Positions 1-64,000 of a DNA stretch of 64,000 nt are shown here, piece after piece (within the stretch, counting starts at the first letter, position 1; the number at the start of each line of letters is the position of its first letter). The translations under genes were made by a program, and so were the position numbers. Below the pieces are notes generated by a model. It had not been told where the DNA came from. It saw only the letters and a program-made list of their open reading frames with translations, and did no database searches. The stretch covers positions 124,001-188,000 of the forward strand of contig JAHEIL010000001.1 of NCBI GenBank assembly GCA_024639405.1. Reading direction: 5' to 3'. Source of the DNA: Crocinitomicaceae bacterium. Its GTDB lineage: Bacteria > Bacteroidota > Bacteroidia > Flavobacteriales_D > Crocinitomicaceae.

Positions 1-636
1 ATTGTGAATCACAACTGCTGGTCCATTCGGGTCAGATTTTATAACCAATTGAGATAACAATTTATTGAATGAATTCCCAGATTGACCTGTTAAATCTATG
101 TCATAATCATTGATTGACAAAGAAATATTATTGGTTGAAGGTGAAGAAATTGTTCCTGCATCTGCTGTAAAGTTTTGCTGAAAAGGAATACCGTTTTTAG
201 TTAATCCTGGTAGATAAATAGTGAACAATGTTTTTGTTTCCAATGGATTAAATACGGTTAAATCAATTTTACCTGCAGTTAAATGTGCTTTTTTCAATTG
301 GATATCATTCAAATTTAAGGTGTGCTCTTCCACTTCATTAACAAACGAAAATCCAGGAGGAACATTGAAATTTGCAAAAATCGTTGAGAATTTTTGTTCT
401 ATAAATGTATCAGGAATTGCAACAATTTCATTGATGCCAATATTTAATAAAGTACGCGTTAAATCAACTTCGTAGAAAGAATTACCGTTGACAAAAAACG
501 TAGAATCATTTTGTAAATTTTTCAAAGAAAGCGTATCATTTACAATCGGTACAACCCAATCAGTATCCCATGAAGTTGCTTCTTTCTTACAAGAAACAAG
601 CATCAAAACAAAAAGGAATACTGTAAATAACTTCAT
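1..636 (-). CDS. Surface lipoprotein, C-terminus cut by window edge
   Basis: The frame is open from the ATG at 636 to the left edge, giving at least 212 residues with no stop. The N-terminus is a lipoprotein signal: a short hydrophobic stretch ending in LMLVSC, with the acylated Cys at residue 16. The mature part starts with a Trp-rich VVPIVNDTLSL segment and is beta-rich, with no motif of a named family that I recognise. It resembles the lipoprotein at 12513-14117: both have a Trp and a VPI/IPI near the mature N-terminus and an L..G..(about 20 residues)..P....NGIP block. I infer a paralogous family of Bacteroidota surface lipoproteins; the function is unknown. Confidence 0.8.
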   Translation of the reverse strand, partial: MKLFTVFLFVLMLVSCKKEATSWDTDWVVPIVNDTLSLKNLQNDSTFFVNGNSFYEVDLTRTLLNIGINEIVAIPDTFIEQKFSTIFANFNVPPGFSFVNEVEEHTLNLNDIQLKKAHLTAGKIDLTVFNPLETKTLFTIYLPGLTKNGIPFQQNFTADAGTISSPSTNNISLSINDYDIDLTGQSGNSFNKLLSQLVIKSDPNGPAVVIHN

Positions 637-670
637 TTTTTGAAATCGTATTTATTGATGAATTTGTTGG

Positions 671-1879
671 TTACAAACGTTCAATAATTGTTGCGTAACC
701 TTGTCCAACCCCAATACACATTGTAACCAACGCATATTGTTTGTTGGTGCGTTGCAATTCTAAAGCTGCACTTAAAAGTATTCTACCGCCTGTCATTCCT
801 AATGGATGACCCAATGCAATTGCACCACCATTTGGATTGATTCTTGGATCATTATCAGCCAAGCCCATTTTACGTGTACAAGCCAAAACTTGTGCTGCAA
901 ATGCTTCATTCAACTCCAAAACATCCATTTGATCAAGTGTTAATCCTGTTCGCTTCAAAACTTTTTCACTTGCATAAACTGGCCCAATCCCCATAATTCT
1001 TGGCTCAACACCAGCAACTGCAGCACCTACAATGCGTGCAATTGGTTTTAAATTATTGGTAATAATCGCTTGTTCTGAAGCCATCAACAAGGCAACAGCG
1101 CCATCATTTAAACCTGAAGAATTACCAGCGGTAACACTTCCATCCTTTTTAAATGCTGGTCTCAATCCTCCTAAACTTTCAATCGTAGTTGAAGGTCTTG
1201 CAAATTCATCTTCTGAAAAAATAATTGGATCTTTCTTTTTTTGTGGGATTTCAATTGGGATAATTTCTTGCGCTAATCGTCCATTTTTCATAGCAGCTGC
1301 CGCTTTTTGTTGCGACCAATATGCAAATTGATCTTGAGAAGCACGATCGATCCCGTATAATTCAACTAAGTTCTCTGCTGTATTTCCCATTCCATCAACA
1401 CCATACAATGCTTCCATTCTTGGATTGATAAATCGCCACCCGAAAGAGGAATCAAATAATTGAGCATCACGACCAAAAGCTGTGCTTGTTTTTGACATAA
1501 CCCATGGTCCTCTTGTCATATTTTCTACCCCGCCAGCAATGTATAAATCACCTGCACCGTCTTTAATTGCTCGAGAAGCATTGATCGTTGCAGCCATTCC
1601 GGACGCACACAATCGATTGACAGTTTCACCACCAGATTGAAATGGCAAGCCTGCCAACAATCCGGCCATTCGAGCAACATTTCTATTGTCTTCTCCAGCT
1701 TGATTAGCACAACCAAGAATTACATCTTCAATTAATAAAGGGTCTAGATTTGGATGACGATCCATTAAACCTTTAATAACTGTTGCTGCTAAATCATCAG
1801 GGCGAATGGTTGACAAAGTCCCACCAAAACTACCAATTGGAGAACGCAATCCATCTACAATAAAAACATCTTTTGACAT
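671..1879 (-). CDS. Thiolase (acetyl-CoA C-acyltransferase, PcaF/PaaJ-like)
   Basis: 402 residues, full length for a thiolase. The acyl-accepting Cys91 lies in NRLCASGMAA, His358 in GGAIALGHPLG and the second catalytic Cys388 in CIGVGQG; NEAFAAQ is also present. The N-terminal VDGLRSPIGSFGG and GCANQAGEDNRNVARM blocks are closest to 3-oxoadipyl-CoA/acetyl-CoA acyltransferases. The enzyme cleaves 3-oxoacyl-CoA with CoA to release acetyl-CoA; whether its substrate is a fatty-acid, adipyl or phenylacetate intermediate cannot be read from the sequence. It stands alone, 34 nt upstream of the lipoprotein gene on the same strand. A near-consensus -7 element (TATCTTTA on the minus strand, 1898-1905) precedes it. 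Confidence 0.93.
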   Translation of the reverse strand: MSKDVFIVDGLRSPIGSFGGTLSTIRPDDLAATVIKGLMDRHPNLDPLLIEDVILGCANQAGEDNRNVARMAGLLAGLPFQSGGETVNRLCASGMAATINASRAIKDGAGDLYIAGGVENMTRGPWVMSKTSTAFGRDAQLFDSSFGWRFINPRMEALYGVDGMGNTAENLVELYGIDRASQDQFAYWSQQKAAAAMKNGRLAQEIIPIEIPQKKKDPIIFSEDEFARPSTTIESLGGLRPAFKKDGSVTAGNSSGLNDGAVALLMASEQAIITNNLKPIARIVGAAVAGVEPRIMGIGPVYASEKVLKRTGLTLDQMDVLELNEAFAAQVLACTRKMGLADNDPRINPNGGAIALGHPLGMTGGRILLSAALELQRTNKQYALVTMCIGVGQGYATIIERL

Positions 1880-2024
1880 ATACTAAATTTGATTTCATAA
1901 AGATAGTATTTTTTCAAAGTACATAAACTTTGTGATGTAAAATAGCGTTCAAAAACACAATAATTGATGCATTGTAAGATATAATTTGTAATTTCAACCA
2001 GTGAAAAACAACAAGCTTTCAACC

Positions 2025-3425
2025 ATGAATTATTCTAAAATAACACCAAAAGACATTTCCTTTTTTCAGTCATTCCTTTCAGATCGAGTTTTTACAGACG
2101 AAGAAAATAAAGAGAAATATGGACATGATGAAACAGAAGATTTAGTCTTTATTCCGAGTGTAGTTTTAAAGCCTTCCACAGTTGAAGAAGTATCTAAAAT
2201 AATGGCTTATTGTCACGAAAATAACCTTGCAATTACTCCTTCTGGAGCAAGAACTGGTTTAAGTGGTGGTGCACTTCCATTACACAATGGTATTGCATTA
2301 TCTATGGAGAAATTCAACCGAATTTTATCAATAGATGAGAAAAATCACCAAGTCATTACTGAACCTGGTGTTATTACTCAAATTCTTCAAGATACTGTTA
2401 AAGAAAAAGGATTGTTTTACCCGCCAGATCCTGCGAGTAAAGGAAGTTGTTTTATTGGCGGAAATGTATCAGAAAATTCTGGCGGACCTAAAGCTGTGAA
2501 ATATGGTGTTACAAAAGATTATGTATTAAACCTAGAAGTTGTATTGCCAACAGGTGAAATCATTTGGACAGGTGCGAATGTTTTGAAAAATGCTACAGGT
2601 TACAATTTAACGCAATTGATTGTCGGTTCAGAAGGTACGTTGGCTATTATAACAAAAATTGTATTGAAATTAATTCCACATCCCACACAAACCTTGTTAA
2701 TGCTTGTTCCTTTTTACAATGCTGAAAAAGCATGTGAAGCCGTTGCTGCAATTTTTCAAGCTGGAATTACGCCAAGTGGATTGGAATTCATGGAACGTGA
2801 CGCCCTGACATGGACACAAAATTTTACCCATGATTATACCATTGAAGTGAAAGAAAATCATGCTGCACACTTGTTAATAGAAGTGGATGGATTTGATACG
2901 GAAGTATTAATGAAAGAATGCGAGCAAATTATGCAAGTTCTTGAGCAATTTGAAACGGATGAAATTTTGTTTGCTGAAAGTGAAGCGCAAAAAGATGGTT
3001 TGTGGTCTTTGAGAAGAAAAGTTGGTGAAGCGGTTAAATCACAATCCATCTACAAAGAAGAAGATACGGTTGTACCACGTTTCGAATTACCAAAATTACT
3101 AGAGCGAACAAAAGCAATCTGTGAAAAATATGGTTTACATTCTGTTTGTTACGGACATGCTGGAGATGGTAATTTACACATCAACATCATTAAAGGAGAA
3201 CTGAGTGATGAAAAATGGAACAATGAATTACCAATTGCTATTCGTGAATTATTTACGGAAGTAGTTAAATTAGGTGGGACATTATCGGGCGAACATGGAA
3301 TTGGATTAGTACAGCAATCCTACATGGACATTGCATTCCCTGAAGTAACCTTGAACATTATGCGTGAAATAAAACGTGTATTTGACCCAAAAAACATTTT
3401 GAATCCTGGAAAAGTTTTTAATTAA
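2025..3425 (+). CDS. FAD-binding oxidase/dehydrogenase, GlcD/D-lactate dehydrogenase type
   Basis: 466 residues from the ATG at 2025; an in-frame GTG at 2001 would add eight residues, but ATG fits family starts better. Residues about 41-217 are the PCMH-type FAD domain (TPSGARTGLSGGALP and PPDPASKGSCFIGGN carry the pyrophosphate-binding turns). The rest is the FAD-oxidase C-terminal domain with the HAGDGNLH metal/substrate motif and GEHGIG near the end. Such enzymes oxidise 2-hydroxyacids (glycolate, D-lactate, D-2-hydroxyglutarate) and pass electrons to quinone or an acceptor protein. Nothing shows which substrate is used. Its stop codon shares TTAA (3422-3425) with the stop of the convergent DUF4924 gene. 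Confidence 0.9.
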   Translation: MNYSKITPKDISFFQSFLSDRVFTDEENKEKYGHDETEDLVFIPSVVLKPSTVEEVSKIMAYCHENNLAITPSGARTGLSGGALPLHNGIALSMEKFNRILSIDEKNHQVITEPGVITQILQDTVKEKGLFYPPDPASKGSCFIGGNVSENSGGPKAVKYGVTKDYVLNLEVVLPTGEIIWTGANVLKNATGYNLTQLIVGSEGTLAIITKIVLKLIPHPTQTLLMLVPFYNAEKACEAVAAIFQAGITPSGLEFMERDALTWTQNFTHDYTIEVKENHAAHLLIEVDGFDTEVLMKECEQIMQVLEQFETDEILFAESEAQKDGLWSLRRKVGEAVKSQSIYKEEDTVVPRFELPKLLERTKAICEKYGLHSVCYGHAGDGNLHINIIKGELSDEKWNNELPIAIRELFTEVVKLGGTLSGEHGIGLVQQSYMDIAFPEVTLNIMREIKRVFDPKNILNPGKVFN

Positions 3426-3973
3426 TTATTTAAAAAATTTAATTCTCCCGATTTCATTTGCTTGTAAGATCGTGCAATATATGCTAACAAAACACGCATC
3501 GCATCAAATGCTTCTTCTGTTTCCGCACTGATTTCTTGTTTTTTCAAACGTAACAATAGTTTCATATACATGGCATGAAACAACAATTCAATGTGGTTTT
3601 TATCTTTTAAATTTGATTTATCTTTGAATTCTTCAATGTATGGCGTTGCAGTTTCAAACAACACTTTGTATTTTTCATCTTTAGACATGTTCAATAACAT
3701 GTTATGCAAATAAGACAATTCAACCAATACATCTTTCACATCGTGCAAATGTCCTAATTTCTCAATACGTTGCGATTGCATTTGTGAAATCAAACCTTTG
3801 TACCATTGGCGGTATTGGTCAACAAATGAATGATCAGGCAATTGAGGCTGCACATATTCTGTAATAATTCGCTCTAAATCAAAATCATATGCACGAATCA
3901 AATCTTCAATTTGAAACATGTACAAAATATATTCAGCAATGTTTTCTTGTTGTTTTTGTTGTGCAACGAACAT
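3422..3973 (-). CDS. DUF4924 family protein
   Basis: 183 residues, all-helical and soluble, with no signal peptide. The N-terminal QQKQQENIAEYILYMFQIE segment and overall length fit DUF4924, a family I know only from Bacteroidota and for which no function is established. It is the last gene of a leftward cluster (79-residue protein, OmpH-like lipoprotein, this gene); the gap to the gene upstream is 2 nt, so co-transcription is very likely. Its stop codon overlaps the stop of the FAD oxidase by 4 nt. Confidence 0.85.
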   Translation of the reverse strand: MFVAQQKQQENIAEYILYMFQIEDLIRAYDFDLERIITEYVQPQLPDHSFVDQYRQWYKGLISQMQSQRIEKLGHLHDVKDVLVELSYLHNMLLNMSKDEKYKVLFETATPYIEEFKDKSNLKDKNHIELLFHAMYMKLLLRLKKQEISAETEEAFDAMRVLLAYIARSYKQMKSGELNFLNN

Positions 3974-3975
3974 AG

Positions 3976-4569
3976 TTATTTTTTAAGGTCTTTATCGATT
4001 TCAGCTTGATTTTGATTCAAATACGCTGCAAATTCTTTTGTTACATCCATTGAACCATTGATGTAATTGATTTGACCTCCTGGTCCATTAATCAACATAA
4101 TATCGATGTTGTTTTGCTCACAAAACTTTTTACCCAATGATTCTATTTTCTTGCTGATTGCCTCTAATTTTTTCATTGTCTCATTTTCCAAGCGAGCTCC
4201 TTCATTCTGTTGGTACTGCATCAATTCTCCTTCCATGCGTTGTGCATTTTGTTGAATTTGAACTTGTTCATTTTCAGACAACAAACCATTTTGCAATTTT
4301 TCATTGTTGCGAACGATGTAATTTTGGTATTCTTTGGTTCTTCGTTGCACTTCACTTTGAAAAGCTTTTTGTTTTTTTGTTACAATCGCTTCTTCTCTTT
4401 TTAAGAACTCAAAATACACTTTTAAACTATCACTGTTGTAGTAAGTGATTTTCAAACCTTTCATATCTCTTGCTTCAACTTTTGGTGTTGTTGAAACTTC
4501 TTTTTTCTCAGATTTACCACATGCAACCAATGCACCAGTTATAAGAATTGCTACAACTATTTTTTTCAT
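3976..4569 (-). CDS. OmpH/Skp-family lipoprotein
   Basis: 197 residues with a lipoprotein signal (GALVAC, acylated Cys17). After a short Ser/Lys/Glu linker comes a long coiled coil, about residues 65-150, rich in Lys, Glu and Gln, followed by a compact end containing NIDIMLINGPGGQINYING. That layout (beta strand, long helical arm, beta strands closing the body) is the Skp/OmpH periplasmic chaperone fold, here membrane-anchored instead of soluble. The likely role is holding unfolded outer-membrane proteins in the periplasm. It sits in the middle of a three-gene leftward cluster, 10 nt after the 79-residue gene. Confidence 0.85.
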   Translation of the reverse strand: MKKIVVAILITGALVACGKSEKKEVSTTPKVEARDMKGLKITYYNSDSLKVYFEFLKREEAIVTKKQKAFQSEVQRRTKEYQNYIVRNNEKLQNGLLSENEQVQIQQNAQRMEGELMQYQQNEGARLENETMKKLEAISKKIESLGKKFCEQNNIDIMLINGPGGQINYINGSMDVTKEFAAYLNQNQAEIDKDLKK

Positions 4570-4579
4570 ACGAACTTAA

Positions 4580-4819
4580 TTAACTATTTTGAAATGCTGC
4601 ATGCCAATCATTTCTCATATCAATGAAACGATTCAAGCAATTTTTTAAAAATTCAGGTGTTACCATTTTCTCAATTGCATCAAGTGACGTCACCTCTAAT
4701 TCACCAATTTTATACAATTGCTCAAATTGATCAATTTCAATTTTAAGAATGTACTTTGAATTGTAATTCATCAATTGAATTTTAAATCGTTCGTGCGGAA
4801 TGTCTTTAATGTGGCGCAT
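4580..4819 (-). CDS. Conserved small protein of unknown function (79 aa)
   Basis: A 79-residue acidic soluble protein with no signal peptide and no motif I recognise. It looks real because it has an exact -7 promoter element just upstream (4833-4840), heads a tight operon with the OmpH-like lipoprotein and DUF4924 genes, and has ordinary composition: a mixed alpha/beta N-terminal half (FKIQLMNYNSKYILKIEID) and a helical end with two Trp/Phe-rich segments. The function is unknown. Confidence 0.7.
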   Translation of the reverse strand: MRHIKDIPHERFKIQLMNYNSKYILKIEIDQFEQLYKIGELEVTSLDAIEKMVTPEFLKNCLNRFIDMRNDWHAAFQNS

Positions 4820-4832
4820 TTTTACTTTTTTA

Positions 4833-4840
4833 CAAAAATA
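4833..4840 (-). promoter_or_regulatory. -7 promoter element (TATTTTTG) of the 4819-3422 operon
   Basis: Exact match to the Bacteroidota primary-sigma -7 consensus TAnnTTTG on the minus strand, 13 nt before the ATG at 4819. I see no TTG at the expected -33 distance, so this rests on the -7 element alone. Confidence 0.5.
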
Positions 4841-4905
4841 ATAGAAAATTAGAATTTTTACGATTTATATCCACCAATTAGTTTTAATTTTATCGGTACA
4901 TCATC

Positions 4906-5832
4906 ATGCTAGAAGGATTAGAAATCATACAAGAACTTGGTCAACAAAGCCATCGGAAATTTGGAAAAGTTTTCTTGTGTCAAATGTTGAATTCAAATCA
5001 AAAAGTAATTGTCAAACAAGTCCTTAAAACGGTTAATAACAAGCGAGCAATAGAACAAATCCATCATGAAAGAACTTTTGATTTTACTTTCAATGGACTG
5101 CCTCAAATAATTGATTTTAAAGAAGATATAAATTCTTATTATTTAATCAAAAAATACTGTGAAGGTATTTCATTAAAAGAATATTGGTCAAAATTAAAAA
5201 AACGAAATCGCCTTACTTTTCTCAAAAATTTCATGCGTGAAATAACACCTATATTCAACTATTTATTGCAGCACAACATAGTTCATAATGACTTAAAACC
5301 AAGCAACTTTATTATACACGAAATCCATGGGGTCATAAAAGTTTCTTTAATAGATTTTGGCTTAGCCATTCGTAAAGATGATGAGATTAAAAGAAAAACA
5401 TTGTTTCCATTGGGTTTTGCTTCACCGGAATTAGTATTAAACCAATTGAATTTAGTAGACCAGCGTTCAGATATTTTTGCATTTGGGATTACAATTTGGA
5501 ATTTACACACCAATCGTTTGCCTTTTTATCATTCAAATCCAAGCGTTTATACCAATTTACAAGTAACTTACCCCCTTCCAAAAGCAACTGAAATTCAACA
5601 AGATTTGTTTGAAATCATAGAGAAATGTTGCGTGAAATACCATTTTAATACAGCACCTAATTTATTACCGATAGAAGTTGTACAACAACATTTACTTCAT
5701 GCTATCAATCAGCGATTTCATTCTTTTTTAGAAATTAAAGAATCAATTGAGCAACTTTCAGAACGAAAAACTTTTTTACAGGGACTAGTACAAGTTTTTT
5801 CTAAAGCCAACATTAAAAGTAAAAAACAATGA
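4906..5832 (+). CDS. Hanks-type serine/threonine protein kinase
   Basis: 308 residues and a single kinase domain with no transmembrane segment or PASTA/sensor domain. Visible features are a divergent glycine-rich loop (LGQQSHRKFGKV, residues 11-22), Lys37 in VIVK, the catalytic loop HNDLKPSNF (Asp129, Lys131, Asn134; the usual HRD arginine is replaced by Asn), DFG at 150-152 and SPE instead of APE at 173-175. All phosphotransfer residues are present, so it is probably active, although the loop without HRD Arg suggests regulation without activation-loop phosphorylation. Substrates are unknown. The last 48 bp overlap the 3' end of the opposite-strand outer-membrane protein gene. Confidence 0.88.
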   Translation: MLEGLEIIQELGQQSHRKFGKVFLCQMLNSNQKVIVKQVLKTVNNKRAIEQIHHERTFDFTFNGLPQIIDFKEDINSYYLIKKYCEGISLKEYWSKLKKRNRLTFLKNFMREITPIFNYLLQHNIVHNDLKPSNFIIHEIHGVIKVSLIDFGLAIRKDDEIKRKTLFPLGFASPELVLNQLNLVDQRSDIFAFGITIWNLHTNRLPFYHSNPSVYTNLQVTYPLPKATEIQQDLFEIIEKCCVKYHFNTAPNLLPIEVVQQHLLHAINQRFHSFLEIKESIEQLSERKTFLQGLVQVFSKANIKSKKQ

Positions 5833-6462
5833 TTTAAAAAATGCTGCTCCCCCATTAGCTGTAGCATTTGAAATCATCGGTTGCAACAACAAGTAATTCA
5901 AACCTAAATCAGCATAAAACGCCCCGTTTAAACTTGGAACCGTATATTTTCCTCCAAAATTCAAGCCTAAACCAAGTGAAAAAATACTTCCTCTTTCTGG
6001 CGAAACAGTAGCAATGTTATAATCTGAAGCATTAAACTCTTTGTAATCAAAATTCTTTTTCACTGTATTTAAAATCAAAACGATATTTGTACTTCCATAT
6101 CCAGCCAATCCAGATTCGTAACCATCTCCAATATAAAAACGCTTACCACCTTCTAACAATAAATAATCCATTGTAAAATTATAATCAAAACTTTGACCTG
6201 ATAACAAAGAATTATTATTGTTTAAGTATTCACTATACGTAACATCATCTTGACGAGGAAAAAGATAAGTTACTTTTCCAAAATAAGTCATTTCATCATC
6301 TTGTGGCAACTCAAGAACAACATTTAATCCACCAAATGATTTTGGCGATCCAAAACCATACAAGCCACTGAGTCCGCCACCAATTCCAAACTGAGCAAAC
6401 ATTGATGAATTGGCACAAAATAAAAGCACTACTATAAACGTTAATTTTAATGTTTTAACCAT
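5785..6462 (-). CDS. Outer-membrane beta-barrel-like protein, unknown function
   Basis: 225 residues starting with a signal peptide (hydrophobic residues 7-20, probable cleavage after SSMFA). The mature part is rich in Gly and aromatic residues with alternating strands and ends with FNVGFRKNLY, an aromatic C-terminus typical of outer-membrane barrels. I do not recognise the family. It overlaps the upstream tag gene by 16 bp on the same strand and the kinase gene by 48 bp on the other. The C-terminus aligns with barrel logic, so I take the overlap as real and not as a wrong stop. Confidence 0.75.
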   Translation of the reverse strand: MVKTLKLTFIVVLLFCANSSMFAQFGIGGGLSGLYGFGSPKSFGGLNVVLELPQDDEMTYFGKVTYLFPRQDDVTYSEYLNNNNSLLSGQSFDYNFTMDYLLLEGGKRFYIGDGYESGLAGYGSTNIVLILNTVKKNFDYKEFNASDYNIATVSPERGSIFSLGLGLNFGGKYTVPSLNGAFYADLGLNYLLLQPMISNATANGGAAFFKSLFFTFNVGFRKNLY

Positions 6463-6989
6463 GTTGGATTTATTTCTTGTTGTTTAACATAAATTAGACA
6501 ATCTTTTGTGTGAGCACCTGGTAAAAAGCCAATACTCATAAAAAATTCATTCAAAATTTCTCCTCCTACAAATTTAAAGTTCTTTTTAAATAAACGCACC
6601 CATTCTTCTTTGTTTTTTGGATGATTTAATTTTAACCATTCTAAAAAGGACCCATGTTGAAGTTGGATTTCTTTTACTTTTTGAGCATTGTGAATAACAG
6701 CGTTTATTTTTAGTTTATTTCGAATAATGCCAGCATCTTGCATTAATTCATCAACTTTATCTTGTGTGTAATCAGCTATTTTTGCAATAGAAAAATGATC
6801 GAAAGCTTTTCTAAAATTTTCCTCTTTTTTTAATATTGTTGCCCATGACAATCCAGCTTGGTTAATTTCTAAAATCAAACGACCAAACAACTCATCATCG
6901 TTTTCAATTAAAAATCCATATTGTTGATCATGGTAAATACGATTCAAATCTGTTGATGGTAATTGATGACAATAGTTACAATATGACAT
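6447..6989 (-). CDS. tag: DNA-3-methyladenine glycosylase I
   Basis: 180 residues, typical for Tag. The zinc ligands of the family are present: Cys4 and His20 near the N-terminus (IYHDQQYG), and His160 and Cys164 in AHTKDC. The substrate-pocket block ILEINQAGLSWATILKKEENF corresponds to the Escherichia coli region carrying the catalytic Glu and Trp. The enzyme removes 3-methyladenine from alkylated DNA. It is the first gene of a two-gene leftward unit; the outer-membrane protein start lies inside its last codons, which implies translational coupling between unrelated functions. Confidence 0.93.
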   Translation of the reverse strand: MSYCNYCHQLPSTDLNRIYHDQQYGFLIENDDELFGRLILEINQAGLSWATILKKEENFRKAFDHFSIAKIADYTQDKVDELMQDAGIIRNKLKINAVIHNAQKVKEIQLQHGSFLEWLKLNHPKNKEEWVRLFKKNFKFVGGEILNEFFMSIGFLPGAHTKDCLIYVKQQEINPTWLKH

Positions 6990-7025
6990 TTTATAATAAT
7001 AAAAAACTAAAAGTACACTTGATTT

Positions 7026-7059
7026 TTGGCTTATGCAATTGAATTAAGCACTAATTTTG
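7026..7059 (+). promoter_or_regulatory. Promoter of the FrnE-like gene (TTG / TAATTTTG)
   Basis: TTG at 7026-7028 followed by 23 nt and an exact TAnnTTTG (TAATTTTG, 7052-7059), 16 nt before the ATG at 7076. The spacing is at the long end of what is reported for Flavobacteriia. The transcript leader would be about a dozen nucleotides. Confidence 0.6.
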
Positions 7060-7075
7060 TAAAAAATGCTAAATT

Positions 7076-7717
7076 ATGAAAATTGAAATTTGGTCAGATG
7101 TACAGTGCCCTTTTTGTTACATTGGTAAACGTCATCTAGAAAGTGCTTTAAATCAGTTAAAACCTACAGAAACTATTGAAATTGAATGGAAAAGCTTTCA
7201 ACTTGACCCAACAATTCCATCAGATTTAGCTCTTCAAAATAGCTTTACATATTTAGCTGCTAAAAAAGGAATGTCTATTGAACAATCTATTTCCATGCAC
7301 GAAAACGTAACACAAATGGCTGCCAAAGCTGGATTGAATTACCAATTAGAAAAAACCATTATTTCCAATTCATACAATGCCCATCAACTTATTCAATTGG
7401 CTAAAACAATAAAAAAAGGAGATGAAATGGAAGAAATTTTATTCGACGCTTATTTTTGTAAAGGAAAAAATATTGCACACCTTCCAACATTGGTAGAATT
7501 GGGTCAACAAATTGGATTAACTGAACCTGAAATAGTAACCGCAATTACAACCAACCAATTTGCAGATAATATAAACAGGGATATACACGAAAGTCAACAA
7601 ATTGGTGTGAAAGGTGTTCCGTTTTTTGTGTTTGACCGTAAATATGCTTTGTCTGGAGCTCAACCAGTTGAACAATTTGTCAACTGTATCCAACAATTAA
7701 TCGCGGAAAAAATCTGA
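7076..7717 (+). CDS. DsbA-family oxidoreductase, FrnE type
   Basis: 213 residues without a signal peptide, so cytoplasmic. The redox motif CPFC is at residues 11-14 in WSDVQCPFCYIGKRH, followed by the all-helical insert expected of the FrnE/2-hydroxychromene isomerase group of the DsbA superfamily. A cis-Pro loop (GVKGVPFFVF, around residue 180) and GAQPVEQF near the end complete the thioredoxin fold. FrnE proteins are thiol-disulphide oxidoreductases linked to oxidative stress in other bacteria; the partner is unknown here. The gene has its own promoter. Confidence 0.9.
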   Translation: MKIEIWSDVQCPFCYIGKRHLESALNQLKPTETIEIEWKSFQLDPTIPSDLALQNSFTYLAAKKGMSIEQSISMHENVTQMAAKAGLNYQLEKTIISNSYNAHQLIQLAKTIKKGDEMEEILFDAYFCKGKNIAHLPTLVELGQQIGLTEPEIVTAITTNQFADNINRDIHESQQIGVKGVPFFVFDRKYALSGAQPVEQFVNCIQQLIAEKI

Positions 7718-7771
7718 TTTTTATCATTTTCTACTCAATAATTTAGATTTACTTTAGCAAAAAAATATACG

Positions 7772-8620
7772 ATGAAAATACTTTTAACTTTATTCGTTAG
7801 CTTTCTGATTTTTCAATCATTTAGTCAAAACACGACTTTTTTTAATTTTTTTTCAAAAAAAAATCTAACACATAAAAAAGGTGATTTTTCTATTTATTGG
7901 GGTTGGAACGGTTCCAATTATAGTAACTCTGACATTCGTTTTTACGGCAATAATTATGATTTTACGTTGAATGATGTTGTGGCAATAGATCGACAATCAA
8001 GATTTGATCCTTCAATTTATTTCAATCCTGCAAACATGACGATACCACAATATAATTTAAGAATTGGGTATTTTATTCACGATAAATACCAGCTTTCAAT
8101 AGGCGCTGATCATATGAAATATGTAATGCGTAATTACCAAGATGTAACAATCAATGGTCAGATCAATGTTGGTTCTGGTTACGATGGTACTTATTCTGGA
8201 GAAACAATTAATTTAAAGCCTAATTTTCTTCAATTTGAACATACAGATGGATTGAATTATGAAAACATTGAACTAAGAAGATTTGACGAAATTATTCAAC
8301 GAAAAAACTTTACCTTGTCAATGAATGAAGGAATTGGAGCTGGAGTTTTGATTCCAAAAACAAATACAACATTATTGAACAATGAACGCTACGACCAATT
8401 TCATTTAGCTGGATATGGCGTTGGATTAATTGGTGCATTGAATTTTACATTTTTCAAACATTTCTTTATTCAATCGGAAGTTAAAGGAGGATTTATTCAC
8501 ATGCCAGATATTCGCACTACAAAAAACACTTCTGATAAAGCCTCACAACATTTCTTATTCGCACAATACAATGTTGTATTTGGATTTAGAATGAATCTAT
8601 TAAAAGAAACTAAAAACTAA
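7772..8620 (+). CDS. Secreted/outer-membrane protein of unknown function
   Basis: 282 residues with a clear signal peptide (MKILLTLFVSFLIFQSFSQ, probable cleavage before QNT). The mature protein is aromatic-rich with strand patterns and ends in FGFRMNLLKETKN, so an outer-membrane barrel is likely. I do not recognise a named family. It begins 54 nt after the FrnE-like gene and is followed after 4 nt by paaY, so it is probably co-transcribed with paaY, though no functional link is obvious. Confidence 0.78.
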   Translation: MKILLTLFVSFLIFQSFSQNTTFFNFFSKKNLTHKKGDFSIYWGWNGSNYSNSDIRFYGNNYDFTLNDVVAIDRQSRFDPSIYFNPANMTIPQYNLRIGYFIHDKYQLSIGADHMKYVMRNYQDVTINGQINVGSGYDGTYSGETINLKPNFLQFEHTDGLNYENIELRRFDEIIQRKNFTLSMNEGIGAGVLIPKTNTTLLNNERYDQFHLAGYGVGLIGALNFTFFKHFFIQSEVKGGFIHMPDIRTTKNTSDKASQHFLFAQYNVVFGFRMNLLKETKN

Positions 8621-8624
8621 CAAA

Positions 8625-9236
8625 ATGGCAATTTATTCATTCAATGGTTTTATTCCAGTTGTAAAAGAAAGTAGTTTTGTTCATCCGCAAGCAAGTGTGA
8701 TAGGAAATGTAATCATCGGAGAAAACGTTTATGTAGGTCCAAGCGCTGTAATTCGTGGTGATTGGGGTCAAATCATTATTGAAGACGGCTGTAATGTTCA
8801 AGAAAATTGTACAATCCACATGTTTCCTGGTACAACTGTTACATTAAAAAAAGGAGCTCATATTGGTCATGGTGCAATTATACACGGAGGAACAATTGGT
8901 GAAAATTGCTTGATAGGCATGAACAGTGTTATCATGGACGATGTAATAATGGAAGCCGAATGCATCATTGGTGCTTTGTCGTTTGTGCCTGCAAAAATGC
9001 ACTTGCCAAAACGTAGTTTAGCAGTTGGAAACCCTGCTAAGATTGTAAAAGAAGTTTCCGATGAAATGATTGCTTGGAAAACGCAAGGAACAGCTTTGTA
9101 CCAAGCTTTACCTAACGATTGTCATGTTTCAATGAAAGCATGCGAACCACTTAGAGAAATTGACGAAAATCGTCCAGCACAAGAAAAAATGTATGAAACG
9201 TGGAACGCCTTGAATGGAAAAAAGAATGATGAATGA
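8625..9236 (+). CDS. paaY: PaaY-like gamma-carbonic-anhydrase-family hexapeptide protein
   Basis: 203 residues. Hexapeptide repeats forming a left-handed beta helix run from about residue 15 to 145 (VIGNVIIGENVYVGPSAVIR and following), with the metal-site histidines in CTIHMF and HIGHGAIIHGG. The C-terminal tail (AWKTQGTALYQ, then CEPLREIDENRP) is the signature I associate with PaaY, the thioesterase that clears toxic CoA adducts in phenylacetate degradation, as opposed to plain gamma carbonic anhydrases. No other paa gene is in the window apart from the PaaJ/PcaF-like thiolase 7 kb away, so the pathway assignment is weak while the family assignment is firm. Confidence 0.85.
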   Translation: MAIYSFNGFIPVVKESSFVHPQASVIGNVIIGENVYVGPSAVIRGDWGQIIIEDGCNVQENCTIHMFPGTTVTLKKGAHIGHGAIIHGGTIGENCLIGMNSVIMDDVIMEAECIIGALSFVPAKMHLPKRSLAVGNPAKIVKEVSDEMIAWKTQGTALYQALPNDCHVSMKACEPLREIDENRPAQEKMYETWNALNGKKNDE

Positions 9237-9278
9237 TTAGAAGCTGTGGAAGAATTGAAAAGATATTTAGATTTTTCT

Positions 9279-9484
9279 TCCACGAATACATGAATTTTCA
9301 TTAGCATACCTCTTATTTTTCTGCCACGAATAAACGAATTCCCACTAATTCATTCGTGCAAATTCGTTCATTTGTGGCCACTTTTGTTAATTGAAACCAC
9401 TAATTTATTATTGCTTATTTGTACAATAGTGGCTGCTATTTATTCTAACACTAATACATTCGTGCATATTCGTCTATTTGTGGC
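9279..9484. repeat. Cluster of imperfect palindromic repeats (CCACGAATnnAnGAATT family)
   Basis: This 334-nt gene-free gap holds related arms. 9323-9340 and 9361-9378 form an inverted repeat of 18-nt arms (16 of 18 positions pair; outer bases GCCACGAAT/ATTTGTGGC) around a 20-nt centre. 9447-9484 is a second copy of the centre plus right arm (32 of 38 positions equal to 9341-9378). 9279-9304 is a lone left arm. Remnants of one palindromic element dispersed by copying would look like this; I recall similar CGTGnATTCGT palindromes between genes in other Bacteroidota. No coding potential is seen. Confidence 0.75.
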
Positions 9485-9516
9485 TTTTTTTTAATTCTTC
9501 TGAAAATTTTTAACTC

Positions 9517-9550
9517 AAAAAAAAAATCCCAATCTTTCAACCGGGATTTT
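9517..9550 (-). terminator. Rho-independent terminator of the pdhA-pdhC operon
   Basis: On the minus strand an AAAATCCC/GGGATTTT stem (9543-9550 with 9523-9530) is followed by a run of about ten T (9517-9526), starting 20 nt beyond the pdhC stop. Confidence 0.85.
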
Positions 9551-9570
9551 GTACTACTAATATATTTCTA

Positions 9571-10818
9571 TCACAATAACATATTTACTGGATTTTCCAT
9601 GTAATTTTTAAACGTTTGTAAGAATGCAGAACCTGAAGCGCCATCTACAACACGATGATCACAAGACAACGTTACTTTCATAACATTTCCAGGAACAACT
9701 TGTCCGTTTTTAACAACAGGAACTTCTTTAATTCCACCAACAGCCAAAATACAACTATCAGGAGGATTCACAATTGCAGTAAATGCTTCAATTCCAAACA
9801 TTCCCAAGTTAGAAATAGTAAATGTATTTCCTTCCCAATCTGCTGGTTGTAGTTTTTTATCTTTTGCTTTTTGCGCAAACTCTTTTACTTCAGCTCCAAT
9901 TTGAGTCAATCCTTTTGAATCCGCAAAACGAACAACCGGAACTAACAATCCATCTTCAACAGCTACAGCTACACCGATATGCACGTGGTGATTTTGACGA
10001 ATTACATCGCCTAACCATGCACTGTTTACTGTTGGATGTTGTTTCAAAGCCATTGCTACAGCTTTCACTACCATATCGTTGAAAGAAACTTTAACCCCTT
10101 CAATAGCATTTAAGGATTTACGCGATTTTATCGCATTATCCATATCAATGTCCATTGTTAGGTAAAAATGAGGCGCAGTAAATTTACTTTCAGCCAAACG
10201 ACGTGCAATTGTTTTTCTCATTTGAGAAATCGTCACATCTGTAAATGATTCTTCACCAGCTGGTGTAGCAGAAAATGAACGTTGAGCTGGAGTATAAGGA
10301 ACATAATGATCTACATCTCTTTTTACAATTCGACCTGCTTCACCTGTACCAGCAACTGTTGAAATATCAACACCTTTTTCTTCTGCTAATTTTTTAGCTA
10401 AAGGAGAAGCAATCACTCTTCCATTTGCGTTTGATGATGGAACAGCAGCCGGAGTAGAAACAGGAGTCGGAGTAGCTTTTACTTCAGCAACTGGTGCTGG
10501 AGCTGCTTTTACTTCTTCTTTCATAGCTTCAACAACTGGCGCAGATCCTGCATTTACGATCAATGCACTAACATCTTCACCTGCATCACCGATAATTGCT
10601 AAAATAGCATTAACAGGAGCCGTTTTACCTTTTTCAACACCGATGTGTAATAAAACACCATCGTAAAAAGATTCAAACTCCATCGTTGCTTTATCCGTTT
10701 CAATTTCAGCTAAAACTTCACCTGAAGCAACTTTATCACCCACTTTTTTAGTCCATTCAGCAACGACTCCTTCCGTCATCGTATCACTCAATTTAGGCAT
10801 GTAAATAATTTCGGCCAT
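9571..10818 (-). CDS. pdhC: Pyruvate dehydrogenase E2, dihydrolipoamide acetyltransferase
   Basis: 415 residues in the canonical order: one lipoyl domain (residues 1-78, lipoylated Lys43 in ETDKATMEF), an Ala/Pro/Val linker, the peripheral subunit-binding domain (about 132-168, ASPLAKKLAEEKGVDI) and the catalytic domain (about 190-415) with His388 and Asp392 in CDHRVVDGASG. The enzyme transfers the acetyl group from lipoyl to CoA and forms the core of the complex. It lies 11 nt downstream of E1-alpha in the same operon. E1-beta is not between them, so it must be encoded elsewhere. A branched-chain or 2-oxoglutarate E2 is less likely, given the PDH-type E1-alpha partner. Confidence 0.93.
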   Translation of the reverse strand: MAEIIYMPKLSDTMTEGVVAEWTKKVGDKVASGEVLAEIETDKATMEFESFYDGVLLHIGVEKGKTAPVNAILAIIGDAGEDVSALIVNAGSAPVVEAMKEEVKAAPAPVAEVKATPTPVSTPAAVPSSNANGRVIASPLAKKLAEEKGVDISTVAGTGEAGRIVKRDVDHYVPYTPAQRSFSATPAGEESFTDVTISQMRKTIARRLAESKFTAPHFYLTMDIDMDNAIKSRKSLNAIEGVKVSFNDMVVKAVAMALKQHPTVNSAWLGDVIRQNHHVHIGVAVAVEDGLLVPVVRFADSKGLTQIGAEVKEFAQKAKDKKLQPADWEGNTFTISNLGMFGIEAFTAIVNPPDSCILAVGGIKEVPVVKNGQVVPGNVMKVTLSCDHRVVDGASGSAFLQTFKNYMENPVNMLL

Positions 10819-10829
10819 TTTTGTATTTT

Positions 10830-11882
10830 TTAATATTCTTTAATGTAAGGATAATCTGTTTGCATGTATACGTCTTCGTATAATTCATGTGCTTCAGGAT
10901 ATGGAGAATTTTCAGCAAATTCAACTGATTCTTCTACTTCTTTTTTCACCCAAGCATCAATTTCTTTCAATTCAGCTTCAGTTAACCATTTATTTTCTTG
11001 AATCACACGTAAACAATGTTCAATTGGATCTTGTGTCATCCATTCAGCAACTTCTTCTTTTGACCTGTATTTTTGTGGGTCTGACATTGAATGTCCTTTG
11101 TATCGGTAAGTACGGACATCCAACAAAGTTGGTCCATCACCTCTACGTGCTCTCTCAGCCGCTTCTGCAATTGCTTCGTGAACTGCTTCAGGACGCATAC
11201 CATCTACAATTTTAGAAGGCATTTCATAAGATAACCCAATTTTAGATAAATCTGTAACATTTGTTGTACGTTCAACAGATGTTCCCATAGCGTAATTATT
11301 GTTTTCAATGATGTAAATCACTGGAAGCTTCCAATTCATCGCCATATTAAACGTTTCGTGTAACGCACCTTGTCGTACAGCGCCATCACCCATAGAAACT
11401 ACAGTCACATTATCTGTTCCGTTGTATTTCTCAGCGAAAGCAACACCTGTTCCCATCACAATTTGAGCACCAACGATTCCGTGACCACCCATAAAGTTTT
11501 TTTCTTTATCAAAAAAGTGCATAGAACCACCTTTCCCTTTTGAACAACCAGTAACACGACCATATAACTCAGCCATTAAAATACGTGGATCTGTTCCCAA
11601 AGCAATTGGATGCGCATGATCACGGTAAGCTGTCATGTGTTTATCATCAGGTCTACAAGCACTAGCAGTTCCTGCTACAATCGCTTCTTGACCAATGTAT
11701 AAGTGACAAAAACCACCGAATTTTTGTTGAATGTACAACATACCCGTTTTGTCTTCGAATTTACGAATCAACAACATGTCTTTGTACCATTTCACATACG
11801 TTTCTTTTGAAAACTTAGACTTACTAGCAACAGATGCTTTTTTTGTCGTTTTCGATGGAGAACTTGCAGTTTTTACAGCCAT
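10830..11882 (-). CDS. pdhA: Pyruvate dehydrogenase E1 component, alpha subunit
   Basis: 350 residues. The thiamine-diphosphate motif starts at GDG (166-168 in SMGDGAVRQGALHE) and ends at ENNNYAMGTS around 193-202. The first 25 residues are a Lys/Ser/Ala-rich extension, probably flexible. YRYKGHSMSDP near residue 260 is the conserved E1-alpha phosphorylation-loop region of the family. With E1-beta it decarboxylates pyruvate and acetylates E2. It is first in the pdhA-pdhC operon, behind a clear -33/-7 promoter and a perfect 17-bp palindrome, so transcription is probably controlled. Confidence 0.94.
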   Translation of the reverse strand: MAVKTASSPSKTTKKASVASKSKFSKETYVKWYKDMLLIRKFEDKTGMLYIQQKFGGFCHLYIGQEAIVAGTASACRPDDKHMTAYRDHAHPIALGTDPRILMAELYGRVTGCSKGKGGSMHFFDKEKNFMGGHGIVGAQIVMGTGVAFAEKYNGTDNVTVVSMGDGAVRQGALHETFNMAMNWKLPVIYIIENNNYAMGTSVERTTNVTDLSKIGLSYEMPSKIVDGMRPEAVHEAIAEAAERARRGDGPTLLDVRTYRYKGHSMSDPQKYRSKEEVAEWMTQDPIEHCLRVIQENKWLTEAELKEIDAWVKKEVEESVEFAENSPYPEAHELYEDVYMQTDYPYIKEY

Positions 11883-11910
11883 TTTTAATTATTCTTTAAA
11901 ATTGAATTCA

Positions 11911-11939
11911 CAAATATAGAAAAAACTAATTTACAACAA
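11911..11939 (-). promoter_or_regulatory. Promoter of pdhA (TTG-N18-TATATTTG)
   Basis: On the minus strand TTG at 11939-11937, 18 nt spacing, then an exact TAnnTTTG at 11918-11911, 28 nt before the pdhA ATG. Both elements and the spacing fit the Bacteroidota housekeeping promoter. Confidence 0.75.
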
Positions 11940-11944
11940 TACTA

Positions 11945-11961
11945 AGTGTAAAATTTACACT
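11945..11961. promoter_or_regulatory. Perfect 17-bp palindrome, candidate operator upstream of pdhA
   Basis: AGTGTAAA and TTTACACT, 8-bp arms around one base, centred about 47 nt upstream of the expected pdhA start of transcription and 5 nt beyond the -33 TTG. It has no T-run, so it is unlikely to be the cdd terminator. A second perfect palindrome, AACAATTAATTGTT, lies at 11974-11987, directly after the cdd stop codon. Confidence 0.55.
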
Positions 11962-11988
11962 AAGAAATATTTAAACAATTAATTGTTA

Positions 11989-12462
11989 TTAATCCGATCC
12001 AAAAGAAAAGGGCAACAAATCTTTTGCAGCATTAAATATCAAAGTTTTTCTATTTTGAGAAACAAGTACAACGCGATAAGGTTCATTTTGTCTAATTTCA
12101 GATTCAACCATGACTTGTCTACAACCGCCACAAGGAGCAAGAATCTTTTCAAATGGCAAGAGATCACCTTTTGCAACAATGTAAATACTAACAATCGGTT
12201 CATTTGGGAAATTAGCGCCTACATGAAATAAAGCTACACGTTCAGCGCACAATCCAGATGGATAAGCTATGTTTTCTTGATTACTACCAATAACAACATG
12301 ACCGTTTTTCAACAAAACACTCGCTCCTACTTTGAATTTACTGTATGGAGCATAAGCGTTTTCACATGCTTCAAATGCTTTTTCAATCATTTTTTGATCA
12401 AGATCACTTAATTCTGTCCAATCATTTATATGAAAATAATTAATAGAAAGTGTTTTTTCCAT
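11989..12462 (-). CDS. cdd: Cytidine deaminase
   Basis: 157 residues. Zinc and catalytic residues are all present: Cys72 and Glu74 in SGLCAERVALF, Cys111 and Cys114 in APCGGCRQVM. This is the small tetrameric CDA type, converting cytidine and deoxycytidine to uridine forms in pyrimidine salvage. The N-terminus is about 20 residues longer than the shortest family members. It is upstream of pdhA on the same strand, but the 106-nt gap holds a separate promoter, so it is probably its own unit; the start is divergent from the 12513 lipoprotein gene, 50 nt away. Confidence 0.95.
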   Translation of the reverse strand: MEKTLSINYFHINDWTELSDLDQKMIEKAFEACENAYAPYSKFKVGASVLLKNGHVVIGSNQENIAYPSGLCAERVALFHVGANFPNEPIVSIYIVAKGDLLPFEKILAPCGGCRQVMVESEIRQNEPYRVVLVSQNRKTLIFNAAKDLLPFSFGSD

Positions 12463-12512
12463 GTTAATTAATTTTTATTCTTAATTTAGTGTGAAATTAA
12501 ATAAATAAAGCA

Positions 12513-14117
12513 ATGATTAAACCACTTCTACCCTTTTTATTGTTTGCTACACTACTAACAAGCTGCAATAAACCCAAAACAGAATTAATTTCTGGCGGCA
12601 ATTGGAATCCAAACTTAGCCATCCCTATCGGATATTCAGATTTTGATATTTATGATATCTTAAAAAATCATGATAACAATGAGATTGTAATAATTAATTC
12701 AGCTGGAGAAGTTGCATTAAATTATGACGGTGAAATTTCATCTATCAAAGCTAAAGATGTATTAACCTTACAGGATCAACAATTTTCATTATTTAATTCA
12801 AACGTTGGATCGATAGGGGTTGTCCCAGTATCGAACTTTAATCAAACAATTCAAACAACAATTAACACTCCAATACCATTAGTTTTTCCTAATAACATTG
12901 AAATTTCAAGTATACAACTAGAATCAGGTGAATTAGCCTTTACTTTATCGACGAATTTAAGTCATGATGTAGAATTTCAGCTTACTTTTCCTTCTATAAA
13001 AATCAATGGAATTCCTGTTACAAAAACAATTACAAGTAATTACCTAGGAACAACGCCTCATGGAACAACTGCAACTGTTTCCTTAAATAACGCGCTGATT
13101 GATTTAACAGATAATAATACAACTACAAATACACTTAAAGTAAATGCTGTTTTAAAAGTAGTTGGAACAGGTAATCAAATTACAGGAAATGAAACTATCG
13201 ACTTATCAGTTGATTTAAAAAATATGGAATATGATAACGTTAAAGGATATTTTGGTCAAGAAACATTATCAACAGCTTTAGATTCTGTTTTAATACGAAT
13301 TTTTAGTAGTACAACTGCAGGAACATTTCAGTTAACCAACCCAAAATTAAATTTTTCAGTCATCAATAGTTTTGGTATTCCATTAGAATTATCAATTAAC
13401 AATTTAAAAACAATCAATGTAATAACAAATCAAATCACTCCAATTTCAAATTCAAGTTTAAATGCAATAGCAATTTCGGCACCTGTTAATGTAGGTGATT
13501 CGACCGTTACAAATCTTACACAAATAAACAATACTAATACTACTAATTTCAACAGTTTAATTAATAACACGCCAAAATATCTCACATACTCTGCTGGAGT
13601 CATTACAAATCCAACAGGTCAAACTGGTACATTAAATCATATCTCAAAAAACAGTCAGCTGAAACTAAAAGTTAATTTTGAATTACCACTAGAAGGCTTT
13701 GCTTATGACTTTGAAATCAAAGATACCTTGAATTTCAATTTTTCTGAAAACACAAATCAAGTTGAAGAAGTTTTATTTCGATTAATTTCGGTAAATGGTT
13801 TTCCAATGAATTTAATGATTGAAGGTACTTTTGTCGATCAAAACTATAATCCACTCGTTGATTTTATAGGTGGTGAAAAAGAACTCTTAGGAGCAGCACA
13901 AGTAGATAATACAGGTAGAGTAAGCAGTGTCAATTCAAAAATAATAGACATTGTTTTTGATAAAACTAAGATTAATCTATTGAAAAATGCCAAATATGTG
14001 ATTTTGAAAGCTACCGCTGCAACCACTCAACCACAAACACAAGTTGTAAAAATCTATGATGACTATAAATTATTGTTAAAATTAGGTATGCAAGTTAAAC
14101 TTAAACAAAAATTTTAA
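12513..14117 (+). CDS. Large surface lipoprotein, unknown function
   Basis: 534 residues with a lipoprotein signal (LLTSC, acylated Cys18). The mature part is strand-rich, high in Asn, Thr and Ile and low in Cys, with no enzymatic motif visible. It opens with NWNPNLAIPIG and carries the NGIP block that also occurs in the lipoprotein at 1-636, which marks the two as paralogues. It is followed after 10 nt by the DUF5723/TSP3/OmpA protein, with which it is very likely co-transcribed and may work at the cell surface. The function is unknown. Confidence 0.82.
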   Translation: MIKPLLPFLLFATLLTSCNKPKTELISGGNWNPNLAIPIGYSDFDIYDILKNHDNNEIVIINSAGEVALNYDGEISSIKAKDVLTLQDQQFSLFNSNVGSIGVVPVSNFNQTIQTTINTPIPLVFPNNIEISSIQLESGELAFTLSTNLSHDVEFQLTFPSIKINGIPVTKTITSNYLGTTPHGTTATVSLNNALIDLTDNNTTTNTLKVNAVLKVVGTGNQITGNETIDLSVDLKNMEYDNVKGYFGQETLSTALDSVLIRIFSSTTAGTFQLTNPKLNFSVINSFGIPLELSINNLKTINVITNQITPISNSSLNAIAISAPVNVGDSTVTNLTQINNTNTTNFNSLINNTPKYLTYSAGVITNPTGQTGTLNHISKNSQLKLKVNFELPLEGFAYDFEIKDTLNFNFSENTNQVEEVLFRLISVNGFPMNLMIEGTFVDQNYNPLVDFIGGEKELLGAAQVDNTGRVSSVNSKIIDIVFDKTKINLLKNAKYVILKATAATTQPQTQVVKIYDDYKLLLKLGMQVKLKQKF

Positions 14118-14127
14118 ACCAATAAAA

Positions 14128-16506
14128 ATGAGACATTTACTTACATCAATTGTAGTTTTCATTATTTTTATTGCAACTACATTCAAACTAAATTCACAAC
14201 AAAATTTAACGCTTTATTCTTTAGAAAACTGTACACAATCAATCTATTTAAATCCAGGAAATAAAAATGACAATCGCTTTTATTTAAGTTTACCAATAGG
14301 GTTTCAAAATATATATGTAAACCATACAGGATTTACATTTAATGATTTGTTTACACCAAGAAGTTATGATGATTCCTTAGATATTAATATTTCAAATGCA
14401 ATTTCTAAGATATCAGAATCCAATAATTTCTCGGTTGATATGACATCGGAAATTTTGGGTGTTGGATTTCGAATTAAAAAGAAAAATTTCATTTCTTTTG
14501 GCATCTTAAATAAAACACAACTTGTTTTTAATTATCCAAAAGGTTTATTACAATTACTTAATGAAGGAAACGGATCAAGTAATTTCTTAGGAAAAAGAGC
14601 AGATATGGATGGCTTAGGTGTCGAGGCTAATAGTTACACAGAAATTGCACTAGGGATTAATCGAGCAATTAATTCAAAATTAAATGTTGGTATTAAATTA
14701 AAACTATTATCTGGAATTGCGAACATACATACAGCTGAATCTCAAATTGGTTTGACAACAGATGCAACTGATTTCAACTTAACATTAGATGGGAAAATGA
14801 GAATTAATTCTTCAAATTCTTTGTATTTTAGTGATAATAATACTGTTCAAACAGACGAGCTAATAAATTCTGCTTATAATTTTAAAAACTTAGGATTTGC
14901 AATAGATTTGGGCGGTACATTTCAATTAACTCCAAAAATAGTACTAAATGCAAGTCTTTTAGACCTTGGTTTTATTCATTGGAAATCAAACATAAAAAAC
15001 TATGAATCTTCATCAATAAATTATACGTTTAAGGGTGTTGACTTAGAAGATGCCATTTTTAACAATGAAAATTTAGGAGAAAATTTAGAAGACACATTGA
15101 ACAAAATATTCAATTATCAATCTAATTCAACTGCATATAATGCAGCGCTTCATGCAAAATTATACATCGGAGGTAGTTATTTATTAAATAAGTATTTAAC
15201 TGGAAATTTAACAATGTATAATTCATTTTTTCAGTCACATTATAATTTCGGAATTGCAGCGGGTTTGACATTTAAAGTGAAAAAATGGTTTTCTGCAAAC
15301 GTAAATTATTCTTACATCGGACGATCTGCCAAAAATATAGGTTTAGGATTTAATCTACATCTTGGGCCTGTTCAGTTTTTCTTGGCAAGCGATAATGTGT
15401 TTTCGATCTACGAACCGGGAGCAGCTAAAAACATTCATGTTTCAACTGGTTTAAATATTGTTATCAAACCTTTAAAAGACAAAGATGGTGATGGAATAAA
15501 AGATAAAAAAGATGATTGTGATATTCTTTTTGGAAGCAAAGAAATGAAAGGTTGTCCTGATTTAGATAATGATGGGATTCGTGATATTGATGATGAATGC
15601 CCATTAAAAGCTGGACCATTAGAGTTTAAAGGTTGCCCTGATAGTGACAAAGATGGTCTTATTGACAAATTAGATAGATGCCCTGAACAAGCAGGTAAAA
15701 AAGAATTAAAGGGTTGTCCTGACAATGATAATGATGGTATAATTGATATTGAAGATGAATGTCCGAATGAAGCAGGTATTTTAACTTTTAAAGGATGCCC
15801 GGATTCAGACAACGATGGGGTTAAAAATGCTGAAGATGCTTGCCCTGATCAAATTGGCTTATTAGAATTTAATGGTTGCCCTGATTCAGATTCTGATAAA
15901 ATAATAGATAAAAATGATGGCTGTCCATCAGAATTTGGTCCGTTAGAAAACAATGGATGTCCATGGGGTGACCTAGATAAAGATGGAATTTTAGACAATG
16001 TGGATGCTTGTAAATCAGAAGCAGGTCCGATAGAAAATAAAGGATGCCCATTTATGGATAAAGATCAAGATGGTGTATTAGATAAAGATGATAATTGCCC
16101 TGAAACAGCTGGAACAATTGAAAATAATGGTTGTCCAAAAATTGATGAGAAAATAGAAAAAATACTAAAAACAGCCTTTAATGATTTAGAATTTGAAACC
16201 AATAAAGATGTTATTTTATCATCATCTTTTCAATCATTAGATGAATTAGCTACTGTTTTGATTGAAAAATCGGATTGGAAATTAGAGATTTCTGGTCATA
16301 CAGATAATGTTGGTGATGCTAAAAAAAATATGGAGCTTTCAAGAAAAAGAGCTGAAGCAGTCAAGAAATTCATGATTGAAAAAGGTGTTGAATCAAAAAG
16401 ATTGTCAGTTTTTTATTTTGGTAAAACAAAACCAATTGCTTCAAATAATACTATTGAAGGAAGACAAAAAAATAGACGTGTAGAAATGAAATTAACATTT
16501 AATTAA
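14128..16506 (+). CDS. DUF5723-TSP3-OmpA fusion outer-membrane protein
   Basis: 792 residues. A signal peptide (residues 1-23) leads into an outer-membrane barrel-like region of the DUF5723 kind, about 25-445 (SIYLNPGN, then repeated amphipathic strands). Residues about 449-671 are eight thrombospondin type 3 calcium-binding repeats (DxDxDG...DxC), the sixth degenerate with K for G. Residues about 690-792 are an OmpA-like peptidoglycan-binding domain (ISGHTDNVGDAKKNMELSRK, then GRQKNRRVEM). So it is a surface barrel tied to the cell wall by a stiff calcium-loaded stalk. It follows the 12513 lipoprotein gene by 10 nt and has a strong terminator after it. The C-terminal domains are certain; the N-terminal family name is less so. 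Confidence 0.88.
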   Translation: MRHLLTSIVVFIIFIATTFKLNSQQNLTLYSLENCTQSIYLNPGNKNDNRFYLSLPIGFQNIYVNHTGFTFNDLFTPRSYDDSLDINISNAISKISESNNFSVDMTSEILGVGFRIKKKNFISFGILNKTQLVFNYPKGLLQLLNEGNGSSNFLGKRADMDGLGVEANSYTEIALGINRAINSKLNVGIKLKLLSGIANIHTAESQIGLTTDATDFNLTLDGKMRINSSNSLYFSDNNTVQTDELINSAYNFKNLGFAIDLGGTFQLTPKIVLNASLLDLGFIHWKSNIKNYESSSINYTFKGVDLEDAIFNNENLGENLEDTLNKIFNYQSNSTAYNAALHAKLYIGGSYLLNKYLTGNLTMYNSFFQSHYNFGIAAGLTFKVKKWFSANVNYSYIGRSAKNIGLGFNLHLGPVQFFLASDNVFSIYEPGAAKNIHVSTGLNIVIKPLKDKDGDGIKDKKDDCDILFGSKEMKGCPDLDNDGIRDIDDECPLKAGPLEFKGCPDSDKDGLIDKLDRCPEQAGKKELKGCPDNDNDGIIDIEDECPNEAGILTFKGCPDSDNDGVKNAEDACPDQIGLLEFNGCPDSDSDKIIDKNDGCPSEFGPLENNGCPWGDLDKDGILDNVDACKSEAGPIENKGCPFMDKDQDGVLDKDDNCPETAGTIENNGCPKIDEKIEKILKTAFNDLEFETNKDVILSSSFQSLDELATVLIEKSDWKLEISGHTDNVGDAKKNMELSRKRAEAVKKFMIEKGVESKRLSVFYFGKTKPIASNNTIEGRQKNRRVEMKLTFN

Positions 16507-16527
16507 TTTAAGCTAATAAATAAAATT

Positions 16528-16567
16528 AAGCCTGAAGAAGTTTAATATGCTTTTTCAGGCTTTTTTT
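16528..16567 (+). terminator. Rho-independent terminator after the OmpA-fusion gene
   Basis: Stem AAGCCTGAA (16528-16536) with TTCAGGCTT (16554-16562), followed by T residues, 22 nt after the stop codon. Confidence 0.85.
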
Positions 16568-16606
16568 ATTCAATAAATTATTGTTTTTTTATACTTTTAC
16601 AACACA

Positions 16607-17917
16607 ATGATTCAATTTAAAAAAGTAGCATTTTACACCTTAGGTTGTAAACTTAATTTCTCTGAAACATCTACCATTGCACGTTTGTTTGATGATGCTG
16701 GTTATGCAAAAGTAGAGTTTGAGGATACTCCTGATATCTATGTTATCAATACGTGTTCTGTTACAGAGAATGCAGATAAAAAGTGTAAACAATTGGTGAA
16801 GAAAGCACTGAAAATCAATCCATCAGCTTTTGTTGCAATCATTGGTTGTTTCGCACAATTAAAACCTACAGAAATTGCAGAAATACCGGGTGTTGACTTA
16901 GTGCTCGGTGCAAATGAAAAATTCAATTTAATTGAACACATTGAAAAATTAAATGAGAAATCAGATACGACGATCGTTGAATTTGAGTCTATTAAAAACA
17001 CCAATGAATTTGTGCCTGCCTATTCTATTGGTGACCGAACACGCTCTTTTTTGAAAGTTCAAGACGGTTGCGATTATTTTTGTACGTTTTGCACCATTCC
17101 TTTAGCCAGAGGAAAAAGTAGAAATGCTTCCATTAAAGATACTGTTTTAGAAGCTAAAAAAATTGCTGAAACCGACATCAAAGAAGTTGTATTAACTGGA
17201 GTAAATATAGGCGATTTTGGTCAAGGTGGTGAAGAAAACTTCTTTTCTCTTATCAAAGAATTAGATCAAGTTGAAGGAATAGATCGTTACCGAATTTCTT
17301 CCATTGAACCCAATTTATTGAACAACGAAATCATTCATTTTTGCTTGAATGAATCAGCACATTTTGTTCCACATTTCCACATTCCTCTTCAAGTTGGTAA
17401 TGACCGCTTATTGAAAGCAATGCGAAGAAAATATGAACGTGAATTGTATGCTGAACGTGTGCATTACATTAAACAATTGCGCGCTGATGCTTGTATAGGG
17501 GTGGATGTAATTGTAGGTTTCCCTGGAGAAACTGATGAAGAATTTTTAGATACCGTTCATTTTTTAAAAGAATTACCTGTTTCTTATTTACATGTATTCA
17601 CCTATTCTGAACGTGCAAATACAACAGCTGTAAAATTGGGTGAACCTGTTCCAATGAACATTAGAAGAGAACGTAGCAAACAATTACACATTCTATCTGA
17701 TAAAAAGAAACGTGCATTTTACGAAGAAAATATTGGAACGATTCGAACGGTTTTATTTGAACACGAAGAAGATCATGGCATCATGTATGGCTTCACTGAA
17801 AATTATGTAAAAGTAAAAATGCCTTACGATGCAACGCTAGTGAATACGTTTAACAAGGTTCAACTAACAGAAATTGATCGCGACGGTATCATGAAAGCAC
17901 TACTAATCCAAGAATAA
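16607..17917 (+). CDS. mtaB: tRNA t6A37 methylthiotransferase MtaB
   Basis: 436 residues. The N-terminal methylthiotransferase domain has its three cluster cysteines (Cys14 in TLGCKLN, Cys50 in INTCSVT, Cys81 in IGCFAQ). The radical-SAM motif is CDYFCTFC (Cys155, 159, 162), and a TRAM-like end closes the protein. TLGCKLNFSE is the MtaB-type start, which separates it from MiaB and RimO. It converts t6A to ms2t6A at position 37 of tRNAs decoding ANN codons. It shares one base (TAATG) with the FkbM methyltransferase downstream. Confidence 0.93.
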   Translation: MIQFKKVAFYTLGCKLNFSETSTIARLFDDAGYAKVEFEDTPDIYVINTCSVTENADKKCKQLVKKALKINPSAFVAIIGCFAQLKPTEIAEIPGVDLVLGANEKFNLIEHIEKLNEKSDTTIVEFESIKNTNEFVPAYSIGDRTRSFLKVQDGCDYFCTFCTIPLARGKSRNASIKDTVLEAKKIAETDIKEVVLTGVNIGDFGQGGEENFFSLIKELDQVEGIDRYRISSIEPNLLNNEIIHFCLNESAHFVPHFHIPLQVGNDRLLKAMRRKYERELYAERVHYIKQLRADACIGVDVIVGFPGETDEEFLDTVHFLKELPVSYLHVFTYSERANTTAVKLGEPVPMNIRRERSKQLHILSDKKKRAFYEENIGTIRTVLFEHEEDHGIMYGFTENYVKVKMPYDATLVNTFNKVQLTEIDRDGIMKALLIQE

Positions 17918-18681
17918 TGGGAACAATAAAAAAATTACTCTATAAATTACTGAATGAAACAACGTATTTAAAAACGTTGCACCGAAGTTTTTACTTCCTT
18001 TATTCGTTGGGAATCTTAAAAAAAGATGAACGTTTTAAGTACCACTACATGGTGAAAAAGGTTATTGAACCCAACTTTAACATCATTGACATTGGAGCTA
18101 ATTTAGGCTATTTCTCAAAAACATTCGCTCGTTTGATTCCAAATGGAAAATTAATTTCGATTGAACCTGTTCCTCAATTTTACAAGGTACTTTCTTATTT
18201 TTTAAAGCCTTATAGAAATGCAACAATTTTCAATGTAGCATTAGGAGACACTGAAGGTTCAATCACAATGGTGCTTCCTAAATCTAATGGAATGATTCGA
18301 ACAGGATTGCCGCATATTGCTGAAAGTGAAGAAGAAAAAAGTCAACATGCAACACAAGAAGTAGCCATTGTTAAAGGAACAGAATTATTCAAAGATTTGA
18401 CTGCGCTTGATTACATTAAATGCGACATTGAAGGCTACGAATTAACTGTTTTTGAAGAAATCAAACCCATTTTGGAGAAATTTCAACCATTCGTTCAACT
18501 TGAAATTTCTGCAAAAAATACAGACGCCATGCTTGCATTATTTTCAGATTTGGGTTACACGCAATTTGGAATTGCAAATTTTAATTTTGTACAAGAAACT
18601 GGAATTCAACAAGAAGAAGGTGATTATTTCTTTGTTCCAAAAAACCGTTTAGCTGGTTTCAAAGAAAAATTTACTTGTTAA
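17917..18681 (+). CDS. FkbM-family SAM-dependent methyltransferase
   Basis: 254 residues. The SAM-binding motif is IIDIGANLGYFSKTFARL (about residues 53-70), followed by ISIEPVP (acidic residue for SAM ribose) and LDYIKCDIEGYELTVFEEI, the signature of the FkbM group. Such enzymes O-methylate sugars, polyketides or other acceptors; the acceptor here is unknown. Translation is coupled to mtaB through a one-base overlap. Its stop shares TTAA with the convergent FAD-protein gene. Confidence 0.88.
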   Translation: MGTIKKLLYKLLNETTYLKTLHRSFYFLYSLGILKKDERFKYHYMVKKVIEPNFNIIDIGANLGYFSKTFARLIPNGKLISIEPVPQFYKVLSYFLKPYRNATIFNVALGDTEGSITMVLPKSNGMIRTGLPHIAESEEEKSQHATQEVAIVKGTELFKDLTALDYIKCDIEGYELTVFEEIKPILEKFQPFVQLEISAKNTDAMLALFSDLGYTQFGIANFNFVQETGIQQEEGDYFFVPKNRLAGFKEKFTC

Positions 18682-20234
18682 GCTTCTTTTTGAAATGAAG
18701 TAATAATAGCATCAACGCAGTTCATTCCGTCTATAGCTGCTGAAACAATTCCACCTGCATATCCAGCGCCCTCAGCACAAGGAAACAATCCTTTTGTAGA
18801 AACATGCTCCATTGTCTCAGGATTTCTAGGAATTAAAATTGGTGATGAAGTGCGTGATTCTGGTGCATGTAAAACAGCATCATTGGTTAAAAAACCATTC
18901 ATTTTCTTATCAAATTCAACAAAGGCTTTTCGTAAGCGATTGGCAATAAACGGAGGGAAAATTGAATCCATTTCTACACTTACAATCCCTGGCTGGTAGG
19001 AAGATCGAGGAAAATCAATTGATTTTTTCTTTTGAACAAAATCAACTAAACGCTGTGCAGGGACTTTTTGAGTTTTCCCAGCCATTTCCCATGCTTTTTT
19101 CTCTATTGATTTTTGGAAATCAAGGCAAACAAATGGATCGTTTTCTTTCCCTGGGAAATCAGATGGGTCCACACTTACTACTATTCCTGAATTAGAATAA
19201 ATATTGTTACGTTTAGAGGGGGACCAACCATTTGTAACGACTTCTTCTTGAGCCGTTGCGCATGGTGCTACAATTCCACCTGGACACATGCAAAAAGAAT
19301 AAACACCTCTTCCATCAACTTGAGCAACCAACGAATAAGATGCTGGCGGAATAAAAGAATCATTTAATCTACCATGGTATTGAATGGTATCAATAAGTTC
19401 TTGCGTATGTTCAATTCGCACACCAAGTGCAAATGGTTTAGCATCCACTTTTATACCTCTTGTATGTAACAATTCAAAAATATCACGAGCAGAGTGTCCT
19501 GTTGCTAAAATTACTCTGTCAAATTCAAACCAATTCGAATGATTGATTTCAATTGCTGAAATAGCATTTTCCTGTAATTTTATATCCGTTAATTTAGATT
19601 CAAAATGAACTTCACCTCCATTGGCAACAATAAATTCTCGCATCCCAACAATGATTTGGGGTAATTTATTCGTGCCAATATGCGGATGAGCATCGACTAA
19701 AATATCTTTATCTGCTCCAAATTCAACAAATAATTTCAATGTTTTTTCTACATCGCCTCGTTTTTTAGATCGTGTGTATAATTTTCCGTCGGAATACGTT
19801 CCTGCGCCACCTTCTCCAAAACAATAATTCGATTCAGGATTTACAATGGATTTTTTATTCAATTCCGCCAGATCTCTTCTTCGTGAACGAACATCTTTAC
19901 CACGTTCAAAAACAACAGGACACAAACCAACTTCTAAACATCTTAAAGCTGCAAAAAGTCCAGCCGGACCAGCCCCAATAATTGCAATTCTTTTTTTATC
20001 TGCTACATTTTGTGGGGTAAAAAACGGGGTAAAAACAGAAGCTTCATCCTTTAAATATACAATAAAAGAACAATTTAATTTGATGATTTTTTTGCGTGCA
20101 TCAATGCTTCGTTTACGCCATTCAAAAGTAAAGTCATCATGAGTAAGCGCTAATTCACTTTTAATTTTTGCATGAATCAATGCTAAATCATCAACCTGTT
20201 CCGGTAAAATTTGAAATTGTACAACTTCAGCCAT
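18678..20234 (-). CDS. FAD-dependent dehydrogenase, COG2509 type
   Basis: 518 residues. An N-terminal segment of about 80 residues precedes the Rossmann FAD motif IAIIGAGPAGLFAALRCLE (from residue 83), then FGEGGAGTYSDGKLYTR, a block typical of the uncharacterised FAD-dependent dehydrogenases of COG2509. The C-terminal part contains GLFPCAEGAGYAGGIVSAA, the second FAD contact. The substrate is unknown; no signal peptide, so cytoplasmic. It is the last gene of the leftward five-gene operon and overlaps the porT stop by one base. Confidence 0.87.
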   Translation of the reverse strand: MAEVVQFQILPEQVDDLALIHAKIKSELALTHDDFTFEWRKRSIDARKKIIKLNCSFIVYLKDEASVFTPFFTPQNVADKKRIAIIGAGPAGLFAALRCLEVGLCPVVFERGKDVRSRRRDLAELNKKSIVNPESNYCFGEGGAGTYSDGKLYTRSKKRGDVEKTLKLFVEFGADKDILVDAHPHIGTNKLPQIIVGMREFIVANGGEVHFESKLTDIKLQENAISAIEINHSNWFEFDRVILATGHSARDIFELLHTRGIKVDAKPFALGVRIEHTQELIDTIQYHGRLNDSFIPPASYSLVAQVDGRGVYSFCMCPGGIVAPCATAQEEVVTNGWSPSKRNNIYSNSGIVVSVDPSDFPGKENDPFVCLDFQKSIEKKAWEMAGKTQKVPAQRLVDFVQKKKSIDFPRSSYQPGIVSVEMDSIFPPFIANRLRKAFVEFDKKMNGFLTNDAVLHAPESRTSSPILIPRNPETMEHVSTKGLFPCAEGAGYAGGIVSAAIDGMNCVDAIITSFQKEA

Positions 20235-20950
20235 TAACCTTCAAATATAAATGAAACCCACCAACCTCTGTTGTACAACGATTGAATTGGTTTAGAGATA
20301 GGTGAATTATCTTGAATTAATGAATTGTAAAAACTATGTGAATACTTTAATTCAATTCCAAATTTAAAATAGGGTGCAAAAAATTCCAATCCACCACCAA
20401 CTTGACCGCTAAAATCATTTCGTTTGATTTTAATAAATGGATCTGTCAAACTTTGTGATGCATCTTCTTGAGATTGTAAATCATACGAATATTGACCACC
20501 AAATAAACAATATGCTGCAAAATTATTGATGCGCAATGTTCTAAATTGGAACATTAAAGGAAAATCAAGATTGGTTGAATTTACACGTTCTTGGCTGAGT
20601 TCTTTTTCTGGTCCGCTACCATTATCTACTAAAAACGTATAATCTAACACGCGCTCTTGAAAGGATAATGTTGGTAAAAACCGTAAACGAACTACTGGCG
20701 TTCCAATTTTCAATGTAGAAACAATTCCTAATTGCCCACCAATTGTTGCGCTCGGAATAACAGATAATAATTGATAATCCTGATATGCTGTAAGTTTTTG
20801 ATACGTATTAAAATTAGAGGAATTAAAACCAAGCATAAAACCAAAATTCAATACCTTTTTATCAAATTTACGGTAATTGAGCGGCACTTCTTTTTGTGAA
20901 AAAGCCACAAAAGAAACTAAACATAAAAGTATATAAGAGTATTTTATCAT
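20234..20950 (-). CDS. porT: PorT-family T9SS outer-membrane protein
   Basis: 238 residues: signal peptide 1-18, then an eight-strand-type barrel with an aromatic C-terminus (GWWVSFIFEG). The block LDFPLMFQFRT, followed by Asn-rich turns, AYCLFGGQYSYDL and a Gly-Gly-Gly-hydrophobic strand, matches what I know of PorT, a protein needed for the type IX secretion system in Porphyromonas and Flavobacterium. Position supports this: porT lies next to ubiE in other Flavobacteriia. It fits with a T9SS cargo (54681-57230) in the same window. The gap to ubiE is 37 nt. Confidence 0.82.
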   Translation of the reverse strand: MIKYSYILLCLVSFVAFSQKEVPLNYRKFDKKVLNFGFMLGFNSSNFNTYQKLTAYQDYQLLSVIPSATIGGQLGIVSTLKIGTPVVRLRFLPTLSFQERVLDYTFLVDNGSGPEKELSQERVNSTNLDFPLMFQFRTLRINNFAAYCLFGGQYSYDLQSQEDASQSLTDPFIKIKRNDFSGQVGGGLEFFAPYFKFGIELKYSHSFYNSLIQDNSPISKPIQSLYNRGWWVSFIFEG

Positions 20951-20987
20951 TCGTTTAATAACGCAGCATTAGAATAATTCGTATATC

Positions 20988-21722
20988 TTATTTTCTTCCT
21001 ATGTAAATTGTTGCAATTCCACCCGAAACTAATTTTGAAGTAACATTTTTATAACCAACTTTGGTTAAAATCGCTTTAAAATTTTCTCCTTCAGGAAATG
21101 CTTCTACTGATTCTGGTAAATAAGCATATGCTTTTTCATCTTTAGAAATGTTTTTTCCAAAAAATGGAATAAAATATTTAGAATAAAAACCAAAAACTTG
21201 TTTGATTGGAAATTTCTTAGGCTTAGAAAACTCAAGGATAATTGCTTTTCCTTCTGGACGAATCACGCGCAACATTTCAGCTAAACCTTTTTCTAAATTC
21301 TCAAAATTTCGTACGCCAAAACCAACTGTTAAACCATCAAAATAATTGTCTTCAAATGGCAAGTTTTCTGAATCACCTAATTGCATTGAAATGATGTTAT
21401 CAACTTTTTTAGCAATCATTTTTTCTTTTCCAACGGCTAACATTCCTTCTGATATATCAATTCCAACAACTTCTTTTGGATTAATTTTCAAAGCTGCTAT
21501 AGCAAAATCACCTGTACCGGTTGCAATGTCTAAAATTCGAGAAGGATTAAGCTCTTTTAATTCAGCGATTGCTTTCTTACGCCAAATTTTATCAATTCCT
21601 AGCGATAGAAAATGGTTCAAAAAATCATATCTCTTTGAAATATTGTTAAACATTTCAGCGACCTCTTCTTTTTTAGATTTAGAAGCATCGTTATATGGTT
21701 TTACTACTTTTTGCTCTGACAT
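20988..21722 (-). CDS. ubiE: Demethylmenaquinone methyltransferase (UbiE/MenG)
   Basis: 244 residues. [20 protein letters not shown] near the N-terminus and the SAM motif [17 protein letters not shown], followed by [11 protein letters not shown] and [12 protein letters not shown], are UbiE hallmarks. In Bacteroidota, which use menaquinone and not ubiquinone, it carries out the last step of menaquinone synthesis, C-methylating demethylmenaquinone. It is third in the operon, 5 nt after the kinase gene and 37 nt before porT. Confidence 0.95.
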
Positions 21723-21727
21723 GATCG

Positions 21728-22720
21728 TTATATTTCTCCGATTAAATTTGTTATTTCACTTTTCAATTGTTCTGAATCAATAGAGACAACACCACTTGTT
21801 TCACACACCAAACCACCAGCTATATTAGCTATTTGAGCAATGCGTTGAATTGGTAAACCAGCAACCAAACACAAGGTAGCTACAGAAATTACTGTATCAC
21901 CTGCTCCACTCACATCTGCAATCGTTCTTAAATGTGCTGTTTCGTGAAATTGTTCTGCTTCTTGTTGAATAAAAACGCCATGTTCAGATAAGGTAACAAA
22001 AGAAATTTGATTGTTTAAATGACTTTTCAACGTTGCAATTGCATTTAAAAAAGTTGGATATTCTTTTTCATAATCAAACTCCAACGACAAACCTTCTTTT
22101 AATTCTTTTAAATTAGGCTTGAATAAGGTGACGTTTTTATACGCCAAAAAATTATCTTTTTTTGGATCTACTGTAGTAACAACATTGAAGTGTTTCGCAA
22201 GTTTAATGACCTCCGAAATGACTTTTTCTGTCAATACTCCTTTGTTATAATCTTCAAAAATTATTGCATCTAAACCAGCCTGAAGCAATTCGTTAACTCT
22301 TTGAATTATAGAACTTTCCTCGTCCTGATGTAAAGTATGTGTTTGTTCTGAATCGATGCGTAGCAATTGTTGGTTATTCCCAATTACGCGTGTTTTTACA
22401 GTAGTTATACGATTATTAGAAACTACAATACCTTTTGTATCAATAGAAGCATCTTTTACCAAATCTAAAAAGCGTTGTCCTTCTTTGTCATTACCAATAA
22501 TTGAACACAATATTGGAGCAGCACCTAAAGCCACTAGATTAATAGCAACATTTGCTGCACCACCTAGACGATCTTCCTCTTTTTCCAAACTTACAATTGG
22601 TACAGGTGCCTCAGGACTAATTCGATTCACTTTACCTCTGAGGTAAGCATCCAACATTACATCTCCAAGAACAAGGATTCTTTTTCCTTTAAAATGTTCA
22701 AATAATTCAGTAGATTTCAT
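21728..22720 (-). CDS. rfaE1: PfkB-family kinase, heptose 7-phosphate kinase (RfaE1/HldE N-terminal) type
   Basis: 330 residues, one ribokinase-fold domain. [20 protein letters not shown] and PEAPVPIV near the start, LGGAANVA around residue 55 and the anion-hole/catalytic motif DVSGAGDT near residue 268 are those of the kinase half of HldE. It phosphorylates D-glycero-D-manno-heptose 7-phosphate at C1 on the way to ADP-heptose for lipopolysaccharide. The adenylyltransferase half is not attached and not in the window. Specificity for heptose is inferred from the N-terminal block; another sugar kinase is possible. It overlaps the aminotransferase stop by one base. Confidence 0.83.
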
Positions 22721-23913
22721 TATGCTAGTTTTGCCAAAGCTTGTTTGATGCGATCCATTGCTTTTGTTAATGTTTCTTCAGAAGCAGCATACGAAATACG
22801 AATACAATTCGGATCACCAAAAGCATCACCAGTTACTAATGCTACCAATGCTTCTGATAATAAATACAAACACATATCATCTGCGTTATGTACAGTAAAA
22901 CCATTGTAAGATTTACCGAAAAAAGAAGCTATTTCTGGGAAAACATAAAACGCTCCAACAGGAACATTTGCTTTCACACCTGGCATATCATTCAAAGCAG
23001 CTAAAACTAATTTTCTACGATTATTGAAAGCAGTAATCATATCTTTTAATACAATTGGATCCGCTTCCATTGCAGCAATAGTTGCTTTTTGAGTAATTGA
23101 ACAAGTACCTGAAGTAAATTGACCTTGCACTTTATTACATGCATCTGCAATGACTTTAGGAGCACCAATGTAACCCAAACGCCATCCTGTCATTGCCCAA
23201 GCTTTAGAAACTCCATTAATAGTTACAACTTGATTGTATACTTCTGGAAATTGAGCCAAACTTTCATGTTTACCAATGAAATTAATGTGCTCGTAAATTT
23301 CATCAGAAATTACAACAATGTGAGGATATTTTTTCAATACACACGCTAAGTCATACAATTCTTCTTTCGTATAAACCGAACCAGTTGGATTACATGGCGT
23401 TGAGAAGATTAACATTTTTGTCTTAGGTGTAATCGCAGCTTCTAATTCTTTACCAGTAATTTTAAAATCATTGTCGATTCCAGCAGTAATAATAACTGGA
23501 GTACCTTCAGCTACTTTGACGATTTCCACATAAGAAACCCAATATGGTGCAGGCACAATCACTTCATCTTCAGGTCCAACAATACTTAAAACTACATTTG
23601 CAATTGATTGTTTTGCACCTGTTGAAACAACAATTTGATCTTTTGTGTAATCTAAACCATTGTCGCGCTTAAATTTTAAAGAGATACTTTCACGCAAATC
23701 ATCATAACCAGGAACTGGAGTATACATCGTGAAGTTATTATCCATAGCTTCTAAAGCTGCATCTTTAATAAATTGAGGTGTAAAAAAATCAGGTTCACCC
23801 AAGCTCAAAGAAATAATATCTTTTCCTTCTGCTTTTAACTCTCTACTTTTTCTCGACATTGCAATAGTTGCCGATTCTTCCATAGCCATTAGGCGATCTG
23901 ATAACTTAATCAT
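22720..23913 (-). CDS. Class I/II PLP-dependent aminotransferase (aspartate type)
   Basis: 397 residues. The Schiff-base lysine is in NGVSKAWAMTGWRLGY (about residue 237), the cofactor-binding TGAKQSIANV and FSTPCNPTGSVYTKEEL blocks are present, and RISYAASEE near the end carries the substrate carboxylate-binding Arg. The pattern is subgroup I-gamma/I-beta aspartate aminotransferase. It is the first gene of a five-gene leftward operon and has an exact -7 element 19 nt upstream. Prephenate or aromatic aminotransferase activity cannot be excluded. Confidence 0.92.
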   Translation of the reverse strand: MIKLSDRLMAMEESATIAMSRKSRELKAEGKDIISLSLGEPDFFTPQFIKDAALEAMDNNFTMYTPVPGYDDLRESISLKFKRDNGLDYTKDQIVVSTGAKQSIANVVLSIVGPEDEVIVPAPYWVSYVEIVKVAEGTPVIITAGIDNDFKITGKELEAAITPKTKMLIFSTPCNPTGSVYTKEELYDLACVLKKYPHIVVISDEIYEHINFIGKHESLAQFPEVYNQVVTINGVSKAWAMTGWRLGYIGAPKVIADACNKVQGQFTSGTCSITQKATIAAMEADPIVLKDMITAFNNRRKLVLAALNDMPGVKANVPVGAFYVFPEIASFFGKSYNGFTVHNADDMCLYLLSEALVALVTGDAFGDPNCIRISYAASEETLTKAMDRIKQALAKLA

Positions 23914-23931
23914 AATACAATTTATTTTTTA

Positions 23932-23939
23932 CAAAATTA
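23932..23939 (-). promoter_or_regulatory. -7 element (TAATTTTG) of the aminotransferase-porT operon
   Basis: Exact TAnnTTTG on the minus strand, 18 nt upstream of the ATG at 23913. The nearest upstream TTG (23968-23966) is 26 nt away, longer than usual. Confidence 0.5.
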
Positions 23940-24050
23940 ATCATTAAAAAAGTATAAATAGAATTCAAAGAGTGAAATATACAACAAGAAGTCAAAAGTT
24001 GATTGTGGATAAACAATTCTCATTTTATCGAATTGAAAAAACGAAATGCT

Positions 24051-24058
24051 TATTTTTG
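24051..24058 (+). promoter_or_regulatory. -7 element (TATTTTTG) of the acyltransferase pair
   Basis: Exact TAnnTTTG ending only 8 nt before the ATG at 24067; TTG at 24033-24035 lies 15 nt upstream. It decides the start codon: an in-frame ATG at 24046 is upstream of the element and would not be in the transcript. The leader would be only a few nucleotides. Confidence 0.55.
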
Positions 24059-24066
24059 AAAATAGT

Positions 24067-24885
24067 ATGGAAAAGAAGAAATTTATCGACTTAAAAAAAC
24101 TAATTCAAAGTAAAAATCCAACCGCTGCAAAATGGTTACCAGGATTTGTTTTGAATTATTTGAGAAAAACGATCCACGAAGACGAAATAAATACATTCTT
24201 AGACAAGCACAACACCAAATTTAACCATGATTTTTGTACAGCAATTGTTGATTATTTAGCAATGGACATTCAAGTTACAGGAATTGAAAACATTCCAAAA
24301 GAAGGTCCTGTAATTATTGCAATGAACCATCCTTTAGGCGGTATGGATGCAATAGCTTTTATTCATGCATTGAAAAACCATCGCGCAGATATTAAATTTA
24401 TTGTGAACGACATCTTAATGAACCTTGAAAACTTAAAAGGATTATTTGTTGGCATCAATAAACATGGTAAAAACGAACAATCTACGCGTCAAAACATAAT
24501 TCATGCATTTGAAAGTGATGAAGCCATTTGTATTTTTCCTGCTGGTTTGGTTAGTAGAAAACAAAAAGGGAAAATTGAAGATTTAGAATGGAAAAAAACA
24601 TTTGTTTCATATGCGAACAAATTAAATCAACCAATTGTTCCCGTATATATTGATGGAAAACTTTCTAATTTCTTTTACCGATTAGCCAACTTTAGAAAAG
24701 CAATTGGCATAAAAGTAAATATTGAAATGCTTTATTTAGCAGATGAATTATTCAATCAGCGAAATAAAACCATCAAATTTACCATTGGAAAACCTTTATT
24801 ACCACCTGATTACCAACACCTGCCTTCAGAAAGAAAACAAACTGCATTTATCAAACAACAGGTATACGCATTAGGAAACAACTAG
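24067..24885 (+). CDS. Lysophospholipid-type acyltransferase (OlsA/GlsA-like O-acyltransferase)
   Basis: 272 residues. The acyltransferase active site is AMNHPLGGMDAIAF, an H-x5-D variant of the usual H-x4-D box seen in the COG3176-associated group; the second box is FPAGLVSRKQKGKIEDLEWK and the third is PIVPVYIDGK. There is no signal peptide or strong transmembrane helix. Known relatives add the ester-linked fatty acid to N-acyl-ornithine or N-acyl-glycine, forming ornithine or glycine lipids; in some Bacteroidota the two acylation domains are fused (OlsF) and in Bacteroides they are separate (GlsB/GlsA). The GNAT gene 5 nt downstream supports that role. A general glycerol-3-phosphate acyltransferase is the alternative. 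Confidence 0.85.
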   Translation: MEKKKFIDLKKLIQSKNPTAAKWLPGFVLNYLRKTIHEDEINTFLDKHNTKFNHDFCTAIVDYLAMDIQVTGIENIPKEGPVIIAMNHPLGGMDAIAFIHALKNHRADIKFIVNDILMNLENLKGLFVGINKHGKNEQSTRQNIIHAFESDEAICIFPAGLVSRKQKGKIEDLEWKKTFVSYANKLNQPIVPVYIDGKLSNFFYRLANFRKAIGIKVNIEMLYLADELFNQRNKTIKFTIGKPLLPPDYQHLPSERKQTAFIKQQVYALGNN

Positions 24886-24890
24886 GAATT

Positions 24891-25808
24891 ATGGAAAAAA
24901 TTATTGAACCAATTGATAAAGCACTATTAAAAGCTGAATTAACATCGGATCGTTTCATGAGAATGACACGAAAAGGTTCGAATGAGATATATTGTGTTAA
25001 TATCCACAATGCTCCAAATGTTTTGCGTGAAATTGGTCGTTTAAGAGAAGTAACTTTTAGAGCTTCTGGAGGAGGAACAGGCTTATCAATCGATTTAGAT
25101 GAATTTGACACCAATGAAATTTGCTATGAGCAATTAATTGTTTGGTCGCCTGAGGACGAAGAAATCATTGGTGGTTATCGTTTTATCAAATGCGCTGATG
25201 CAATTGATCAACTATCCAAAGAAATTCATCTATCAACAACTCATTATTTTGATTTTTCAGAAAAATTTATAAATGAATACCTTCCGTCAACTATTGAATT
25301 GGGTAGAAGTTGGGTACAACCAAATTTTCAACCATCGGTCAACCCAAGAAAAGGATTATTTGCTTTAGATAATATTTGGGATGGTCTAGGCGCAATTACT
25401 ATTTTCAATCCTGATATCAACTATTTCTTTGGAAAAGTAACGATGTATCCAAACTACAACACATACAGTCGTGATTTCTTGTTGCATTTTTTAAAAACCT
25501 ATTTTCCAGACAACGAAAATTTAATGCATCCTTTTCACCCACTTCAAATCACTACTGACCCTTCAATTTTCGACCAAAAATTAGCAGGTTTAGCATTCAA
25601 AGAAGCTTTCAAAGTTTTGAATTCTGCTATCAGGGATAATGGTGAATTCATTCCACCTTTAATGAATATATACATGAGTCTTTCTTCTACAATGAAAACA
25701 TTTGGAACTGCAGTCAACCCTGATTTTGGAAACGTTGAAGAAACAGGTATTCTAGTAACAATTGCAGACGTTTATCCAGAGAAAAAGGAACGTCATATGA
25801 CATTATAA
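24891..25808 (+). CDS. Hemolysin-like GNAT N-acyltransferase (OlsB/GlsB-like)
   Basis: 305 residues. VLREIGRLREVTFRASGGGTG and IIGGYRFIKC are the acyl-donor fold; TIELGRSWVQPNFQP, LFALDNIWDGLGA and YFFGKVTMYPNYN are the signature of the OlsB/GlsB group within the putative hemolysin GNAT family. These enzymes N-acylate an amino acid (ornithine, glycine) using a 3-hydroxyacyl carrier protein. It is coupled to the O-acyltransferase 5 nt upstream, so the pair could make an aminolipid; the amino acid cannot be read from the sequence. The 3' end overlaps the convergent DUF4301 gene by 16 bp. Confidence 0.85.
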   Translation: MEKIIEPIDKALLKAELTSDRFMRMTRKGSNEIYCVNIHNAPNVLREIGRLREVTFRASGGGTGLSIDLDEFDTNEICYEQLIVWSPEDEEIIGGYRFIKCADAIDQLSKEIHLSTTHYFDFSEKFINEYLPSTIELGRSWVQPNFQPSVNPRKGLFALDNIWDGLGAITIFNPDINYFFGKVTMYPNYNTYSRDFLLHFLKTYFPDNENLMHPFHPLQITTDPSIFDQKLAGLAFKEAFKVLNSAIRDNGEFIPPLMNIYMSLSSTMKTFGTAVNPDFGNVEETGILVTIADVYPEKKERHMTL

Positions 25809-27202
25809 TTAGTTTGATGCCCCTTCTCTAATAAATCTAAAACTGATTTAACAGGACTAAATGATTCGCTTGGAACTTCTACAAAAACGGTATTCCAAAA
25901 AGCCATTCCGCCGTTCCATAAACCAGGAAGTTCTATAAAACGAATTGGCACCCCATAGTGTTTTTTGTGAACTATAAAATAATTATTATCGTCTTTGTAG
26001 TTTGTTAGATCAATTTTAGTTCCGTATAAATCTTTTGTTGATAATGCAATCATCACAGGATTGAAATGAGAACTTTGAGCCATTAAATGGTATTGCTCAC
26101 CTTTTAAAGAAATTTGTGATTTTTCAACAATCTGCTTTGAAATCACTCTATTCGATTGCACCCAAAATGGTCCTCCACCTGGTTGCCCATCGTTTTTAAC
26201 CATTCCACAAATTCGAATCGGTCGATTCAATACCTCAATAATTTGTTCTTTATTTAAAATGCTTTGCATTTCTGTTGCATCCAACAAATGATACTGCTCA
26301 CAAAATTGCTTAAAACCTTCAAGTGTTGGATTTAAAACAATTTCTCGAGCTTCTTCTTTGAAACTATGAAGAATTCCACCCAACACTTTCAATGCATCTG
26401 TAGATGGTCCTGCAAACGCTTGGTGTTGAATGTTATCAATATTTTTGACAAAGATTACATCCTCGTCTATCTCATTTAATTGGTTGAGTAATGCACCATG
26501 TCCAGCAGGACGCGTAATGTACTCACCATTATCGTGCATTAGAACAGTTTTATCATTTTTAAAAGCAAAAGAATTCGTCGTTTTTTCTTGCTCTGAAAAC
26601 GCAACTTTTTTTATTGTAGAATCAACGAATTCTTGAATGGATTCTTTGATTTGATCTTCATATTCTGCTTGAATGGTAAAATAAAAAGAACAGTCTTTTT
26701 TTATTTCTTTCGATTGGATGATTAACTCTTGAAAAGGATTTAAACAAGTAGAATTATACACATGAAATGGAATTAATCCCTTTGGTAAAATTGCATAGTT
26801 AAAACCATCTTCAGTGAGTAAAAATGAAATAAACTCATGAATATCTTGCGTTTTGTTTTTTAAATTAGTTTGAAAAGCAATCGGTAAATAGTTGAAAAAA
26901 GCAAATTTTTCAATATTGTTAAAAAACTTCTCAACTAAACTTCGGTTTTCATCTGTTGGTTCAACTAAAAAATCTTGCAAGAATTGAAACATTCTAGATC
27001 CTGAACCAGATGCTGGTATAAAAAACCCAAGTTTTTTAATTGACTTTTCAAAAATATCTTTATAATTAGTTGCAGCATCATTTGTAACTTCTATAATTCC
27101 ATTTCCTAAAACGCAAGGAGCAACCAATTGAACTTCAGGGTTTTCTGAAAAAACCTTTAGTTTTTGTTCATTGATTCGTTGATTAATTGAAGTGCTTTGC
27201 AT
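25793..27202 (-). CDS. DUF4301 family protein, nucleotidyltransferase-like
   Basis: 469 residues, cytoplasmic. FFIPASGSGSRMFQFLQ near residue 79 has the spacing of the nucleotide-binding loop of sugar-nucleotide pyrophosphorylases, and ITRPAGHGALLNQLNEID plus IFVKNIDNI around 225-255 look like the substrate-side loops. GNGIIEV, ICGMVKNDGQPGGGPFWV and ELPGLWNGGMAFWNTVFVEV complete a conserved set typical of DUF4301, a Bacteroidota family without a proven reaction. I infer a nucleotidyltransferase fold. It stands alone, divergent from the methyltransferase (33 nt between start codons). Confidence 0.83.
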   Translation of the reverse strand: MQSTSINQRINEQKLKVFSENPEVQLVAPCVLGNGIIEVTNDAATNYKDIFEKSIKKLGFFIPASGSGSRMFQFLQDFLVEPTDENRSLVEKFFNNIEKFAFFNYLPIAFQTNLKNKTQDIHEFISFLLTEDGFNYAILPKGLIPFHVYNSTCLNPFQELIIQSKEIKKDCSFYFTIQAEYEDQIKESIQEFVDSTIKKVAFSEQEKTTNSFAFKNDKTVLMHDNGEYITRPAGHGALLNQLNEIDEDVIFVKNIDNIQHQAFAGPSTDALKVLGGILHSFKEEAREIVLNPTLEGFKQFCEQYHLLDATEMQSILNKEQIIEVLNRPIRICGMVKNDGQPGGGPFWVQSNRVISKQIVEKSQISLKGEQYHLMAQSSHFNPVMIALSTKDLYGTKIDLTNYKDDNNYFIVHKKHYGVPIRFIELPGLWNGGMAFWNTVFVEVPSESFSPVKSVLDLLEKGHQTNYNVI

Positions 27203-27230
27203 TTGTTTGATAAAAGATTTTGTTTCTTTG
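27203..27230 (+). promoter_or_regulatory. Promoter of the 27236 methyltransferase gene (TTG-N17-TTTCTTTG)
   Basis: TTG at 27203-27205, 17 nt, then TTTCTTTG (27223-27230), one mismatch to TAnnTTTG, 5 nt before the ATG at 27236. It supports that ATG over the in-frame ATG at 27197, which lies upstream of the promoter and inside the divergent gene. Confidence 0.5.
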
Positions 27231-27235
27231 CATTC

Positions 27236-28003
27236 ATGAATTCAGCGCTCGAATATATAAAATATATGTGGATTGCCAAAGGTCGACACGGTATTCATTC
27301 TCCTTATGTATATGATTTTTTAGACAATTGCCGATCAATTAAACGAGATGATTCGTTTCGAAATTCATTGAAAAATCTATACAAAACTATTCGCAACAGC
27401 ACTGAAATCATTACAATCGAAGATTTTGGAGTTGGTTCTAAAAAAATGAACAAGCAACGAAAAGTCTCAAATTTATTAAAAACAAGTTCTTCAAAAGGAA
27501 AATTTGGCACTTTGTTGTATCAATTAGCCAAACACTATAACATTGAAAACAGCTTAGAACTAGGGACTTCCATTGGAATCGGTGCAATACACTTAGCGAA
27601 AGGAAATCCTTTAGGAAACGTTATTACAGTTGAAGCTTGTTCTGCTACTCGCGCTGTTGCTTTGACCAATTTTGAAGGAATGCATTGCTCCAACATTAAG
27701 AGCATTAATAGCACTTTTGTTGATTTTTTCAAATCGTATTCAGGTGATAAATTTGATTTGGTATACATTGATGGTCACCACGATGGCACAGCACTCTTAA
27801 ACTATTTACATTCAGTTGAACCTTTTACTCACGATGAAACAATTTTTTTATTGGATGATATTCGCTGGAGCCAATCAATGTTAGATGCGTGGAATCAATT
27901 AAAAGAAGACGAAAAATACCACGTTTCAATCGATTTCTTTCGCATGGGAATGTTGGTCAAACGCCCCTGTCAACGAAAAGAAAATTTTACACTAAAACTT
28001 TAA
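27236..28003 (+). CDS. Class I SAM-dependent methyltransferase, O-methyltransferase-like
   Basis: 255 residues from ATG 27236. The SAM motif is NSLELGTSIGIGAIHLAKGN (about residue 104 on), followed by VITVEAC (acidic residue for the ribose), FDLVYIDGHHDG (post-II/metal-type motif) and FLLDDIRWS. This is the catechol O-methyltransferase-like fold. The N-terminal RHGIHSPYVYDFLDN segment is common to a group I have seen in Bacteroidota, of unknown substrate. Its stop shares TTAA (28000-28003) with the convergent anti-sigma gene. Confidence 0.83.
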   Translation: MNSALEYIKYMWIAKGRHGIHSPYVYDFLDNCRSIKRDDSFRNSLKNLYKTIRNSTEIITIEDFGVGSKKMNKQRKVSNLLKTSSSKGKFGTLLYQLAKHYNIENSLELGTSIGIGAIHLAKGNPLGNVITVEACSATRAVALTNFEGMHCSNIKSINSTFVDFFKSYSGDKFDLVYIDGHHDGTALLNYLHSVEPFTHDETIFLLDDIRWSQSMLDAWNQLKEDEKYHVSIDFFRMGMLVKRPCQRKENFTLKL

Positions 28004-28746
28004 TAAGTAGCACTTATTAAATTGATTATCATTTGATTGTTGTAAATAATAATTTGATCTTTATTGGCAACATTTTCTTTCTTCATTGTTTTACCCATCG
28101 GCTGATTTACAACTGCTTCTTCTTGAACAAAAGCATCAATAACCATCGGTTCATCGTTGATCGAATTATAATCACTTATTTCCACAACATCCATTTTTGC
28201 CAATTCCAAGGGTTGTATTGTTTCATTTACGGGAAGCGCTTTAGCTAATTTCAATGGAATTTCCTTTTCTAAACCAGAAATTGTTTCGCTGTTTTTAACC
28301 GACTTTTCTTTGTTATCAGTAATGTTTTCTGTATTTAAAGCTGCTACTTTAGTTAAGTTATTGGTGATTTTATCTGGTGCATTTAAAAAAGGAACCACCA
28401 ATAAAACCAGAACAATTAGCGCTGCAAGTTGAACTAAAGGTCGTTTGTAAAATTCTTTGTCAATTGGGTAAATAGTTCTTAGGATCGAATTGGACAAAGA
28501 CGCAGACTTTCCCATGGAATGCTTTTTCATAAATAAAGCATCCAAGGATTCTTTTGTTTGTTTTTTAGGCTCCAACTCACTTTTTTGTTGCAGTGTTGAC
28601 AACGTTTCAAACAACTGTTTCAATTGATTGAATTCATCTCTCGTTGTACACCAATCTTTCAATTCCAGCAATGCTTGTTCCGACAACTGGTCAAACGTAT
28701 TGTTTTCTATAATATCTTGAATTTTCTTTTCCATTTTATAATTCAA
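28000..28746 (-). CDS. Membrane-anchored anti-sigma-factor-like protein
   Basis: 248 residues with a cytoplasmic N-terminal region of about 100 residues, one transmembrane helix (PLVQLAALIVLVLLVVPFL, about 102-120) and a C-terminal extracytoplasmic tail rich in Lys, Glu and Val. That topology and its position directly after an ECF sigma factor gene, overlapping it by 11 bp, make it the likely anti-sigma factor. No zinc-binding HxxxCxxC motif is present, so it is not a ZAS-type protein. The start could be ATG 28746 or ATG 28734. It shares its stop region with the convergent methyltransferase. Confidence 0.78.
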   Translation of the reverse strand: MNYKMEKKIQDIIENNTFDQLSEQALLELKDWCTTRDEFNQLKQLFETLSTLQQKSELEPKKQTKESLDALFMKKHSMGKSASLSNSILRTIYPIDKEFYKRPLVQLAALIVLVLLVVPFLNAPDKITNNLTKVAALNTENITDNKEKSVKNSETISGLEKEIPLKLAKALPVNETIQPLELAKMDVVEISDYNSINDEPMVIDAFVQEEAVVNQPMGKTMKKENVANKDQIIIYNNQMIINLISATY

Positions 28747-29323
28747 TAGGATTAAATTCTTTTAAATTTTCTGCCATTTTCTTCGTTGCATTAAACAACC
28801 TTGACTTTACCGTTCCTTCATTAATTTCAATGATTTCAGCAATTTCTTTGATCGACAAACCATCTAAGTGCCTCATTTTAAACACAACTGCATGCTTTTC
28901 ATCCAACTCATTCAAACTCAACTCAAATGCTTGTAAAAAAAACTGGTCGTGTACTTCGTTGAAGACATTACTGGATTGATCGGAAAGCGTAAAATGTTGA
29001 TCCAAGCCATTTGAAGTTCCTTTTCGAACTTCCATTTTCTTGTATTCATTTTTACACATGTTATTTGCCACCGAATAAAACCAGGTTTTAAAATTTTTAG
29101 TCGTGTCAAATACTGTTGGATCTTTAATGATTTTCGCAAACAAATCATGCATAAAATCCTCCGCTTTTTCTCTGTCTCGCCACAACATTCGATTAAAATA
29201 ACTCAACATTAACGATGCATAGCGTTTATACAATTCATCAAACGCTCCTTTTTGTCCACCTGAAAGCTGGAGCATTAATTGCTCATCCGAAAATTCAGTA
29301 TATTTTGGACGAAAAAGACGCAT
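28736..29323 (-). CDS. ECF RNA polymerase sigma factor
   Basis: 195 residues. Region 2 spans about residues 25-95 (ELYKRYASLMLSYFNRMLW, then EKAEDFMHDLFAKII for -10 recognition and core binding). Region 4 spans about 130-185 (LDEKHAVVFKMRHLDGLSIK, then EIAEIIEINEGTVKSRL as the helix-turn-helix). There is no region 3 or 1, as expected for ECF. Its ATG begins directly after the stop codon of the secreted protein gene upstream, and it overlaps the anti-sigma-like gene downstream, so the three form one unit. Confidence 0.93.
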   Translation of the reverse strand: MRLFRPKYTEFSDEQLMLQLSGGQKGAFDELYKRYASLMLSYFNRMLWRDREKAEDFMHDLFAKIIKDPTVFDTTKNFKTWFYSVANNMCKNEYKKMEVRKGTSNGLDQHFTLSDQSSNVFNEVHDQFFLQAFELSLNELDEKHAVVFKMRHLDGLSIKEIAEIIEINEGTVKSRLFNATKKMAENLKEFNPIEL

Positions 29324-30427
29324 TTATTTCAATACTTGTTTTTTATTTGTGAGCAATGCAATTTGTTTCAATTCTCTCGAAAGGTCTTCCCTATTCGGAT
29401 TTTGTTTGGTCAACGAAAGTAAAATCGGTAAATAATTCGCTCCTAAGTTTTTATCAAAATTGTAATCCTTAGACTGGAGAACTTTTTTAGAAAAAACATG
29501 ATCCCAAAGTTTTAAATTATAGGTTGAACAAACCGATTCATCTTTAAAAGTTCTCTCATTCGTAAACGTTAAACCAACAGTTTTTAATTCCGTTAAGTTA
29601 AGCGTACTTAAATATTCTTTCGGCAATGTAAATGATAAGTAAAATGAGTGTTTGGCATTGATTTCAATCAGTTGTTTGAAATAATTTGTATTGATCAACG
29701 TTTGATTTGGCAAAAACAATCCTTTTTCTGTTACTTGCTTCCTGAATGTTGTGCTTCTTAAGTATTCAAGCGGAAGTACAAAAACATCTTGGCGCAAATT
29801 CAATTTATGTTGTGCATAATAACAAGCAAAAGCATCCTCAAAACTATGTACAATCAAAACTCCATTTTGAGCGACACTTTCCAATAAATCCGATGAATAA
29901 TCAATTTGAACCATTGACAACATCCCACCTTTCATCAACTTCTCAATTGCAATAAGCGCTTCTTTCTTTTTAGAAAGTAAACTGTACACTACAGCTAATT
30001 GTTGTTGTACTTCTAAATTCGTTGCTTGGATTTTTGCTGCTTTTTCAATGTATTTTAAGTTAGCAACATCATACGAACTTGCATAAAACTTCCAATAATT
30101 ATATTCAAAGGAATTCGGATTCTCACGGTACAAAACCCCAACGTATTGATTGATTTTAGCTTGATCCTCAACCGAAAGACTTCGCGAAGTTCTGTTCCAT
30201 TTTAACGTTGATTTCAAGAGATTTAATCCTTGTAAGGCTTGTGCTTTTTGATTGGTAGAAGTTGTTTTGGTTACTTCTTTCAATTCCTTTTTTTCGTCTT
30301 CAACAAGAGGAATCGATTCTATTGAATTCGTTGCTGGCGCATTCAATGTATTGCTATTAGTAATTTGAGCTTGAGCGAACAAACCAGAGAAAACAAAGGC
30401 AAAAAGAAAGAAAAGAAATGTTTTCAT
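29324..30427 (-). CDS. Secreted protein with a TPR-like segment, leader gene of the ECF operon
   Basis: 367 residues with a signal peptide (residues 1-20, cleavage near AQAQ). Residues about 120-165 have a tetratricopeptide-like pattern (YIEKAAKIQATNLEVQQQLA, then EALIAIEKLM). The second half (LIVHSFEDAFACYYAQHKLN, then LRQDVFVLP) faintly recalls the periplasmic part of DUF2723 membrane proteins; I would not name it on that. Its stop codon abuts the sigma-factor start with zero spacing, so translation is probably coupled. It may be a periplasmic sensor for the sigma/anti-sigma pair, which is inference. Confidence 0.72.
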   Translation of the reverse strand: MKTFLFFLFAFVFSGLFAQAQITNSNTLNAPATNSIESIPLVEDEKKELKEVTKTTSTNQKAQALQGLNLLKSTLKWNRTSRSLSVEDQAKINQYVGVLYRENPNSFEYNYWKFYASSYDVANLKYIEKAAKIQATNLEVQQQLAVVYSLLSKKKEALIAIEKLMKGGMLSMVQIDYSSDLLESVAQNGVLIVHSFEDAFACYYAQHKLNLRQDVFVLPLEYLRSTTFRKQVTEKGLFLPNQTLINTNYFKQLIEINAKHSFYLSFTLPKEYLSTLNLTELKTVGLTFTNERTFKDESVCSTYNLKLWDHVFSKKVLQSKDYNFDKNLGANYLPILLSLTKQNPNREDLSRELKQIALLTNKKQVLK

Positions 30428-30478
30428 TTTTATTTTTTTAGGCTGTACAACCTACTTTTCAAAAAGTTCAGAAAGGTA

Positions 30479-31153
30479 TTAAACTTCTGCTGCAAATAAA
30501 AATTTATTCGGAGATATTAAATCTGTTTTCACGGCATACATCACAATACCAGCCGTGTTTTTGACGCCTAATTTAGCCATGATATTTTTTCGATGTGTAT
30601 TAATTGTGTGATTACTTAAAAACAATTGTTCTGCAATTTGACCATTGGTCAATCCTTCAGCAATTAAAATGATAATTTCATTTTCACGTTCAGACAAAAT
30701 TACTGGTTCACACGAAAATGATTCAAAATCGATATCATTCACATCAATCGAAGCACGTTGAATGGTTTCTAAGATTTTACCACAGAAAAACTTGTGTCCT
30801 CTACCCGTTTCTTCTACTGCATTGATAATTTCACCTAAGTCGCAATCTTTTTTCACATAACTAATAACCCCGCTTCTCAAAGCATCTACTAACGTTTGTG
30901 CAGATTGTTCAGGAGTAATGGCAAGGATTTTTACATTTTTGTCTAGTGCTGTAATTTTTGGAATCACATCAATATCAAAACCAGCAGATGTATAATCAAT
31001 CACAACAACAGTAGCTGGAAAATTTTTGATTTGTTCTAATAATTCTTTTTTATCGCGCGCTTCTCCAACAATTTTGAAACCACCATTTGAATTCAGTATT
31101 GTACGAATCCCAACACGAACTAAATCATTACTATCAGCTAAAATGACATGCAT
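30479..31153 (-). CDS. LuxR/NarL-type response regulator
   Basis: 224 residues from ATG 31153; the in-frame ATG at 31177 lies within 3 nt of the promoter element and is rejected. An N-terminal receiver domain (1-125) has Asp8 in the acidic pocket and the probable phospho-acceptor Asp53 in VVVIDYTS, and ISYVKKD for the switch Lys. A C-terminal LuxR helix-turn-helix (about 155-215) reads LSERENEIIILIAEGLTNGQ followed by IAEQLFLSNHTINTHRKNI. No histidine kinase is adjacent, so it is an orphan here. It is separated from the secreted-protein gene by about 50 nt. Confidence 0.92.
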   Translation of the reverse strand: MHVILADSNDLVRVGIRTILNSNGGFKIVGEARDKKELLEQIKNFPATVVVIDYTSAGFDIDVIPKITALDKNVKILAITPEQSAQTLVDALRSGVISYVKKDCDLGEIINAVEETGRGHKFFCGKILETIQRASIDVNDIDFESFSCEPVILSERENEIIILIAEGLTNGQIAEQLFLSNHTINTHRKNIMAKLGVKNTAGIVMYAVKTDLISPNKFLFAAEV

Positions 31154-31179
31154 CTTATTTAGAATTATTTTAAACAAGG

Positions 31180-31187
31180 CAAATATA
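31180..31187 (-). promoter_or_regulatory. -7 element (TATATTTG) of the response-regulator gene
   Basis: Exact TAnnTTTG on the minus strand, 26 nt before ATG 31153. No TTG at a suitable distance upstream. Confidence 0.5.
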
Positions 31188-31236
31188 AAGAAGATTTAGT
31201 TACTAGCGTTTAAATTAAAATCATTTTTTTAAACAA

Positions 31237-31265
31237 AAAAGGCGCAATAACTAATTGCGCCTTTT
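31237..31265 (-). terminator. Terminator of glnN
   Basis: Perfect 11-bp stem AAAAGGCGCAA (31237-31247) and TTGCGCCTTTT (31255-31265) with a 7-nt loop, 21 nt after the glnN stop, followed on the minus strand by six T. It is the only clearly GC-rich stem nearby and could also work on the plus strand. Confidence 0.9.
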
Positions 31266-31286
31266 ATTTGATAATTTACTTTGTTA

Positions 31287-33473
31287 TTAACGTGTAAACA
31301 ACATCTCTCTGAATTTTGGCAATGGCCACATTTCATCATCAATTAATAATTCTAATTTATCAGCGTGATAACGAATTTCATCGAAATGAACTTTCACTGT
31401 ATCGCAATAAGCAATTGCTTTATCTTCAGCGTGCTCAATATTGTTGGCTACTTTACGTGCTTTCAACATTTCATCTGCACTAGCTTTCATTTTTGTTAAA
31501 TGATTACTGATTTTTTCAATCAACTCCATTTGAACAGCTGAAGCAGCTTTTCCAGCTTTTTCGCCTAAAATAGAAATGTGTCCTTGAATGTTTTGAATGA
31601 TTTTATTTTGGTAATCAACAACAGCAGGAACGATCATAGATTGAATTACATCTTCCATGATTCTCGCTTCGATTTGAATTTTCAAAATGTAGTTTTCGAA
31701 ATCAATTTCTTGACGAGCTTCTAATTCTCTTGGAGTCAATACATTTAAATCATTGAATAATTTTGCTACATTTTTATCGCTCCATACTTTCAATGCACGA
31801 GGTGTGTCTTTTAAGTTTTTCAAGCCTCTTTTTTCAGCATCTTTCACCCATTCATCACCATACCCATTTCCTTCGAAACGAATTTTCTTAGATTCTTTGA
31901 TGATTGCTTGTAATTCTTTCAAGATTGCTTCGTCTTTTGCTTCACCTTTATCAATGCGTTTGTCAACAGCGATTTTGAAAATTTTCAATTGTGTTGCCAT
32001 GATTGAATTCAAAACGATCATTGCAGAAGCACAGTTTGCAGAAGAACCAACAGCTCTAAACTCGAATTTATTTCCTGTAAAGGCGAATGGAGAAGTTCTG
32101 TTACGATCTGTATTGTCCAACATGATTTGTGGAATTTTACCGATGTTCAATTTCAACTCCGTTTTGTCTTCTGGTGTCATTTTACCAGCTTTCACATTTT
32201 TCTCGATATCATCTAATAATGAAGATAATTGAGAACCAATGAATGCAGAAATAATTGCTGGTGGCGCTTCGTTTGCTCCCAAACGGTGATCATTTCCTGC
32301 AGAAGCGATACACGCTCTTAAAATATCTGCATGGTCGTGAATCGCTTTAATTGTATTCACGAAGAATGTTAAGAATTGTAAGTTTGTTTTAGGATTTTTA
32401 CCTGGTGCTAATAAATTCACTCCTGTATTTGTTCCCAACGACCAGTTATTGTGTTTACCAGAACCGTTTACTCCTGCAAATGGTTTTTCGTGCAACAATA
32501 CTCTGAAATCATGTTTACGTGCAATTTTCTCCATTAAGTCCATTAACAATAAGTTATGGTCGTTGGCTAAATTACACTCTTCAAACATTGGCGCACATTC
32601 AAACTGATTTGGTGCAACTTCATTATGACGTGTTGTAACTGGAATACCTAATAAGATTGCTTCCGTTTCAAATTCACGCATGAATGCTGTAACACGATCA
32701 GGAATTGAACCAAAATAATGATCTTCTAATTGTTGCCCTTTAGCAGCAGCGTGACCAAATAATGCTCTTCCAGTCATCATTAAATCTGGACGTGCATTGA
32801 ACAATGCTTGATCAATTAAGAAATATTCTTGTTCCCAACCTAAGGTTGCGTTCACTTTTGTTACGTTTTTATCGAAGTATTGACAAACTTCAACTGCTGC
32901 TTGATCAACTGCATGCAATGCTTTTAATAAAGGCATTTTAAAATCCAACGATTCACCTGTGTAAGAAATGAAGATTGTTGGAATGCACAATGTTTTACCA
33001 ATAACAAATGCCGGAGAAGATGGATCCCAAGCAGTATAACCTCTTGCTTCAAAAGTGTTTCTAATTCCACCATTTGGGAAAGAAGAAGCATCTGGTTCTT
33101 GTTGTACTAATAAATCTCCGTCAAAACGCTCGATTGCTTTTCCTGGACCGATTGGTTTGAAAAAAGCATCGTGTTTTTCAGCAGTTGCTCCAGTTAATGG
33201 CTGAAACCAATGCGTATAATGTGTTGCACCTTTTGTCAAAGCCCAATCTTTCATTGCCGAAGCAACTTGATCTGCCATTTTTCGATCCAAACGTGTTCCG
33301 TTTTGAATTGATTCAACCATTGATTTAAATGCTTCAGATGGTAAATACTCACGCATTACCTCCATGTGGAAAACATTTTTACCAAATAATTCTGAAACAC
33401 GACCATCAAACTCAATGTGTTTTGGAGTTCGATTTAATACATCTTGATACGCTTGTTGTCTTTTTGATGCCAT
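31287..33473 (-). CDS. glnN: Glutamine synthetase type III
   Basis: 728 residues, the length of GSIII, which is far longer than GSI (about 470). Characteristic blocks are the N-terminal TPKHIEFDGRVSELFGKNVF, then TKGATHYTHWFQPLTGATAE, DASSFPNGGIRNTFEARGYT, LGWEQEYFLID for the metal-ligating Glu, and NEVAPNQFECAPMFEECN, with NGSGKHNNWS for the ammonium/glutamate site. GSIII is the main ammonium-assimilating enzyme of many Bacteroidota and condenses glutamate and ammonium using ATP as a dodecamer. It is monocistronic, with its own promoter and terminator. No PII or amtB gene is adjacent. Confidence 0.96.
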   Translation of the reverse strand: MASKRQQAYQDVLNRTPKHIEFDGRVSELFGKNVFHMEVMREYLPSEAFKSMVESIQNGTRLDRKMADQVASAMKDWALTKGATHYTHWFQPLTGATAEKHDAFFKPIGPGKAIERFDGDLLVQQEPDASSFPNGGIRNTFEARGYTAWDPSSPAFVIGKTLCIPTIFISYTGESLDFKMPLLKALHAVDQAAVEVCQYFDKNVTKVNATLGWEQEYFLIDQALFNARPDLMMTGRALFGHAAAKGQQLEDHYFGSIPDRVTAFMREFETEAILLGIPVTTRHNEVAPNQFECAPMFEECNLANDHNLLLMDLMEKIARKHDFRVLLHEKPFAGVNGSGKHNNWSLGTNTGVNLLAPGKNPKTNLQFLTFFVNTIKAIHDHADILRACIASAGNDHRLGANEAPPAIISAFIGSQLSSLLDDIEKNVKAGKMTPEDKTELKLNIGKIPQIMLDNTDRNRTSPFAFTGNKFEFRAVGSSANCASAMIVLNSIMATQLKIFKIAVDKRIDKGEAKDEAILKELQAIIKESKKIRFEGNGYGDEWVKDAEKRGLKNLKDTPRALKVWSDKNVAKLFNDLNVLTPRELEARQEIDFENYILKIQIEARIMEDVIQSMIVPAVVDYQNKIIQNIQGHISILGEKAGKAASAVQMELIEKISNHLTKMKASADEMLKARKVANNIEHAEDKAIAYCDTVKVHFDEIRYHADKLELLIDDEMWPLPKFREMLFTR

Positions 33474-33499
33474 AACTAAAGAAAAATTTAATTTTTTTA

Positions 33500-33507
33500 C
33501 AAATTTA
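33500..33507 (-). promoter_or_regulatory. -7 element (TAAATTTG) of glnN
   Basis: Exact TAnnTTTG on the minus strand, 26 nt upstream of the glnN ATG. The rest of the 218-nt gap to dnaX is A/T-rich, with T tracts and no obvious operator or -33 TTG. Confidence 0.5.
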
Positions 33508-33691
33508 TGTATTTTTTTGAGTCATTTTGATAAAAAAATTGATTTTTTTCAGACTTACCCCCTATTTTTTAATGCAAAATTCAAAAAAACTTAATTTTAA
33601 CTTTAAAAACGGGCTGTTTTCACAAAAAAATAAGTTTTGAACAATTTATATTTTATAATTGGAAATTGAAATCAAACCATTAACTTTGTTT

Positions 33692-34810
33692 TCAATGAGT
33701 GAATTTATTGTATCAGCCAGAAAATATAGACCGCAAACCTTCGACACAGTTGTTGGTCAACACGCTATTACTTCTACATTAAAAAATGCAATAAAGACCG
33801 ATCACTTGGCTCAAGCGTTTTTATTTTGTGGATCTAGAGGAGTTGGTAAAACAACCTCTGCTCGAATTTTAGCTAAAACAATCAACTGTTTTAACCGATC
33901 AGAAAATATTGAAGCGTGCGACCAATGCGATTCTTGCCAATCTTTTAACACTGGTAATTCATTAAATGTTTATGAATTAGATGCAGCCTCTAACAATTCA
34001 GTTGACGATATTCGCAACCTGATAGACCAAGTTCGCATTGCACCACAATTAGGAAATTACAAGGTTTACATTATTGATGAGGTACACATGTTATCCAATG
34101 CTGCATTCAATGCTTTTTTAAAAACGTTGGAAGAACCACCAAAGCATGCGATTTTCATTTTAGCTACAACTGAAAAACACAAAATCATTCCTACAATTCT
34201 TTCTCGTTGTCAAATTTTTGATTTTAATAGAATCAAAGTAAAAGACATAGCAGATCATTTAGGAAGTATTGCTACTAAAGAAGGAATCACTGCAGAACCA
34301 GAAGCGCTGCATTTAATTGCACAAAAAGCTGATGGCGCATTGCGTGATGCATTATCAATATTTGATCAAATTGTAACGTTTGTTGGAACGAATTTAAGTT
34401 ATAAAAGTGTGATTGAGAATTTAAACATTCTTGATTATGATTATTACTTCCGTATTATTGAAAGCACTCAAAAAGAAGACATTCCTTCTGCGCTATTATT
34501 GTTAAATGATGTTTACGAAAAAGGATTTGATGGACACAACTTTATTGTTGGATTGGCTGATCACTACCGTAACTTGTTAATTTGTAAGGATACACGCACG
34601 GCTAAATTATTAGAAGTTGGTGAATCTTTGGAACAACGCTACATCGAACAATCAAAAGAATTAGATGGTCACTTAATTTTACGTGCATTGGCAGTTTTAA
34701 GTAAAACAGATGTTGATTACAAAGCTTCTAAAAACCAACGCCTATTGGTTGAAATGGCCTTGATGCAACTGTGTTCTTTATTGCAAGAGCAAGAAAAAAA
34801 AAAGGACTGA
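33692..34810 (+). CDS. dnaX: DNA polymerase III subunit gamma/tau, zero-frame product
   Basis: 372 residues from ATG 33692; a TTG start at 33659 would add 11 residues but gives a non-family N-terminus. It is the clamp-loader ATPase: Walker A in GSRGVGKTT (47-55), zinc cysteines 65, 75, 78 and 81, Walker B DEVH (128-131) and sensor SRC (170-172). Domain III ends in a Gln/Glu/Lys-rich stretch, and the frame stops at TGA 34808 just after ten A. The usual C-terminal domain lies downstream in the -1 frame (34771-35421). So the zero frame gives a gamma-like short form and a -1 shift would give a 576-residue tau-like form. Confidence 0.92.
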   Translation, partial: SMSEFIVSARKYRPQTFDTVVGQHAITSTLKNAIKTDHLAQAFLFCGSRGVGKTTSARILAKTINCFNRSENIEACDQCDSCQSFNTGNSLNVYELDAASNNSVDDIRNLIDQVRIAPQLGNYKVYIIDEVHMLSNAAFNAFLKTLEEPPKHAIFILATTEKHKIIPTILSRCQIFDFNRIKVKDIADHLGSIATKEGITAEPEALHLIAQKADGALRDALSIFDQIVTFVGTNLSYKSVIENLNILDYDYYFRIIESTQKEDIPSALLLLNDVYEKGFDGHNFIVGLADHYRNLLICKDTRTAKLLEVGESLEQRYIEQSKELDGHLILRALAVLSKTDVDYKASKNQRLLVEMALMQLCSLLQEQEKKKD

Positions 34811-35421
34811 CGGATCCCGTTGAATTAATTCCTTTTAAATATCAAAATTTACGCGACAAAGCTAGTCCTACTGAAAAAGTAATTGCACCACCAATTCGCC
34901 AAGAAGTTCCTGTTCCAATTGTTGAACAAAAATTAGCAACTGTTCCTACAGGACAATTGAATACTTCAACACTTTCTATCAAGAATCTTATTCAAAAGAA
35001 AGAAGAAATTGCTGAGATGCATTCCAAATCTCCAGAAAATTTACCTATGAATGATTATTCATTTGACCAGGTAAAAATGTTATGGAGAAGATTTGCTTTT
35101 GAAGTAAAAGAACGTGGCATGGAAACGTTTTACAACGCCATGATCAAACGTGAACCACTAAGAAAAGACACTGATCTTTACATCATGGAAGTGGATAATC
35201 AAATTCAAGTGGATTACATCACTCCACACCTTCAAGAAATCAATCAATTTTTCAGAAAGGAACTAAAAAATTATGCTTTCACGATTGAAATTGAACAAAC
35301 TGGAAATCCTGAAGAAGAAATCAAATTCTTAACCGGAAAAGATAAATTTGCTGCTATGGCTCGTAAGAATCCGAATATTCATACGTTAAAGACGATGTTT
35401 AATTTAGACATAGAATATTAG
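34771..35421 (+). CDS. dnaX: DnaX C-terminal (tau-type) domain in the -1 frame
   Basis: This frame is open from 34771 (GTG) but its family similarity begins after the A run. Residues from about 80 on (YSFDQVKMLWRRFAFEVKER, then REPLRKDTDLYIME, RKELKNYAFTIEIE and the end LKTMFNLDIEY) match the C-terminal region of Bacteroidota DnaX, which ends in a F(D/N)LDI motif. It has no credible start or promoter of its own. I read it as the 3' half of dnaX, joined by a -1 shift or by one extra A in the message. The coordinates given are the open frame, not a translation start. Confidence 0.75.
   Translation: MFFIARARKKKGLTDPVELIPFKYQNLRDKASPTEKVIAPPIRQEVPVPIVEQKLATVPTGQLNTSTLSIKNLIQKKEEIAEMHSKSPENLPMNDYSFDQVKMLWRRFAFEVKERGMETFYNAMIKREPLRKDTDLYIMEVDNQIQVDYITPHLQEINQFFRKELKNYAFTIEIEQTGNPEEEIKFLTGKDKFAAMARKNPNIHTLKTMFNLDIEY
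34794..34822 (+). promoter_or_regulatory. Slippery ten-A run with small downstream hairpin (dnaX frameshift site)
   Basis: Ten A at 34794-34803 followed by GG. Read in the zero frame the heptamer A AAA AAG (34798-34804) has exactly the phase of the Escherichia coli dnaX -1 frameshift site. After 3 nt comes UGACGG (34808-34813) / CCGUUG (34817-34822), four Watson-Crick and two G-U pairs with a 3-nt loop. This could serve ribosomal frameshifting or polymerase slippage; a sequencing error in the homopolymer is the plain alternative. Confidence 0.55.
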
Positions 35422-35484
35422 TTTTGAGTTGAAATAGTTTTGGGTTTTGAGTTGAGATCTCAATAGAATAAAGATCTAATTTTA

Positions 35485-35668
35485 ATTGCTTCATTGATTA
35501 ATTGTTTAATTGCTTCATTGATTAATTGATTAATTGATTAATTGATTAATTGATTAATTGATTAATTGATTAATTGATTAATTGATTAATTGATTAATTG
35601 ATTAATTGATTAATTGATTAATTGATTAATTGTTTAATTGTTTAATTGTTTAATTACTTCATTCTTTA
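35485..35668. repeat. Octanucleotide tandem repeat (ATTGATTA)n
   Basis: Twenty-three consecutive 8-nt units. Fourteen identical ATTGATTA units run from 35517 to 35628, flanked by degenerate units (ATTGCTTC, ATTGTTTA, ATTACTTC, ATTCTTTA). It fills most of the 244-nt convergent gap between dnaX and the HhH/barrel gene and its last unit contains the stop codon of that gene. Such arrays change copy number by slippage. Confidence 0.95.
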
Positions 35669-37735
35669 ATTAATCTTAAATCGCAATTGAATTGTAATAT
35701 CAGACTTTACTGAGCCCTTAATTTCTTCTGCACCTGATCCGATAGTTTTGCGATTATTATATATGAAAGCACCGTATTTCACCCACAAATCAACGTGTCG
35801 CGCAAAAGAATAACGCATCAATAAATACGCGCGACTTCCTTGGTAATAATACGCGGGAATAGAAAACACATTCAATGCATTGTTTTCATAACTGTAAATT
35901 CGACTGTCGTAACTGTCAGAATCAAACAACGCAAATCGAAGTGCAACATCTAAAGGAAAAGATTTTGGTTTAAATAAAATATCCTGCGTTAGGATCATTC
36001 CTTGTTCAGGTATATTGCTCGGTCGATTAATGAACACATATTCGATTCTACTTTTAATAACTAATTGATCACTAACAGCGTACGATAAATTGAGTCGAAT
36101 ATTTTGTTGATCAATGTTCTCAATTTCAGTAATTGTTCCATCTGTGTCTCTGCTGTTTTTTTGCCGTTGTTGAAAACGATACCTTCCATAAATCTCAAGT
36201 ACTTTATTCGGTTTATAGGTTAATTGCGTCAAGAGTTCATACCCTTTGGAAGGCGCGTTTGTTTGATATTTCAGCCAATCACTTTGAAAAAAATCAACAT
36301 ACGATTGCATAATCCAAGGTCCATTCAATTTCGTTTTGAGTCCCAAATAAACTCCTCTTTCATTTTGAGTTGAGCTGCCTTCTGAAAAACCTGTGTTGTA
36401 AAATGTTTGATACCCTCTGTTGTAATCTCGGTAAACGATACTTAAAGTAACTTTCGGATCCAATGCAACCAACATACCATGAACAGTTGCCCAATTATTA
36501 GAAAATGAAACATGTGCGATTTCACCAAAAAAAATGGCGTTTTTCCAATTAAAACTGTAATCAACACTGGACGAAACCATTCCTTTTCCTCGGAAATCGT
36601 AGAGATTGTAAGGCGTTGTTGCTTTCACATAATTCGTTGAATAACCTTGATAGACCACTGCTGCCCCAATGGAAAACGCTTTGTAATGGTAACGCAAATT
36701 TCCTCCAGAAATTTGTTCAGTTAAAGTATGCCTGTTATTCAATTCACTTGTGGTGCGATGCAATCCAGCCAGTTGTATGCTCGAAACAAAATATCCATCG
36801 TCGGATAATGAATCTTGTTGAATGTTGGCGTCGATTTTTTTCTGTGAATAAAACCCAATAAACGAAACGTTTTTGTAAGCTAATTCAACAGCTGCACCGC
36901 GTAAAAACCGCACTTCATCAACTGAAGAATAAGGTCGAATGGTAGAAGCTGTTTTTTTAACATTCGTAACATCCGCTGTTTTTCCAAACGCATAACCTGT
37001 CCAAAGATTCAAGCCCTGCCCTATTTGCACTTGGTAATCTCCCAAGGCGATACTTTTAATATACTTTCCTCCTTTATAAAATGCGTGGAACGAATAAAAA
37101 TCAAAGCCGTTTTTTTGTTGATTAAACACCACTTGTTCACCCGGATCTTTTTCCATTGTTAATCCAACACTCAAATTGGTACGGTAAGAAAACTTAATAC
37201 GATTGTACAAATGATCCGCACTGCCATAATAATAATTATTACTTTGATTTTTTATCGTATCTGGCACGGAAGCGTATCCTTTTTTGGATTCAATTGTTCG
37301 TTGATACCTTGATAAAATTTCAAACGTTCCAAAACGTATTATCTCCTTCAACGAAACATGTAAATTATCTAATTTATCATCCACTTTCACAAAAGGTAAA
37401 ATAAGTTGAATCGTAGCTAAATCGAGGTATTCTAAACTTTGTAATTCATAAATTGAAATAAAATCACCAAATAATTGGCGGTGTAAAAGAAGGTTACTTA
37501 TTTGTAAATCAGTTAATAAAAACAAACTTTTTAACGATTCTTCATCTGTGTTATTCAAATTAATTGGATGATCAGAAAAATCATTTAATCGTTCAACGAT
37601 TGCCGACAAATCAAGGTCTTCCGACGCAAATTGCTCCGCAATAAATTCAATCCGTTGTTGAATAATATCGTTTTTATCTTGCGCGTTGGATTCAAAACAC
37701 AACAGAAACACCAAAAGAAAACCTACTTTTTTCAT
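35666..37735 (-). CDS. Helix-hairpin-helix protein with a C-terminal outer-membrane barrel
   Basis: 689 residues from ATG 37735, which gives a clean signal peptide (MKKVGFLLVFLLCFESNAQ); an in-frame start at 37780 would prepend 15 residues and is rejected. After the signal, about residues 50-120 carry two ComEA-like helix-hairpin-helix motifs (INLNNTDEESLKSLFLLTD, then FGDFISIYELQSLEYLDLA). The remaining roughly 560 residues are amphipathic strands rich in Tyr, Phe and Gly, and the C-terminus IQLRFKIN fits an outer-membrane barrel. The function is unknown; I recall such HhH/barrel proteins in other Bacteroidota. The start overlaps the stop of the PorV-like gene (ATGA), so the pair is translationally coupled. 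Confidence 0.82.
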   Translation of the reverse strand: MKKVGFLLVFLLCFESNAQDKNDIIQQRIEFIAEQFASEDLDLSAIVERLNDFSDHPINLNNTDEESLKSLFLLTDLQISNLLLHRQLFGDFISIYELQSLEYLDLATIQLILPFVKVDDKLDNLHVSLKEIIRFGTFEILSRYQRTIESKKGYASVPDTIKNQSNNYYYGSADHLYNRIKFSYRTNLSVGLTMEKDPGEQVVFNQQKNGFDFYSFHAFYKGGKYIKSIALGDYQVQIGQGLNLWTGYAFGKTADVTNVKKTASTIRPYSSVDEVRFLRGAAVELAYKNVSFIGFYSQKKIDANIQQDSLSDDGYFVSSIQLAGLHRTTSELNNRHTLTEQISGGNLRYHYKAFSIGAAVVYQGYSTNYVKATTPYNLYDFRGKGMVSSSVDYSFNWKNAIFFGEIAHVSFSNNWATVHGMLVALDPKVTLSIVYRDYNRGYQTFYNTGFSEGSSTQNERGVYLGLKTKLNGPWIMQSYVDFFQSDWLKYQTNAPSKGYELLTQLTYKPNKVLEIYGRYRFQQRQKNSRDTDGTITEIENIDQQNIRLNLSYAVSDQLVIKSRIEYVFINRPSNIPEQGMILTQDILFKPKSFPLDVALRFALFDSDSYDSRIYSYENNALNVFSIPAYYYQGSRAYLLMRYSFARHVDLWVKYGAFIYNNRKTIGSGAEEIKGSVKSDITIQLRFKIN

Positions 37736-38538
37736 TTGGCTTGATAGGTTATTGAAAATTGAGGCGACCAACCGAGCCATTGGTTGTAAGCACTTCCAAA
37801 ATCGAGCTGGATGCGTTTACTTTTAAATCCGAAACCAAAGGACAACTGCAACGGACTCTTAGCTAATCCACCACGCATAAAGAACCGTTTTTTCAGGGTG
37901 TATTCTAGTCCAATTTTTAAATTGGCAGCATACTCAATTGTTTTTTCAATTTCCAATGCACTTGTAACATGTTCAGAAAATTGATAGGTGGTTCCTAAGC
38001 GAAAAACAGTTGACAAACGCTCGTCTTGATTGGCTAAAACTCGGGTTCTACCCACATTATAAACACTGCAACCTATTTGCCATTTTGGAGATAAAATTGC
38101 CAAAAAACCCGCCTCTGCAGTTACAAAATTTGTAGCTCCATAAAAATTTCCCAGTGAAATGCGGTGGTAATTGAGTTGTAAACCAGCATAAAATTTCTCT
38201 GCAAGCTTCAATCCGTATCCAAAACCTATTTTCGTTGTCGTTAATGCTTCATTGCCTTGGTAAGTTGCTCCTACCGAAAACACACCTTTCTTAGTTGGAA
38301 GAACGATTGCCAAACCTTGCATTTGAAATTCTTTTAATAAAAACCTGTTTTCATAACCGAGACCAACAGAGAACTGTTCCATTTTAGCCAAGGCCCCTGG
38401 ATTGTTATAAAATGCCCAAACATCTGCAAAACAAATAGAGGCATTCGCTAAACTTTTTGAACGCGTGCCAAAAGGCTCATACGCTTGGGAAAACAAGAAA
38501 AATGGAAATGCGAAAAGAAGCAATAACAGTGGTTTCAT
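37732..38538 (-). CDS. PorV/PorQ-like outer-membrane barrel protein
   Basis: 268 residues with a signal peptide (residues 1-18, cleavage near LFSQA). The N-terminal RSKSLANASICFADVWAFYN then NPGALAKM is the 'A.....A..d......NPA.L' pattern of the PorV/UPF0164 barrel family, and the rest shows alternating strands ending in FSITYQAK. In T9SS species PorV and PorQ take part in cargo transfer, but this one sits with an HhH/barrel gene and not with por genes, so I only claim the fold. A near-consensus -7 element (TATCTTTA) precedes it at about 38547-38554. Confidence 0.77.
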   Translation of the reverse strand: MKPLLLLLFAFPFFLFSQAYEPFGTRSKSLANASICFADVWAFYNNPGALAKMEQFSVGLGYENRFLLKEFQMQGLAIVLPTKKGVFSVGATYQGNEALTTTKIGFGYGLKLAEKFYAGLQLNYHRISLGNFYGATNFVTAEAGFLAILSPKWQIGCSVYNVGRTRVLANQDERLSTVFRLGTTYQFSEHVTSALEIEKTIEYAANLKIGLEYTLKKRFFMRGGLAKSPLQLSFGFGFKSKRIQLDFGSAYNQWLGWSPQFSITYQAK

Positions 38539-38589
38539 TTACTAAAGATACAATAACTTTTTTAAACCTAAAAAAGCTAACAACACTTT

Positions 38590-38835
38590 TTACATGCTTT
38601 TTTCAAACAATTGTTGAAATTCGGTTGCAGTTGTTGGTTCGTAGGGTTCAATCGTTGCCAACAAATCATTAATTTTCAGCATCTCAGGGTATTGCACAGC
38701 ATGAACTTCAAAATAAAATACTTTTGAACCCATGATTTGACACTCTTCAAAGTGTGTTGTAGAATTGATTTTATAAAAAGACTTTCCATTAGAAAGCTTT
38801 CTGTATTGTGGAAAGTCCGTATTTTTATCTTTCAT
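38590..38835 (-). CDS. Conserved small protein of unknown function (81 aa)
   Basis: 81 residues, soluble, no signal. The sequence alternates short strands (KSFYKINSTTHFEECQIMG and KVFYFEVHAVQYPEML) with a helical tail (TATEFQQLFEKSM). I do not recognise a named family. It is divergent from nth with 23 nt between start codons, and 51 nt from the PorV-like gene. Ordinary composition and a tidy fit between neighbours argue that it is real. Confidence 0.65.
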   Translation of the reverse strand: MKDKNTDFPQYRKLSNGKSFYKINSTTHFEECQIMGSKVFYFEVHAVQYPEMLKINDLLATIEPYEPTTATEFQQLFEKSM

Positions 38836-38858
38836 CTTACGAAGATAAACACAAAGTC

Positions 38859-39503
38859 ATGACAAAAAAAGAGAAAGCAGCATTTATCATCACTTCTTTG
38901 GAACGCTTGTACCCTACAACGCCAATTCCACTAGACCACAAAGATCCGTTCACTTTGTTGATTGCGGTATTGCTTTCTGCCCAATGCACCGATGAACGCG
39001 TCAATAAAATTACGCCCCTTTTATTTGCCAAAGCTGACAATCCATTTGATATGGTGAAATTAAGTGTGGGAGAAATACGTTTGATTATTCGTCCGTGTGG
39101 ACTTTCACCGAAAAAATCTGCTGCGATTCATGCACTTTCAGGCATATTGATTGAGAAATACAAGGGTGAAGTACCTGCAGACATGGCATTATTGGAAGAA
39201 TTGCCTGGTGTTGGACACAAAACAGCATCTGTTGTGATGGCGCAATCGTTTGGTGTACCAGCATTTCCAGTTGATACGCACATTCATCGTTTATTGACCC
39301 GTTGGGGCATTACAAGTGGTAAAAATGTAGTTGAAACAGAAAAAGATGCCAAAAAATTATTCCCAAAAGACTTGTGGAACAAATTGCATTTACAAATCAT
39401 TTTTTACGGCCGTGAATACTCACCTGCACGCAGCCCTAAAAAAGAAAAAGATTTTATCACGGTAACAATTGGTACAAAAAAAGCTGTTGGGGAATTGGTG
39501 TGA
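38859..39503 (+). CDS. nth: Endonuclease III, form without the iron-sulphur cluster
   Basis: 214 residues from ATG 38859; a start at 38808 would run into the divergent gene. The HhH-GPD core is intact: LPGVGHKTA with catalytic Lys121 and VDTHIHR with Asp139, plus LLSAQCTDERVN for the pocket. The enzyme removes oxidised pyrimidines and cleaves the abasic site. The C-terminal Cys-x6-Cys-x2-Cys-x5-Cys set that binds a 4Fe-4S cluster in Escherichia coli is missing; the protein ends FYGREYSPARSPKKEKDF then a short strand. I have seen this cluster-less ending in other Bacteroidota. It remains very likely active. Confidence 0.9.
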   Translation: MTKKEKAAFIITSLERLYPTTPIPLDHKDPFTLLIAVLLSAQCTDERVNKITPLLFAKADNPFDMVKLSVGEIRLIIRPCGLSPKKSAAIHALSGILIEKYKGEVPADMALLEELPGVGHKTASVVMAQSFGVPAFPVDTHIHRLLTRWGITSGKNVVETEKDAKKLFPKDLWNKLHLQIIFYGREYSPARSPKKEKDFITVTIGTKKAVGELV

Positions 39504-39613
39504 GAAATAGAATTACAGAGGAATTTGCTGGTCACAATCGAAACTGCTACGTTGAGTAAACGATTACTATAAAGTTAATTAAATTGTCTTTCTAAAATTT
39601 TCATGTTTATCTA

Positions 39614-39970
39614 TTATTCATCAAGACAATTGCAATAATCTTTTCCTTTGTGCTTCTTCATATAACAAAAATCAATGACCTTGCCTACACTTGGGTCTTC
39701 TTTTGAATACTCGATTAAAACAGTATCTCCTTTTTGTAGAAAATCACATTTCTTGTATACTTCTAAAAGTAACTTTTCATCTTTTTTTGACTTAAAGTAA
39801 AAATAAGAAACAGGTCCTGAATTATGAATAATAATGAAACTATCAAAAATTGCAATTGTTTTATATGTGTAATTTGATAATCTTTTTAATCGATTATTCT
39901 TAAGATAGTCAAAATATATTGCACAAATTATTACTAATAATAACAAAATAATTTTATTTCTAATCTTCAT
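39614..39970 (-). CDS. Small membrane-anchored protein, unknown
   Basis: 118 residues: a short positive N-terminus, one hydrophobic helix (IILLLLVIICAIYFDYL, residues 7-23), then a soluble part with two Cys near the C-terminus (DYCNCLDE) and FLQKGDTVLIEYSKEDPS, suggestive of a small beta domain. I do not recognise it. It is AT-rich and lies in the accessory stretch 39.5-42 kb. About 105 nt separates it from the lipoprotein gene upstream; I see no promoter match. Confidence 0.55.
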   Translation of the reverse strand: MKIRNKIILLLLVIICAIYFDYLKNNRLKRLSNYTYKTIAIFDSFIIIHNSGPVSYFYFKSKKDEKLLLEVYKKCDFLQKGDTVLIEYSKEDPSVGKVIDFCYMKKHKGKDYCNCLDE

Positions 39971-40074
39971 CGTTTAAAACTTTTTGTGCCGGAGCCATTA
40001 AACCTTGTTAATATTAAATAATTTGCAATTATTTTTAATTAGTTTACGTTTAGTAGATATTTCCCAGATTGATA

Positions 40075-40932
40075 TTAGCCATCTTTTAATAAGATTGGAT
40101 ACAAATTATTTTTTGGTATTTTTTGAGCTTTTTGAAATTGTAATTTATATTCTTGTAATTTACATTCAATATTTTTGCCTTCACGTTTTGTACATTTATA
40201 AAAAATAATTGAAAAGGAACATTTCTTTGTTTTCCAATCTAAAGAATTTAAATATAATTTTAAATTTTTGCCATATTTAAACACTTGTTTTTTTATAACT
40301 TTTGTTGGAAAATCTTCTAAAGAATAATCAAAATCTTTAACTTGACTTATTACAACTGAATCATATATTTTATTCTCAAGTCCAATAAAATTTAAATAAA
40401 CTCTATTTCTATTTTTTTTAAATTTAACAAACTTTGAAATTCCATTTACATTTATTACTTTACCTTTTTTTGTGTATTTTACATATGAACAAGGTTCAAT
40501 AGATCCAATAATATAATTTTTTTCTTTTTTTGGAATTCCATTTAAGTGAAAATATTTTTCTTCTTTCTGAAGTTCATTTTTATTGGTAACAGATTTTAAA
40601 AATAATTTTCCATATTTATAATAATACACTGTTTGATCTATATATTTATCTTGAAAATATCTTTTGATAAAATTGATTCTTCCATTTTTATCAAAATATT
40701 TTAATTCTCCATGTAACTTGTTATTTTTAGTATTAGTAATACTTTCTATATTTCCATTATCATAAAAAATTTTAATCTTACCATTAACAATTCCCTGAGA
40801 ATTTGTATAAAAAATTTGTTTAATATTTCCATTTGAATAATATGTCTTTTTTTCAATTAAATCATTTTTCTGACAAGAAAACAATATCAAAAAAACAAAT
40901 AGAACCTTGTTGTTGAAGGATTTAATATTCAT
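40075..40932 (-). CDS. Lipoprotein with MORN-like/YwqK-type repeats
   Basis: 285 residues. Lipoprotein signal LFLILFSC (probable acylated Cys at residue 20). The mature N-terminal half carries at least four repeats of about 22 residues with a [Y/F]Y.NGNI....Y/F...G pattern (KTYYSNGNIKQIFYTNSQG, IKIFYDNGNIESITNTK, LKYFDKNGRINFIKRY, EKYFHLNGIPKKEKNY), as in YwqK-type and MORN-repeat proteins that are often part of polymorphic-toxin or antitoxin loci. The C-terminal half is Lys- and aromatic-rich and unknown. The gene is visibly richer in A+T than its neighbours, which suggests acquisition. Confidence 0.68.
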   Translation of the reverse strand: MNIKSFNNKVLFVFLILFSCQKNDLIEKKTYYSNGNIKQIFYTNSQGIVNGKIKIFYDNGNIESITNTKNNKLHGELKYFDKNGRINFIKRYFQDKYIDQTVYYYKYGKLFLKSVTNKNELQKEEKYFHLNGIPKKEKNYIIGSIEPCSYVKYTKKGKVINVNGISKFVKFKKNRNRVYLNFIGLENKIYDSVVISQVKDFDYSLEDFPTKVIKKQVFKYGKNLKLYLNSLDWKTKKCSFSIIFYKCTKREGKNIECKLQEYKLQFQKAQKIPKNNLYPILLKDG

Positions 40933-41074
40933 ATGTTCTGTTTATTATATTTGACGAAGAAAGAAATGAATTAAAGACATTGTTAGAGTTACTTTCAATT
41001 AATTTATTTTTAGTTAAATATAGGAAAAATTGGTAAACGATAAGGTAAGAAATTAAATCCAGCTCAGCGGGTAT

Positions 41075-41608
41075 TTATTTAACCGAAATTACGAGTTTTT
41101 TATTTAAACCGCCTTCAACAATCCTATATAAAGTATCGAGCTCGATGTCTTGCGAACCATTTTCCAACTTAGTGATATACGTTCTGGATGTTCCAGATTT
41201 CAATGCAACTTCGTCTTGTGTTAATTTTGCATCCATGCGCCATTTTCGGAACAACTCGCCGATGGAATGATTCCGTTTTTCATCAAGTTCACTAAGTGCA
41301 TAGAGTACATCTGCGCCAACATCAAAAGCAGTAGCTTTCAATTGCCCATCTTCACCCGTCATTTGTAACACAACGTTTTCCCACATCAATGTATTGTTGT
41401 TTAGCTTAACCTTTTTGAACGCTTTAGGATCTAATAATAGATATTCAGGATCGCTAGGTAATACATGCCAATTATCGTTTAATATGCTATTAAAATCTAA
41501 GATTCTGTTTTCGCCATTACTAAATAAAACAGACAAACGAAGATTTTTGAAATCCACTTCATTGATTTTCAAAATCTTTGGTAAACCCCTAAATGATCTC
41601 ATGCTCAT
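41075..41608 (-). CDS. DUF2442-XRE helix-turn-helix protein (antitoxin-like)
   Basis: 177 residues. Residues about 9-95 are a DUF2442 domain (KILKINEVDFKNLRLSVLFS and GENRILDFNSIL). Residues about 118-172 are an XRE/Cro helix-turn-helix (IGELFRKWRMDAKLTQDEVA, then LKSGTSRTYITKLENG). It is 24 nt downstream of the DUF4160 gene on the same strand. DUF4160 and DUF2442 genes are commonly paired and are suspected toxin-antitoxin pairs; the HTH would repress the pair's own promoter, where a 16-bp imperfect palindrome is seen. DNA binding is well supported, the antitoxin role is inference. Confidence 0.83.
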   Translation of the reverse strand: MSMRSFRGLPKILKINEVDFKNLRLSVLFSNGENRILDFNSILNDNWHVLPSDPEYLLLDPKAFKKVKLNNNTLMWENVVLQMTGEDGQLKATAFDVGADVLYALSELDEKRNHSIGELFRKWRMDAKLTQDEVALKSGTSRTYITKLENGSQDIELDTLYRIVEGGLNKKLVISVK

Positions 41609-41632
41609 TTCAATTAGTTTTTTGTTTCCTAT

Positions 41633-41917
41633 TTATTTTATTTCATTCTCTGGCTTTGTAACTATTACCGGTGGCGCCAATCTGGGATTCAATTGATAAA
41701 AATTGTTCACCAATCGCTCCCGTCTATCTCCTTCAGCAAGCCAATCTTGAACGATTCTTAGCTTCTTTGACGGCAACCTTCCTCCCATTACTTCACTAGT
41801 TTTGATATTTAGCAATGTTTCGTATTCTCCGTATTTCACATGAATATGAACAGGTAAATGCTCCCTACTATACATCTCAATTTTTATTCCGCTTAAATTC
41901 TCAATTAGTGGCGCCAT
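41633..41917 (-). CDS. DUF4160 protein (toxin-like)
   Basis: 94 residues from ATG 41917; an in-frame ATG at 41929 is only 3 nt from the -7 element and is less likely. The sequence follows the DUF4160 pattern closely: GIKIEMYSREHLPVHIHVKY then GEYETLLNIKTSEVMGG and LPSKKLRIVQDWLAEG. This small family is mostly found next to DUF2442 genes and is a suspected toxin or effector partner; no activity is proven as far as I know. It is the first gene of the pair with the DUF2442-HTH gene. Confidence 0.8.
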   Translation of the reverse strand: MAPLIENLSGIKIEMYSREHLPVHIHVKYGEYETLLNIKTSEVMGGRLPSKKLRIVQDWLAEGDRRERLVNNFYQLNPRLAPPVIVTKPENEIK

Positions 41918-41931
41918 TTTAATCAACATTA

Positions 41932-41962
41932 CAAATGTACCTAATTAGATACATAATTACAA
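41932..41962 (-). promoter_or_regulatory. Promoter of the DUF4160/DUF2442 pair (TTG-N20-TACATTTG)
   Basis: On the minus strand TTG at 41962-41960, 20 nt, then an exact TAnnTTTG at 41939-41932. Transcription should start near 41926, which favours ATG 41917 as the translation start. Confidence 0.7.
41937..41952. promoter_or_regulatory. Imperfect 16-bp palindrome, candidate operator of the DUF4160/DUF2442 pair
   Basis: GTACCTAATTAGATAC pairs at seven of eight positions with its reverse complement. It lies between the -33 and -7 elements and overlaps the -7 element by three bases, where a dimeric HTH repressor such as the DUF2442-XRE protein could block transcription. Confidence 0.45.
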
Positions 41963-42156
41963 CTTTTTTTTACTTAAGTTTAGAATAAAGAAGGTAGTTA
42001 AGTGAAACTATTTTATCGCAAAAACATAAAATATGTATGCTCTTAAAATAAGATGTATTTGATTATAAAAATAATAACAATGCAGAATTAAAATGTAGCT
42101 TAATGGTTTTCTAATTAATAATCTTTTATCGAATATACGAAAAAAAATTAACGCAC

Positions 42157-42185
42157 AAAAAAAAGGGTTGACGAATCAACCCTTT
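42157..42185 (-). terminator. UUCG-capped rho-independent terminator
   Basis: Perfect stem AAAGGGTTGA / TCAACCCTTT (42162-42171 with 42176-42185). On the minus strand the loop is TTCG and a run of eight T follows (42164-42157). It terminates transcripts coming from lgt or from the candidate small RNA. Confidence 0.9.
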
Positions 42186-42300
42186 ATACCTAATATACCT
42201 AACCTGATTATCATGAAACCACTCTACGTTAATCAAATACACATTTTCACAAAACGTGCCACTATTGTAGCTATTTAAAAATCAGGTATTTACTATTTTT
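42157..42300 (-). ncRNA. Candidate structured small RNA (6S-like shape, UUCG-capped terminator)
   Basis: The 413-nt gene-free gap between the DUF4160 promoter and lgt contains a nested fold on the minus strand. An outer 8-bp stem pairs ACCUGAUU (42287-42280) with AAUCAGGU (42209-42202). Inside are CUAC/GUAG, AAUA/UAUU and a terminal hairpin CACGUUUU-GUG-AAAAUGUG (42257-42239), separated by bulges. A 9-nt direct repeat (42185-42202) leads into a perfect 10-bp terminator hairpin. A long irregular hairpin with a central open region is what 6S RNAs look like, but I cannot match a consensus. It could also be just the lgt 3' untranslated region. The rest of the gap (41963-42150) shows nothing. Confidence 0.4.
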
Positions 42301-42342
42301 ACCTTATTCGATTTATCCCATTTTAGGAATAATTTTCCAATA

Positions 42343-43197
42343 TTAAGATTCGATTGGTTCTTTTTTTAAGCCGCTATACAATAAAATACATCCTGCTAGC
42401 ACCAAAGGAATACTCAATAATTGTCCGGTATTCAATACCATGTAGGAATCACGCGCTGTTTGTCCCAATTTTACAAATTCAACAAGGAAACGTGCGCCAA
42501 AAATCAGAATTAAAAACGTTCCAAAAACAACTCCTGGCTTTCTCCACGCTTCTTTTTTCCAATAAATAAAGAGTAAAATTCCAAAAGTTAATAGGTAACA
42601 AATGGCTTCGTACAATTGTGCTGGATGACGCGGAGTTGGATCGAAAGCACCTATATTCTCATTGTAGAATTGCTGAAATTGAAACGCCCAAGGCAGATTC
42701 GTTGGATCACCCACCATTTCGTGGTTCACCAAATTTCCCAAACGAATAAAGGTTCCCGCAATGGCAATAGGCGCAGCAATGCGATCTAGCATCCATAAAT
42801 ACGGTTTGTGAATTACTTTTTTCGAGAAATAATACAATACAATTAAAATTACCACCGCAGCACCGTGACTCGCTAAACCACCTTCCCACACTTTTACAAT
42901 GTCTTCCGGATGCGATAAATAACCACGTTCATATACAACTCCGTCCTCACCTATTACATCCCAATAAGGTCCGTAAAAAAACACGTGTCCCAAACGCGCA
43001 CCAACAATGGTTGCAAACACCATGTAAAACACTAATTTATCGAGAATTTTCTCACTGATCCCTTCTTTCACAAACATGCGTTTGATGACGAAAAAACCAA
43101 GAATTAAACCTGTTACAAAAAGTAAACCGTATAAATTCGGAGTCTTGTATCCTTCAATCAGTGTTGAACTGACGTTCCAATTAATTGCTGCTATCAA
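42343..43197 (-). CDS. lgt: Prolipoprotein diacylglyceryl transferase
   Basis: 284 residues with about seven hydrophobic helices. The Lgt signature blocks are present: GARLGHVFFYGPYWD, WEGGLASHGAAVVI (catalytic His region) and RLGNLVNHEMVGDPTNLPWA, and RHPAQLYEA. It moves diacylglycerol from phosphatidylglycerol to the lipobox cysteine of prolipoproteins in the inner membrane, and so acts on the several lipoproteins of this window. It is 6 nt downstream of trhO on the same strand. Confidence 0.95.
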   Translation of the reverse strand: MIAAINWNVSSTLIEGYKTPNLYGLLFVTGLILGFFVIKRMFVKEGISEKILDKLVFYMVFATIVGARLGHVFFYGPYWDVIGEDGVVYERGYLSHPEDIVKVWEGGLASHGAAVVILIVLYYFSKKVIHKPYLWMLDRIAAPIAIAGTFIRLGNLVNHEMVGDPTNLPWAFQFQQFYNENIGAFDPTPRHPAQLYEAICYLLTFGILLFIYWKKEAWRKPGVVFGTFLILIFGARFLVEFVKLGQTARDSYMVLNTGQLLSIPLVLAGCILLYSGLKKEPIES

Positions 43198-43203
43198 AAT
43201 TAT

Positions 43204-44277
43204 TTATTTTTTATCGATTAAAGATACAGGTTTTTCTGGATTGTGCTGAAAAGGTAATTTTTCTGAACGCCCTTTTTTGAAAATTAAGTTACTTACAACC
43301 TTTCCTTTGCGCAACGCTTTTTGTTCTTCTGCTGGTAAATGTATCGTAGCTTGGCAATCGTCGGAACAACAATTTTCTCGTTTTGCTTTACACGAATCAC
43401 ACTGAATAAACAGTAAGTGACACGCATCATTAGCACAATTGGTATGCGTATCCGCTGGGTCTCCACATTGGTGACACACTGCAATCACATCATCTGAGAT
43501 GCGCTCACCTCTACGTTCGTCAAATACAAAGTTTTTACCAATGAATTTATTTTCAATTCCTTTTTCTTTGCAATCGTTGGCATATTTAATAATTCCACCT
43601 TCTAACTGGTGAACATTTTTAAACCCGCGGTGTTTGAACCAAGCAGAAGCTTTTTCGCAACGAATTCCACCGGTACAATACATCACTAAATTTTTATCTT
43701 CATTTCCTTTTAAATACTCTTCTTCGATGTAAGGCAGTGATTCTCTAAACGTATCCACATCTGGTAAGATGGCATTTTTAAAATGTCCAACTTCAGATTC
43801 GTAGTGATTTCTGAAATCAATTAAAATGGTGTTTGGGTCACTGGTTAAGGCATTGAATTCTTCAGCGTTTAAGTGTTTTCCTTTATTTGTCACGTCAAAC
43901 GATTCATCTTCCAAGCCATCGGCCAAGATTTTATTACGCACTTTGATTTTCAATTTCAAGAATGGAAATTCAGCTTCCGCATCATCTACCGCAATGTTCA
44001 AGCGGATGTTGTTTAAAAAATCAATTTCGTACAATTCTTTTCTAAACTGATCCAAGTGATTGATTGGAACGGCAATTTGAGCGTTGATTCCTTCGGTTGC
44101 GACATAGGTTCTACCTACGACATCAATTTTCGACCATTGTTGAAACAAGTGATCTCTAAATAATTGGGGATTGGGAATTTTTGCATAGTGGTAAAATGAA
44201 ATCGTTACGAATTTGTACCCAATTTCACGCCATTTTGCCTCTAATTCCTCTTTATTTAATGTGTTCCACAGTTGCAT
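43204..44277 (-). CDS. trhO: tRNA uridine(34) hydroxylase, rhodanese family
   Basis: 357 residues in the TrhO/YceA layout: an N-terminal acylphosphatase-like domain (about 15-110, YVATEGINAQIAVP), a rhodanese domain (about 135-235) with the active cysteine in YCTGGIRCEKASAWFKHRGF, and a Cys-rich C-terminal segment (CHQCGDPADTHTNC and CDSCKAKRENCCSDDCQ) that probably binds metal. It performs oxygen-dependent hydroxylation of wobble uridine 34, a step towards 5-carboxymethoxyuridine or related modification. It leads the trhO-lgt operon behind an exact -7 element. Confidence 0.94.
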   Translation of the reverse strand: MQLWNTLNKEELEAKWREIGYKFVTISFYHYAKIPNPQLFRDHLFQQWSKIDVVGRTYVATEGINAQIAVPINHLDQFRKELYEIDFLNNIRLNIAVDDAEAEFPFLKLKIKVRNKILADGLEDESFDVTNKGKHLNAEEFNALTSDPNTILIDFRNHYESEVGHFKNAILPDVDTFRESLPYIEEEYLKGNEDKNLVMYCTGGIRCEKASAWFKHRGFKNVHQLEGGIIKYANDCKEKGIENKFIGKNFVFDERRGERISDDVIAVCHQCGDPADTHTNCANDACHLLFIQCDSCKAKRENCCSDDCQATIHLPAEEQKALRKGKVVSNLIFKKGRSEKLPFQHNPEKPVSLIDKK

Positions 44278-44305
44278 GCTATGTTTATTTAAATTAAAAG
44301 TTGTA

Positions 44306-44332
44306 CAAAGTTAAGAATTTCAAGCAAAACAA
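44306..44332 (-). promoter_or_regulatory. Promoter of trhO-lgt (TTG-N16-TAACTTTG)
   Basis: Minus-strand TTG at 44332-44330, 16 nt, exact TAnnTTTG at 44313-44306, 28 nt before the trhO ATG. It is divergent from the Nudix-gene promoter. Confidence 0.6.
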
Positions 44333-44367
44333 GCCATTTTTCATTCAACAGCTTTTTTATATTCTTG

Positions 44368-44375
44368 TATCTTTG
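44368..44375 (+). promoter_or_regulatory. -7 element (TATCTTTG) of the Nudix gene
   Basis: Exact TAnnTTTG, 21 nt before the ATG at 44397. No TTG at a suitable distance. Confidence 0.5.
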
Positions 44376-44396
44376 AAGGGAACATTCAGCATTTAA

Positions 44397-45056
44397 ATGG
44401 AAATAAACGATTTTATCAGCGCATTAAAACACCAAGTAGCAACCGCATTACCAGGAGAACGAGCGCATGAGAAAATGTACCCTAGCAATCGTAAAGAAGA
44501 AAATTTCGTTGTTAAAACCGAGCAAAAATTCAGGGAGTCAGCCGTTGCAATTCTTTTGTACCATGAGAACGATGCATTGAATTGTGTATTAACTCAGCGA
44601 CAAGTTTACGATGGCAAACACAGTGGACAAATCAGCTTTCCAGGTGGAAAAAAGGAAGACTTCGATGCCGAAATTTTACATACAGCATTGCGTGAATGTG
44701 AAGAAGAAATTGGTTTTCGACCTGATACTGATTCAATCATAGGTCGTTTAACGGAAGTTTACATACCCGTTAGTGGATTTGTCGTTCACCCATTTATATT
44801 TTATCATTTTGAAAAACCAACTTTTAGCTTAAATGAACGAGAAGTTGCAGAATTGATTGATTTTCCATTGTTACACTTAATCGATGAGCAACGAGTTGAA
44901 ACAACAACAATTCCATTTGAGGGCAATCGATCGTTGAAAGATGTTCCTTATTTCTCCATTGAAGGAAAAGTAGTTTGGGGCGCTACTGCAATCATACTGA
45001 GTGAGTTGAAAGAATTGGTAAAGTCTATAAAACCAAAAAGAGGAGAAACAAACTGA
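44397..45056 (+). CDS. Nudix hydrolase, NudL/CoA pyrophosphatase type
   Basis: 219 residues. The Nudix box is FPGGKKEDFDAEILHTALRE followed by CEEEIGF, with the REcEEE metal-binding residues and the same spacing as NudL. ILTQRQVYDGKHSGQISFPG upstream is the NuCoA-type lead-in (LT.R......H.GQisFPGG). Likely role: hydrolysis of CoA or acyl-CoA to 4'-phosphopantetheine and 3',5'-ADP. Single gene with its own promoter and an overlapping terminator. Confidence 0.9.
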   Translation: MEINDFISALKHQVATALPGERAHEKMYPSNRKEENFVVKTEQKFRESAVAILLYHENDALNCVLTQRQVYDGKHSGQISFPGGKKEDFDAEILHTALRECEEEIGFRPDTDSIIGRLTEVYIPVSGFVVHPFIFYHFEKPTFSLNEREVAELIDFPLLHLIDEQRVETTTIPFEGNRSLKDVPYFSIEGKVVWGATAIILSELKELVKSIKPKRGETN

Positions 45057-45069
45057 TTCCTCCTCTTTT
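45036..45069 (+). terminator. Terminator overlapping the Nudix gene's stop
   Basis: Stem AAAAGAGGAG (45036-45045) with CTCCTCTTTT (45060-45069), a 14-nt loop containing the stop codon at 45054. The T-run is only four bases, so it may be weak. Confidence 0.55.
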
Positions 45070-45166
45070 CGTAAACTAAACTAAAAACTACTACTATGAA
45101 CTATAAATTCGTTGCAAAGATACGTACTTTTTATTGATTCGTTTGTTAAATAATATTAAATAATTG

Positions 45167-45991
45167 TTAACCTAGTGCAACATCTAAAATCATCATCACT
45201 AGAAAACCACCAATAAAACCGAGCACAGCTAAATCTGTGTATTTATCGCGTTGCGTTTCCGGTATTACTTCTTCTACCACTACAAAGATCATTGCTCCTG
45301 CAGCAAAGGCCAACGCAAAAGGCAAAATAGGTTGCATGTAAATTACAGCAACTGCACCAATAACACCAGCAATTGGCTCTACAATCGCAGACAATTGTCC
45401 GTACCAAAAGCTTTTAAAGCGCGAAGCTCCTGCCCTTCTCAATGGCATTGAAACCGCAAATCCTTCCGGGAAATTTTGAATCCCAATTCCAATGGCTAAT
45501 ATAATTGCACCTGCAATAGTAGCATCGTCCATTCCGATTGCAGCAGCTCCAAAAAGTACTCCAACCGCTAAGCCTTCAGGAATGTTGTGCAGCGTAATTG
45601 CTAATACCAACAAGACCGTTTTATGTAATTGTGTTTTTACCCCTTCTTTCTCTTCTTCTTTGAAATTCAAATGCAAGTGCGGTAATTTTTTATCTAAAAA
45701 ATACAAAAACAAGGCGCCGCATAAGAATCCGACAGCTGCAGGCATCCAAGGCATTGAAGGATACATTTTTTCTGACATTTCGATACTTGGATTCAGCAAC
45801 GACCAAAAACTTGCTGCCACCATCACACCACCAGTAAATCCAAGCATTGCATCTAACCATGCACGGTGCATTGTTTTGAAAAAGAAAACCAACGAAGCTC
45901 CAGCCGCAGTAACCAACCATGTAAATGTTGTGGCAATCAATGCTGCCAATACTGGATTAATACTTGAAAAAAATGCAATTAACGTTTTCAT
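45167..45991 (-). CDS. ZIP-family divalent metal transporter
   Basis: 274 residues with about eight hydrophobic helices. The two metal-site helices are easily seen: TLHNIPEGLAVGVLFGAA (helix IV) and GIQNFPEGFAVSMPLRRAG (helix V), with the HNxPEG/QNxPEG motif of ZupT-like ZIP proteins. The loop between helices III and IV is charged with a His pair (LPHLHLNF). It imports zinc and possibly iron or manganese across the inner membrane. It is divergent from ndk, has an exact -7 element, and no Fur or Zur box is obvious. Confidence 0.92.
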   Translation of the reverse strand: MKTLIAFFSSINPVLAALIATTFTWLVTAAGASLVFFFKTMHRAWLDAMLGFTGGVMVAASFWSLLNPSIEMSEKMYPSMPWMPAAVGFLCGALFLYFLDKKLPHLHLNFKEEEKEGVKTQLHKTVLLVLAITLHNIPEGLAVGVLFGAAAIGMDDATIAGAIILAIGIGIQNFPEGFAVSMPLRRAGASRFKSFWYGQLSAIVEPIAGVIGAVAVIYMQPILPFALAFAAGAMIFVVVEEVIPETQRDKYTDLAVLGFIGGFLVMMILDVALG

Positions 45992-46001
45992 TTTTTTCTT
46001 T

Positions 46002-46009
46002 CAAAAATA
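46002..46009 (-). promoter_or_regulatory. -7 element (TATTTTTG) of the ZIP transporter gene
   Basis: Exact TAnnTTTG on the minus strand, 10 nt upstream of the ATG at 45991, implying a leader of only a few nucleotides. Confidence 0.5.
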
Positions 46010-46070
46010 CACATTTAAGGTCATTTATTTCTAAACTTTGTTAAAATTTCTTCATTCAAAATTAATGAAC

Positions 46071-46078
46071 TATCTTTG
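46071..46078 (+). promoter_or_regulatory. -7 element (TATCTTTG) of ndk
   Basis: Exact TAnnTTTG followed by C, 28 nt before the ndk ATG. The nearest TTG (46038-46040) is 30 nt away, too far for a typical -33. Confidence 0.5.
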
Positions 46079-46106
46079 CACCCAATTTTAAGTAAATTAT
46101 CAAAAG

Positions 46107-46529
46107 ATGGCAACAAATAGAACGTTCACAATGTTAAAGCCTGATGCATTAGAAAATGGTCACACAGGTAAAATAATTGATATGATTATCCAAGCTGGAT
46201 TTCAAATCAAAGCAATGAAATTAACTCAGTTAACAACTGAACAAGCACAAAAATTCTACGAAGTTCATGCTGAAAGACCATTTTATGGTGAATTAGTTGA
46301 ATACATGACTTCAGGTCCAATCGTTGCAGCAATCTTAGAAAAAGACAATGCAGTTGCAGATTTCAGAGCTTTAATTGGTGCTACAGATCCTGCAGAGGCA
46401 GCTGAAGGAACAATTCGTAAATATTATGCTGAATCAAAAGGACGCAATGCAGTTCATGGTTCAGATTCAGACGAAAACGCAGCAATCGAAGGTGAATTTC
46501 ACTTTTATGCTTCAGAAATCGTTGGATAA
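46107..46529 (+). CDS. ndk: Nucleoside diphosphate kinase
   Basis: 140 residues, full length. [20 protein letters not shown] at the start and the active-site histidine in NAVHGSDS (about residue 116) define the family. It exchanges gamma phosphates among nucleoside triphosphates. Single gene between a promoter and a terminator. A GATDPAEA segment, typical of the family's Kpn loop region, is intact. Confidence 0.97.
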
Positions 46530-46547
46530 TACAACCCACATTTAGTA

Positions 46548-46578
46548 AAAGGCTGGTTCAATGGAATCAGCTTTTTTT
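46548..46578 (+). terminator. Terminator of ndk
   Basis: Twelve-pair stem AAAGGCTGGTTC (46548-46559) with GAATCAGCTTTT (46564-46575), two of them G-U pairs in RNA, then a T-run to 46578. Confidence 0.85.
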
Positions 46579-46635
46579 ATGCCAAAATTTTCTAATTTCT
46601 ATGTATTCATTTATATACTGCTGAAAACATTTTCG

Positions 46636-46643
46636 TATATTTG
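46636..46643 (+). promoter_or_regulatory. -7 element (TATATTTG) of the pepT-holA-rsmE operon
   Basis: Exact TAnnTTTG, 16 nt upstream of the pepT ATG; no upstream TTG at a good distance. Confidence 0.5.
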
Positions 46644-46659
46644 AATCCAAACAAAAACC

Positions 46660-47907
46660 ATGGAAAATTACCAACATACTGTTGAAGAACGATTTATTCG
46701 ATACGTACAAATTGACACAACAGCTGATCCAACTTCCACAACTTTTCCTTCATCTATGAAGCAAAAAGATTTAGGAAAATTACTTCACGATGAATTAATT
46801 GCACTGCAATTGAGCGAAGTAGAAATGGACGAATGGGGCTATGTTTTTGCAACCATTCCATCCAACAGTACGAATCCAAATTTACCGACTATTTGTTTTT
46901 GTTCACACATGGATACGGCACCTGATTGCAGCGGAACAAATGTAAAACCGCTTGTTCACCGCAATTACACAGGTCAACCAATTACACTTCCAGACGATAA
47001 CAACCAAGTAATTACAACAGAGCGTCATCCTTATTTAGTACAAAAAATTGGCGATGATATCATTACTGCAAGTGGTTTAACTTTACTTGGAGCTGACGAT
47101 AAAGCCGGTGTTGCTATCATCATGGATTTTGTTCAATTCATTCAAGAAAATCCAAACATTCCACACGGTCCTATCCGAATTTTATTCACACCAGACGAAG
47201 AAGTTGGTCGCGGAGTAGAACATTTGGATATGAAAAAATTAAATGCAGATTACGGTTACACCTTAGACGGTGGTAAATTAGGCGACATCGAAGATGAAAC
47301 CTTTTCTGCAGATGCTGTAAAAGTTACTATTCATGGAATTAGCGCACATCCAGGTTATGCTAAAAATAAAATGGTGAATGCGATGAAAGTTGCTTCAGAA
47401 TTTATTACCGCTTTACCAAAAGATAAATGGTCGCCAGAGACAACCCAAGACCGTGAAGGTTTTGTTCATCCTGTTTCGATCGAAGGAGGATTGGAAACAG
47501 CTACGATTCAATTTATTATTCGCGATCACATTACTGAAAATTTGCGTGAATTTGAAAATCGTTTGGAATTAATTTTGAAAATGATCATTGAACAATACAA
47601 TGGAGTTCATTATACATTTGAGATTTCAGAGCAGTATAGAAATATGAAAGAAGTATTGCAAACCGTTCCATTTGTTACAGAATACGCAGTACAAGCGATG
47701 CATAAAGTAGGCATTCAACCAAATTCAACCATTATTAGAGGTGGAACAGATGGTTCGCGTTTATCGTTTATGGGTTTACCGTGTCCAAATATCTTTACAG
47801 GAGAAATGGCCATTCATTCAAAACATGAATACGTGAGCATTCAGGACATGCAAAAAGCTGTCAAAACACTGGTAGAACTTGTTCAAATCTGGGAAAAACA
47901 TCAATAA
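46660..47907 (+). CDS. pepT: Peptidase T (tripeptide aminopeptidase)
   Basis: 415 residues. Zinc-site blocks of the M20B family: FCSHMDTAPDCSGTNVKP (first His and Asp), TLLGADDKAGVAIIMDF (bridging Asp), RILFTPDEEVGRGVEHLD (Glu-Glu) and YTLDGGKLG, with AIHSKHEYVS at the end for the last His. It removes the N-terminal residue of tripeptides in the cytosol. First gene of a tight operon; it shares one base with holA. Confidence 0.95.
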   Translation: MENYQHTVEERFIRYVQIDTTADPTSTTFPSSMKQKDLGKLLHDELIALQLSEVEMDEWGYVFATIPSNSTNPNLPTICFCSHMDTAPDCSGTNVKPLVHRNYTGQPITLPDDNNQVITTERHPYLVQKIGDDIITASGLTLLGADDKAGVAIIMDFVQFIQENPNIPHGPIRILFTPDEEVGRGVEHLDMKKLNADYGYTLDGGKLGDIEDETFSADAVKVTIHGISAHPGYAKNKMVNAMKVASEFITALPKDKWSPETTQDREGFVHPVSIEGGLETATIQFIIRDHITENLREFENRLELILKMIIEQYNGVHYTFEISEQYRNMKEVLQTVPFVTEYAVQAMHKVGIQPNSTIIRGGTDGSRLSFMGLPCPNIFTGEMAIHSKHEYVSIQDMQKAVKTLVELVQIWEKHQ

Positions 47908-48908
47908 TGGATTCTAAACTAATCATAAAGGAAATTCAAGCAGGGAAATTAGAGAAAATCTATTTTCTTCACGGCGAGGAACCTTATTTCATTGATGAGA
48001 TCACTTCAGTTATTGAGGCTACAGCGCTTGAGCCACATGAAAAAGATTTCAATCAAATGATCATTTATGGAAAAGATGCTGAACCGTTAAGTTTGCTTTC
48101 AGAATTGAAAAATTACCCCATGATGGGAAACCGAAAGTTGGTCATTTTAAAAGAAGCGCAAGAATTTAAAGGCTTGGAACTACTTGAATCTTATTTTGAA
48201 CAACCTTCTGATTCTACCATTTTTGTTGTCAATTACAAATACAAGACCTTTGATGCCCGCAAAAAATCACTCAAATTTGCCGCACAAAATGGCTTGGTAT
48301 ATAAATCTGAGAAAGTCAAAGATTACAAACTCAACGAATGGATTGAAAGCTATGTTAAAAGTCAAGGTTTTGGCATAACTTCCAAAGCGTGTATGTTATT
48401 GGCAGAATTTTTGGGCAATGACTTAGGACGAATCGTGAATGAAATAGATAAATTGGCGATTTTATTAGAAAAAGGAACGACTATTAACGATATTCACATT
48501 GAAGAAAACATTGGGATTTCAAAAGATTACAACATTTTTGAATTGGTCAAAGCCATTGGCGTGAGGGATGTTCCAAAAGCATTTAACATCGTTCATTATT
48601 TCAATTATAACCCAAAAGCAGGTGAAATGATTGTAATGATTCCGAATTTATTTAATTTCTTTTCCCAATTAATGCGCATCCATTTCTTACCCAATAAATC
48701 GAAAGAATCCGTAGCTGCCGCATTGCGCGTTCATCCATTTATTGCTGGTGAATTAATGAATGCAGCCAAAGTTTACAATCCCAAAAAAGCAGCAGCCAAT
48801 ATTGCGATTTTACATGAATTTGATTTGAAAGCGAAAGGCGTTGGAAATACAGGAGCGTTTAGCCAAGGAGACCTTTTAAAAGAAATGATTTATAGACTTT
48901 TACACTGA
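47907..48908 (+). CDS. holA: DNA polymerase III subunit delta
   Basis: 333 residues. IYFLHGEEPYFIDEITSVIE at the start, LKNYPMMGNRKLVILKEAQE and FLGNDLGRIVNEIDKLAIL in the middle, and NAAKVYNPKKAAANIAILHE near the end are the pattern of HolA. The first third corresponds to an ATPase-like fold without a P-loop, as in all delta subunits. It opens the sliding clamp with the gamma/tau complex whose subunit gene dnaX is 13 kb away. Overlaps pepT and rsmE by one base each. Confidence 0.93.
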   Translation: MDSKLIIKEIQAGKLEKIYFLHGEEPYFIDEITSVIEATALEPHEKDFNQMIIYGKDAEPLSLLSELKNYPMMGNRKLVILKEAQEFKGLELLESYFEQPSDSTIFVVNYKYKTFDARKKSLKFAAQNGLVYKSEKVKDYKLNEWIESYVKSQGFGITSKACMLLAEFLGNDLGRIVNEIDKLAILLEKGTTINDIHIEENIGISKDYNIFELVKAIGVRDVPKAFNIVHYFNYNPKAGEMIVMIPNLFNFFSQLMRIHFLPNKSKESVAAALRVHPFIAGELMNAAKVYNPKKAAANIAILHEFDLKAKGVGNTGAFSQGDLLKEMIYRLLH

Positions 48909-49609
48909 TGCATTTATTTTACGACCCAACAATCACACGAACAGACAAACTGGTTTACCTTTCTGAAGAAGAATCGAAACATGCTTGCAAAGTTATGCGT
49001 TTAAAAAATGGAGATACCATTTTATTAATCAATGGTTTGGGAGATGAATTTACAGCAAAAATAACGGATGCTCACCCCAAAAAATGTGAACTTGAAATTT
49101 GTGCTATTCGATCAGAAGAAAAACCTCCATTTGCTATTCACATTGCTATTGCACCTACAAAAAACAGCGATCGATTGGAATGGTTCATTGAGAAAGCAAC
49201 TGAAATTGGCGTAACAGAAATCACATTATTAGCATGTGACAAAAGTGAACGAAAAGTGCAAAAAAGAGAGCGTTTGGAAAAAATATTAGTCAGCGCATTA
49301 AAACAATCAAAACGGTTGTTTTTACCTAAATTAAATGATTTAGTTGCAACAACTTCATTTATAGAAGCACATCCAAATGGATTAATTGCTCATTGTTACG
49401 ATGAAACAAAACAATCCATACAAGCATCTTTTAAAGCAACCAATTGTCCGATATTAATTGGACCTGAAGGAGATTTTTCATTGAAAGAAGTTGAAGTAGC
49501 AAGAAAAAATGGCTATCAAACAATTCATTTGGGAACCAATCGTTTAAGAACAGAAACAGCGGGATTGTATGCATGTATGCAAGCAAAATTAATATGTGAT
49601 TCAATTTAA
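48908..49609 (+). CDS. rsmE: 16S rRNA m3U1498 methyltransferase RsmE
   Basis: 233 residues. SEEESKHACKVMRLKNGDTI is the N-terminal PUA-like domain; PTKNSDRLEWFIEKATEIGV and LIGPEGDFSLKEVEVARKNG followed by LGTNRLRTETAGLYA form the SPOUT/trefoil-knot SAM site typical of RsmE. It methylates U1498 of 16S rRNA. Last of the pepT-holA-rsmE run; the next gene follows after 6 nt. Confidence 0.95.
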   Translation: MHLFYDPTITRTDKLVYLSEEESKHACKVMRLKNGDTILLINGLGDEFTAKITDAHPKKCELEICAIRSEEKPPFAIHIAIAPTKNSDRLEWFIEKATEIGVTEITLLACDKSERKVQKRERLEKILVSALKQSKRLFLPKLNDLVATTSFIEAHPNGLIAHCYDETKQSIQASFKATNCPILIGPEGDFSLKEVEVARKNGYQTIHLGTNRLRTETAGLYACMQAKLICDSI

Positions 49610-49615
49610 AACAAA

Positions 49616-50263
49616 ATGAAACAGCTACTTTTTATTTGGTGTTTATGGCAATTTAGTTTTACTTTTTCACAAGAAACGTATCACTTAGCCGTTTTAAAAT
49701 ACAATGGCGGTGGCGATTATTATGCGAATCCTACAGCTTTACCCAATTTAATTTCCTATTGTAATCAAAATCTGGGCACAACCATTTCGAAAGAAGTTTC
49801 CTACGTAGAAGCAGGAAGCAAAGATATTTTTCAATACCCATTTATTCACATGACAGGCCATGGGAATGTTGTATTCTCCCCTGCTGAAATTGATAATTTA
49901 CGCAATTACATGTTGGCCGGTGGATTTTTACACATCGATGACAATTATGGAATGGATCAATTCATTCGCGTTGAATTGAAAAAAGTTTTTCCTTCGAATA
50001 ATTTGGTTGAAATTCCTTTTGATCATCCTATTTTTCATCAAAAATTTAATTTCAAAGGTTTACCTAAAATACATGAACACGACGGTAAACGTCCACAAGC
50101 ATTTGGAATCATTATCGAAGGAAGATTGGTATGTCTTTATACCTACGAAACAGATTTAAGTGATGGATGGGAAGATGCTCAAGTTCATGGAGATAGCGAT
50201 CAAAAAAGAAAAGAAGCTTTGCAAATGGGTGCGAATATATTGATGTATGCATTCATGAAATAA
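49616..50263 (+). CDS. DUF4159 domain protein, secreted
   Basis: 215 residues with a signal peptide (residues 1-18, cleavage near TFSQE). The mature protein is a single DUF4159 domain: LAVLKYNGGGDYYANPTALP, IFQYPFIHMTGHGNVVFS, LRNYMLAGGFLHIDDNYG and a His-rich turn near DHPIFHQKF. The fold resembles type 1 glutamine amidotransferase-like domains of VWA/DUF4159 proteins seen in Bacteroidota, but no catalytic activity is known. It is 6 nt after rsmE and probably co-transcribed. Confidence 0.87.
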   Translation: MKQLLFIWCLWQFSFTFSQETYHLAVLKYNGGGDYYANPTALPNLISYCNQNLGTTISKEVSYVEAGSKDIFQYPFIHMTGHGNVVFSPAEIDNLRNYMLAGGFLHIDDNYGMDQFIRVELKKVFPSNNLVEIPFDHPIFHQKFNFKGLPKIHEHDGKRPQAFGIIIEGRLVCLYTYETDLSDGWEDAQVHGDSDQKRKEALQMGANILMYAFMK

Positions 50264-50291
50264 TTCTTGTTATTTTTCAATAATTTCACGT

Positions 50292-51722
50292 ATGAAAACT
50301 CATCTATTTACTTCAATTTCAAAGAAATTATATTTTCTTTTATTCTTATTAATTTGTTCGTTTGCAGCTCAAGCAACTGTAAAGCTTCCTGCATTTTTTA
50401 GTGACAATTGCATTTTTCAACAAAATTCAACCATTAAAATATGGGGAACTGGAATACCTAAGAAATGTGTAACCGTTCGTTTTTCGTGGAACAAAGACGA
50501 GCAAACGGTAAAAATCAACGAAAATGGGAAATGGGAAATGACATTTCAATCTCCGAAAGCAAGTTATACAAAACAGACAATTACATTCGATGATGGTGAC
50601 ATCTTAAAATTATCCAATGTATTATTTGGTGAAGTTTGGCTGTGTTCAGGTCAATCGAATATGGAAATGCCCATCAAAGGTTTTCCCAATCAACCCATTG
50701 CGCTTGCAGATTCAATCATACAAAACACTGCTGACATTGATTCTGGTATTCATTTTTTCACAGTGAAGCGTAATGCATCGAATCAACCAACAGAAGATCT
50801 CAATGGAAAATGGTTCATTAATTCCGCTAAAAACGTTTCTAACTTTAGCGCAACAGCCTATTTCTTTGCTTTAAAGCTTCAAAAAGAATTAAATATTCCA
50901 GTTGGTATCATCAATGCTAGTTGGGGCGGTACACCGATTGAAAGTTGGATTCCAGCAGCGATGAATCAACAATTTTCAGATTACGACACGACGCTTATTC
51001 AAAATGAACCTTCGAAATTTCCATCGCGCTTATATAATGGAATGATTAATCCCTTAAAATCATACAAAATCAAAGGATTTGTTTGGTATCAAGGTGAAGC
51101 AAATACAGATCGTTATGCAACTTACGAACAGAAATTAACGGGACTTATTCAACAATGGCGCAGTGATTGGAATTTAAGTGACCTACCCTTTCTTATAGTT
51201 GAAATCGCACCTTACAAGTACCAAAACGGCTTAAATTCAGCACGATTGAGAACTGCTCAATTCAAAACACAACAAAATAATAACACCATTGGAATTGTTT
51301 GCACCAACGACCTCGTTTCAGCTACAGATTCAATGAACATTCACCCACCTCGAAAAAAAGAAATTGGTGACCGTTTGGCTAATTTGGCCTTGTTTAATAC
51401 CTATCAAAATACTTCTATTCAAGCACTGAGTCCTACATTTAGTCATTCAATTACACAAAAAGACACCTTGATTTTAACACTCAACAATGTATACGACAGC
51501 ATTCTTCCAATGCCTGAATTCTCAGGTTTTGAAATCGCAGGAGAAGATGGCGTTTTTCACCCCGCAAAAGCAATTTTATCCGAGAACAAGCAACAACTCT
51601 ACCTCACTTCTGAAAAGGTTTTATTTCCATTGAAAGTAAATTATTGTTTTAAGAATTTCCAACTTGGAAATGTAAAAAATAGTGCTGGACTTCCATTATT
51701 CCCATTTAGTTCTGTAGAATGA
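50292..51722 (+). CDS. Sialate O-acetylesterase-like SGNH hydrolase, secreted
   Basis: 476 residues with a signal peptide (about 1-28). The catalytic serine is in EVWLCSGQSNMEMP; WGGTPIESWI, FVWYQGEANTDR and NIHPPRKKEIGDRLA supply the glycine/asparagine oxyanion positions and the C-terminal Asp-His (or His) of the SGNH fold. The enzyme removes O-acetyl groups from sialic acids or other acetylated sugars in the periplasm. The gene follows DUF4159 by 28 nt and may belong to the same transcript. No sialidase or sugar transporter is near, so the substrate is open. Confidence 0.88.
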   Translation: MKTHLFTSISKKLYFLLFLLICSFAAQATVKLPAFFSDNCIFQQNSTIKIWGTGIPKKCVTVRFSWNKDEQTVKINENGKWEMTFQSPKASYTKQTITFDDGDILKLSNVLFGEVWLCSGQSNMEMPIKGFPNQPIALADSIIQNTADIDSGIHFFTVKRNASNQPTEDLNGKWFINSAKNVSNFSATAYFFALKLQKELNIPVGIINASWGGTPIESWIPAAMNQQFSDYDTTLIQNEPSKFPSRLYNGMINPLKSYKIKGFVWYQGEANTDRYATYEQKLTGLIQQWRSDWNLSDLPFLIVEIAPYKYQNGLNSARLRTAQFKTQQNNNTIGIVCTNDLVSATDSMNIHPPRKKEIGDRLANLALFNTYQNTSIQALSPTFSHSITQKDTLILTLNNVYDSILPMPEFSGFEIAGEDGVFHPAKAILSENKQQLYLTSEKVLFPLKVNYCFKNFQLGNVKNSAGLPLFPFSSVE

Positions 51723-51783
51723 AATTGTGTATAATTTTTAAAAACTTATCACATTAATCCTCCTACAACTTGAAATGAACCCT

Positions 51784-51791
51784 TAATTTTG
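51784..51791 (+). promoter_or_regulatory. -7 element (TAATTTTG) of the fsa gene
   Basis: Exact TAnnTTTG, 23 nt before the ATG at 51815; no TTG at the usual distance. Confidence 0.5.
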
Positions 51792-51814
51792 TCACAAAGC
51801 GAAAAACAAGTTAT

Positions 51815-52471
51815 ATGAAATTTTTTATTGATACAGCAAATTTAAACGACATTAAAGAAGCCAATGATATGGGCATTTTGGATGGTGTTACAACCAATCC
51901 ATCATTAATGGCGAAAGAAGGAATTACGGGTGAACAAAACATTCTTGATCATTATATGGCAATTTGTAACATTGTGGATGGACCTGTAAGTGCTGAAGTT
52001 ATTTCTACAGATTATGAAGGAATGGTGCGTGAAGGAGAACATTTAGCTTCGTTGCATAAAAACATCGTGGTTAAAATCCCTATGATTCCAGAAGGAATTA
52101 AAGCGATTAAATATTTCTCAGGAAAAGGAATCAAAACAAATTGCACCTTGATTTTCTCAGCAGGTCAAGCGTTGTTAGCTGCAAAAGCTGGCGCAACATA
52201 TATTTCTCCGTTCTTAGGAAGATTAGACGATGTTTCAACAAATGGATTGGATTTAATTGCTCAAATTCGTTTGATTTATGATAATTACATGTTTGACACT
52301 CAAATATTGGCAGCATCTGTTCGTCACCCAATGCACATTATCAACTGTGCTGAAATTGGTTCAGATGTTATGACAGGACCTTTGAGTGCAATCAAAGCAT
52401 TGGCAAAACATCCGTTAACGGATATTGGTTTACAACAATTTTTAGCAGATCACGCGAAAGGAAATAAGTAA
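51815..52471 (+). CDS. fsa: Fructose-6-phosphate aldolase/transaldolase, small form
   Basis: 218 residues, the short Fsa/TalC type. MKFFIDTANLNDIKEANDMG opens the protein, GVTTNPSLMAKEG follows, the Schiff-base lysine is Lys87 in IVVKIPM, and TNCTLIFSAGQALLAAKAGA with SPFLGRLDD completes the barrel. Either fructose-6-phosphate aldolase or transaldolase activity is possible; in bacteria without a long transaldolase this form takes the pentose-phosphate role. Single gene with a strong terminator. Confidence 0.92.
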   Translation: MKFFIDTANLNDIKEANDMGILDGVTTNPSLMAKEGITGEQNILDHYMAICNIVDGPVSAEVISTDYEGMVREGEHLASLHKNIVVKIPMIPEGIKAIKYFSGKGIKTNCTLIFSAGQALLAAKAGATYISPFLGRLDDVSTNGLDLIAQIRLIYDNYMFDTQILAASVRHPMHIINCAEIGSDVMTGPLSAIKALAKHPLTDIGLQQFLADHAKGNK

Positions 52472-52490
52472 GAATATTACTTTTTGTAAG

Positions 52491-52524
52491 AAAAAAGGCT
52501 GTTCGTTTGAACAGCCTTTTTTTT
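52491..52524. terminator. Bidirectional terminator between fsa and the NTF2-like gene
   Basis: Perfect 14-bp stem AAAAAAGGCTGTTC (52491-52504) / GAACAGCCTTTTTT (52509-52522), loop GTTT, T-run on both strands. Its right end overlaps the stop codon of the leftward gene. Confidence 0.92.
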
Positions 52525-52981
52525 AATCTCTTAATTGAATAAATTTCTTGATCTTCTCATTTTCGATGAGGACCGTCAAATTATAGTAAACGATTTTCCA
52601 TTCATTTCCGTCAAATTTAAGAATTCCAGCCCCTCTACAACCTTTCATCCATGTGTCTAAATCTTCGTCGAACCAAGCCATTTTTTTATCTTCTGAAAAA
52701 TTCCATTTTCGATTGGAAGCTTTAAAATCCCAGGCTTTTCCTTTTTCAAAATAAGGCAATGAAAAGGCCATAAATTGTTTTTTATCCCAGCGCTCGTTTG
52801 GAGCAGTTCCCAAAAAAATAAATGAATCGTCTGTTTTTTCAAAATAAGCATTGAAATCAGCTTTTGTTGCCGCTAAATGCCAAGAATCAATCAATAGATT
52901 CAATTCTTTTTCAACTTCATTTTGAGAAAAAATTGAACTATTGAAAAACAACAAACTGACGATAATTAGGCTAAATTTCAT
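52523..52981 (-). CDS. NTF2-like (SnoaL/DUF4440-type) secreted protein
   Basis: 152 residues with a signal peptide (residues 1-19, cleavage near IFSQN). The mature part fits an NTF2-like cone: LLIDSWHLAATKADFNAYFE (helices), FIFLGTAPNERWDKKQFM, and strands around MAWFDEDLDTWMKGCRG and EWKIVYYNLTVLI. No active-site residues can be assigned. It is 4 nt downstream of a secreted subtilase and so probably co-transcribed with it. Confidence 0.82.
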   Translation of the reverse strand: MKFSLIIVSLLFFNSSIFSQNEVEKELNLLIDSWHLAATKADFNAYFEKTDDSFIFLGTAPNERWDKKQFMAFSLPYFEKGKAWDFKASNRKWNFSEDKKMAWFDEDLDTWMKGCRGAGILKFDGNEWKIVYYNLTVLIENEKIKKFIQLRD

Positions 52982-52985
52982 TTTA

Positions 52986-54578
52986 TCAGTTTACAGATTT
53001 TGTTTTTTCTATCTCTGAACACATTTTGACAGCATTCAATACATTTACTACTCCACCCGTCACAGACAAGGTAGCAAAATCAGCCTTTTGATCAGTTCCA
53101 GGAATGATTTGTTGTGTTCCTTTGTATGATTTTGATGATTTCAAGATTACTTCTTTAATTTCAAGCATTGTTAAGGAAGGAAAATAGCTTTTCAACAATG
53201 CAGCAACACCCGCTACCATTGGTGCAGCCATTGAAGTACCTTGTAATTTAGCATAACTACTTTGAGGAACAGTATTGTAAATTTCAAAACCAGGTGCAAA
53301 AACATCTACTTTAGTAGTTCCATAGTTTGAAAACGAAGCCGCTAATTTTTCTTTTGGATATCGCGTTGAAGCTCCAATAGTAATAAAATGCTTCAACGGT
53401 TCTTTTTGGAAACTGTATTGAGCCATTGGGAAATTAGGTTCAATTTCCATATTTGCATTGTCGTTTCCGGCAGCATGAACTAATAATACGCCTTTTGCAT
53501 CCGCATAAGCAAAAGCTTCACTTACTTCTTTTTGGTACATTGAATAAGATTTCCCAAACGACATGTTAATGATCTGAGCCCCATTATCCACTGCATAACG
53601 AACAGCCATTGCAACATCTTTGTCATGCTCATCACCATTTGGAACGGCACGAAGCACCATTAATGAAACATTTTCTGCAACGCCGTCACCACCTAATTTA
53701 TTTCCACGAACAGCTCCAATGATTCCACCTACATGCGTTCCGTGCATTGCATCTGGACCTTCAACGTCGTTATTGCCATATTTTTTATCCGAAAAATCGG
53801 CAGAATTATCACCAATTAAGCTTCGATCGTCAAATTCAACATTCAAGTTAAAATTAACCATTTGCTCCAATTGCTTTTTTTGATCAGCCATTTCTTTTTC
53901 ATTGAATTGGTCTGTTTCAATTGCAATTGCAAATTCTTTCAACTGAATTAATTCCATTGAAGTAGGTTGCCATTTTTCTAAATCCTTCAAGGTATATTTT
54001 TCTTTTTTCAATTCTTTTGCAACAATTGTAGGTACTTGTTTTACCATCATTTCAATCATTGGCAATTGATTCAAATACCCTTCATATTCTTCTTTCTCTT
54101 TGTTAACTTCTTCTTGAACTTTCAAAAATAAAGCATATTGATCTTTTTCAGATGCACTTAAATTAGCTGGATCTATACCTTCAAATTGCTTAGAAAGTTT
54201 TTTTAGAATTCTCGTTTTTTCCAAACAAGCTTCATTTAAATTCTCACCTTTAGAATTACCTAAAAAGCTCCAACCATTAACATCATCAACATACCCATTG
54301 TTATCATCGTCGATGCCATTTTTAGGAATTTCATTTTTGTTGACCCATATTTTCCCTTTTAAATCCTCATGTTCAATGTCAATTCCTGAATCGATTACAG
54401 CAACAACTACATTGTTAGATTTTTTAGATTTTAATTTTTTATAGGCTTTATTCGTTTGCATACCTGTTCCGTCGCCATTGTACCAATTCAAGATTTCTTT
54501 CGTACTTTGAGCAGATAAAAAGTTAGAGATTCCTATTGCAAAAATCGTGAAACTTAATTTTATTATAATTTTCTTCAT
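52986..54578 (-). CDS. S8 family peptidase (subtilase), secreted
   Basis: 530 residues from ATG 54578; a start at 54599 would lie inside the -7 element. Signal peptide 1-24. Catalytic Asp is in VVAVIDSGIDIEHEDL, His in MHGTHVGGIIGA, Ser in LQGTSMAAPMVAGVAAL, all intact. Between Asp and His lies an insert of about 130 residues, acidic near IDDDNNGYVDDVNG and then helical and Lys/Glu-rich, unusual for simple subtilases and perhaps a propeptide-like or binding element. No T9SS sorting domain at the C-terminus, so it probably stays periplasmic. It is divergent from the larger subtilase. Confidence 0.9.
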   Translation of the reverse strand: MKKIIIKLSFTIFAIGISNFLSAQSTKEILNWYNGDGTGMQTNKAYKKLKSKKSNNVVVAVIDSGIDIEHEDLKGKIWVNKNEIPKNGIDDDNNGYVDDVNGWSFLGNSKGENLNEACLEKTRILKKLSKQFEGIDPANLSASEKDQYALFLKVQEEVNKEKEEYEGYLNQLPMIEMMVKQVPTIVAKELKKEKYTLKDLEKWQPTSMELIQLKEFAIAIETDQFNEKEMADQKKQLEQMVNFNLNVEFDDRSLIGDNSADFSDKKYGNNDVEGPDAMHGTHVGGIIGAVRGNKLGGDGVAENVSLMVLRAVPNGDEHDKDVAMAVRYAVDNGAQIINMSFGKSYSMYQKEVSEAFAYADAKGVLLVHAAGNDNANMEIEPNFPMAQYSFQKEPLKHFITIGASTRYPKEKLAASFSNYGTTKVDVFAPGFEIYNTVPQSSYAKLQGTSMAAPMVAGVAALLKSYFPSLTMLEIKEVILKSSKSYKGTQQIIPGTDQKADFATLSVTGGVVNVLNAVKMCSEIEKTKSVN

Positions 54579-54596
54579 TTTAAACTTTGTTTGATT

Positions 54597-54604
54597 CAAA
54601 AATA
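54597..54604 (-). promoter_or_regulatory. -7 element (TATTTTTG) of the 54578 subtilase gene
   Basis: Exact TAnnTTTG on the minus strand, 18 nt before ATG 54578. It excludes ATG 54599 as the start. Confidence 0.55.
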
Positions 54605-54680
54605 CGATAAAATATAATTCAATTCTTGGAATTTTATTAACTTAAAGTTGTTATTTTTAACCTTAAATAAAATTATCCCT

Positions 54681-57230
54681 ATGAATAAATTGCTATTGAT
54701 TGTTTTTGTTACGCTTCAAGTATTCTTCAATTTGGTGAATTCTCAAACTAACTTAAAATTTGGGTTTAAATCTTATTTAGAAAAACAACCTACAACACTC
54801 ACTACTTTTTGTGTCCCTAATGATTTACAAACGACCACTTTATTGATACAACAAAACATAACCATTAAATATTCTTCTAAAAATTGGCATTTCATTACAA
54901 CCACACCAAAATGGATCGATGAATACACTAAAAATGGTCAATTAAAAAATTACTATTTTGAGCATGCTCCTCCAATGGCTTTATCTGATACTGCATTGGT
55001 TTTAAACAACATAAAACCTATACATTTAGGTTTGGGAGGCTTACAATCTCCTTACACTGGAAAAGGCGTTATTATCGGATATGTAGATCAAGGGATTGAT
55101 TGGAATCATCCTGATTTTATTGATTCCAATGGTCACACACGTGTACTTCGTTATTGGGATCAAAGTACAAATATTGGTGGAACGATTCCTCAACCTTATA
55201 ATTATGGTATTGTTTGGGACAGTGCTCAAATCAATGCTGGTTTATGTACAAGTACTGAAGAAAGTTCTGCTCACGGTTCTACTGTAGCAGGAATGGGTTC
55301 AAGTAATGCCCGTGCCAATGGACAAGCAATGGGAGTTGCTCCAAATTCAATGATTATCATGATTGAAACCAATTTTAATTTAAACAATTGGAGTTTAACT
55401 GTTGCAGATGCGTGCGACTATGTTTTCAAAGTTGCTGATTCTTTAGGTATGCAAGCCGTTATGAATTTAAGTGTTGGTTCATACTTGGGAAGTCACGATG
55501 GACGAGATCCAGCAGCTGAATACATGGATTCATTGGTAAGTGCTAAAAGTGGAAGAATAATTGTTTGTGCTGCCGGTAACGCTGGAGCAAAAGGTAAATA
55601 CCATGTAACAGGTTTTCCAACTGTAGACACGTCATTTGTCTGGATCACCAACAATACAAGTTCGAGCGCAGCATTTGGTGCCAATAAAATCTATTTTGAT
55701 CTTTGGTCTGACACCATCAATGCAAATTATGAATTTGCCTACGAAGCAGATTTACCTGCACCATTTTATACTAAAAGAGCAACAACGACTTTTAAAAGTG
55801 CTCTTGCAAATTTCCCGACCAATCCAATTTATGATACATTATATAATATAGCAGGACAACGAATTGCTACAATTGAAACCTACAAAGAATACATGAACGG
55901 AAATGTTCACATTGAAAGTTATTTCAGCAATGTGGATTCTACCAATTATATTTTTCGATTCAAAACAAAAGGTTCAGGTTCTTATGATATGTGGAGTGGA
56001 TCTTGGTTAGGATTAAATGATTTTGTAACAACCCTACCTCCTATTTCTATTGTTCAAGATATTGACGAATACAACATGCCAGATACATTGCAAACCATTG
56101 TTTCAAACTGGGCTTGTTCTGAAAAAATGATTACGGTTGCCAACATGCGTAATCGAAAATCACATATTACAAAAAACAATACTGTATCAAATTCAGACAA
56201 TACACCTGTTGGAAAATTAAGTTTGAATTCTAGTAAAGGTCCAACACGCTTAAACGCATTAAAACCAGATATTACAGCTGCTGGCGACATCTCATTAACA
56301 GCAGCTCCACTTTGGTTATTAAATAATTCTGCCTATAATAATGCGGTAGATATTGATGGTTGGCATGCTAGAAATGGAGGTACTTCAATGGCATCTCCTG
56401 TAGTTGCAGGTTTTGCAGCATTGTATTTGGAAAAATGTAGTAAAGCAAATTATGCTTCTTTTAAAAATGATATTATTGCCACTGCAACTGGTGATAATTT
56501 CACAGGTGTTTTACCTAATTATGGATATGGAAATGGTAAATTAAATGGTTTAAATGCACTTTTAATGAATGAATTTACGGGTTCAATTCAAGGTCCTGAT
56601 TCCATTTGTTCTTTAGCAACATTGCAAGCTACAGCAAGCAATCCAATTAGTTTTGTGTATTGGTCGGACGGTTCAGGTGGAGTTAATCCAGAAATTTATA
56701 CAGGTGGTCCTTATTCAGCTACCATTTTTAATACAAAAGGATGTAGTTTTAAAACAGATACCATTCAAATTCATCAATTAACAACGAATACCATTCAACC
56801 GATCGTTCAAAATGGTCAAGTTTTGAGTACAGTTGCTCCAAATTATCAATGGACATTAAATGGCTTGGACTTAATTGGAGAAACAAATGCAAGCATACAA
56901 ATTACACCACCTTATGGAATTTACACATGCTATACAATCAGTGTAGATGGATGTAAAACGGAAACAGTTCCATTTGAACCATTTTTAGGAATTAATGAAC
57001 TCGAAATGAATCAAATAATTCTCTATCCAAATCCAACCGAAGATAATTTTTCATTACTTTCAACATCAACTACAAAACTAGATAAAATCACAGATGTTAA
57101 CGGTAAAGAAATGGAAATTAATCAGTTAGGTGATAATTATTTTTCAATTTCTAACTTTTCCAAAGGTGTTTACACGGTATTTTTATCGAATAACAATAAA
57201 AAGATGCATCTAAAATTGATTAGAATGTAA
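54681..57230 (+). CDS. S8 family peptidase with T9SS type A sorting domain
   Basis: 849 residues from ATG 54681, which opens a good signal peptide (MNKLLLIVFVTLQVFFNLV); an ATG at 54648 would prepend 11 residues and is rejected. Catalytic Asp is in YVDQGIDWNHPDFID, His in SAHGSTVAGMGSS, Ser in NGGTSMASPVVAGFAALY; the first two have DQG and HGS in place of the usual DTG/DSG and HGT. An insert with strands separates His from Ser, a C-terminal region of Ig-like strands follows (about 630-770), and the last 75 residues (ILYPNPTEDNFSL, then SKGVYTVFL and KLIRM) are a T9SS type A sorting domain. So it is exported and anchored or released at the surface. Confidence 0.93.
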   Translation: MNKLLLIVFVTLQVFFNLVNSQTNLKFGFKSYLEKQPTTLTTFCVPNDLQTTTLLIQQNITIKYSSKNWHFITTTPKWIDEYTKNGQLKNYYFEHAPPMALSDTALVLNNIKPIHLGLGGLQSPYTGKGVIIGYVDQGIDWNHPDFIDSNGHTRVLRYWDQSTNIGGTIPQPYNYGIVWDSAQINAGLCTSTEESSAHGSTVAGMGSSNARANGQAMGVAPNSMIIMIETNFNLNNWSLTVADACDYVFKVADSLGMQAVMNLSVGSYLGSHDGRDPAAEYMDSLVSAKSGRIIVCAAGNAGAKGKYHVTGFPTVDTSFVWITNNTSSSAAFGANKIYFDLWSDTINANYEFAYEADLPAPFYTKRATTTFKSALANFPTNPIYDTLYNIAGQRIATIETYKEYMNGNVHIESYFSNVDSTNYIFRFKTKGSGSYDMWSGSWLGLNDFVTTLPPISIVQDIDEYNMPDTLQTIVSNWACSEKMITVANMRNRKSHITKNNTVSNSDNTPVGKLSLNSSKGPTRLNALKPDITAAGDISLTAAPLWLLNNSAYNNAVDIDGWHARNGGTSMASPVVAGFAALYLEKCSKANYASFKNDIIATATGDNFTGVLPNYGYGNGKLNGLNALLMNEFTGSIQGPDSICSLATLQATASNPISFVYWSDGSGGVNPEIYTGGPYSATIFNTKGCSFKTDTIQIHQLTTNTIQPIVQNGQVLSTVAPNYQWTLNGLDLIGETNASIQITPPYGIYTCYTISVDGCKTETVPFEPFLGINELEMNQIILYPNPTEDNFSLLSTSTTKLDKITDVNGKEMEINQLGDNYFSISNFSKGVYTVFLSNNNKKMHLKLIRM

Positions 57231-57249
57231 ATTACTTGCAAAGAATTTC

Positions 57250-57257
57250 TATTTTTG
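57250..57257 (+). promoter_or_regulatory. -7 element (TATTTTTG) of the DUF5606 gene
   Basis: Exact TAnnTTTG, 21 nt before the ATG at 57279. No good -33 TTG. Confidence 0.5.
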
Positions 57258-57278
57258 ATGTCGAATAATATAAAATAA

Positions 57279-57872
57279 ATGAATTTAACAGGAATTATTG
57301 CCATTTCAGGAAGACCAGGTCTTTTTAAAGTTATTGCACAAGGTAAAAACAGTATCATTGTGGAATCATTAATTGATAAAAAACGCTTTCCAGCTTACGC
57401 AGCGGATCGTATTTCAGCATTAGATGATATTAGCATTTACACATATGATGAAGATGCTCCGTTAAAAGAGTTGTTAGCTGCAATTTACAAAAAAGAAAAT
57501 GGTAATGAATGTCCTTCTCACAAAGAAGATATTGCTGTTTTACAAAGTTATTTGATTGATTTGTTGCCAAATTATGACCAAGAGCGTGTTTATCCATCGG
57601 ATGTAAAAAAAATGTTCCAATGGTATAATTTATTACACAAATCTGGAAACCTAATCGTTGAAGAAGCGGAAGAAGATAAAACAACAAAATCTTCTAAGAA
57701 AGCTACAGAAAGCGCTGAAGGAGAAACAACTGAAACAAAAGCTAAGAAGGCACCAGCTAAAAAAGCTCCAGCAAAACCTAAAGCTCCAGTTGCAGACAAA
57801 GCAAAAACTGTTAAACCAGCTGCTCCTAAGAAAACTGCAACTACAAAAACAGGTTCAAGTAGAGGAAAATAA
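57279..57872 (+). CDS. DUF5606 protein with histone-H1-like tail
   Basis: 197 residues. Residues 1-130 are the DUF5606 core (LTGIIAISGRPGLFKVIAQG, then VESLIDKKRFPAYAADRISA and VYPSDVKKMFQWYNLLHKSG). Residues about 131-197 are a low-complexity Lys/Ala/Pro/Thr tail with repeated KKAPAK units, like the tails of bacterial histone H1-type and other DNA- or RNA-binding proteins. No activity is established. It is monocistronic, with promoter and terminator. Core family conserved in Bacteroidota to my knowledge; the tail length varies. Confidence 0.87.
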   Translation: MNLTGIIAISGRPGLFKVIAQGKNSIIVESLIDKKRFPAYAADRISALDDISIYTYDEDAPLKELLAAIYKKENGNECPSHKEDIAVLQSYLIDLLPNYDQERVYPSDVKKMFQWYNLLHKSGNLIVEEAEEDKTTKSSKKATESAEGETTETKAKKAPAKKAPAKPKAPVADKAKTVKPAAPKKTATTKTGSSRGK

Positions 57873-57890
57873 TTTACAATACCTTTATAG

Positions 57891-57919
57891 AAAGTCGGAA
57901 CTGTTCCGACTTTTTTTTT
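57891..57919 (+). terminator. Terminator of the DUF5606 gene
   Basis: Perfect 10-bp stem AAAGTCGGAA (57891-57900) / TTCCGACTTT (57904-57913), loop CTG, T-run to 57919. Confidence 0.93.
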
Positions 57920-57944
57920 GAAAAAACAATTGAATTTAAAAAGT

Positions 57945-59657
57945 ATGGAAATCAAAAAAAACAACCGCTCATTTGTTGCGAACGATTTAAACATCTCAAC
58001 GTGGGATTCTATAAAAGTTTATTTTGAAAATTTAGTTCAAAGAACAATCGCAACAAAAGAAGAATTTATTCAATGGTTGGAAGATAAAAGTGAATTAGAA
58101 GCAGTTATTGAAGAAGATGCAGCCTGGCGTTATATTAAAATGACTATCGACACGCGCGATGAAGCGTTGAATGAAGCCTATACTTTTTTCGTGACTAAAA
58201 TTGAACCTGAATTAGCACCTTACGCAGATTTGTTAAATAAAAAATTGGTTACTTCTCCTTATTTTGATGAGTTAAACAAGGATGAAGCTTATTCAATTTA
58301 TTTTCGTTCTGTCGCAACTGCTTTGAAATTATACAGAGAAGAAAACATTGCTTTAGAAGCAGAATTGGGTGAGAAAAGTCAACAATTTGGTGCTATTTCT
58401 GCAGCACAATCGATCGAATTCAACAACGAAACAATTACCATGCAAAAAGCATCATCGTTGTTGCGTGAGCCTAATGAAGCGACTCGAAAAGAAGTGTACG
58501 AAAAAATCGCAGCACGCAGAAGTCAAGACATTGATCAATTAAATAAATTGTACAATGAATTAATTCAATTGCGTCACCAAGTAGCTCAAAATGCAGGATT
58601 TGAAAATTACAGGGATTATAAGTTTCAAGCTCTAGGTCGATTTGATTATACGAAAGAAGATTGCTTTAATTTTCATTCGTCTATCAAAAAATTGATTGTT
58701 CCTCTTGTCAAAGAATTTCAATTGGAACGTCTGAATTTACTTGGTAAAACAAAATTTAAACCATGGGATTCAGAAGTTGATCCTACAGGAAAAGCACCTT
58801 TAAAACCATTCAACAATGGTAAAGAATTGTTGGAGGGAACGATACAAATGTTCAATCAAATTGATCCATATTTTGGAGATTGTTTGAAAACAATGGATGA
58901 AATGGGACATTTAGACTTGGATTCAAAAGAAGGTAAAGCTCCTGGTGGTTACAATTATCCTCTATATGAAGTTGGTGTTCCGTTTATTTTTATGAATTCA
59001 GTTGGTACACAAAATGATTTAGTGACAATGGTTCATGAAGGCGGACACGCTGTTCATTCCTTTCTTAGTAGAGATTTATCATTGACAAGCTTTAAAGATG
59101 TTCCCTCTGAAGTTGCTGAATTGGCTTCCATGTCAATGGAAATGTTAACAATGAATCTTTGGAATGAATTTTATAAAAACGAAGACGATTTAAAACGTGC
59201 CAAAAAAGAACAATTAGAAACAGTTTTAAAAATACTTCCATGGATTGCACAAATCGATGAATTTCAACATTGGATCTATGAAAATGCCCAGCATTCAGTA
59301 AATCAACGAACAGAAAAATGGGTACAATTGTGCCATGAATATGGGACAGGCCTAACTGATTGGACAGGATTTGAATTCATGCAAGCCAATTCTTGGCAAC
59401 GACAATTGCATTTGTTTGAAGTACCTTTCTATTACATTGAGTATGGAATTGCTCAATTAGGCGCTTTGGCAATCTGGAAAAATAGCATTACAAATTTTAA
59501 AGGAACCATTGAAAATTACAAGCAAGCACTTTCTTTTGGATACACTAAAACCTTACCCGACTTGTATCAAGCAGCAGGTATAAAATTTGATTTATCAGAA
59601 ACGTATTTAGCTGAATTAGTTGAATTTGTAAAACGTGAATTAAAGCAATTACATTAA
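57945..59657 (+). CDS. M3 family oligoendopeptidase F
   Basis: 570 residues from ATG 57945; the earlier TTG start at 57918 lies in the terminator stem of the preceding gene. The zinc motif is MVHEGGHAVHSFLSR (HExxH with the two His and Glu), and the third ligand Glu is in SEVAELASMSMEML, about 26 residues on. N-terminal helices fit the PepF fold. It is a cytosolic zinc endopeptidase cleaving short peptides. Its stop shares TTAA (59654-59657) with the convergent gene. Confidence 0.93.
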   Translation: MEIKKNNRSFVANDLNISTWDSIKVYFENLVQRTIATKEEFIQWLEDKSELEAVIEEDAAWRYIKMTIDTRDEALNEAYTFFVTKIEPELAPYADLLNKKLVTSPYFDELNKDEAYSIYFRSVATALKLYREENIALEAELGEKSQQFGAISAAQSIEFNNETITMQKASSLLREPNEATRKEVYEKIAARRSQDIDQLNKLYNELIQLRHQVAQNAGFENYRDYKFQALGRFDYTKEDCFNFHSSIKKLIVPLVKEFQLERLNLLGKTKFKPWDSEVDPTGKAPLKPFNNGKELLEGTIQMFNQIDPYFGDCLKTMDEMGHLDLDSKEGKAPGGYNYPLYEVGVPFIFMNSVGTQNDLVTMVHEGGHAVHSFLSRDLSLTSFKDVPSEVAELASMSMEMLTMNLWNEFYKNEDDLKRAKKEQLETVLKILPWIAQIDEFQHWIYENAQHSVNQRTEKWVQLCHEYGTGLTDWTGFEFMQANSWQRQLHLFEVPFYYIEYGIAQLGALAIWKNSITNFKGTIENYKQALSFGYTKTLPDLYQAAGIKFDLSETYLAELVEFVKRELKQLH

Positions 59658-61072
59658 TATTTATAGTTCAACTTTTTGATGCTAAAAAATACTTGTTCGA
59701 TTGTTTTATATTGACCATTTGGAGTTGGAGTAAGCGCAGGTGCAGCTACAATATATCCATATGGATCAATTAAAACATACGATGGATATTGCGAAATTTT
59801 GTAATTTAACAACATTCTATGGTTGGAAGCAACTGCGAATTTATCCCAAACAATTAATTTCAATTTTGTTTCTTTAACATCTTTTGAATATTCTTTTTCA
59901 GGATAAATTGTTATAAAATTTACGTGTTCTTTGTATGCTTCGTATAATTTGAATAATGGTTCTAATTCGATTAAACTAGCTGCACTTTCAGGATTGAAAA
60001 AGTGAATATACGTGTATTTCTTTTTGTAATCGTTGAGTGTTTTCTGCTCATTATTTGCATTTTTCAATACAAAATCTGGTGCCTTTCCTCCGCTTACTAA
60101 TTCTGTTAAACGAGCTATTAAATTTTTAGCAATGATTCCGTTTGATTTGAATAAAGGTGAATTGGCAACGCTATCTAGCACTGTTAATATATTTGTTTGT
60201 GGTAAATCGCTCGAGTAAAATTCTTCCGCCAAACATTTGACCATTATTATTTCTCTTAAACGAATGTTTTTCAAGGTAAATTCATTACCCAACGCACGCA
60301 TGATTAAAGTCGGGCTACTTTTCAACAAGCCGAGATAAACGCGGTTGTTCACTTCCATCGAAAAACGAGGCATCATTTTTTCGTAGAATGTTGTAATATA
60401 ATTCATGTATGCATCATTGCGGTATGCAACAGGTTCGTTTTTTATGTAAAAATCAAATTTCTCGTAGCGATTTCTTTGAACAGCAAATTGAATATTGTCT
60501 AAGCCAGCAATGGTAAATTTAACGTACGTTTTAAAAAAAACCGACGTATCTTTTTGATAATACGTTGAAACAAGTTGTTTGAAAGCATCTATTTTTTTAG
60601 AAAATTCAACGGGTTTAATGTTCTTCAAATAATAATATTCTCCAATGTATTCATCTTGCCAACGTTGAAATTGCAATATTTTGTAATTAATATCGGTTGA
60701 ATCAAGGTTTAAAAATGTTAATTCGATTTTATTCCCATTCGGATTGTATGGATTGTAATCATCTTTTTCAGGAATAAAAAGTTCGTAATTTCCAGAAGGT
60801 TGGATGTATAAAAAACTTTTATTTTGTTGCGCTTTCAAACTCACTTTTTGCATTTCAGTGCACGCAAACGTTAATTTAAAAGTACTGTCTTTTTGAACCG
60901 TAGTAGAAACAATGGGCGATTCAATTAAGCTTAAATAATCCTCAATTTGGTTGATTTCAATTTGCTTACCAACGTAAGAAGGAGCATAACCAGAAATGGT
61001 AACAGTTGACTGAGCAAGAGCAACAGAATGAACGGCAAAAAACAAGATTACAAAACTGATTATTTTTCGCAT
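59654..61072 (-). CDS. Thioredoxin-fold periplasmic protein lacking redox cysteines
   Basis: 472 residues with a signal peptide (1-20, cleavage near ALAQS). The first 330 residues include a DUF4369-like beta domain (STVTISGYAPSYVGKQIEIN) and helical linker. Residues about 335-472 are a TlpA/AhpC-like thioredoxin fold: GGKAPDFVLKNANNEQKTLN, then YTYIHFFNPESAASLIELEP where a WCxxC would be, and the cis-Pro loop ISQYPSYVLIDPYG. The two catalytic cysteines are replaced by NPESAAS, so disulphide exchange is not expected. It is last in a leftward operon, 14 nt after coaD. Confidence 0.83.
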   Translation of the reverse strand: MRKIISFVILFFAVHSVALAQSTVTISGYAPSYVGKQIEINQIEDYLSLIESPIVSTTVQKDSTFKLTFACTEMQKVSLKAQQNKSFLYIQPSGNYELFIPEKDDYNPYNPNGNKIELTFLNLDSTDINYKILQFQRWQDEYIGEYYYLKNIKPVEFSKKIDAFKQLVSTYYQKDTSVFFKTYVKFTIAGLDNIQFAVQRNRYEKFDFYIKNEPVAYRNDAYMNYITTFYEKMMPRFSMEVNNRVYLGLLKSSPTLIMRALGNEFTLKNIRLREIIMVKCLAEEFYSSDLPQTNILTVLDSVANSPLFKSNGIIAKNLIARLTELVSGGKAPDFVLKNANNEQKTLNDYKKKYTYIHFFNPESAASLIELEPLFKLYEAYKEHVNFITIYPEKEYSKDVKETKLKLIVWDKFAVASNHRMLLNYKISQYPSYVLIDPYGYIVAAPALTPTPNGQYKTIEQVFFSIKKLNYKY

Positions 61073-61086
61073 ATTAACGAGGTAAT

Positions 61087-61548
61087 TTAAGCTTCTAATA
61101 AGTGACTATTCGAAACAAACGCAGAAATTGCACCTTTATTGTTATAGATTTCACGAACGATGGTTGCATTAATAGCTGCAAACTCTTGGTTAGTCAAAAA
61201 GAATACGGTTTCTATACCACTAAGCGTATTGTTCATGTGAGCGATGGAACGTTCGTAACCAAAATCTTTTGAATCTCTCAATCCTCTTACAATGTGCTTC
61301 GCTCCTACTTCTTTACACAAATCAACTGTTAACGAATTGAATGTTACAATTTTAATTGCTTCACCGTTAACAAATAACGATTGTATGTGTTGTTTTCTTT
61401 TCTCTAACTCAAACACACTTTTTTTAGTAGAGTTTACTCCAATTGCAATAACAATTTCATCAAAAACATGGAGTGCTTTTTGAACAACGGCTTCGTGTCC
61501 TTTGGTGAATGGATCAAATGAACCTGGGAAAACAGCTATTTTTTTCAT
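61087..61548 (-). CDS. coaD: Phosphopantetheine adenylyltransferase
   Basis: 153 residues. The nucleotidyltransferase HIGH-like motif is in VFPGSFDPFTKGHEAVVQKA, and KHIVRGLRDSKDFGYERSIA carries the RGxRD/phosphate-binding block. It makes dephospho-CoA from 4'-phosphopantetheine and ATP, the fourth step of CoA synthesis. The neighbour order DUF3822-rsmD-coaD is one I have seen in other Bacteroidota. Confidence 0.96.
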   Translation of the reverse strand: MKKIAVFPGSFDPFTKGHEAVVQKALHVFDEIVIAIGVNSTKKSVFELEKRKQHIQSLFVNGEAIKIVTFNSLTVDLCKEVGAKHIVRGLRDSKDFGYERSIAHMNNTLSGIETVFFLTNQEFAAINATIVREIYNNKGAISAFVSNSHLLEA

Positions 61549-61556
61549 TTCAGTGA

Positions 61557-62099
61557 TTAATTTTCAGTTCTAAAAAAGCTAAAGTACACATTTCCATACG
61601 TTCTAACCAATTCAAAATGTGGCTCTTCTGTTAGTTTTGTATGTCGGCCATGTTCAATAATTAGCAGGCCTCCATCCTTTAACAACTTACGTTCAAAAAC
61701 AATTTCGGCGATTTCTTTGTGAAATTTGTATTCATATGGCGGATCTGCAAAAATCAAATCAAACGTACGGTCTGTTTTTTTCAAATACAGCAATATATCC
61801 GATTTAATCGTTTCTAAATTATCTGTTATTTTAAATTCTACTGCGTTTTTATGAATGTACTTTAAGCAGTTTGAATTCATATCTACAGCCGTCACAACTC
61901 CTGCTTCTCGCGACAAAAATTCAAACGAAATATTGCCAGTTCCTGCACATAAATCTAAGATTTCCAAGTCATACATGGCCATTTGATGGTCCAGTACATT
62001 AAATAAACCTTCTTTTGCAAAATCAGTCGTTGGTCGCGAAGGAAAGCTTTTTGGTATTGAAAATCTTCTTGCTTTTAAAAAGCCACTTATTATACGCAC
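61557..62099 (-). CDS. rsmD: 16S rRNA m2G966 methyltransferase RsmD
   Basis: 180 residues. MRIISGFLKARRFSIPKSFP and SRPTTDFAKEGLFNVLDHQ at the start, SAM motif ILDLCAGTGNISFEFLSREA and catalytic FADPPYEYKFH (DPPY) are those of RsmD. It methylates G966 of 16S rRNA. It lies 8 nt before coaD and its first 10 nt overlap the DUF3822 gene upstream. Confidence 0.95.
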   Translation of the reverse strand: MRIISGFLKARRFSIPKSFPSRPTTDFAKEGLFNVLDHQMAMYDLEILDLCAGTGNISFEFLSREAGVVTAVDMNSNCLKYIHKNAVEFKITDNLETIKSDILLYLKKTDRTFDLIFADPPYEYKFHKEIAEIVFERKLLKDGGLLIIEHGRHTKLTEEPHFELVRTYGNVYFSFFRTEN

Positions 62100-62851
62100 A
62101 GTTGTTGAGAATTGGTTAAAAATTCGTGATCAATTACTATTTTGCAATTTTTTAAATCGGAGAATTTGGCTAATTTTTCAACAAATTCCGTCAATTGTTC
62201 TTCTTTACTTCCAACGCCATTGCACACTTTGATTTCTTTTAATGAAGTTACCAATTCTTTTTGTTGCAAGGCATGCATTAAATGGTAAATCATATCATCA
62301 ACTTCAGTAAATGAAAATGTCGCATAAAATTCCAATTTATTTTCTTTAACTATAGTCACTACTAGTCGATCTGAATAAACAACCAACGTTGCTTTTGGTG
62401 GAAAAGTACTTGCATTAAAAACACCTCTCAGTAAATGTGAACCATCGTGTTGAATGATGCTTCTTGGGAATTTGATGACAAAAAATGATTTAACCCATAA
62501 AGGAATTTCATAAATATTAACCAAATTCAATTCAGGGATTCGATTGTAATCAATATGATTGACATCAATTTGTTCTCCGTAGCACAATTTAAAAATTGCA
62601 GCAGAGTTCGTTTCACCAAAAATATTACTTGGCATCAAGGTCGATCTAAAACTTGACCAACCAATTGTATATTCTTCAAACGATTGATTTTTAAAACCGC
62701 TTTCTTCTAAAAAATTCTCCAACTGAGCTTTGTAGCTGTGGTCGATTTTATCTTTAAAAAAGAAAGTATGCACTTCATTAGCAACTTCGCCAATTGCTGT
62801 AAATCGAACAGCTACCTCTGATAATTCTATGGCTAAATGTTTCAAAATCAA
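62090..62851 (-). CDS. DUF3822 family protein
   Basis: 253 residues, no signal peptide. It has the two-lobed ASKHA-like (actin-fold) pattern of DUF3822, without a clear phosphate loop: ALVVYSDRLVVTIVKENKLE is not present, but TLVVYSDRLVVTIVKENKL and FYATFSFTEVDDMIYHLMHA are similar blocks, and IGWSSFRSTLMPSNIF is near residue 65. The family occurs beside rsmD and coaD in Bacteroidota and has no known activity. Overlaps rsmD by 10 nt and follows the transporter gene after a single base. Confidence 0.85.
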   Translation of the reverse strand: MILKHLAIELSEVAVRFTAIGEVANEVHTFFFKDKIDHSYKAQLENFLEESGFKNQSFEEYTIGWSSFRSTLMPSNIFGETNSAAIFKLCYGEQIDVNHIDYNRIPELNLVNIYEIPLWVKSFFVIKFPRSIIQHDGSHLLRGVFNASTFPPKATLVVYSDRLVVTIVKENKLEFYATFSFTEVDDMIYHLMHALQQKELVTSLKEIKVCNGVGSKEEQLTEFVEKLAKFSDLKNCKIVIDHEFLTNSQQLCV

Positions 62852-62852
62852 A

Positions 62853-64000
62853 CTATTTATTTGTTATTGCTGGTTGTGACTCTTCTTTTGGCACTCTAAA
62901 CAAAAGGATTAAACCAATTAAAAAGAATGCAACTAAAGCAATAACTGAGGTTCTAATATCTGCAATGGATTCAATAATTCCAAATGAAAAAGTACCGATT
63001 GCTAAACCAATTTTCTCACTCACATCAAAGAACGAGAAATACGATGTATTGTCTTCTGTTTCAGGTAACATTTTAGAATAGGTTGATCTTGCTAGTGCTT
63101 GAATCCCTCCCATTACTAAACCAACAATTGCAGCAGCAATGTAGAATTGCCATGGTTTGTACACGACGAAATAGACAAAAACACACAAGAAAATCCAAAT
63201 GGAAATGGCAATTGCGAGTGCTTTGATGTTGCCAATTTTTGAAGAAATTTTAGAAAATAAAAAAGACCCACCAATTCCTAAAAATTGGATGATTAATATA
63301 CTTACAATCAAATCTTTTGTTTGAATACCAATAATTTCTTTGTTTGCAAACGCTGTTGCCATGATCATAACGGTTTGAACAGCCATGTTAAACATGAAAT
63401 AACTTGCTAAAAATCGTTTCAAACGGATGCGAGTTTTAATATCTTTCCAAACCAAAGCCAATTCATTGAAACCACTTTTGATAATGCCTTCTTTATGGAT
63501 TTGTTTAGCTGCAATTTTAGGCAATTTGTTGAATGTGTAAAAAGCAAATAGAATCCACCAAGCTCCGACCATAGGAAAAGCAAATTTAATCGGCATTAAT
63601 TTTGTAAATTGTGTTAAAACTAAAATAACAATTAACAATAAAGAACTTCCCAAATAACCCATTGAGAATCCTTTGGCACTGATTGCATCGTGTTGAGATG
63701 ATTCTGCAATTTCAGGTAAATACGAGTTGTAATACACCAAACTTCCCCAGTAGCCAATACTTGCAAAAAACAACGGTAAAATTGTTAAACCTATTTTAAA
63801 AGGAGTAAACTCAAACCCTCCATTATCTGGGTGAAAGAAAAACAACAAACCACTCGAGATGGCTCCTAAAAAACAAAAGAATTGAAGAAAGCTTTTTTTT
63901 TGTCCAGATGAATCAGCTATTCCAGATAAAAGAGGCGTAACTAATGCAACTGCTAAATAAGACAACGAAACTAAATATGCATAGAATTCTGTGTTTTTAA
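62853..64000 (-). CDS. MFS transporter, UMF1/Atg22-like, N-terminus cut by window edge
   Basis: At least 381 residues. The frame is open to the right edge; a TTG at 63965 is not the start, because the sequence upstream (KNTEFYAYLVSLSYLAVALV) continues the family pattern. GIADSSGQKKSFLQFF is the cytoplasmic loop A motif, GGIQALARSTYSKMLPETED is the corresponding loop of the second half, and ten or more hydrophobic helices are visible. UMF1/Atg22-like MFS permeases are uncharacterised in bacteria. It heads the part of the operon visible here (DUF3822, rsmD, coaD, thioredoxin-fold gene). Confidence 0.88.
   Translation of the reverse strand, partial: KNTEFYAYLVSLSYLAVALVTPLLSGIADSSGQKKSFLQFFCFLGAISSGLLFFFHPDNGGFEFTPFKIGLTILPLFFASIGYWGSLVYYNSYLPEIAESSQHDAISAKGFSMGYLGSSLLLIVILVLTQFTKLMPIKFAFPMVGAWWILFAFYTFNKLPKIAAKQIHKEGIIKSGFNELALVWKDIKTRIRLKRFLASYFMFNMAVQTVMIMATAFANKEIIGIQTKDLIVSILIIQFLGIGGSFLFSKISSKIGNIKALAIAISIWIFLCVFVYFVVYKPWQFYIAAAIVGLVMGGIQALARSTYSKMLPETEDNTSYFSFFDVSEKIGLAIGTFSFGIIESIADIRTSVIALVAFFLIGLILLFRVPKEESQPAITNK

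Follow-up and report, generated by a model that had tools for sequence, protein, structure and literature searches.

The window, a stretch of 64,000 nucleotides, contains between cdd and pdhA the palindrome AGTGTAAA-A-TTTACACT, which is very probably an operator of the NrtR family of regulators, as predicted here. We consider it likely that this operator is read by the protein NrtR1 and not by a paralogue, and our preferred explanation as a whole, which we hold to be probable, is that NrtR1 acts through it to control pdhA as one of a set of sugar and central-carbon genes that includes both pyruvate dehydrogenase (PDH) loci. That NrtR1 activates pdhA is a more finely balanced proposition, to which we give an even chance.

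The palindrome upstream of pdhA and the motif within it

The initial annotation described a palindrome with complete 8-bp arms, placed 5 nt from the -33 element of the promoter of a pyruvate dehydrogenase gene, and inspection of the sequence confirmed this description (Table 1). Both arms are exact and the next flanking pair is mismatched. The center of the palindrome lies 71 nt before the pdhA ATG and 35 bp upstream of the -7 box, and its edge is separated by the 5-nt gap from a TTG which is presumably the -33 element. The naming of the gene for PDH E1 alpha and of the E2 gene is borne out by their matches to TIGR03182 and TIGR01349; these genes are 11 nt apart and were judged by position to form a common operon. 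The gene at the upstream boundary, cdd, is not thought to be a target.

Table 1. Coordinates of the features discussed in the text; positions without a locus prefix are those of the window.
Feature	Position	Strand	Basis or remark
Perfect palindrome, core of the proposed NrtR1 operator	11945..11961	.	GTGT-N7-ACAC at 11946-11960
21-bp operator as scored by the weight matrix	11943..11963	.	score 25.6; next best in the window 8.4
pdhA, pyruvate dehydrogenase E1 alpha	10830..11882	-	TIGR03182, 455.6 bits (cut-off 393.85)
Pyruvate dehydrogenase E2 (dihydrolipoamide acetyltransferase)	9571..10818	-	TIGR01349, 478.7 (cut-off 445)
cdd, cytidine deaminase, upstream boundary	11989..12462	-	NF004064, 96.8 (cut-off 74)
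TTG, likely -33 element of the pdhA promoter	11937..11939	-	read from sequence
TATATTTG, -7 box (TAnnTTTG) of the pdhA promoter	11911..11918	-	present before pdhA in 23/23 genus upstream regions compared
nrtR1	L121:15299-16042, contig C11		Pfam domains
nrtR2	L116:1033-1734 and L122:5286-5987		immediately follows a putative GH3 glycosidase gene

It had also been claimed that a perfect palindrome is unlikely to occur here by chance, and in general this was not supported. The window contains four perfect palindromes with 8-bp arms and a 1-nt spacer, compared with 3.2 expected from an order-1 Markov model, and palindromy by itself is unremarkable and carries little weight. The pdhA palindrome is special because it has the form GTGT-AAAATTT-ACAC, an instance of GTGT-N7-ACAC that matches a regulon, and not because it is palindromic. 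The window holds this single copy of GTGT-N7-ACAC, with 0.45 expected. The predicted recognition unit is GTGT-N7-ACAC with tolerated changes and is not TGTAAAnTTTACA, the core named initially. The latter was rejected as a motif: its five other exact copies are scattered in the genome, four of them intragenic and one between convergent gene ends, and in the search of relatives that had been suggested its enrichment, across 60 of them, was not clearly above the reversed control. The mostly intragenic placement of these copies, together with the background of about three palindromes of such quality per window, might be taken to mean that the pdhA palindrome arose by chance or is a remnant that has no regulatory function. 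We regard this as very improbable, since the site and its distance to pdhA are identical in three species and the motif is common to the unlinked pdhB and to other carbon genes. A terminator or RNA hairpin was also rejected, since the sequence lacks the pattern of a terminator and folds unremarkably (z -0.59).

A weight matrix was constructed from 33 distinct sites, none of them at a PDH gene. Intragenic hits, weak intergenic hits (L121:8638 and L217:9220), all cotH sites and a gapA site (L214) at the edge of a contig were left out. One nrtR1-promoter site was kept that counts as intragenic only because of an overlapping open frame. Scored with this matrix, the pdhA palindrome stands far above the runner-up in the window (Table 1), and 3 Mb of random sequence nowhere gave a score as high as those of the PDH sites. 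The window's own genome has such sites in front of nrtR1/badF, zwf-pgl-edd-eda, gapA (truncated by the contig boundary), pckA, a susCD pair, an alpha-amylase/T9SS operon, pdhA-E2 and the divergent pair pdhB|etfBA; the names eda and susC/D, like cotH, tex and PLP acyltransferase below, were assigned by eye from the sequence. When two mismatches were allowed, 186 motif hits were found in 26 genomes compared with 167 for the reversed control (18 versus 7 in the own genome), and strict palindromes numbered 35 versus 10. The two-mismatch scans are therefore mostly noise and were rejected as proof, and we rely instead on placement, conservation and the matrix.

NrtR1 as the candidate regulator

The initial annotation knew of no regulator of pdh in Bacteroidota, and a candidate can now be named. 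Relaxed motif searches in the three closest genomes led to sites around an NrtR-type gene, nrtR1, which is placed between a gene for a BadF-type kinase and the Entner-Doudoroff operon zwf-pgl-edd-eda. NrtR1 and a second protein, NrtR2, are the two family members returned by a Pfam search of the own genome with NrtR_WHD. NrtR1 contains NUDIX (28.8 bits, cut-off 21.1), NrtR_WHD (93.5, cut-off 27) and AraR_C (49.4, cut-off 23.8) domains, and thus possesses the architecture of the NrtR/AraR proteins, an N-terminal Nudix domain followed by a C-terminal winged helix of the NrtR type. Compared by eye with the Nudix signature GX5EX7REUXEEXGU, the protein has R63-V64 in place of RE and E67-L68 in place of EE, so that two glutamates are lost and the signature is impaired. 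A structure prediction made with 11 close sequences gave a mean pLDDT of 51.6 and was set aside.

The nearest solved structure is that of AraR from Bacteroides thetaiotaomicron (5bs6, E 9e-48), and the recognition helix reads DKRNFR in both proteins. As described in PMC4666351, the DNA contacts by which AraR specifies GTGT include Lys179, Arg180, Asn181 and Lys184 of its recognition helix, and Table 2 of that paper gives a 27-bp co-crystal duplex with GTGT-N7-ACAC. NrtR1 keeps the equivalents of Lys179, Arg180 and Asn181 and has Arg in place of Lys184. AraR (BT0354; PDB 5bs6, 5dd4, 5ddg, 5deq; PMC4666351) resembles NrtR1 in its Nudix and winged-helix domains, its helix, its operator and its sugar-linked neighbourhood. 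It differs in that AraR controls arabinose genes, whereas NrtR1 adjoins zwf-pgl-edd and alpha-glucan genes and has an altered pocket: the equivalents of Arg34 and His131 are kept, but the Arg86 region is replaced by a 15-residue insertion, Phe36 is replaced by Ala and GGF by GDL. The identification of NrtR1 as an arabinose-responsive AraR was rejected on these grounds, and because of the changes at the Arg86 region, Phe36 and GGF arabinose is an unlikely effector. An NAD-type identity was rejected as well, NrtR1 scoring 129.9 bits against the NF050029 equivalog cut-off of 400. It shares family and fold by sequence with the NrtR of Shewanella oneidensis (3gz5/3gz6, E 3e-16), but NAD-type NrtR proteins are NAD regulators that respond to ADP-ribose, and the sites attributed to NrtR1 precede sugar and central-carbon genes.

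A different possibility is that a paralogue, NrtR2 or NrtR3, is the chief reader of the operator, or that several proteins of the NrtR family read it. NrtR2 is encoded in the same genome and is 40% identical to NrtR1, and its gene has two NrtR-like sites at a distance of 10-16 kb. However, the NrtR2 recognition helix is DKANFRKK, with Ala at the Arg180 position, and its operator probably differs from that of NrtR1. The 20-kb stretch around nrtR2 has no site except one at susC, 10 kb off, and one that is intragenic. Further, the motif is carried by nrtR1 and its neighbours, and none of the five genomes whose family members are all of the NrtR2 type has a pdh site where examined (pdhA in 4/5, pdhB in 4/5). 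We consider reading by a paralogue unlikely and return to NrtR1.

The pairing of NrtR1 with this operator may be assessed independently in more distant relatives. An NrtR1 alignment scan of named genomes provided 570 loci, of which the best 80, from across Bacteroidota, were taken; the nearest among these best 80 is 100% identical and bears the name Crocinitomicaceae, and the scan also showed NrtR1 homologues in relatives that can be cultured, such as Cryomorpha ignava and Marivirga. The out-of-genus set from these 80 comprises 70 loci (L229-L299 minus L233), of which 69 have at least 100 nt of upstream DNA. An exact GTGT-N7-ACAC lies no more than 200 nt upstream of the regulator match in 54 of these 69, while each of the other spacings from 3 to 12 was found in 0-5 of the same loci; the loci were picked partly by the recognition-helix peptide, and a common operator is therefore to be expected among them. 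The site at L265, TTAGTGTAAATTTTACACTTG, differs at one base from the 21-bp site of pdhA when the latter is written on the strand of that gene. Among all 80 best loci, those of the genus included, the neighbours are a BadF-type kinase (63), a protein of the beta-phosphoglucomutase type (46), GH65 (34), gapA (18), zwf (13), susC (12) and edd (11), and by these gene neighbours the NrtR1 branch of the family is a predicted sugar regulator.

The site at the two PDH loci and the candidate regulator

A pdhA gene was found in 23 of the 26 genus genomes (all but G011, G019 and G022), and the upstream region and N-terminus of the G011 gene were recovered at a contig edge (L321), so that 24 upstream regions were scored, five of them separately after they had been missed by the initial name pattern. 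The site is present in eight of the 24. In the window genome and in its two closest species, G025 and G006, whose PdhA proteins are 99 and 97% identical to its own, the arms and the distance to pdhA are identical, the single difference being the central base in G006. G016, G004, G008, G024 and G011 carry AGTGTCATTTTGACACT or a near variant. Nothing similar was found in the other 16 upstream regions, where the top matrix score was 3.9, and in other genera of the family the site is present in none of 11 genomes. The initial proposal of a regulatory site stands to the extent that the palindrome is operator-like, keeps its place in the two closest species and is common to other central-carbon genes; it does not extend to the pdhA genes of these 16 genomes or of the 11 from other genera.

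The gene for PDH E1 beta, pdhB, lies on a separate contig from pdhA and is divergent from etfBA. In 24 genomes scanned, the site precedes pdhB in eight, with scores of 20.8-27.0, and these are exactly the eight that have it at pdhA. The other 16 score -0.9 or lower, with little upstream DNA in G018 (40 nt) and G003 (159 nt). This joint presence and absence at two unlinked PDH subunit genes is the strongest single argument for a role of the motif in pyruvate dehydrogenase control. The site on the pdhB side lies 162-166 nt from the pdhB ATG in the window's clade, and there it may serve etfBA, also or instead.

When NrtR1 is scored as an NrtR_WHD match of at least 90 bits, it is present in 14 of the 26 genus genomes, and in seven of the eight with PDH sites. 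The exception, G016, is 85% complete, and its gapA and sugar-phosphate isomerase sites lie on a contig that stops roughly 3 kb short of the position that nrtR1 should occupy by comparison with G008. With G016 set aside, none of the ten genomes that lack NrtR1 and whose pdhA was examined has a pdhA site. Six genomes (G018, G014, G009, G002, G001 and G017) contain NrtR1 but no pdhA site, and PDH would therefore be an optional member of the regulon. G027, the single family genome from another genus that has a close NrtR1, likewise has no pdhA site.

A tree of PdhA and PdhB from 22 genomes places the genomes with sites in two clades (supports 99 and 100) that are split by species without sites. 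G009 and G002, which possess NrtR1 and lack the site, group with the window's clade (support 100). The two clades also differ in the distance from the site to the -7 box, which is 35 bp in the window's clade versus 57-58 in the other at pdhA, and 70-71 versus 57 at pdhB. The simplest reading is that both PDH loci were probably recruited twice, independently; repeated loss together with movement of the site may be an alternative. This tree has deep nodes with supports of 55-82 and a midpoint root, and it was built on the regulated genes themselves.

Other sequences occur at pdhA in some of these genomes. In G021 and G005, which have no NrtR-family gene, and in G023, which has only the NrtR2 type, a different palindrome, TAGGTGTTTTAAAACATCTA or similar, lies just upstream of the pdhA promoter (L046, L048, L050), and a similar half, GATGTGTTTT, precedes pdhB in G021 and G005. 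Possibly another regulator took over at pdhA in these species. In G018 and G014 (L039, L040), both of which contain NrtR1, ACAACTATAGTTGT and ACAACGATAGTTGT lie upstream of pdhA where other clades have the NrtR-like site.

A proposed scheme for NrtR1 and its relation to known systems

In the scheme that we propose, a dimer of NrtR1, with an inactive Nudix sensor domain and a winged helix, would read GTGT-N7-ACAC by placing one recognition helix on each half-site, as in AraR. It would control its own gene, zwf-pgl-edd-eda, gapA, pckA, susCD, alpha-glucan genes, pdhA-E2 and pdhB. Following the precedent of AraR, the ligand-free dimer would bind DNA and a sugar-derived ligand would release it. 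The ligand-free dimer would repress the catabolic genes from sites across the core promoter and, when the sugar signal is absent, would activate the PDH and PCK genes from sites upstream of the -33 element. The site, the regulator, their shared motif, its conservation and its placement are read directly from the genomes; binding, ligand release and the signs of repression and activation are what we infer. On the AraR precedent and the positions of the sites, we prefer a model in which this dimer represses sugar catabolism and activates PDH and PCK. Sites lie 15-16 bp from the -7 box at zwf, 23-26 at gapA and 22-25 at susC, across the core promoter, and upstream of the -33 element at pdhA and pdhB (distances above) and at pckA (118-119 bp); 4/7 gapA, 1/4 susC and 1/4 pckA promoters have no strict -7 box and hence no distance, and the pattern missed 5/12 zwf loci, those of G000 and G008 being covered elsewhere. 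An argument from helical phase was discarded as too thin: the distances of 35, 57 and 118-119 bp agree roughly in phase, but the 70-71 bp at pdhB do not fit.

With the same operator and the same regulator, pdhA might instead be repressed, for example by NrtR1 covering upstream promoter DNA that is contacted by the alpha subunit of polymerase, so that PDH would be induced together with sugar catabolism. Characterised members of the NrtR family are repressors, as reported in PMC4666351; PDH acts after the products of the Entner-Doudoroff pathway, and a gap of just 5 nt separates the operator from the -33 TTG. However, all the PDH and pckA sites are upstream of the -33 element, 35-119 bp from the -7 box compared with 15-26 bp for zwf, gapA and susC, and the 57-58 bp at pdhA in the second clade is far for a steric block. 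Repression of pdhA is a real but lesser possibility, and activation remains the sign that we prefer.

NrtR1 would thus be a central-carbon regulator comparable to Cra, HexR and RccR, with the dual logic of Cra and RccR. We propose, tentatively, that a sensor of sugars with a Nudix fold, and not a protein of the LacI or RpiR type, runs central carbon metabolism with this Cra-like logic in the Bacteroidota lineage of the window, and that two related lineages independently wired in both unlinked PDH loci. Cra/FruR of Escherichia coli acts at promoter sites to repress genes of glycolysis and at upstream sites to activate those of gluconeogenesis; it belongs to the LacI family, and protein and operator are unrelated to those of NrtR1. 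RccR and HexR are RpiR-family proteins, with an RpiR-type HTH and a sugar-isomerase domain. No RpiR-type domain is present in NrtR1, for which Pfam gives only NUDIX, NrtR_WHD and AraR_C. As presented in PMC5489143, RccR and HexR of Pseudomonas resemble the scheme for NrtR1 in that PDH (aceEF), pckA, gap and Entner-Doudoroff genes are coordinated through palindromic sites with opposite outcomes by locus, RccR regulating aceEF, pckA and gap and switching its repression between loci. RccR offers the nearest published logic to our model.

The NrtR-family sugar regulators described for Bacteroides in Ravcheev 2013 (PMC3878776) are AraR and XylR, and the global carbon regulators treated in PMC5507952, HexR, FruR, CceR and GluR, are all in Proteobacteria. 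Our literature search, which did not extend to the 2008 NrtR paper, turned up neither a pdh regulator described for Bacteroidota nor an Entner-Doudoroff/PDH regulon under an NrtR-family protein, and there may be an earlier mention. The family and its operator are already known, and what is new is the predicted regulon and its wiring. If correct, the scheme would extend the Nudix-winged-helix family beyond NAD and pentoses to the junction of pyruvate and acetyl-CoA, and would add another unrelated solution to the task performed by HexR and Cra. Close species with and without pdh sites make the rewiring of this regulon directly testable.

The less understood targets in the own genome are a cotH-like pair, exbB, a gene for a PLP acyltransferase and a tex-like gene. 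An NrtR1-like site lies between two divergent cotH-like genes (L125:2469; also L060 and L062) and is kept in three species. On contig C42, outside the window, another (L064:1501) is found 98 nt before a gene of the exbB/tolQ type and is weaker in G006. In two species, sites scoring 24.3 and 20.4 (L318:2972 and L322:3007) precede a gene resembling PLP-dependent acyltransferases.

Follow-up and report, generated by a model that had tools for sequence, protein, structure and literature searches.

The window analysed here is a stretch of 64,000 nucleotides from a Crocinitomicaceae bacterium, whose genome (G000, 2.63 Mb) belongs to a freshwater genus, the habitat being read from sample names. On the minus strand of the window the gene lgt, identified by its Pfam LGT domain (E 4.6e-62), ends with a stop at 42343, and the next ORF, of the DUF4160 type, starts at 41929. 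The gap between them is gene-free, in agreement with a preliminary description of the locus. The DUF4160 ORF is followed by a DUF2442-HTH ORF (together 41075–41929, minus strand), and the pair resembles a toxin–antitoxin module.

Conserved elements of the RNA gene and its promoter

Within the gap lies a small RNA gene of about 78 nt, sRNA-A (42157–42235, minus strand), which forms a block conserved among paralogs at unlinked loci. Transcription is predicted to start at 42235 because the promoter geometry places +1 at this position, one base before the sequence GATTA and 24 nt past the second G of the -24 GG. The near-invariant core hairpin GAUUA-ACGUAGAGUGGUUUCAUGA-UAAUC (42206–42234, minus strand) holds in its loop the proposed seed AGAGUGGUUUCAU (42213–42225), which is antisense to AUGAAACCACUCU and has matches at start codons. 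The tail AGGUUAGGUAUAUUAGGUAU (AGGUUAGGUA) follows at 42186–42205 with a (U)UAGGU motif that is conserved in the copies, and the intrinsic terminator noted in the preliminary description, with its 10-bp stem, UUCG loop and T8 run, is indeed present at 42185–42157.

When the core hairpin is projected on five homologs it keeps 12–13 of its 13 pairs, and the loop word GUGGUUUCA was found in every copy seen. Distant copies close the hairpin with other stems, CAUUU/AAAUG in G015 and CUUU/AAAG in the second copy of G023, while the outer stem of the core hairpin is otherwise nearly invariant and therefore gives weak covariation. The terminator is present in each copy examined and has a different stem sequence in almost every one. 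Across 14 distinct stems and nine pairs we counted 47 double-sided changes with 100% pairing; as the stems were chosen as hairpins this pairing is partly by construction, which the diversity of their sequences is not. A small ORF within the RNA was considered and rejected, the ATG after the loop leading into differing frames or being missing in other copies.

Three elements precede the RNA gene on the minus strand. The first is an enhancer (UAS) doublet TCTTAATATTGGAAAATTATTCCTAAAATGGGATAA at 42313–42348, made up of two TTCYNAAAWTGGGAA-like sites with a spacing of about 20 bp and overlapping the last bases of lgt. Its left half had previously been taken for a weak -7-like TAATATTG at 42338–42345, a reading we replace, as the site is part of the enhancer and no -7 box. 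Between enhancer and promoter lies an IHF-consensus-like site TAAATACCTGATT (42280–42292), with one mismatch to YAANNNNTTGATW, and this is followed by a -24/-12 sigma54-type promoter, TGGCACG-N4-GTGA (42247–42261), in which TGG stands 27 nt before GATTA.

The 23 copies with a sigma54-type promoter align without gaps all the way between enhancer and -12 element, a distance of 105 nt, and the position of the enhancer doublet is fixed in them. The IHF-like site occurs at one fixed offset, with a mean of 2.2 mismatches there as opposed to 5.3 at other offsets, and has at most one mismatch in 11 of the 23. The promoter consensus is TGGCAYR-N4-TT(T/A)C, with TGG 27–28 nt before GATTA in nearly all copies; the family has TT(T/A)C or a weaker sequence as its -12 element in place of TTGC, and the GTGA of the window copy is atypical. 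A promoter matrix trained on 17 copies, all from other species, ranks the window site first among 127,792 positions with a score of 42.7, the next independent site scoring 3.5. Three or four divergent copies lack the sigma54 layout and appear to have a housekeeping-type -7 box. Comparison of the copies thus establishes the RNA gene, its terminator and its promoter architecture, whose layout, as read from the DNA, matches that of a sigma54 promoter, and the locus is very likely an RNA gene with a promoter of this type.

Copies across the genus and a candidate activator

Counted across searches, about 30 copies occur in 17 of the 26 genomes of the genus, three of them in G000 and up to three in each of the others. 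A DNA search of 60 relatives gave orthologs downstream of lgt in two sister species (83–84% identity) and paralogs at unlinked loci, in G000 on contigs C33 (76% over 188 nt) and C41 and many more in other species. Tandem copies are found in G002 (three) and G009 (two). The named records that contain the exact core are metagenome-assembled genomes filed under Crocinitomicaceae, Flavobacteriales or Flavobacteriia, with the exception of two titled Chitinophaga pinensis. Covariance models of the core match genomes of the genus only, and in 200 genomes of the family and 399 of the order the matches elsewhere are weak and chance-like. Judged by its sequences, this is a hitherto undescribed multicopy family of genes for short regulatory RNAs, carried by uncultured bacteria of lakes.

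Weak model matches at three loci in other genera (L053, L212 and L215) were judged spurious, as was that at L064, an IS- or MITE-like inverted end. At L064 and L179 (G006:C50 and G000:C40) there is an inverted-repeat element, an IS or MITE end, and the spurious matches arise there because the ends themselves contain AGTGGTTTCA. The pattern was found in no viral contig of the viral collection, on which ground a link to prophages was rejected.

The RNA gene or genes lie beside clpB in most of the genus (L029, L031, L032 and L036, with the clpB side seen at L033, L034, L037, L052 and L060), and in several genomes a speD-like gene occupies the flank opposite clpB. In the clade of the window the copies have moved to the neighbourhoods of lgt, yraN and tatD/ansA. 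At the 3′ end of clpB in G000 there is a second RNA gene that is driven by sigma54 and whose enhancer is laid out in the same way (L178:1663–1763, minus strand, equal to G000:C36:12162–12262, and downstream of it). It is convergent with clpB, recurs at five other loci (L185, L033, L034, L028 and L189) and in most of them ends with UUAGGU(A) and a terminator; in G002 and G009 its hairpin presents UUUUUUCAUGU, which is antisense to AUGAAAAAA.

RpoN is encoded in all genomes of the genus searched, together with 4–10 sigma54 activators in each. One conserved activator gene was traced through weak matches of the enhancer region directly upstream of that gene. In 15 loci of the genus the doublet stands at most 50 nt from the activator ATG with scores of 18–33, no lower than those of the RNA genes, while at other gene starts the scores have a mean of -1.8 and 4 of 66 reach 15. 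The enhancer site common to the RNA genes and the activator gene is thus established by comparison. The activator of G000 is the EBP on contig C18 (L196:5856–7199, minus strand), a REC-AAA-HTH response regulator, whose operon continues with a hybrid kinase (HNOBA, PAS, HisKA, HATPase and REC domains) and an Hpt-like protein. From this sharing of a motif, on which the link between activator and enhancer is built, we infer that the RNA gene is likely to be controlled by this EBP.

A search with the promoter model retrieved, besides the genes of the sRNA-A family, the second RNA gene at clpB, kinases, a single-REC protein and secreted proteins. The model also picked out a sigma54-type promoter in another family of the order (L164:1501–1614 and downstream, G051:C123), where it is followed by an RNA-like sequence that contains GGUUAG repeats and has a strong terminator; the wiring is similar and the RNA unrelated.

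Candidate targets and alternative readings

The loop is reverse-complementary to AUGAAACCACU(CU), which corresponds to the opening codons of several proteins that are secreted or belong to the outer membrane. In G000 TGAAACCACT occurs 19 times, against two occurrences of the reversed word, and four of its sites are the starts of long signal-peptide ORFs, namely MKPLN (TPR/PD40), MKPLY (a large secreted protein), MKPLI (DUF2279) and MKPLL (window position 38538). The last of these provides a candidate target site in the window, ATGAAACCACT at 38528–38538 on the minus strand, at the start of a signal-peptide ORF of 268 amino acids (37735–38538). A fifth site, conserved in all three sister species, is found 24 nt upstream of a Glycos_transf_4 gene. 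The strongest predicted duplex, at the MKPLN start, has an energy of -32 kcal/mol and a z of -3.5 among 109 G000 genes, in a ranking that used loci fetched for containing the 10-mer; its energy was equalled by 1 of 100 shuffled RNAs, and the site is kept in G006 and G025. The start-codon 11-mer has similar rates in RNA-bearing and RNA-less genomes of the genus, being not clearly commoner in the former. Synonymous codons were also compared in G000, with four long CCA starts and none with CCB, numbers too small to count. Hfq (PF17209) was found in none of 40 relatives, a search in which the controls matched in 5 of 14 genomes, and the pairing would therefore proceed unaided or via another protein.

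The explanation that we regard as likely, taken as a whole, is that these are multicopy trans-acting RNAs driven by sigma54 and an EBP, which act as antisense at start codons. The hybrid HNOBA/PAS kinase and the Hpt protein would feed the REC-AAA-HTH EBP of the same operon, which would bind the enhancer doublet so that sigma54 RNA polymerase transcribes the gene, the IHF-like site aiding by bending the DNA. The RNA (42235–42157, minus strand) would then fold into a hairpin presenting AGAGUGGUUUCAU, a UUAGGU tail and the terminator, and its loop may pair with AUGAAACCACU at the starts of mRNAs for secreted and outer-membrane proteins and block the initiation of translation. Among possible mechanisms this blocking of start codons by an antisense loop is the likeliest, and it is proposed tentatively, with both the pairing targets and the repressive sign of the effect being putative. 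The degrees of likelihood expressed for the RNA gene with its promoter, for control by the EBP and for start-codon blocking are judgements and were not computed.

An RNA that is equally real and equally controlled by sigma54 and the EBP could instead act as a sponge of the CsrB kind, its UUAGGU tail titrating some RNA-binding protein (one with a single RRM, for example), with no antisense action. Such a sponge would fit the failure to find Hfq in the 40 relatives, as well as the UUAGGU that precedes the terminator in other sigma54-driven RNAs retrieved by the promoter model and the repeats of GGUUAG in one such RNA from another family. Each RNA however has just two or three copies of the motif, and the hairpin loop is conserved at least as well as the tail, so that we consider the sponge improbable.

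Much less probable still is that the transcript belongs to lgt, as a product of its 3′ UTR or as its terminator, or that it is the leader of the downstream DUF4160 gene. The RNA does run in the same direction as both genes between which it lies, and its enhancer reaches into the last bases of lgt, but other copies adjoin clpB/speD, yraN or tatD/ansA, often in convergent orientation, with promoter and terminator unchanged.

The preliminary description had drawn nested stems across the gap and had likened their shape to that of a 6S-type RNA. Positions 42300–42150 on the minus strand (151 nt) do fold with an energy of -38.3 kcal/mol, compared with -26.1 ± 3.6 for shuffled sequences (z -3.4), and the stems can be drawn on paper. 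As RNA structure, however, the outer stem and the CACGUUUU hairpin decay in homologs: projected on the same five, the former keeps 6–7 of 9 pairs and the latter 2–6 of 7. The upstream arm of a long irregular hairpin across 42287–42202 would be promoter DNA, for positions 42280–42287, which form the outer stem's 5′ arm, fall within the IHF-like site, and the CACGUUUU hairpin coincides with the -24/-12 promoter region. Compensating changes in relatives, which had been proposed as a check, are strongly evident in the terminator, a check that the outer stem fails, and the copies have only the downstream block in common. Scanned permissively at E<=10, the region 41900–42600 gave a match to neither 6S-Flavo (RF01685) nor Flavo-1, the two Rfam models suggested earlier; 6S-Flavo was also unmatched in 40 relatives, where the controls were unmatched too, so that this result says nothing on absence from the genomes. 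A 6S-type or other long irregular hairpin is thus scarcely tenable, and what stands of the earlier reading is a regulatory RNA with an intrinsic terminator.

A dispersed DNA repeat or MITE-like mobile element without RNA function, as several copies per genome and their tandem arrangement in places might suggest, is hardly credible given that no terminal inverted repeats were noticed around the copies, that conservation tracks promoter, hairpin and terminator, that the terminator stems covary and that the same promoter drives protein genes.

Comparison with known regulatory RNAs

Few regulatory RNAs of the Bacteroidota are understood. To our knowledge, the known families of this phylum are transcribed from housekeeping promoters, and their partners are not Hfq. 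In the whole window no Rfam family, Qrr included, was matched at the gathering score. The antisense RNAs proposed here share with 6S-Flavo RNA that they are a structured RNA class of the phylum, but the conserved long hairpin with an internal bubble is not found, the corresponding outer stem losing two to three of nine pairs.

The closest likeness in wiring is to Qrr1–5 of Vibrio (PMC2680268, PMC10162802), which are likewise several paralogous short RNAs per genome. At the sequence level both have a sigma54-type promoter with upstream activator sites, the -12 element here being atypical, and the LuxQ-LuxU-LuxO system resembles the present operon in its NtrC-type response regulator and in the hybrid kinase and Hpt parts of a phosphorelay. 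The differences are that neither the sequence nor Rfam gives a match to Qrr, that the EBP scores 355.6 where the LuxO model has a cut-off of 800, that Qrr acts with Hfq, which was not found in the 40 relatives, and that some copies here have other promoters. The phylum is also another one, and the kinase, whose likeness is one of parts, bears HNOBA.

FopS and GibS of Bacteroides thetaiotaomicron are multicopy small RNAs of the Bacteroidota of about 65–70 nt with an intrinsic terminator (PMC11697453). FopS, which works with RbpB and has been deposited in Rfam, pairs near the start codons of mRNAs for outer-membrane proteins (PMC11697453); the RNA described here is exactly antisense to several MKPL starts, with no clear enrichment relative to RNA-less genomes. 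In contrast to the canonical housekeeping promoters of FopS there is a TGGCA at -24, three or four divergent copies being housekeeping-like, and the seed is in a hairpin loop rather than in an open 5′ stretch. There was no Rfam match to FopS either, provided that the release used includes this family. By the tests made, the family is a member of neither group, having Qrr-like wiring and a likely FopS-like action.

We would put forward as rather unlikely the strongest form of this comparison: a counterpart, in the Bacteroidota, of the quorum circuit of Vibrio. In it an HNOBA (heme/NO-associated) hybrid kinase, Hpt and a sigma54 response regulator would drive several Hfq-independent paralogous RNAs, and the loop common to these would mask the AUG of mRNAs that encode signal peptides (AUGAAACCACU), so that a set of outer-membrane and type IX secreted proteins is shut off jointly. 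If the proposed circuit is true, its design would be convergent with that of Vibrio Qrr. Comparison supplied the promoter and its enhancer, a candidate activator with the kinase operon, the terminator and a seed open to testing, and the whole circuit from signalling to RNA is testable in one step.

In Flavobacterium psychrophilum a putative regulatory RNA, Rfp36, lies downstream of a sigma54 (SM4) promoter, and its expression cluster includes the gliding motility operon and exported proteins (PMC9723704). Compared by description only, Rfp36 differs in being a single RNA, for which the text consulted describes no activator or enhancer (PMC9723704). The SM4 regulon as given there comprises chaperones, ClpB among them, the gliding operon to which sprB and sprF belong, exported proteins and Rfp36, and the putative regulon retrieved by our promoter model agrees with it (PMC9723704). 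If the proposed circuit is true, it would add an activator and an RNA layer to this flavobacterial sigma54 regulon of envelope and gliding genes (PMC9723704). In G000 the promoter model also turned up a sigma54/enhancer promoter of the same type at L180:618–711 (minus strand, contig C17); it precedes the gene for a secreted protein, whose divergent neighbour is a type IX secretion gene, PorP/SprF.
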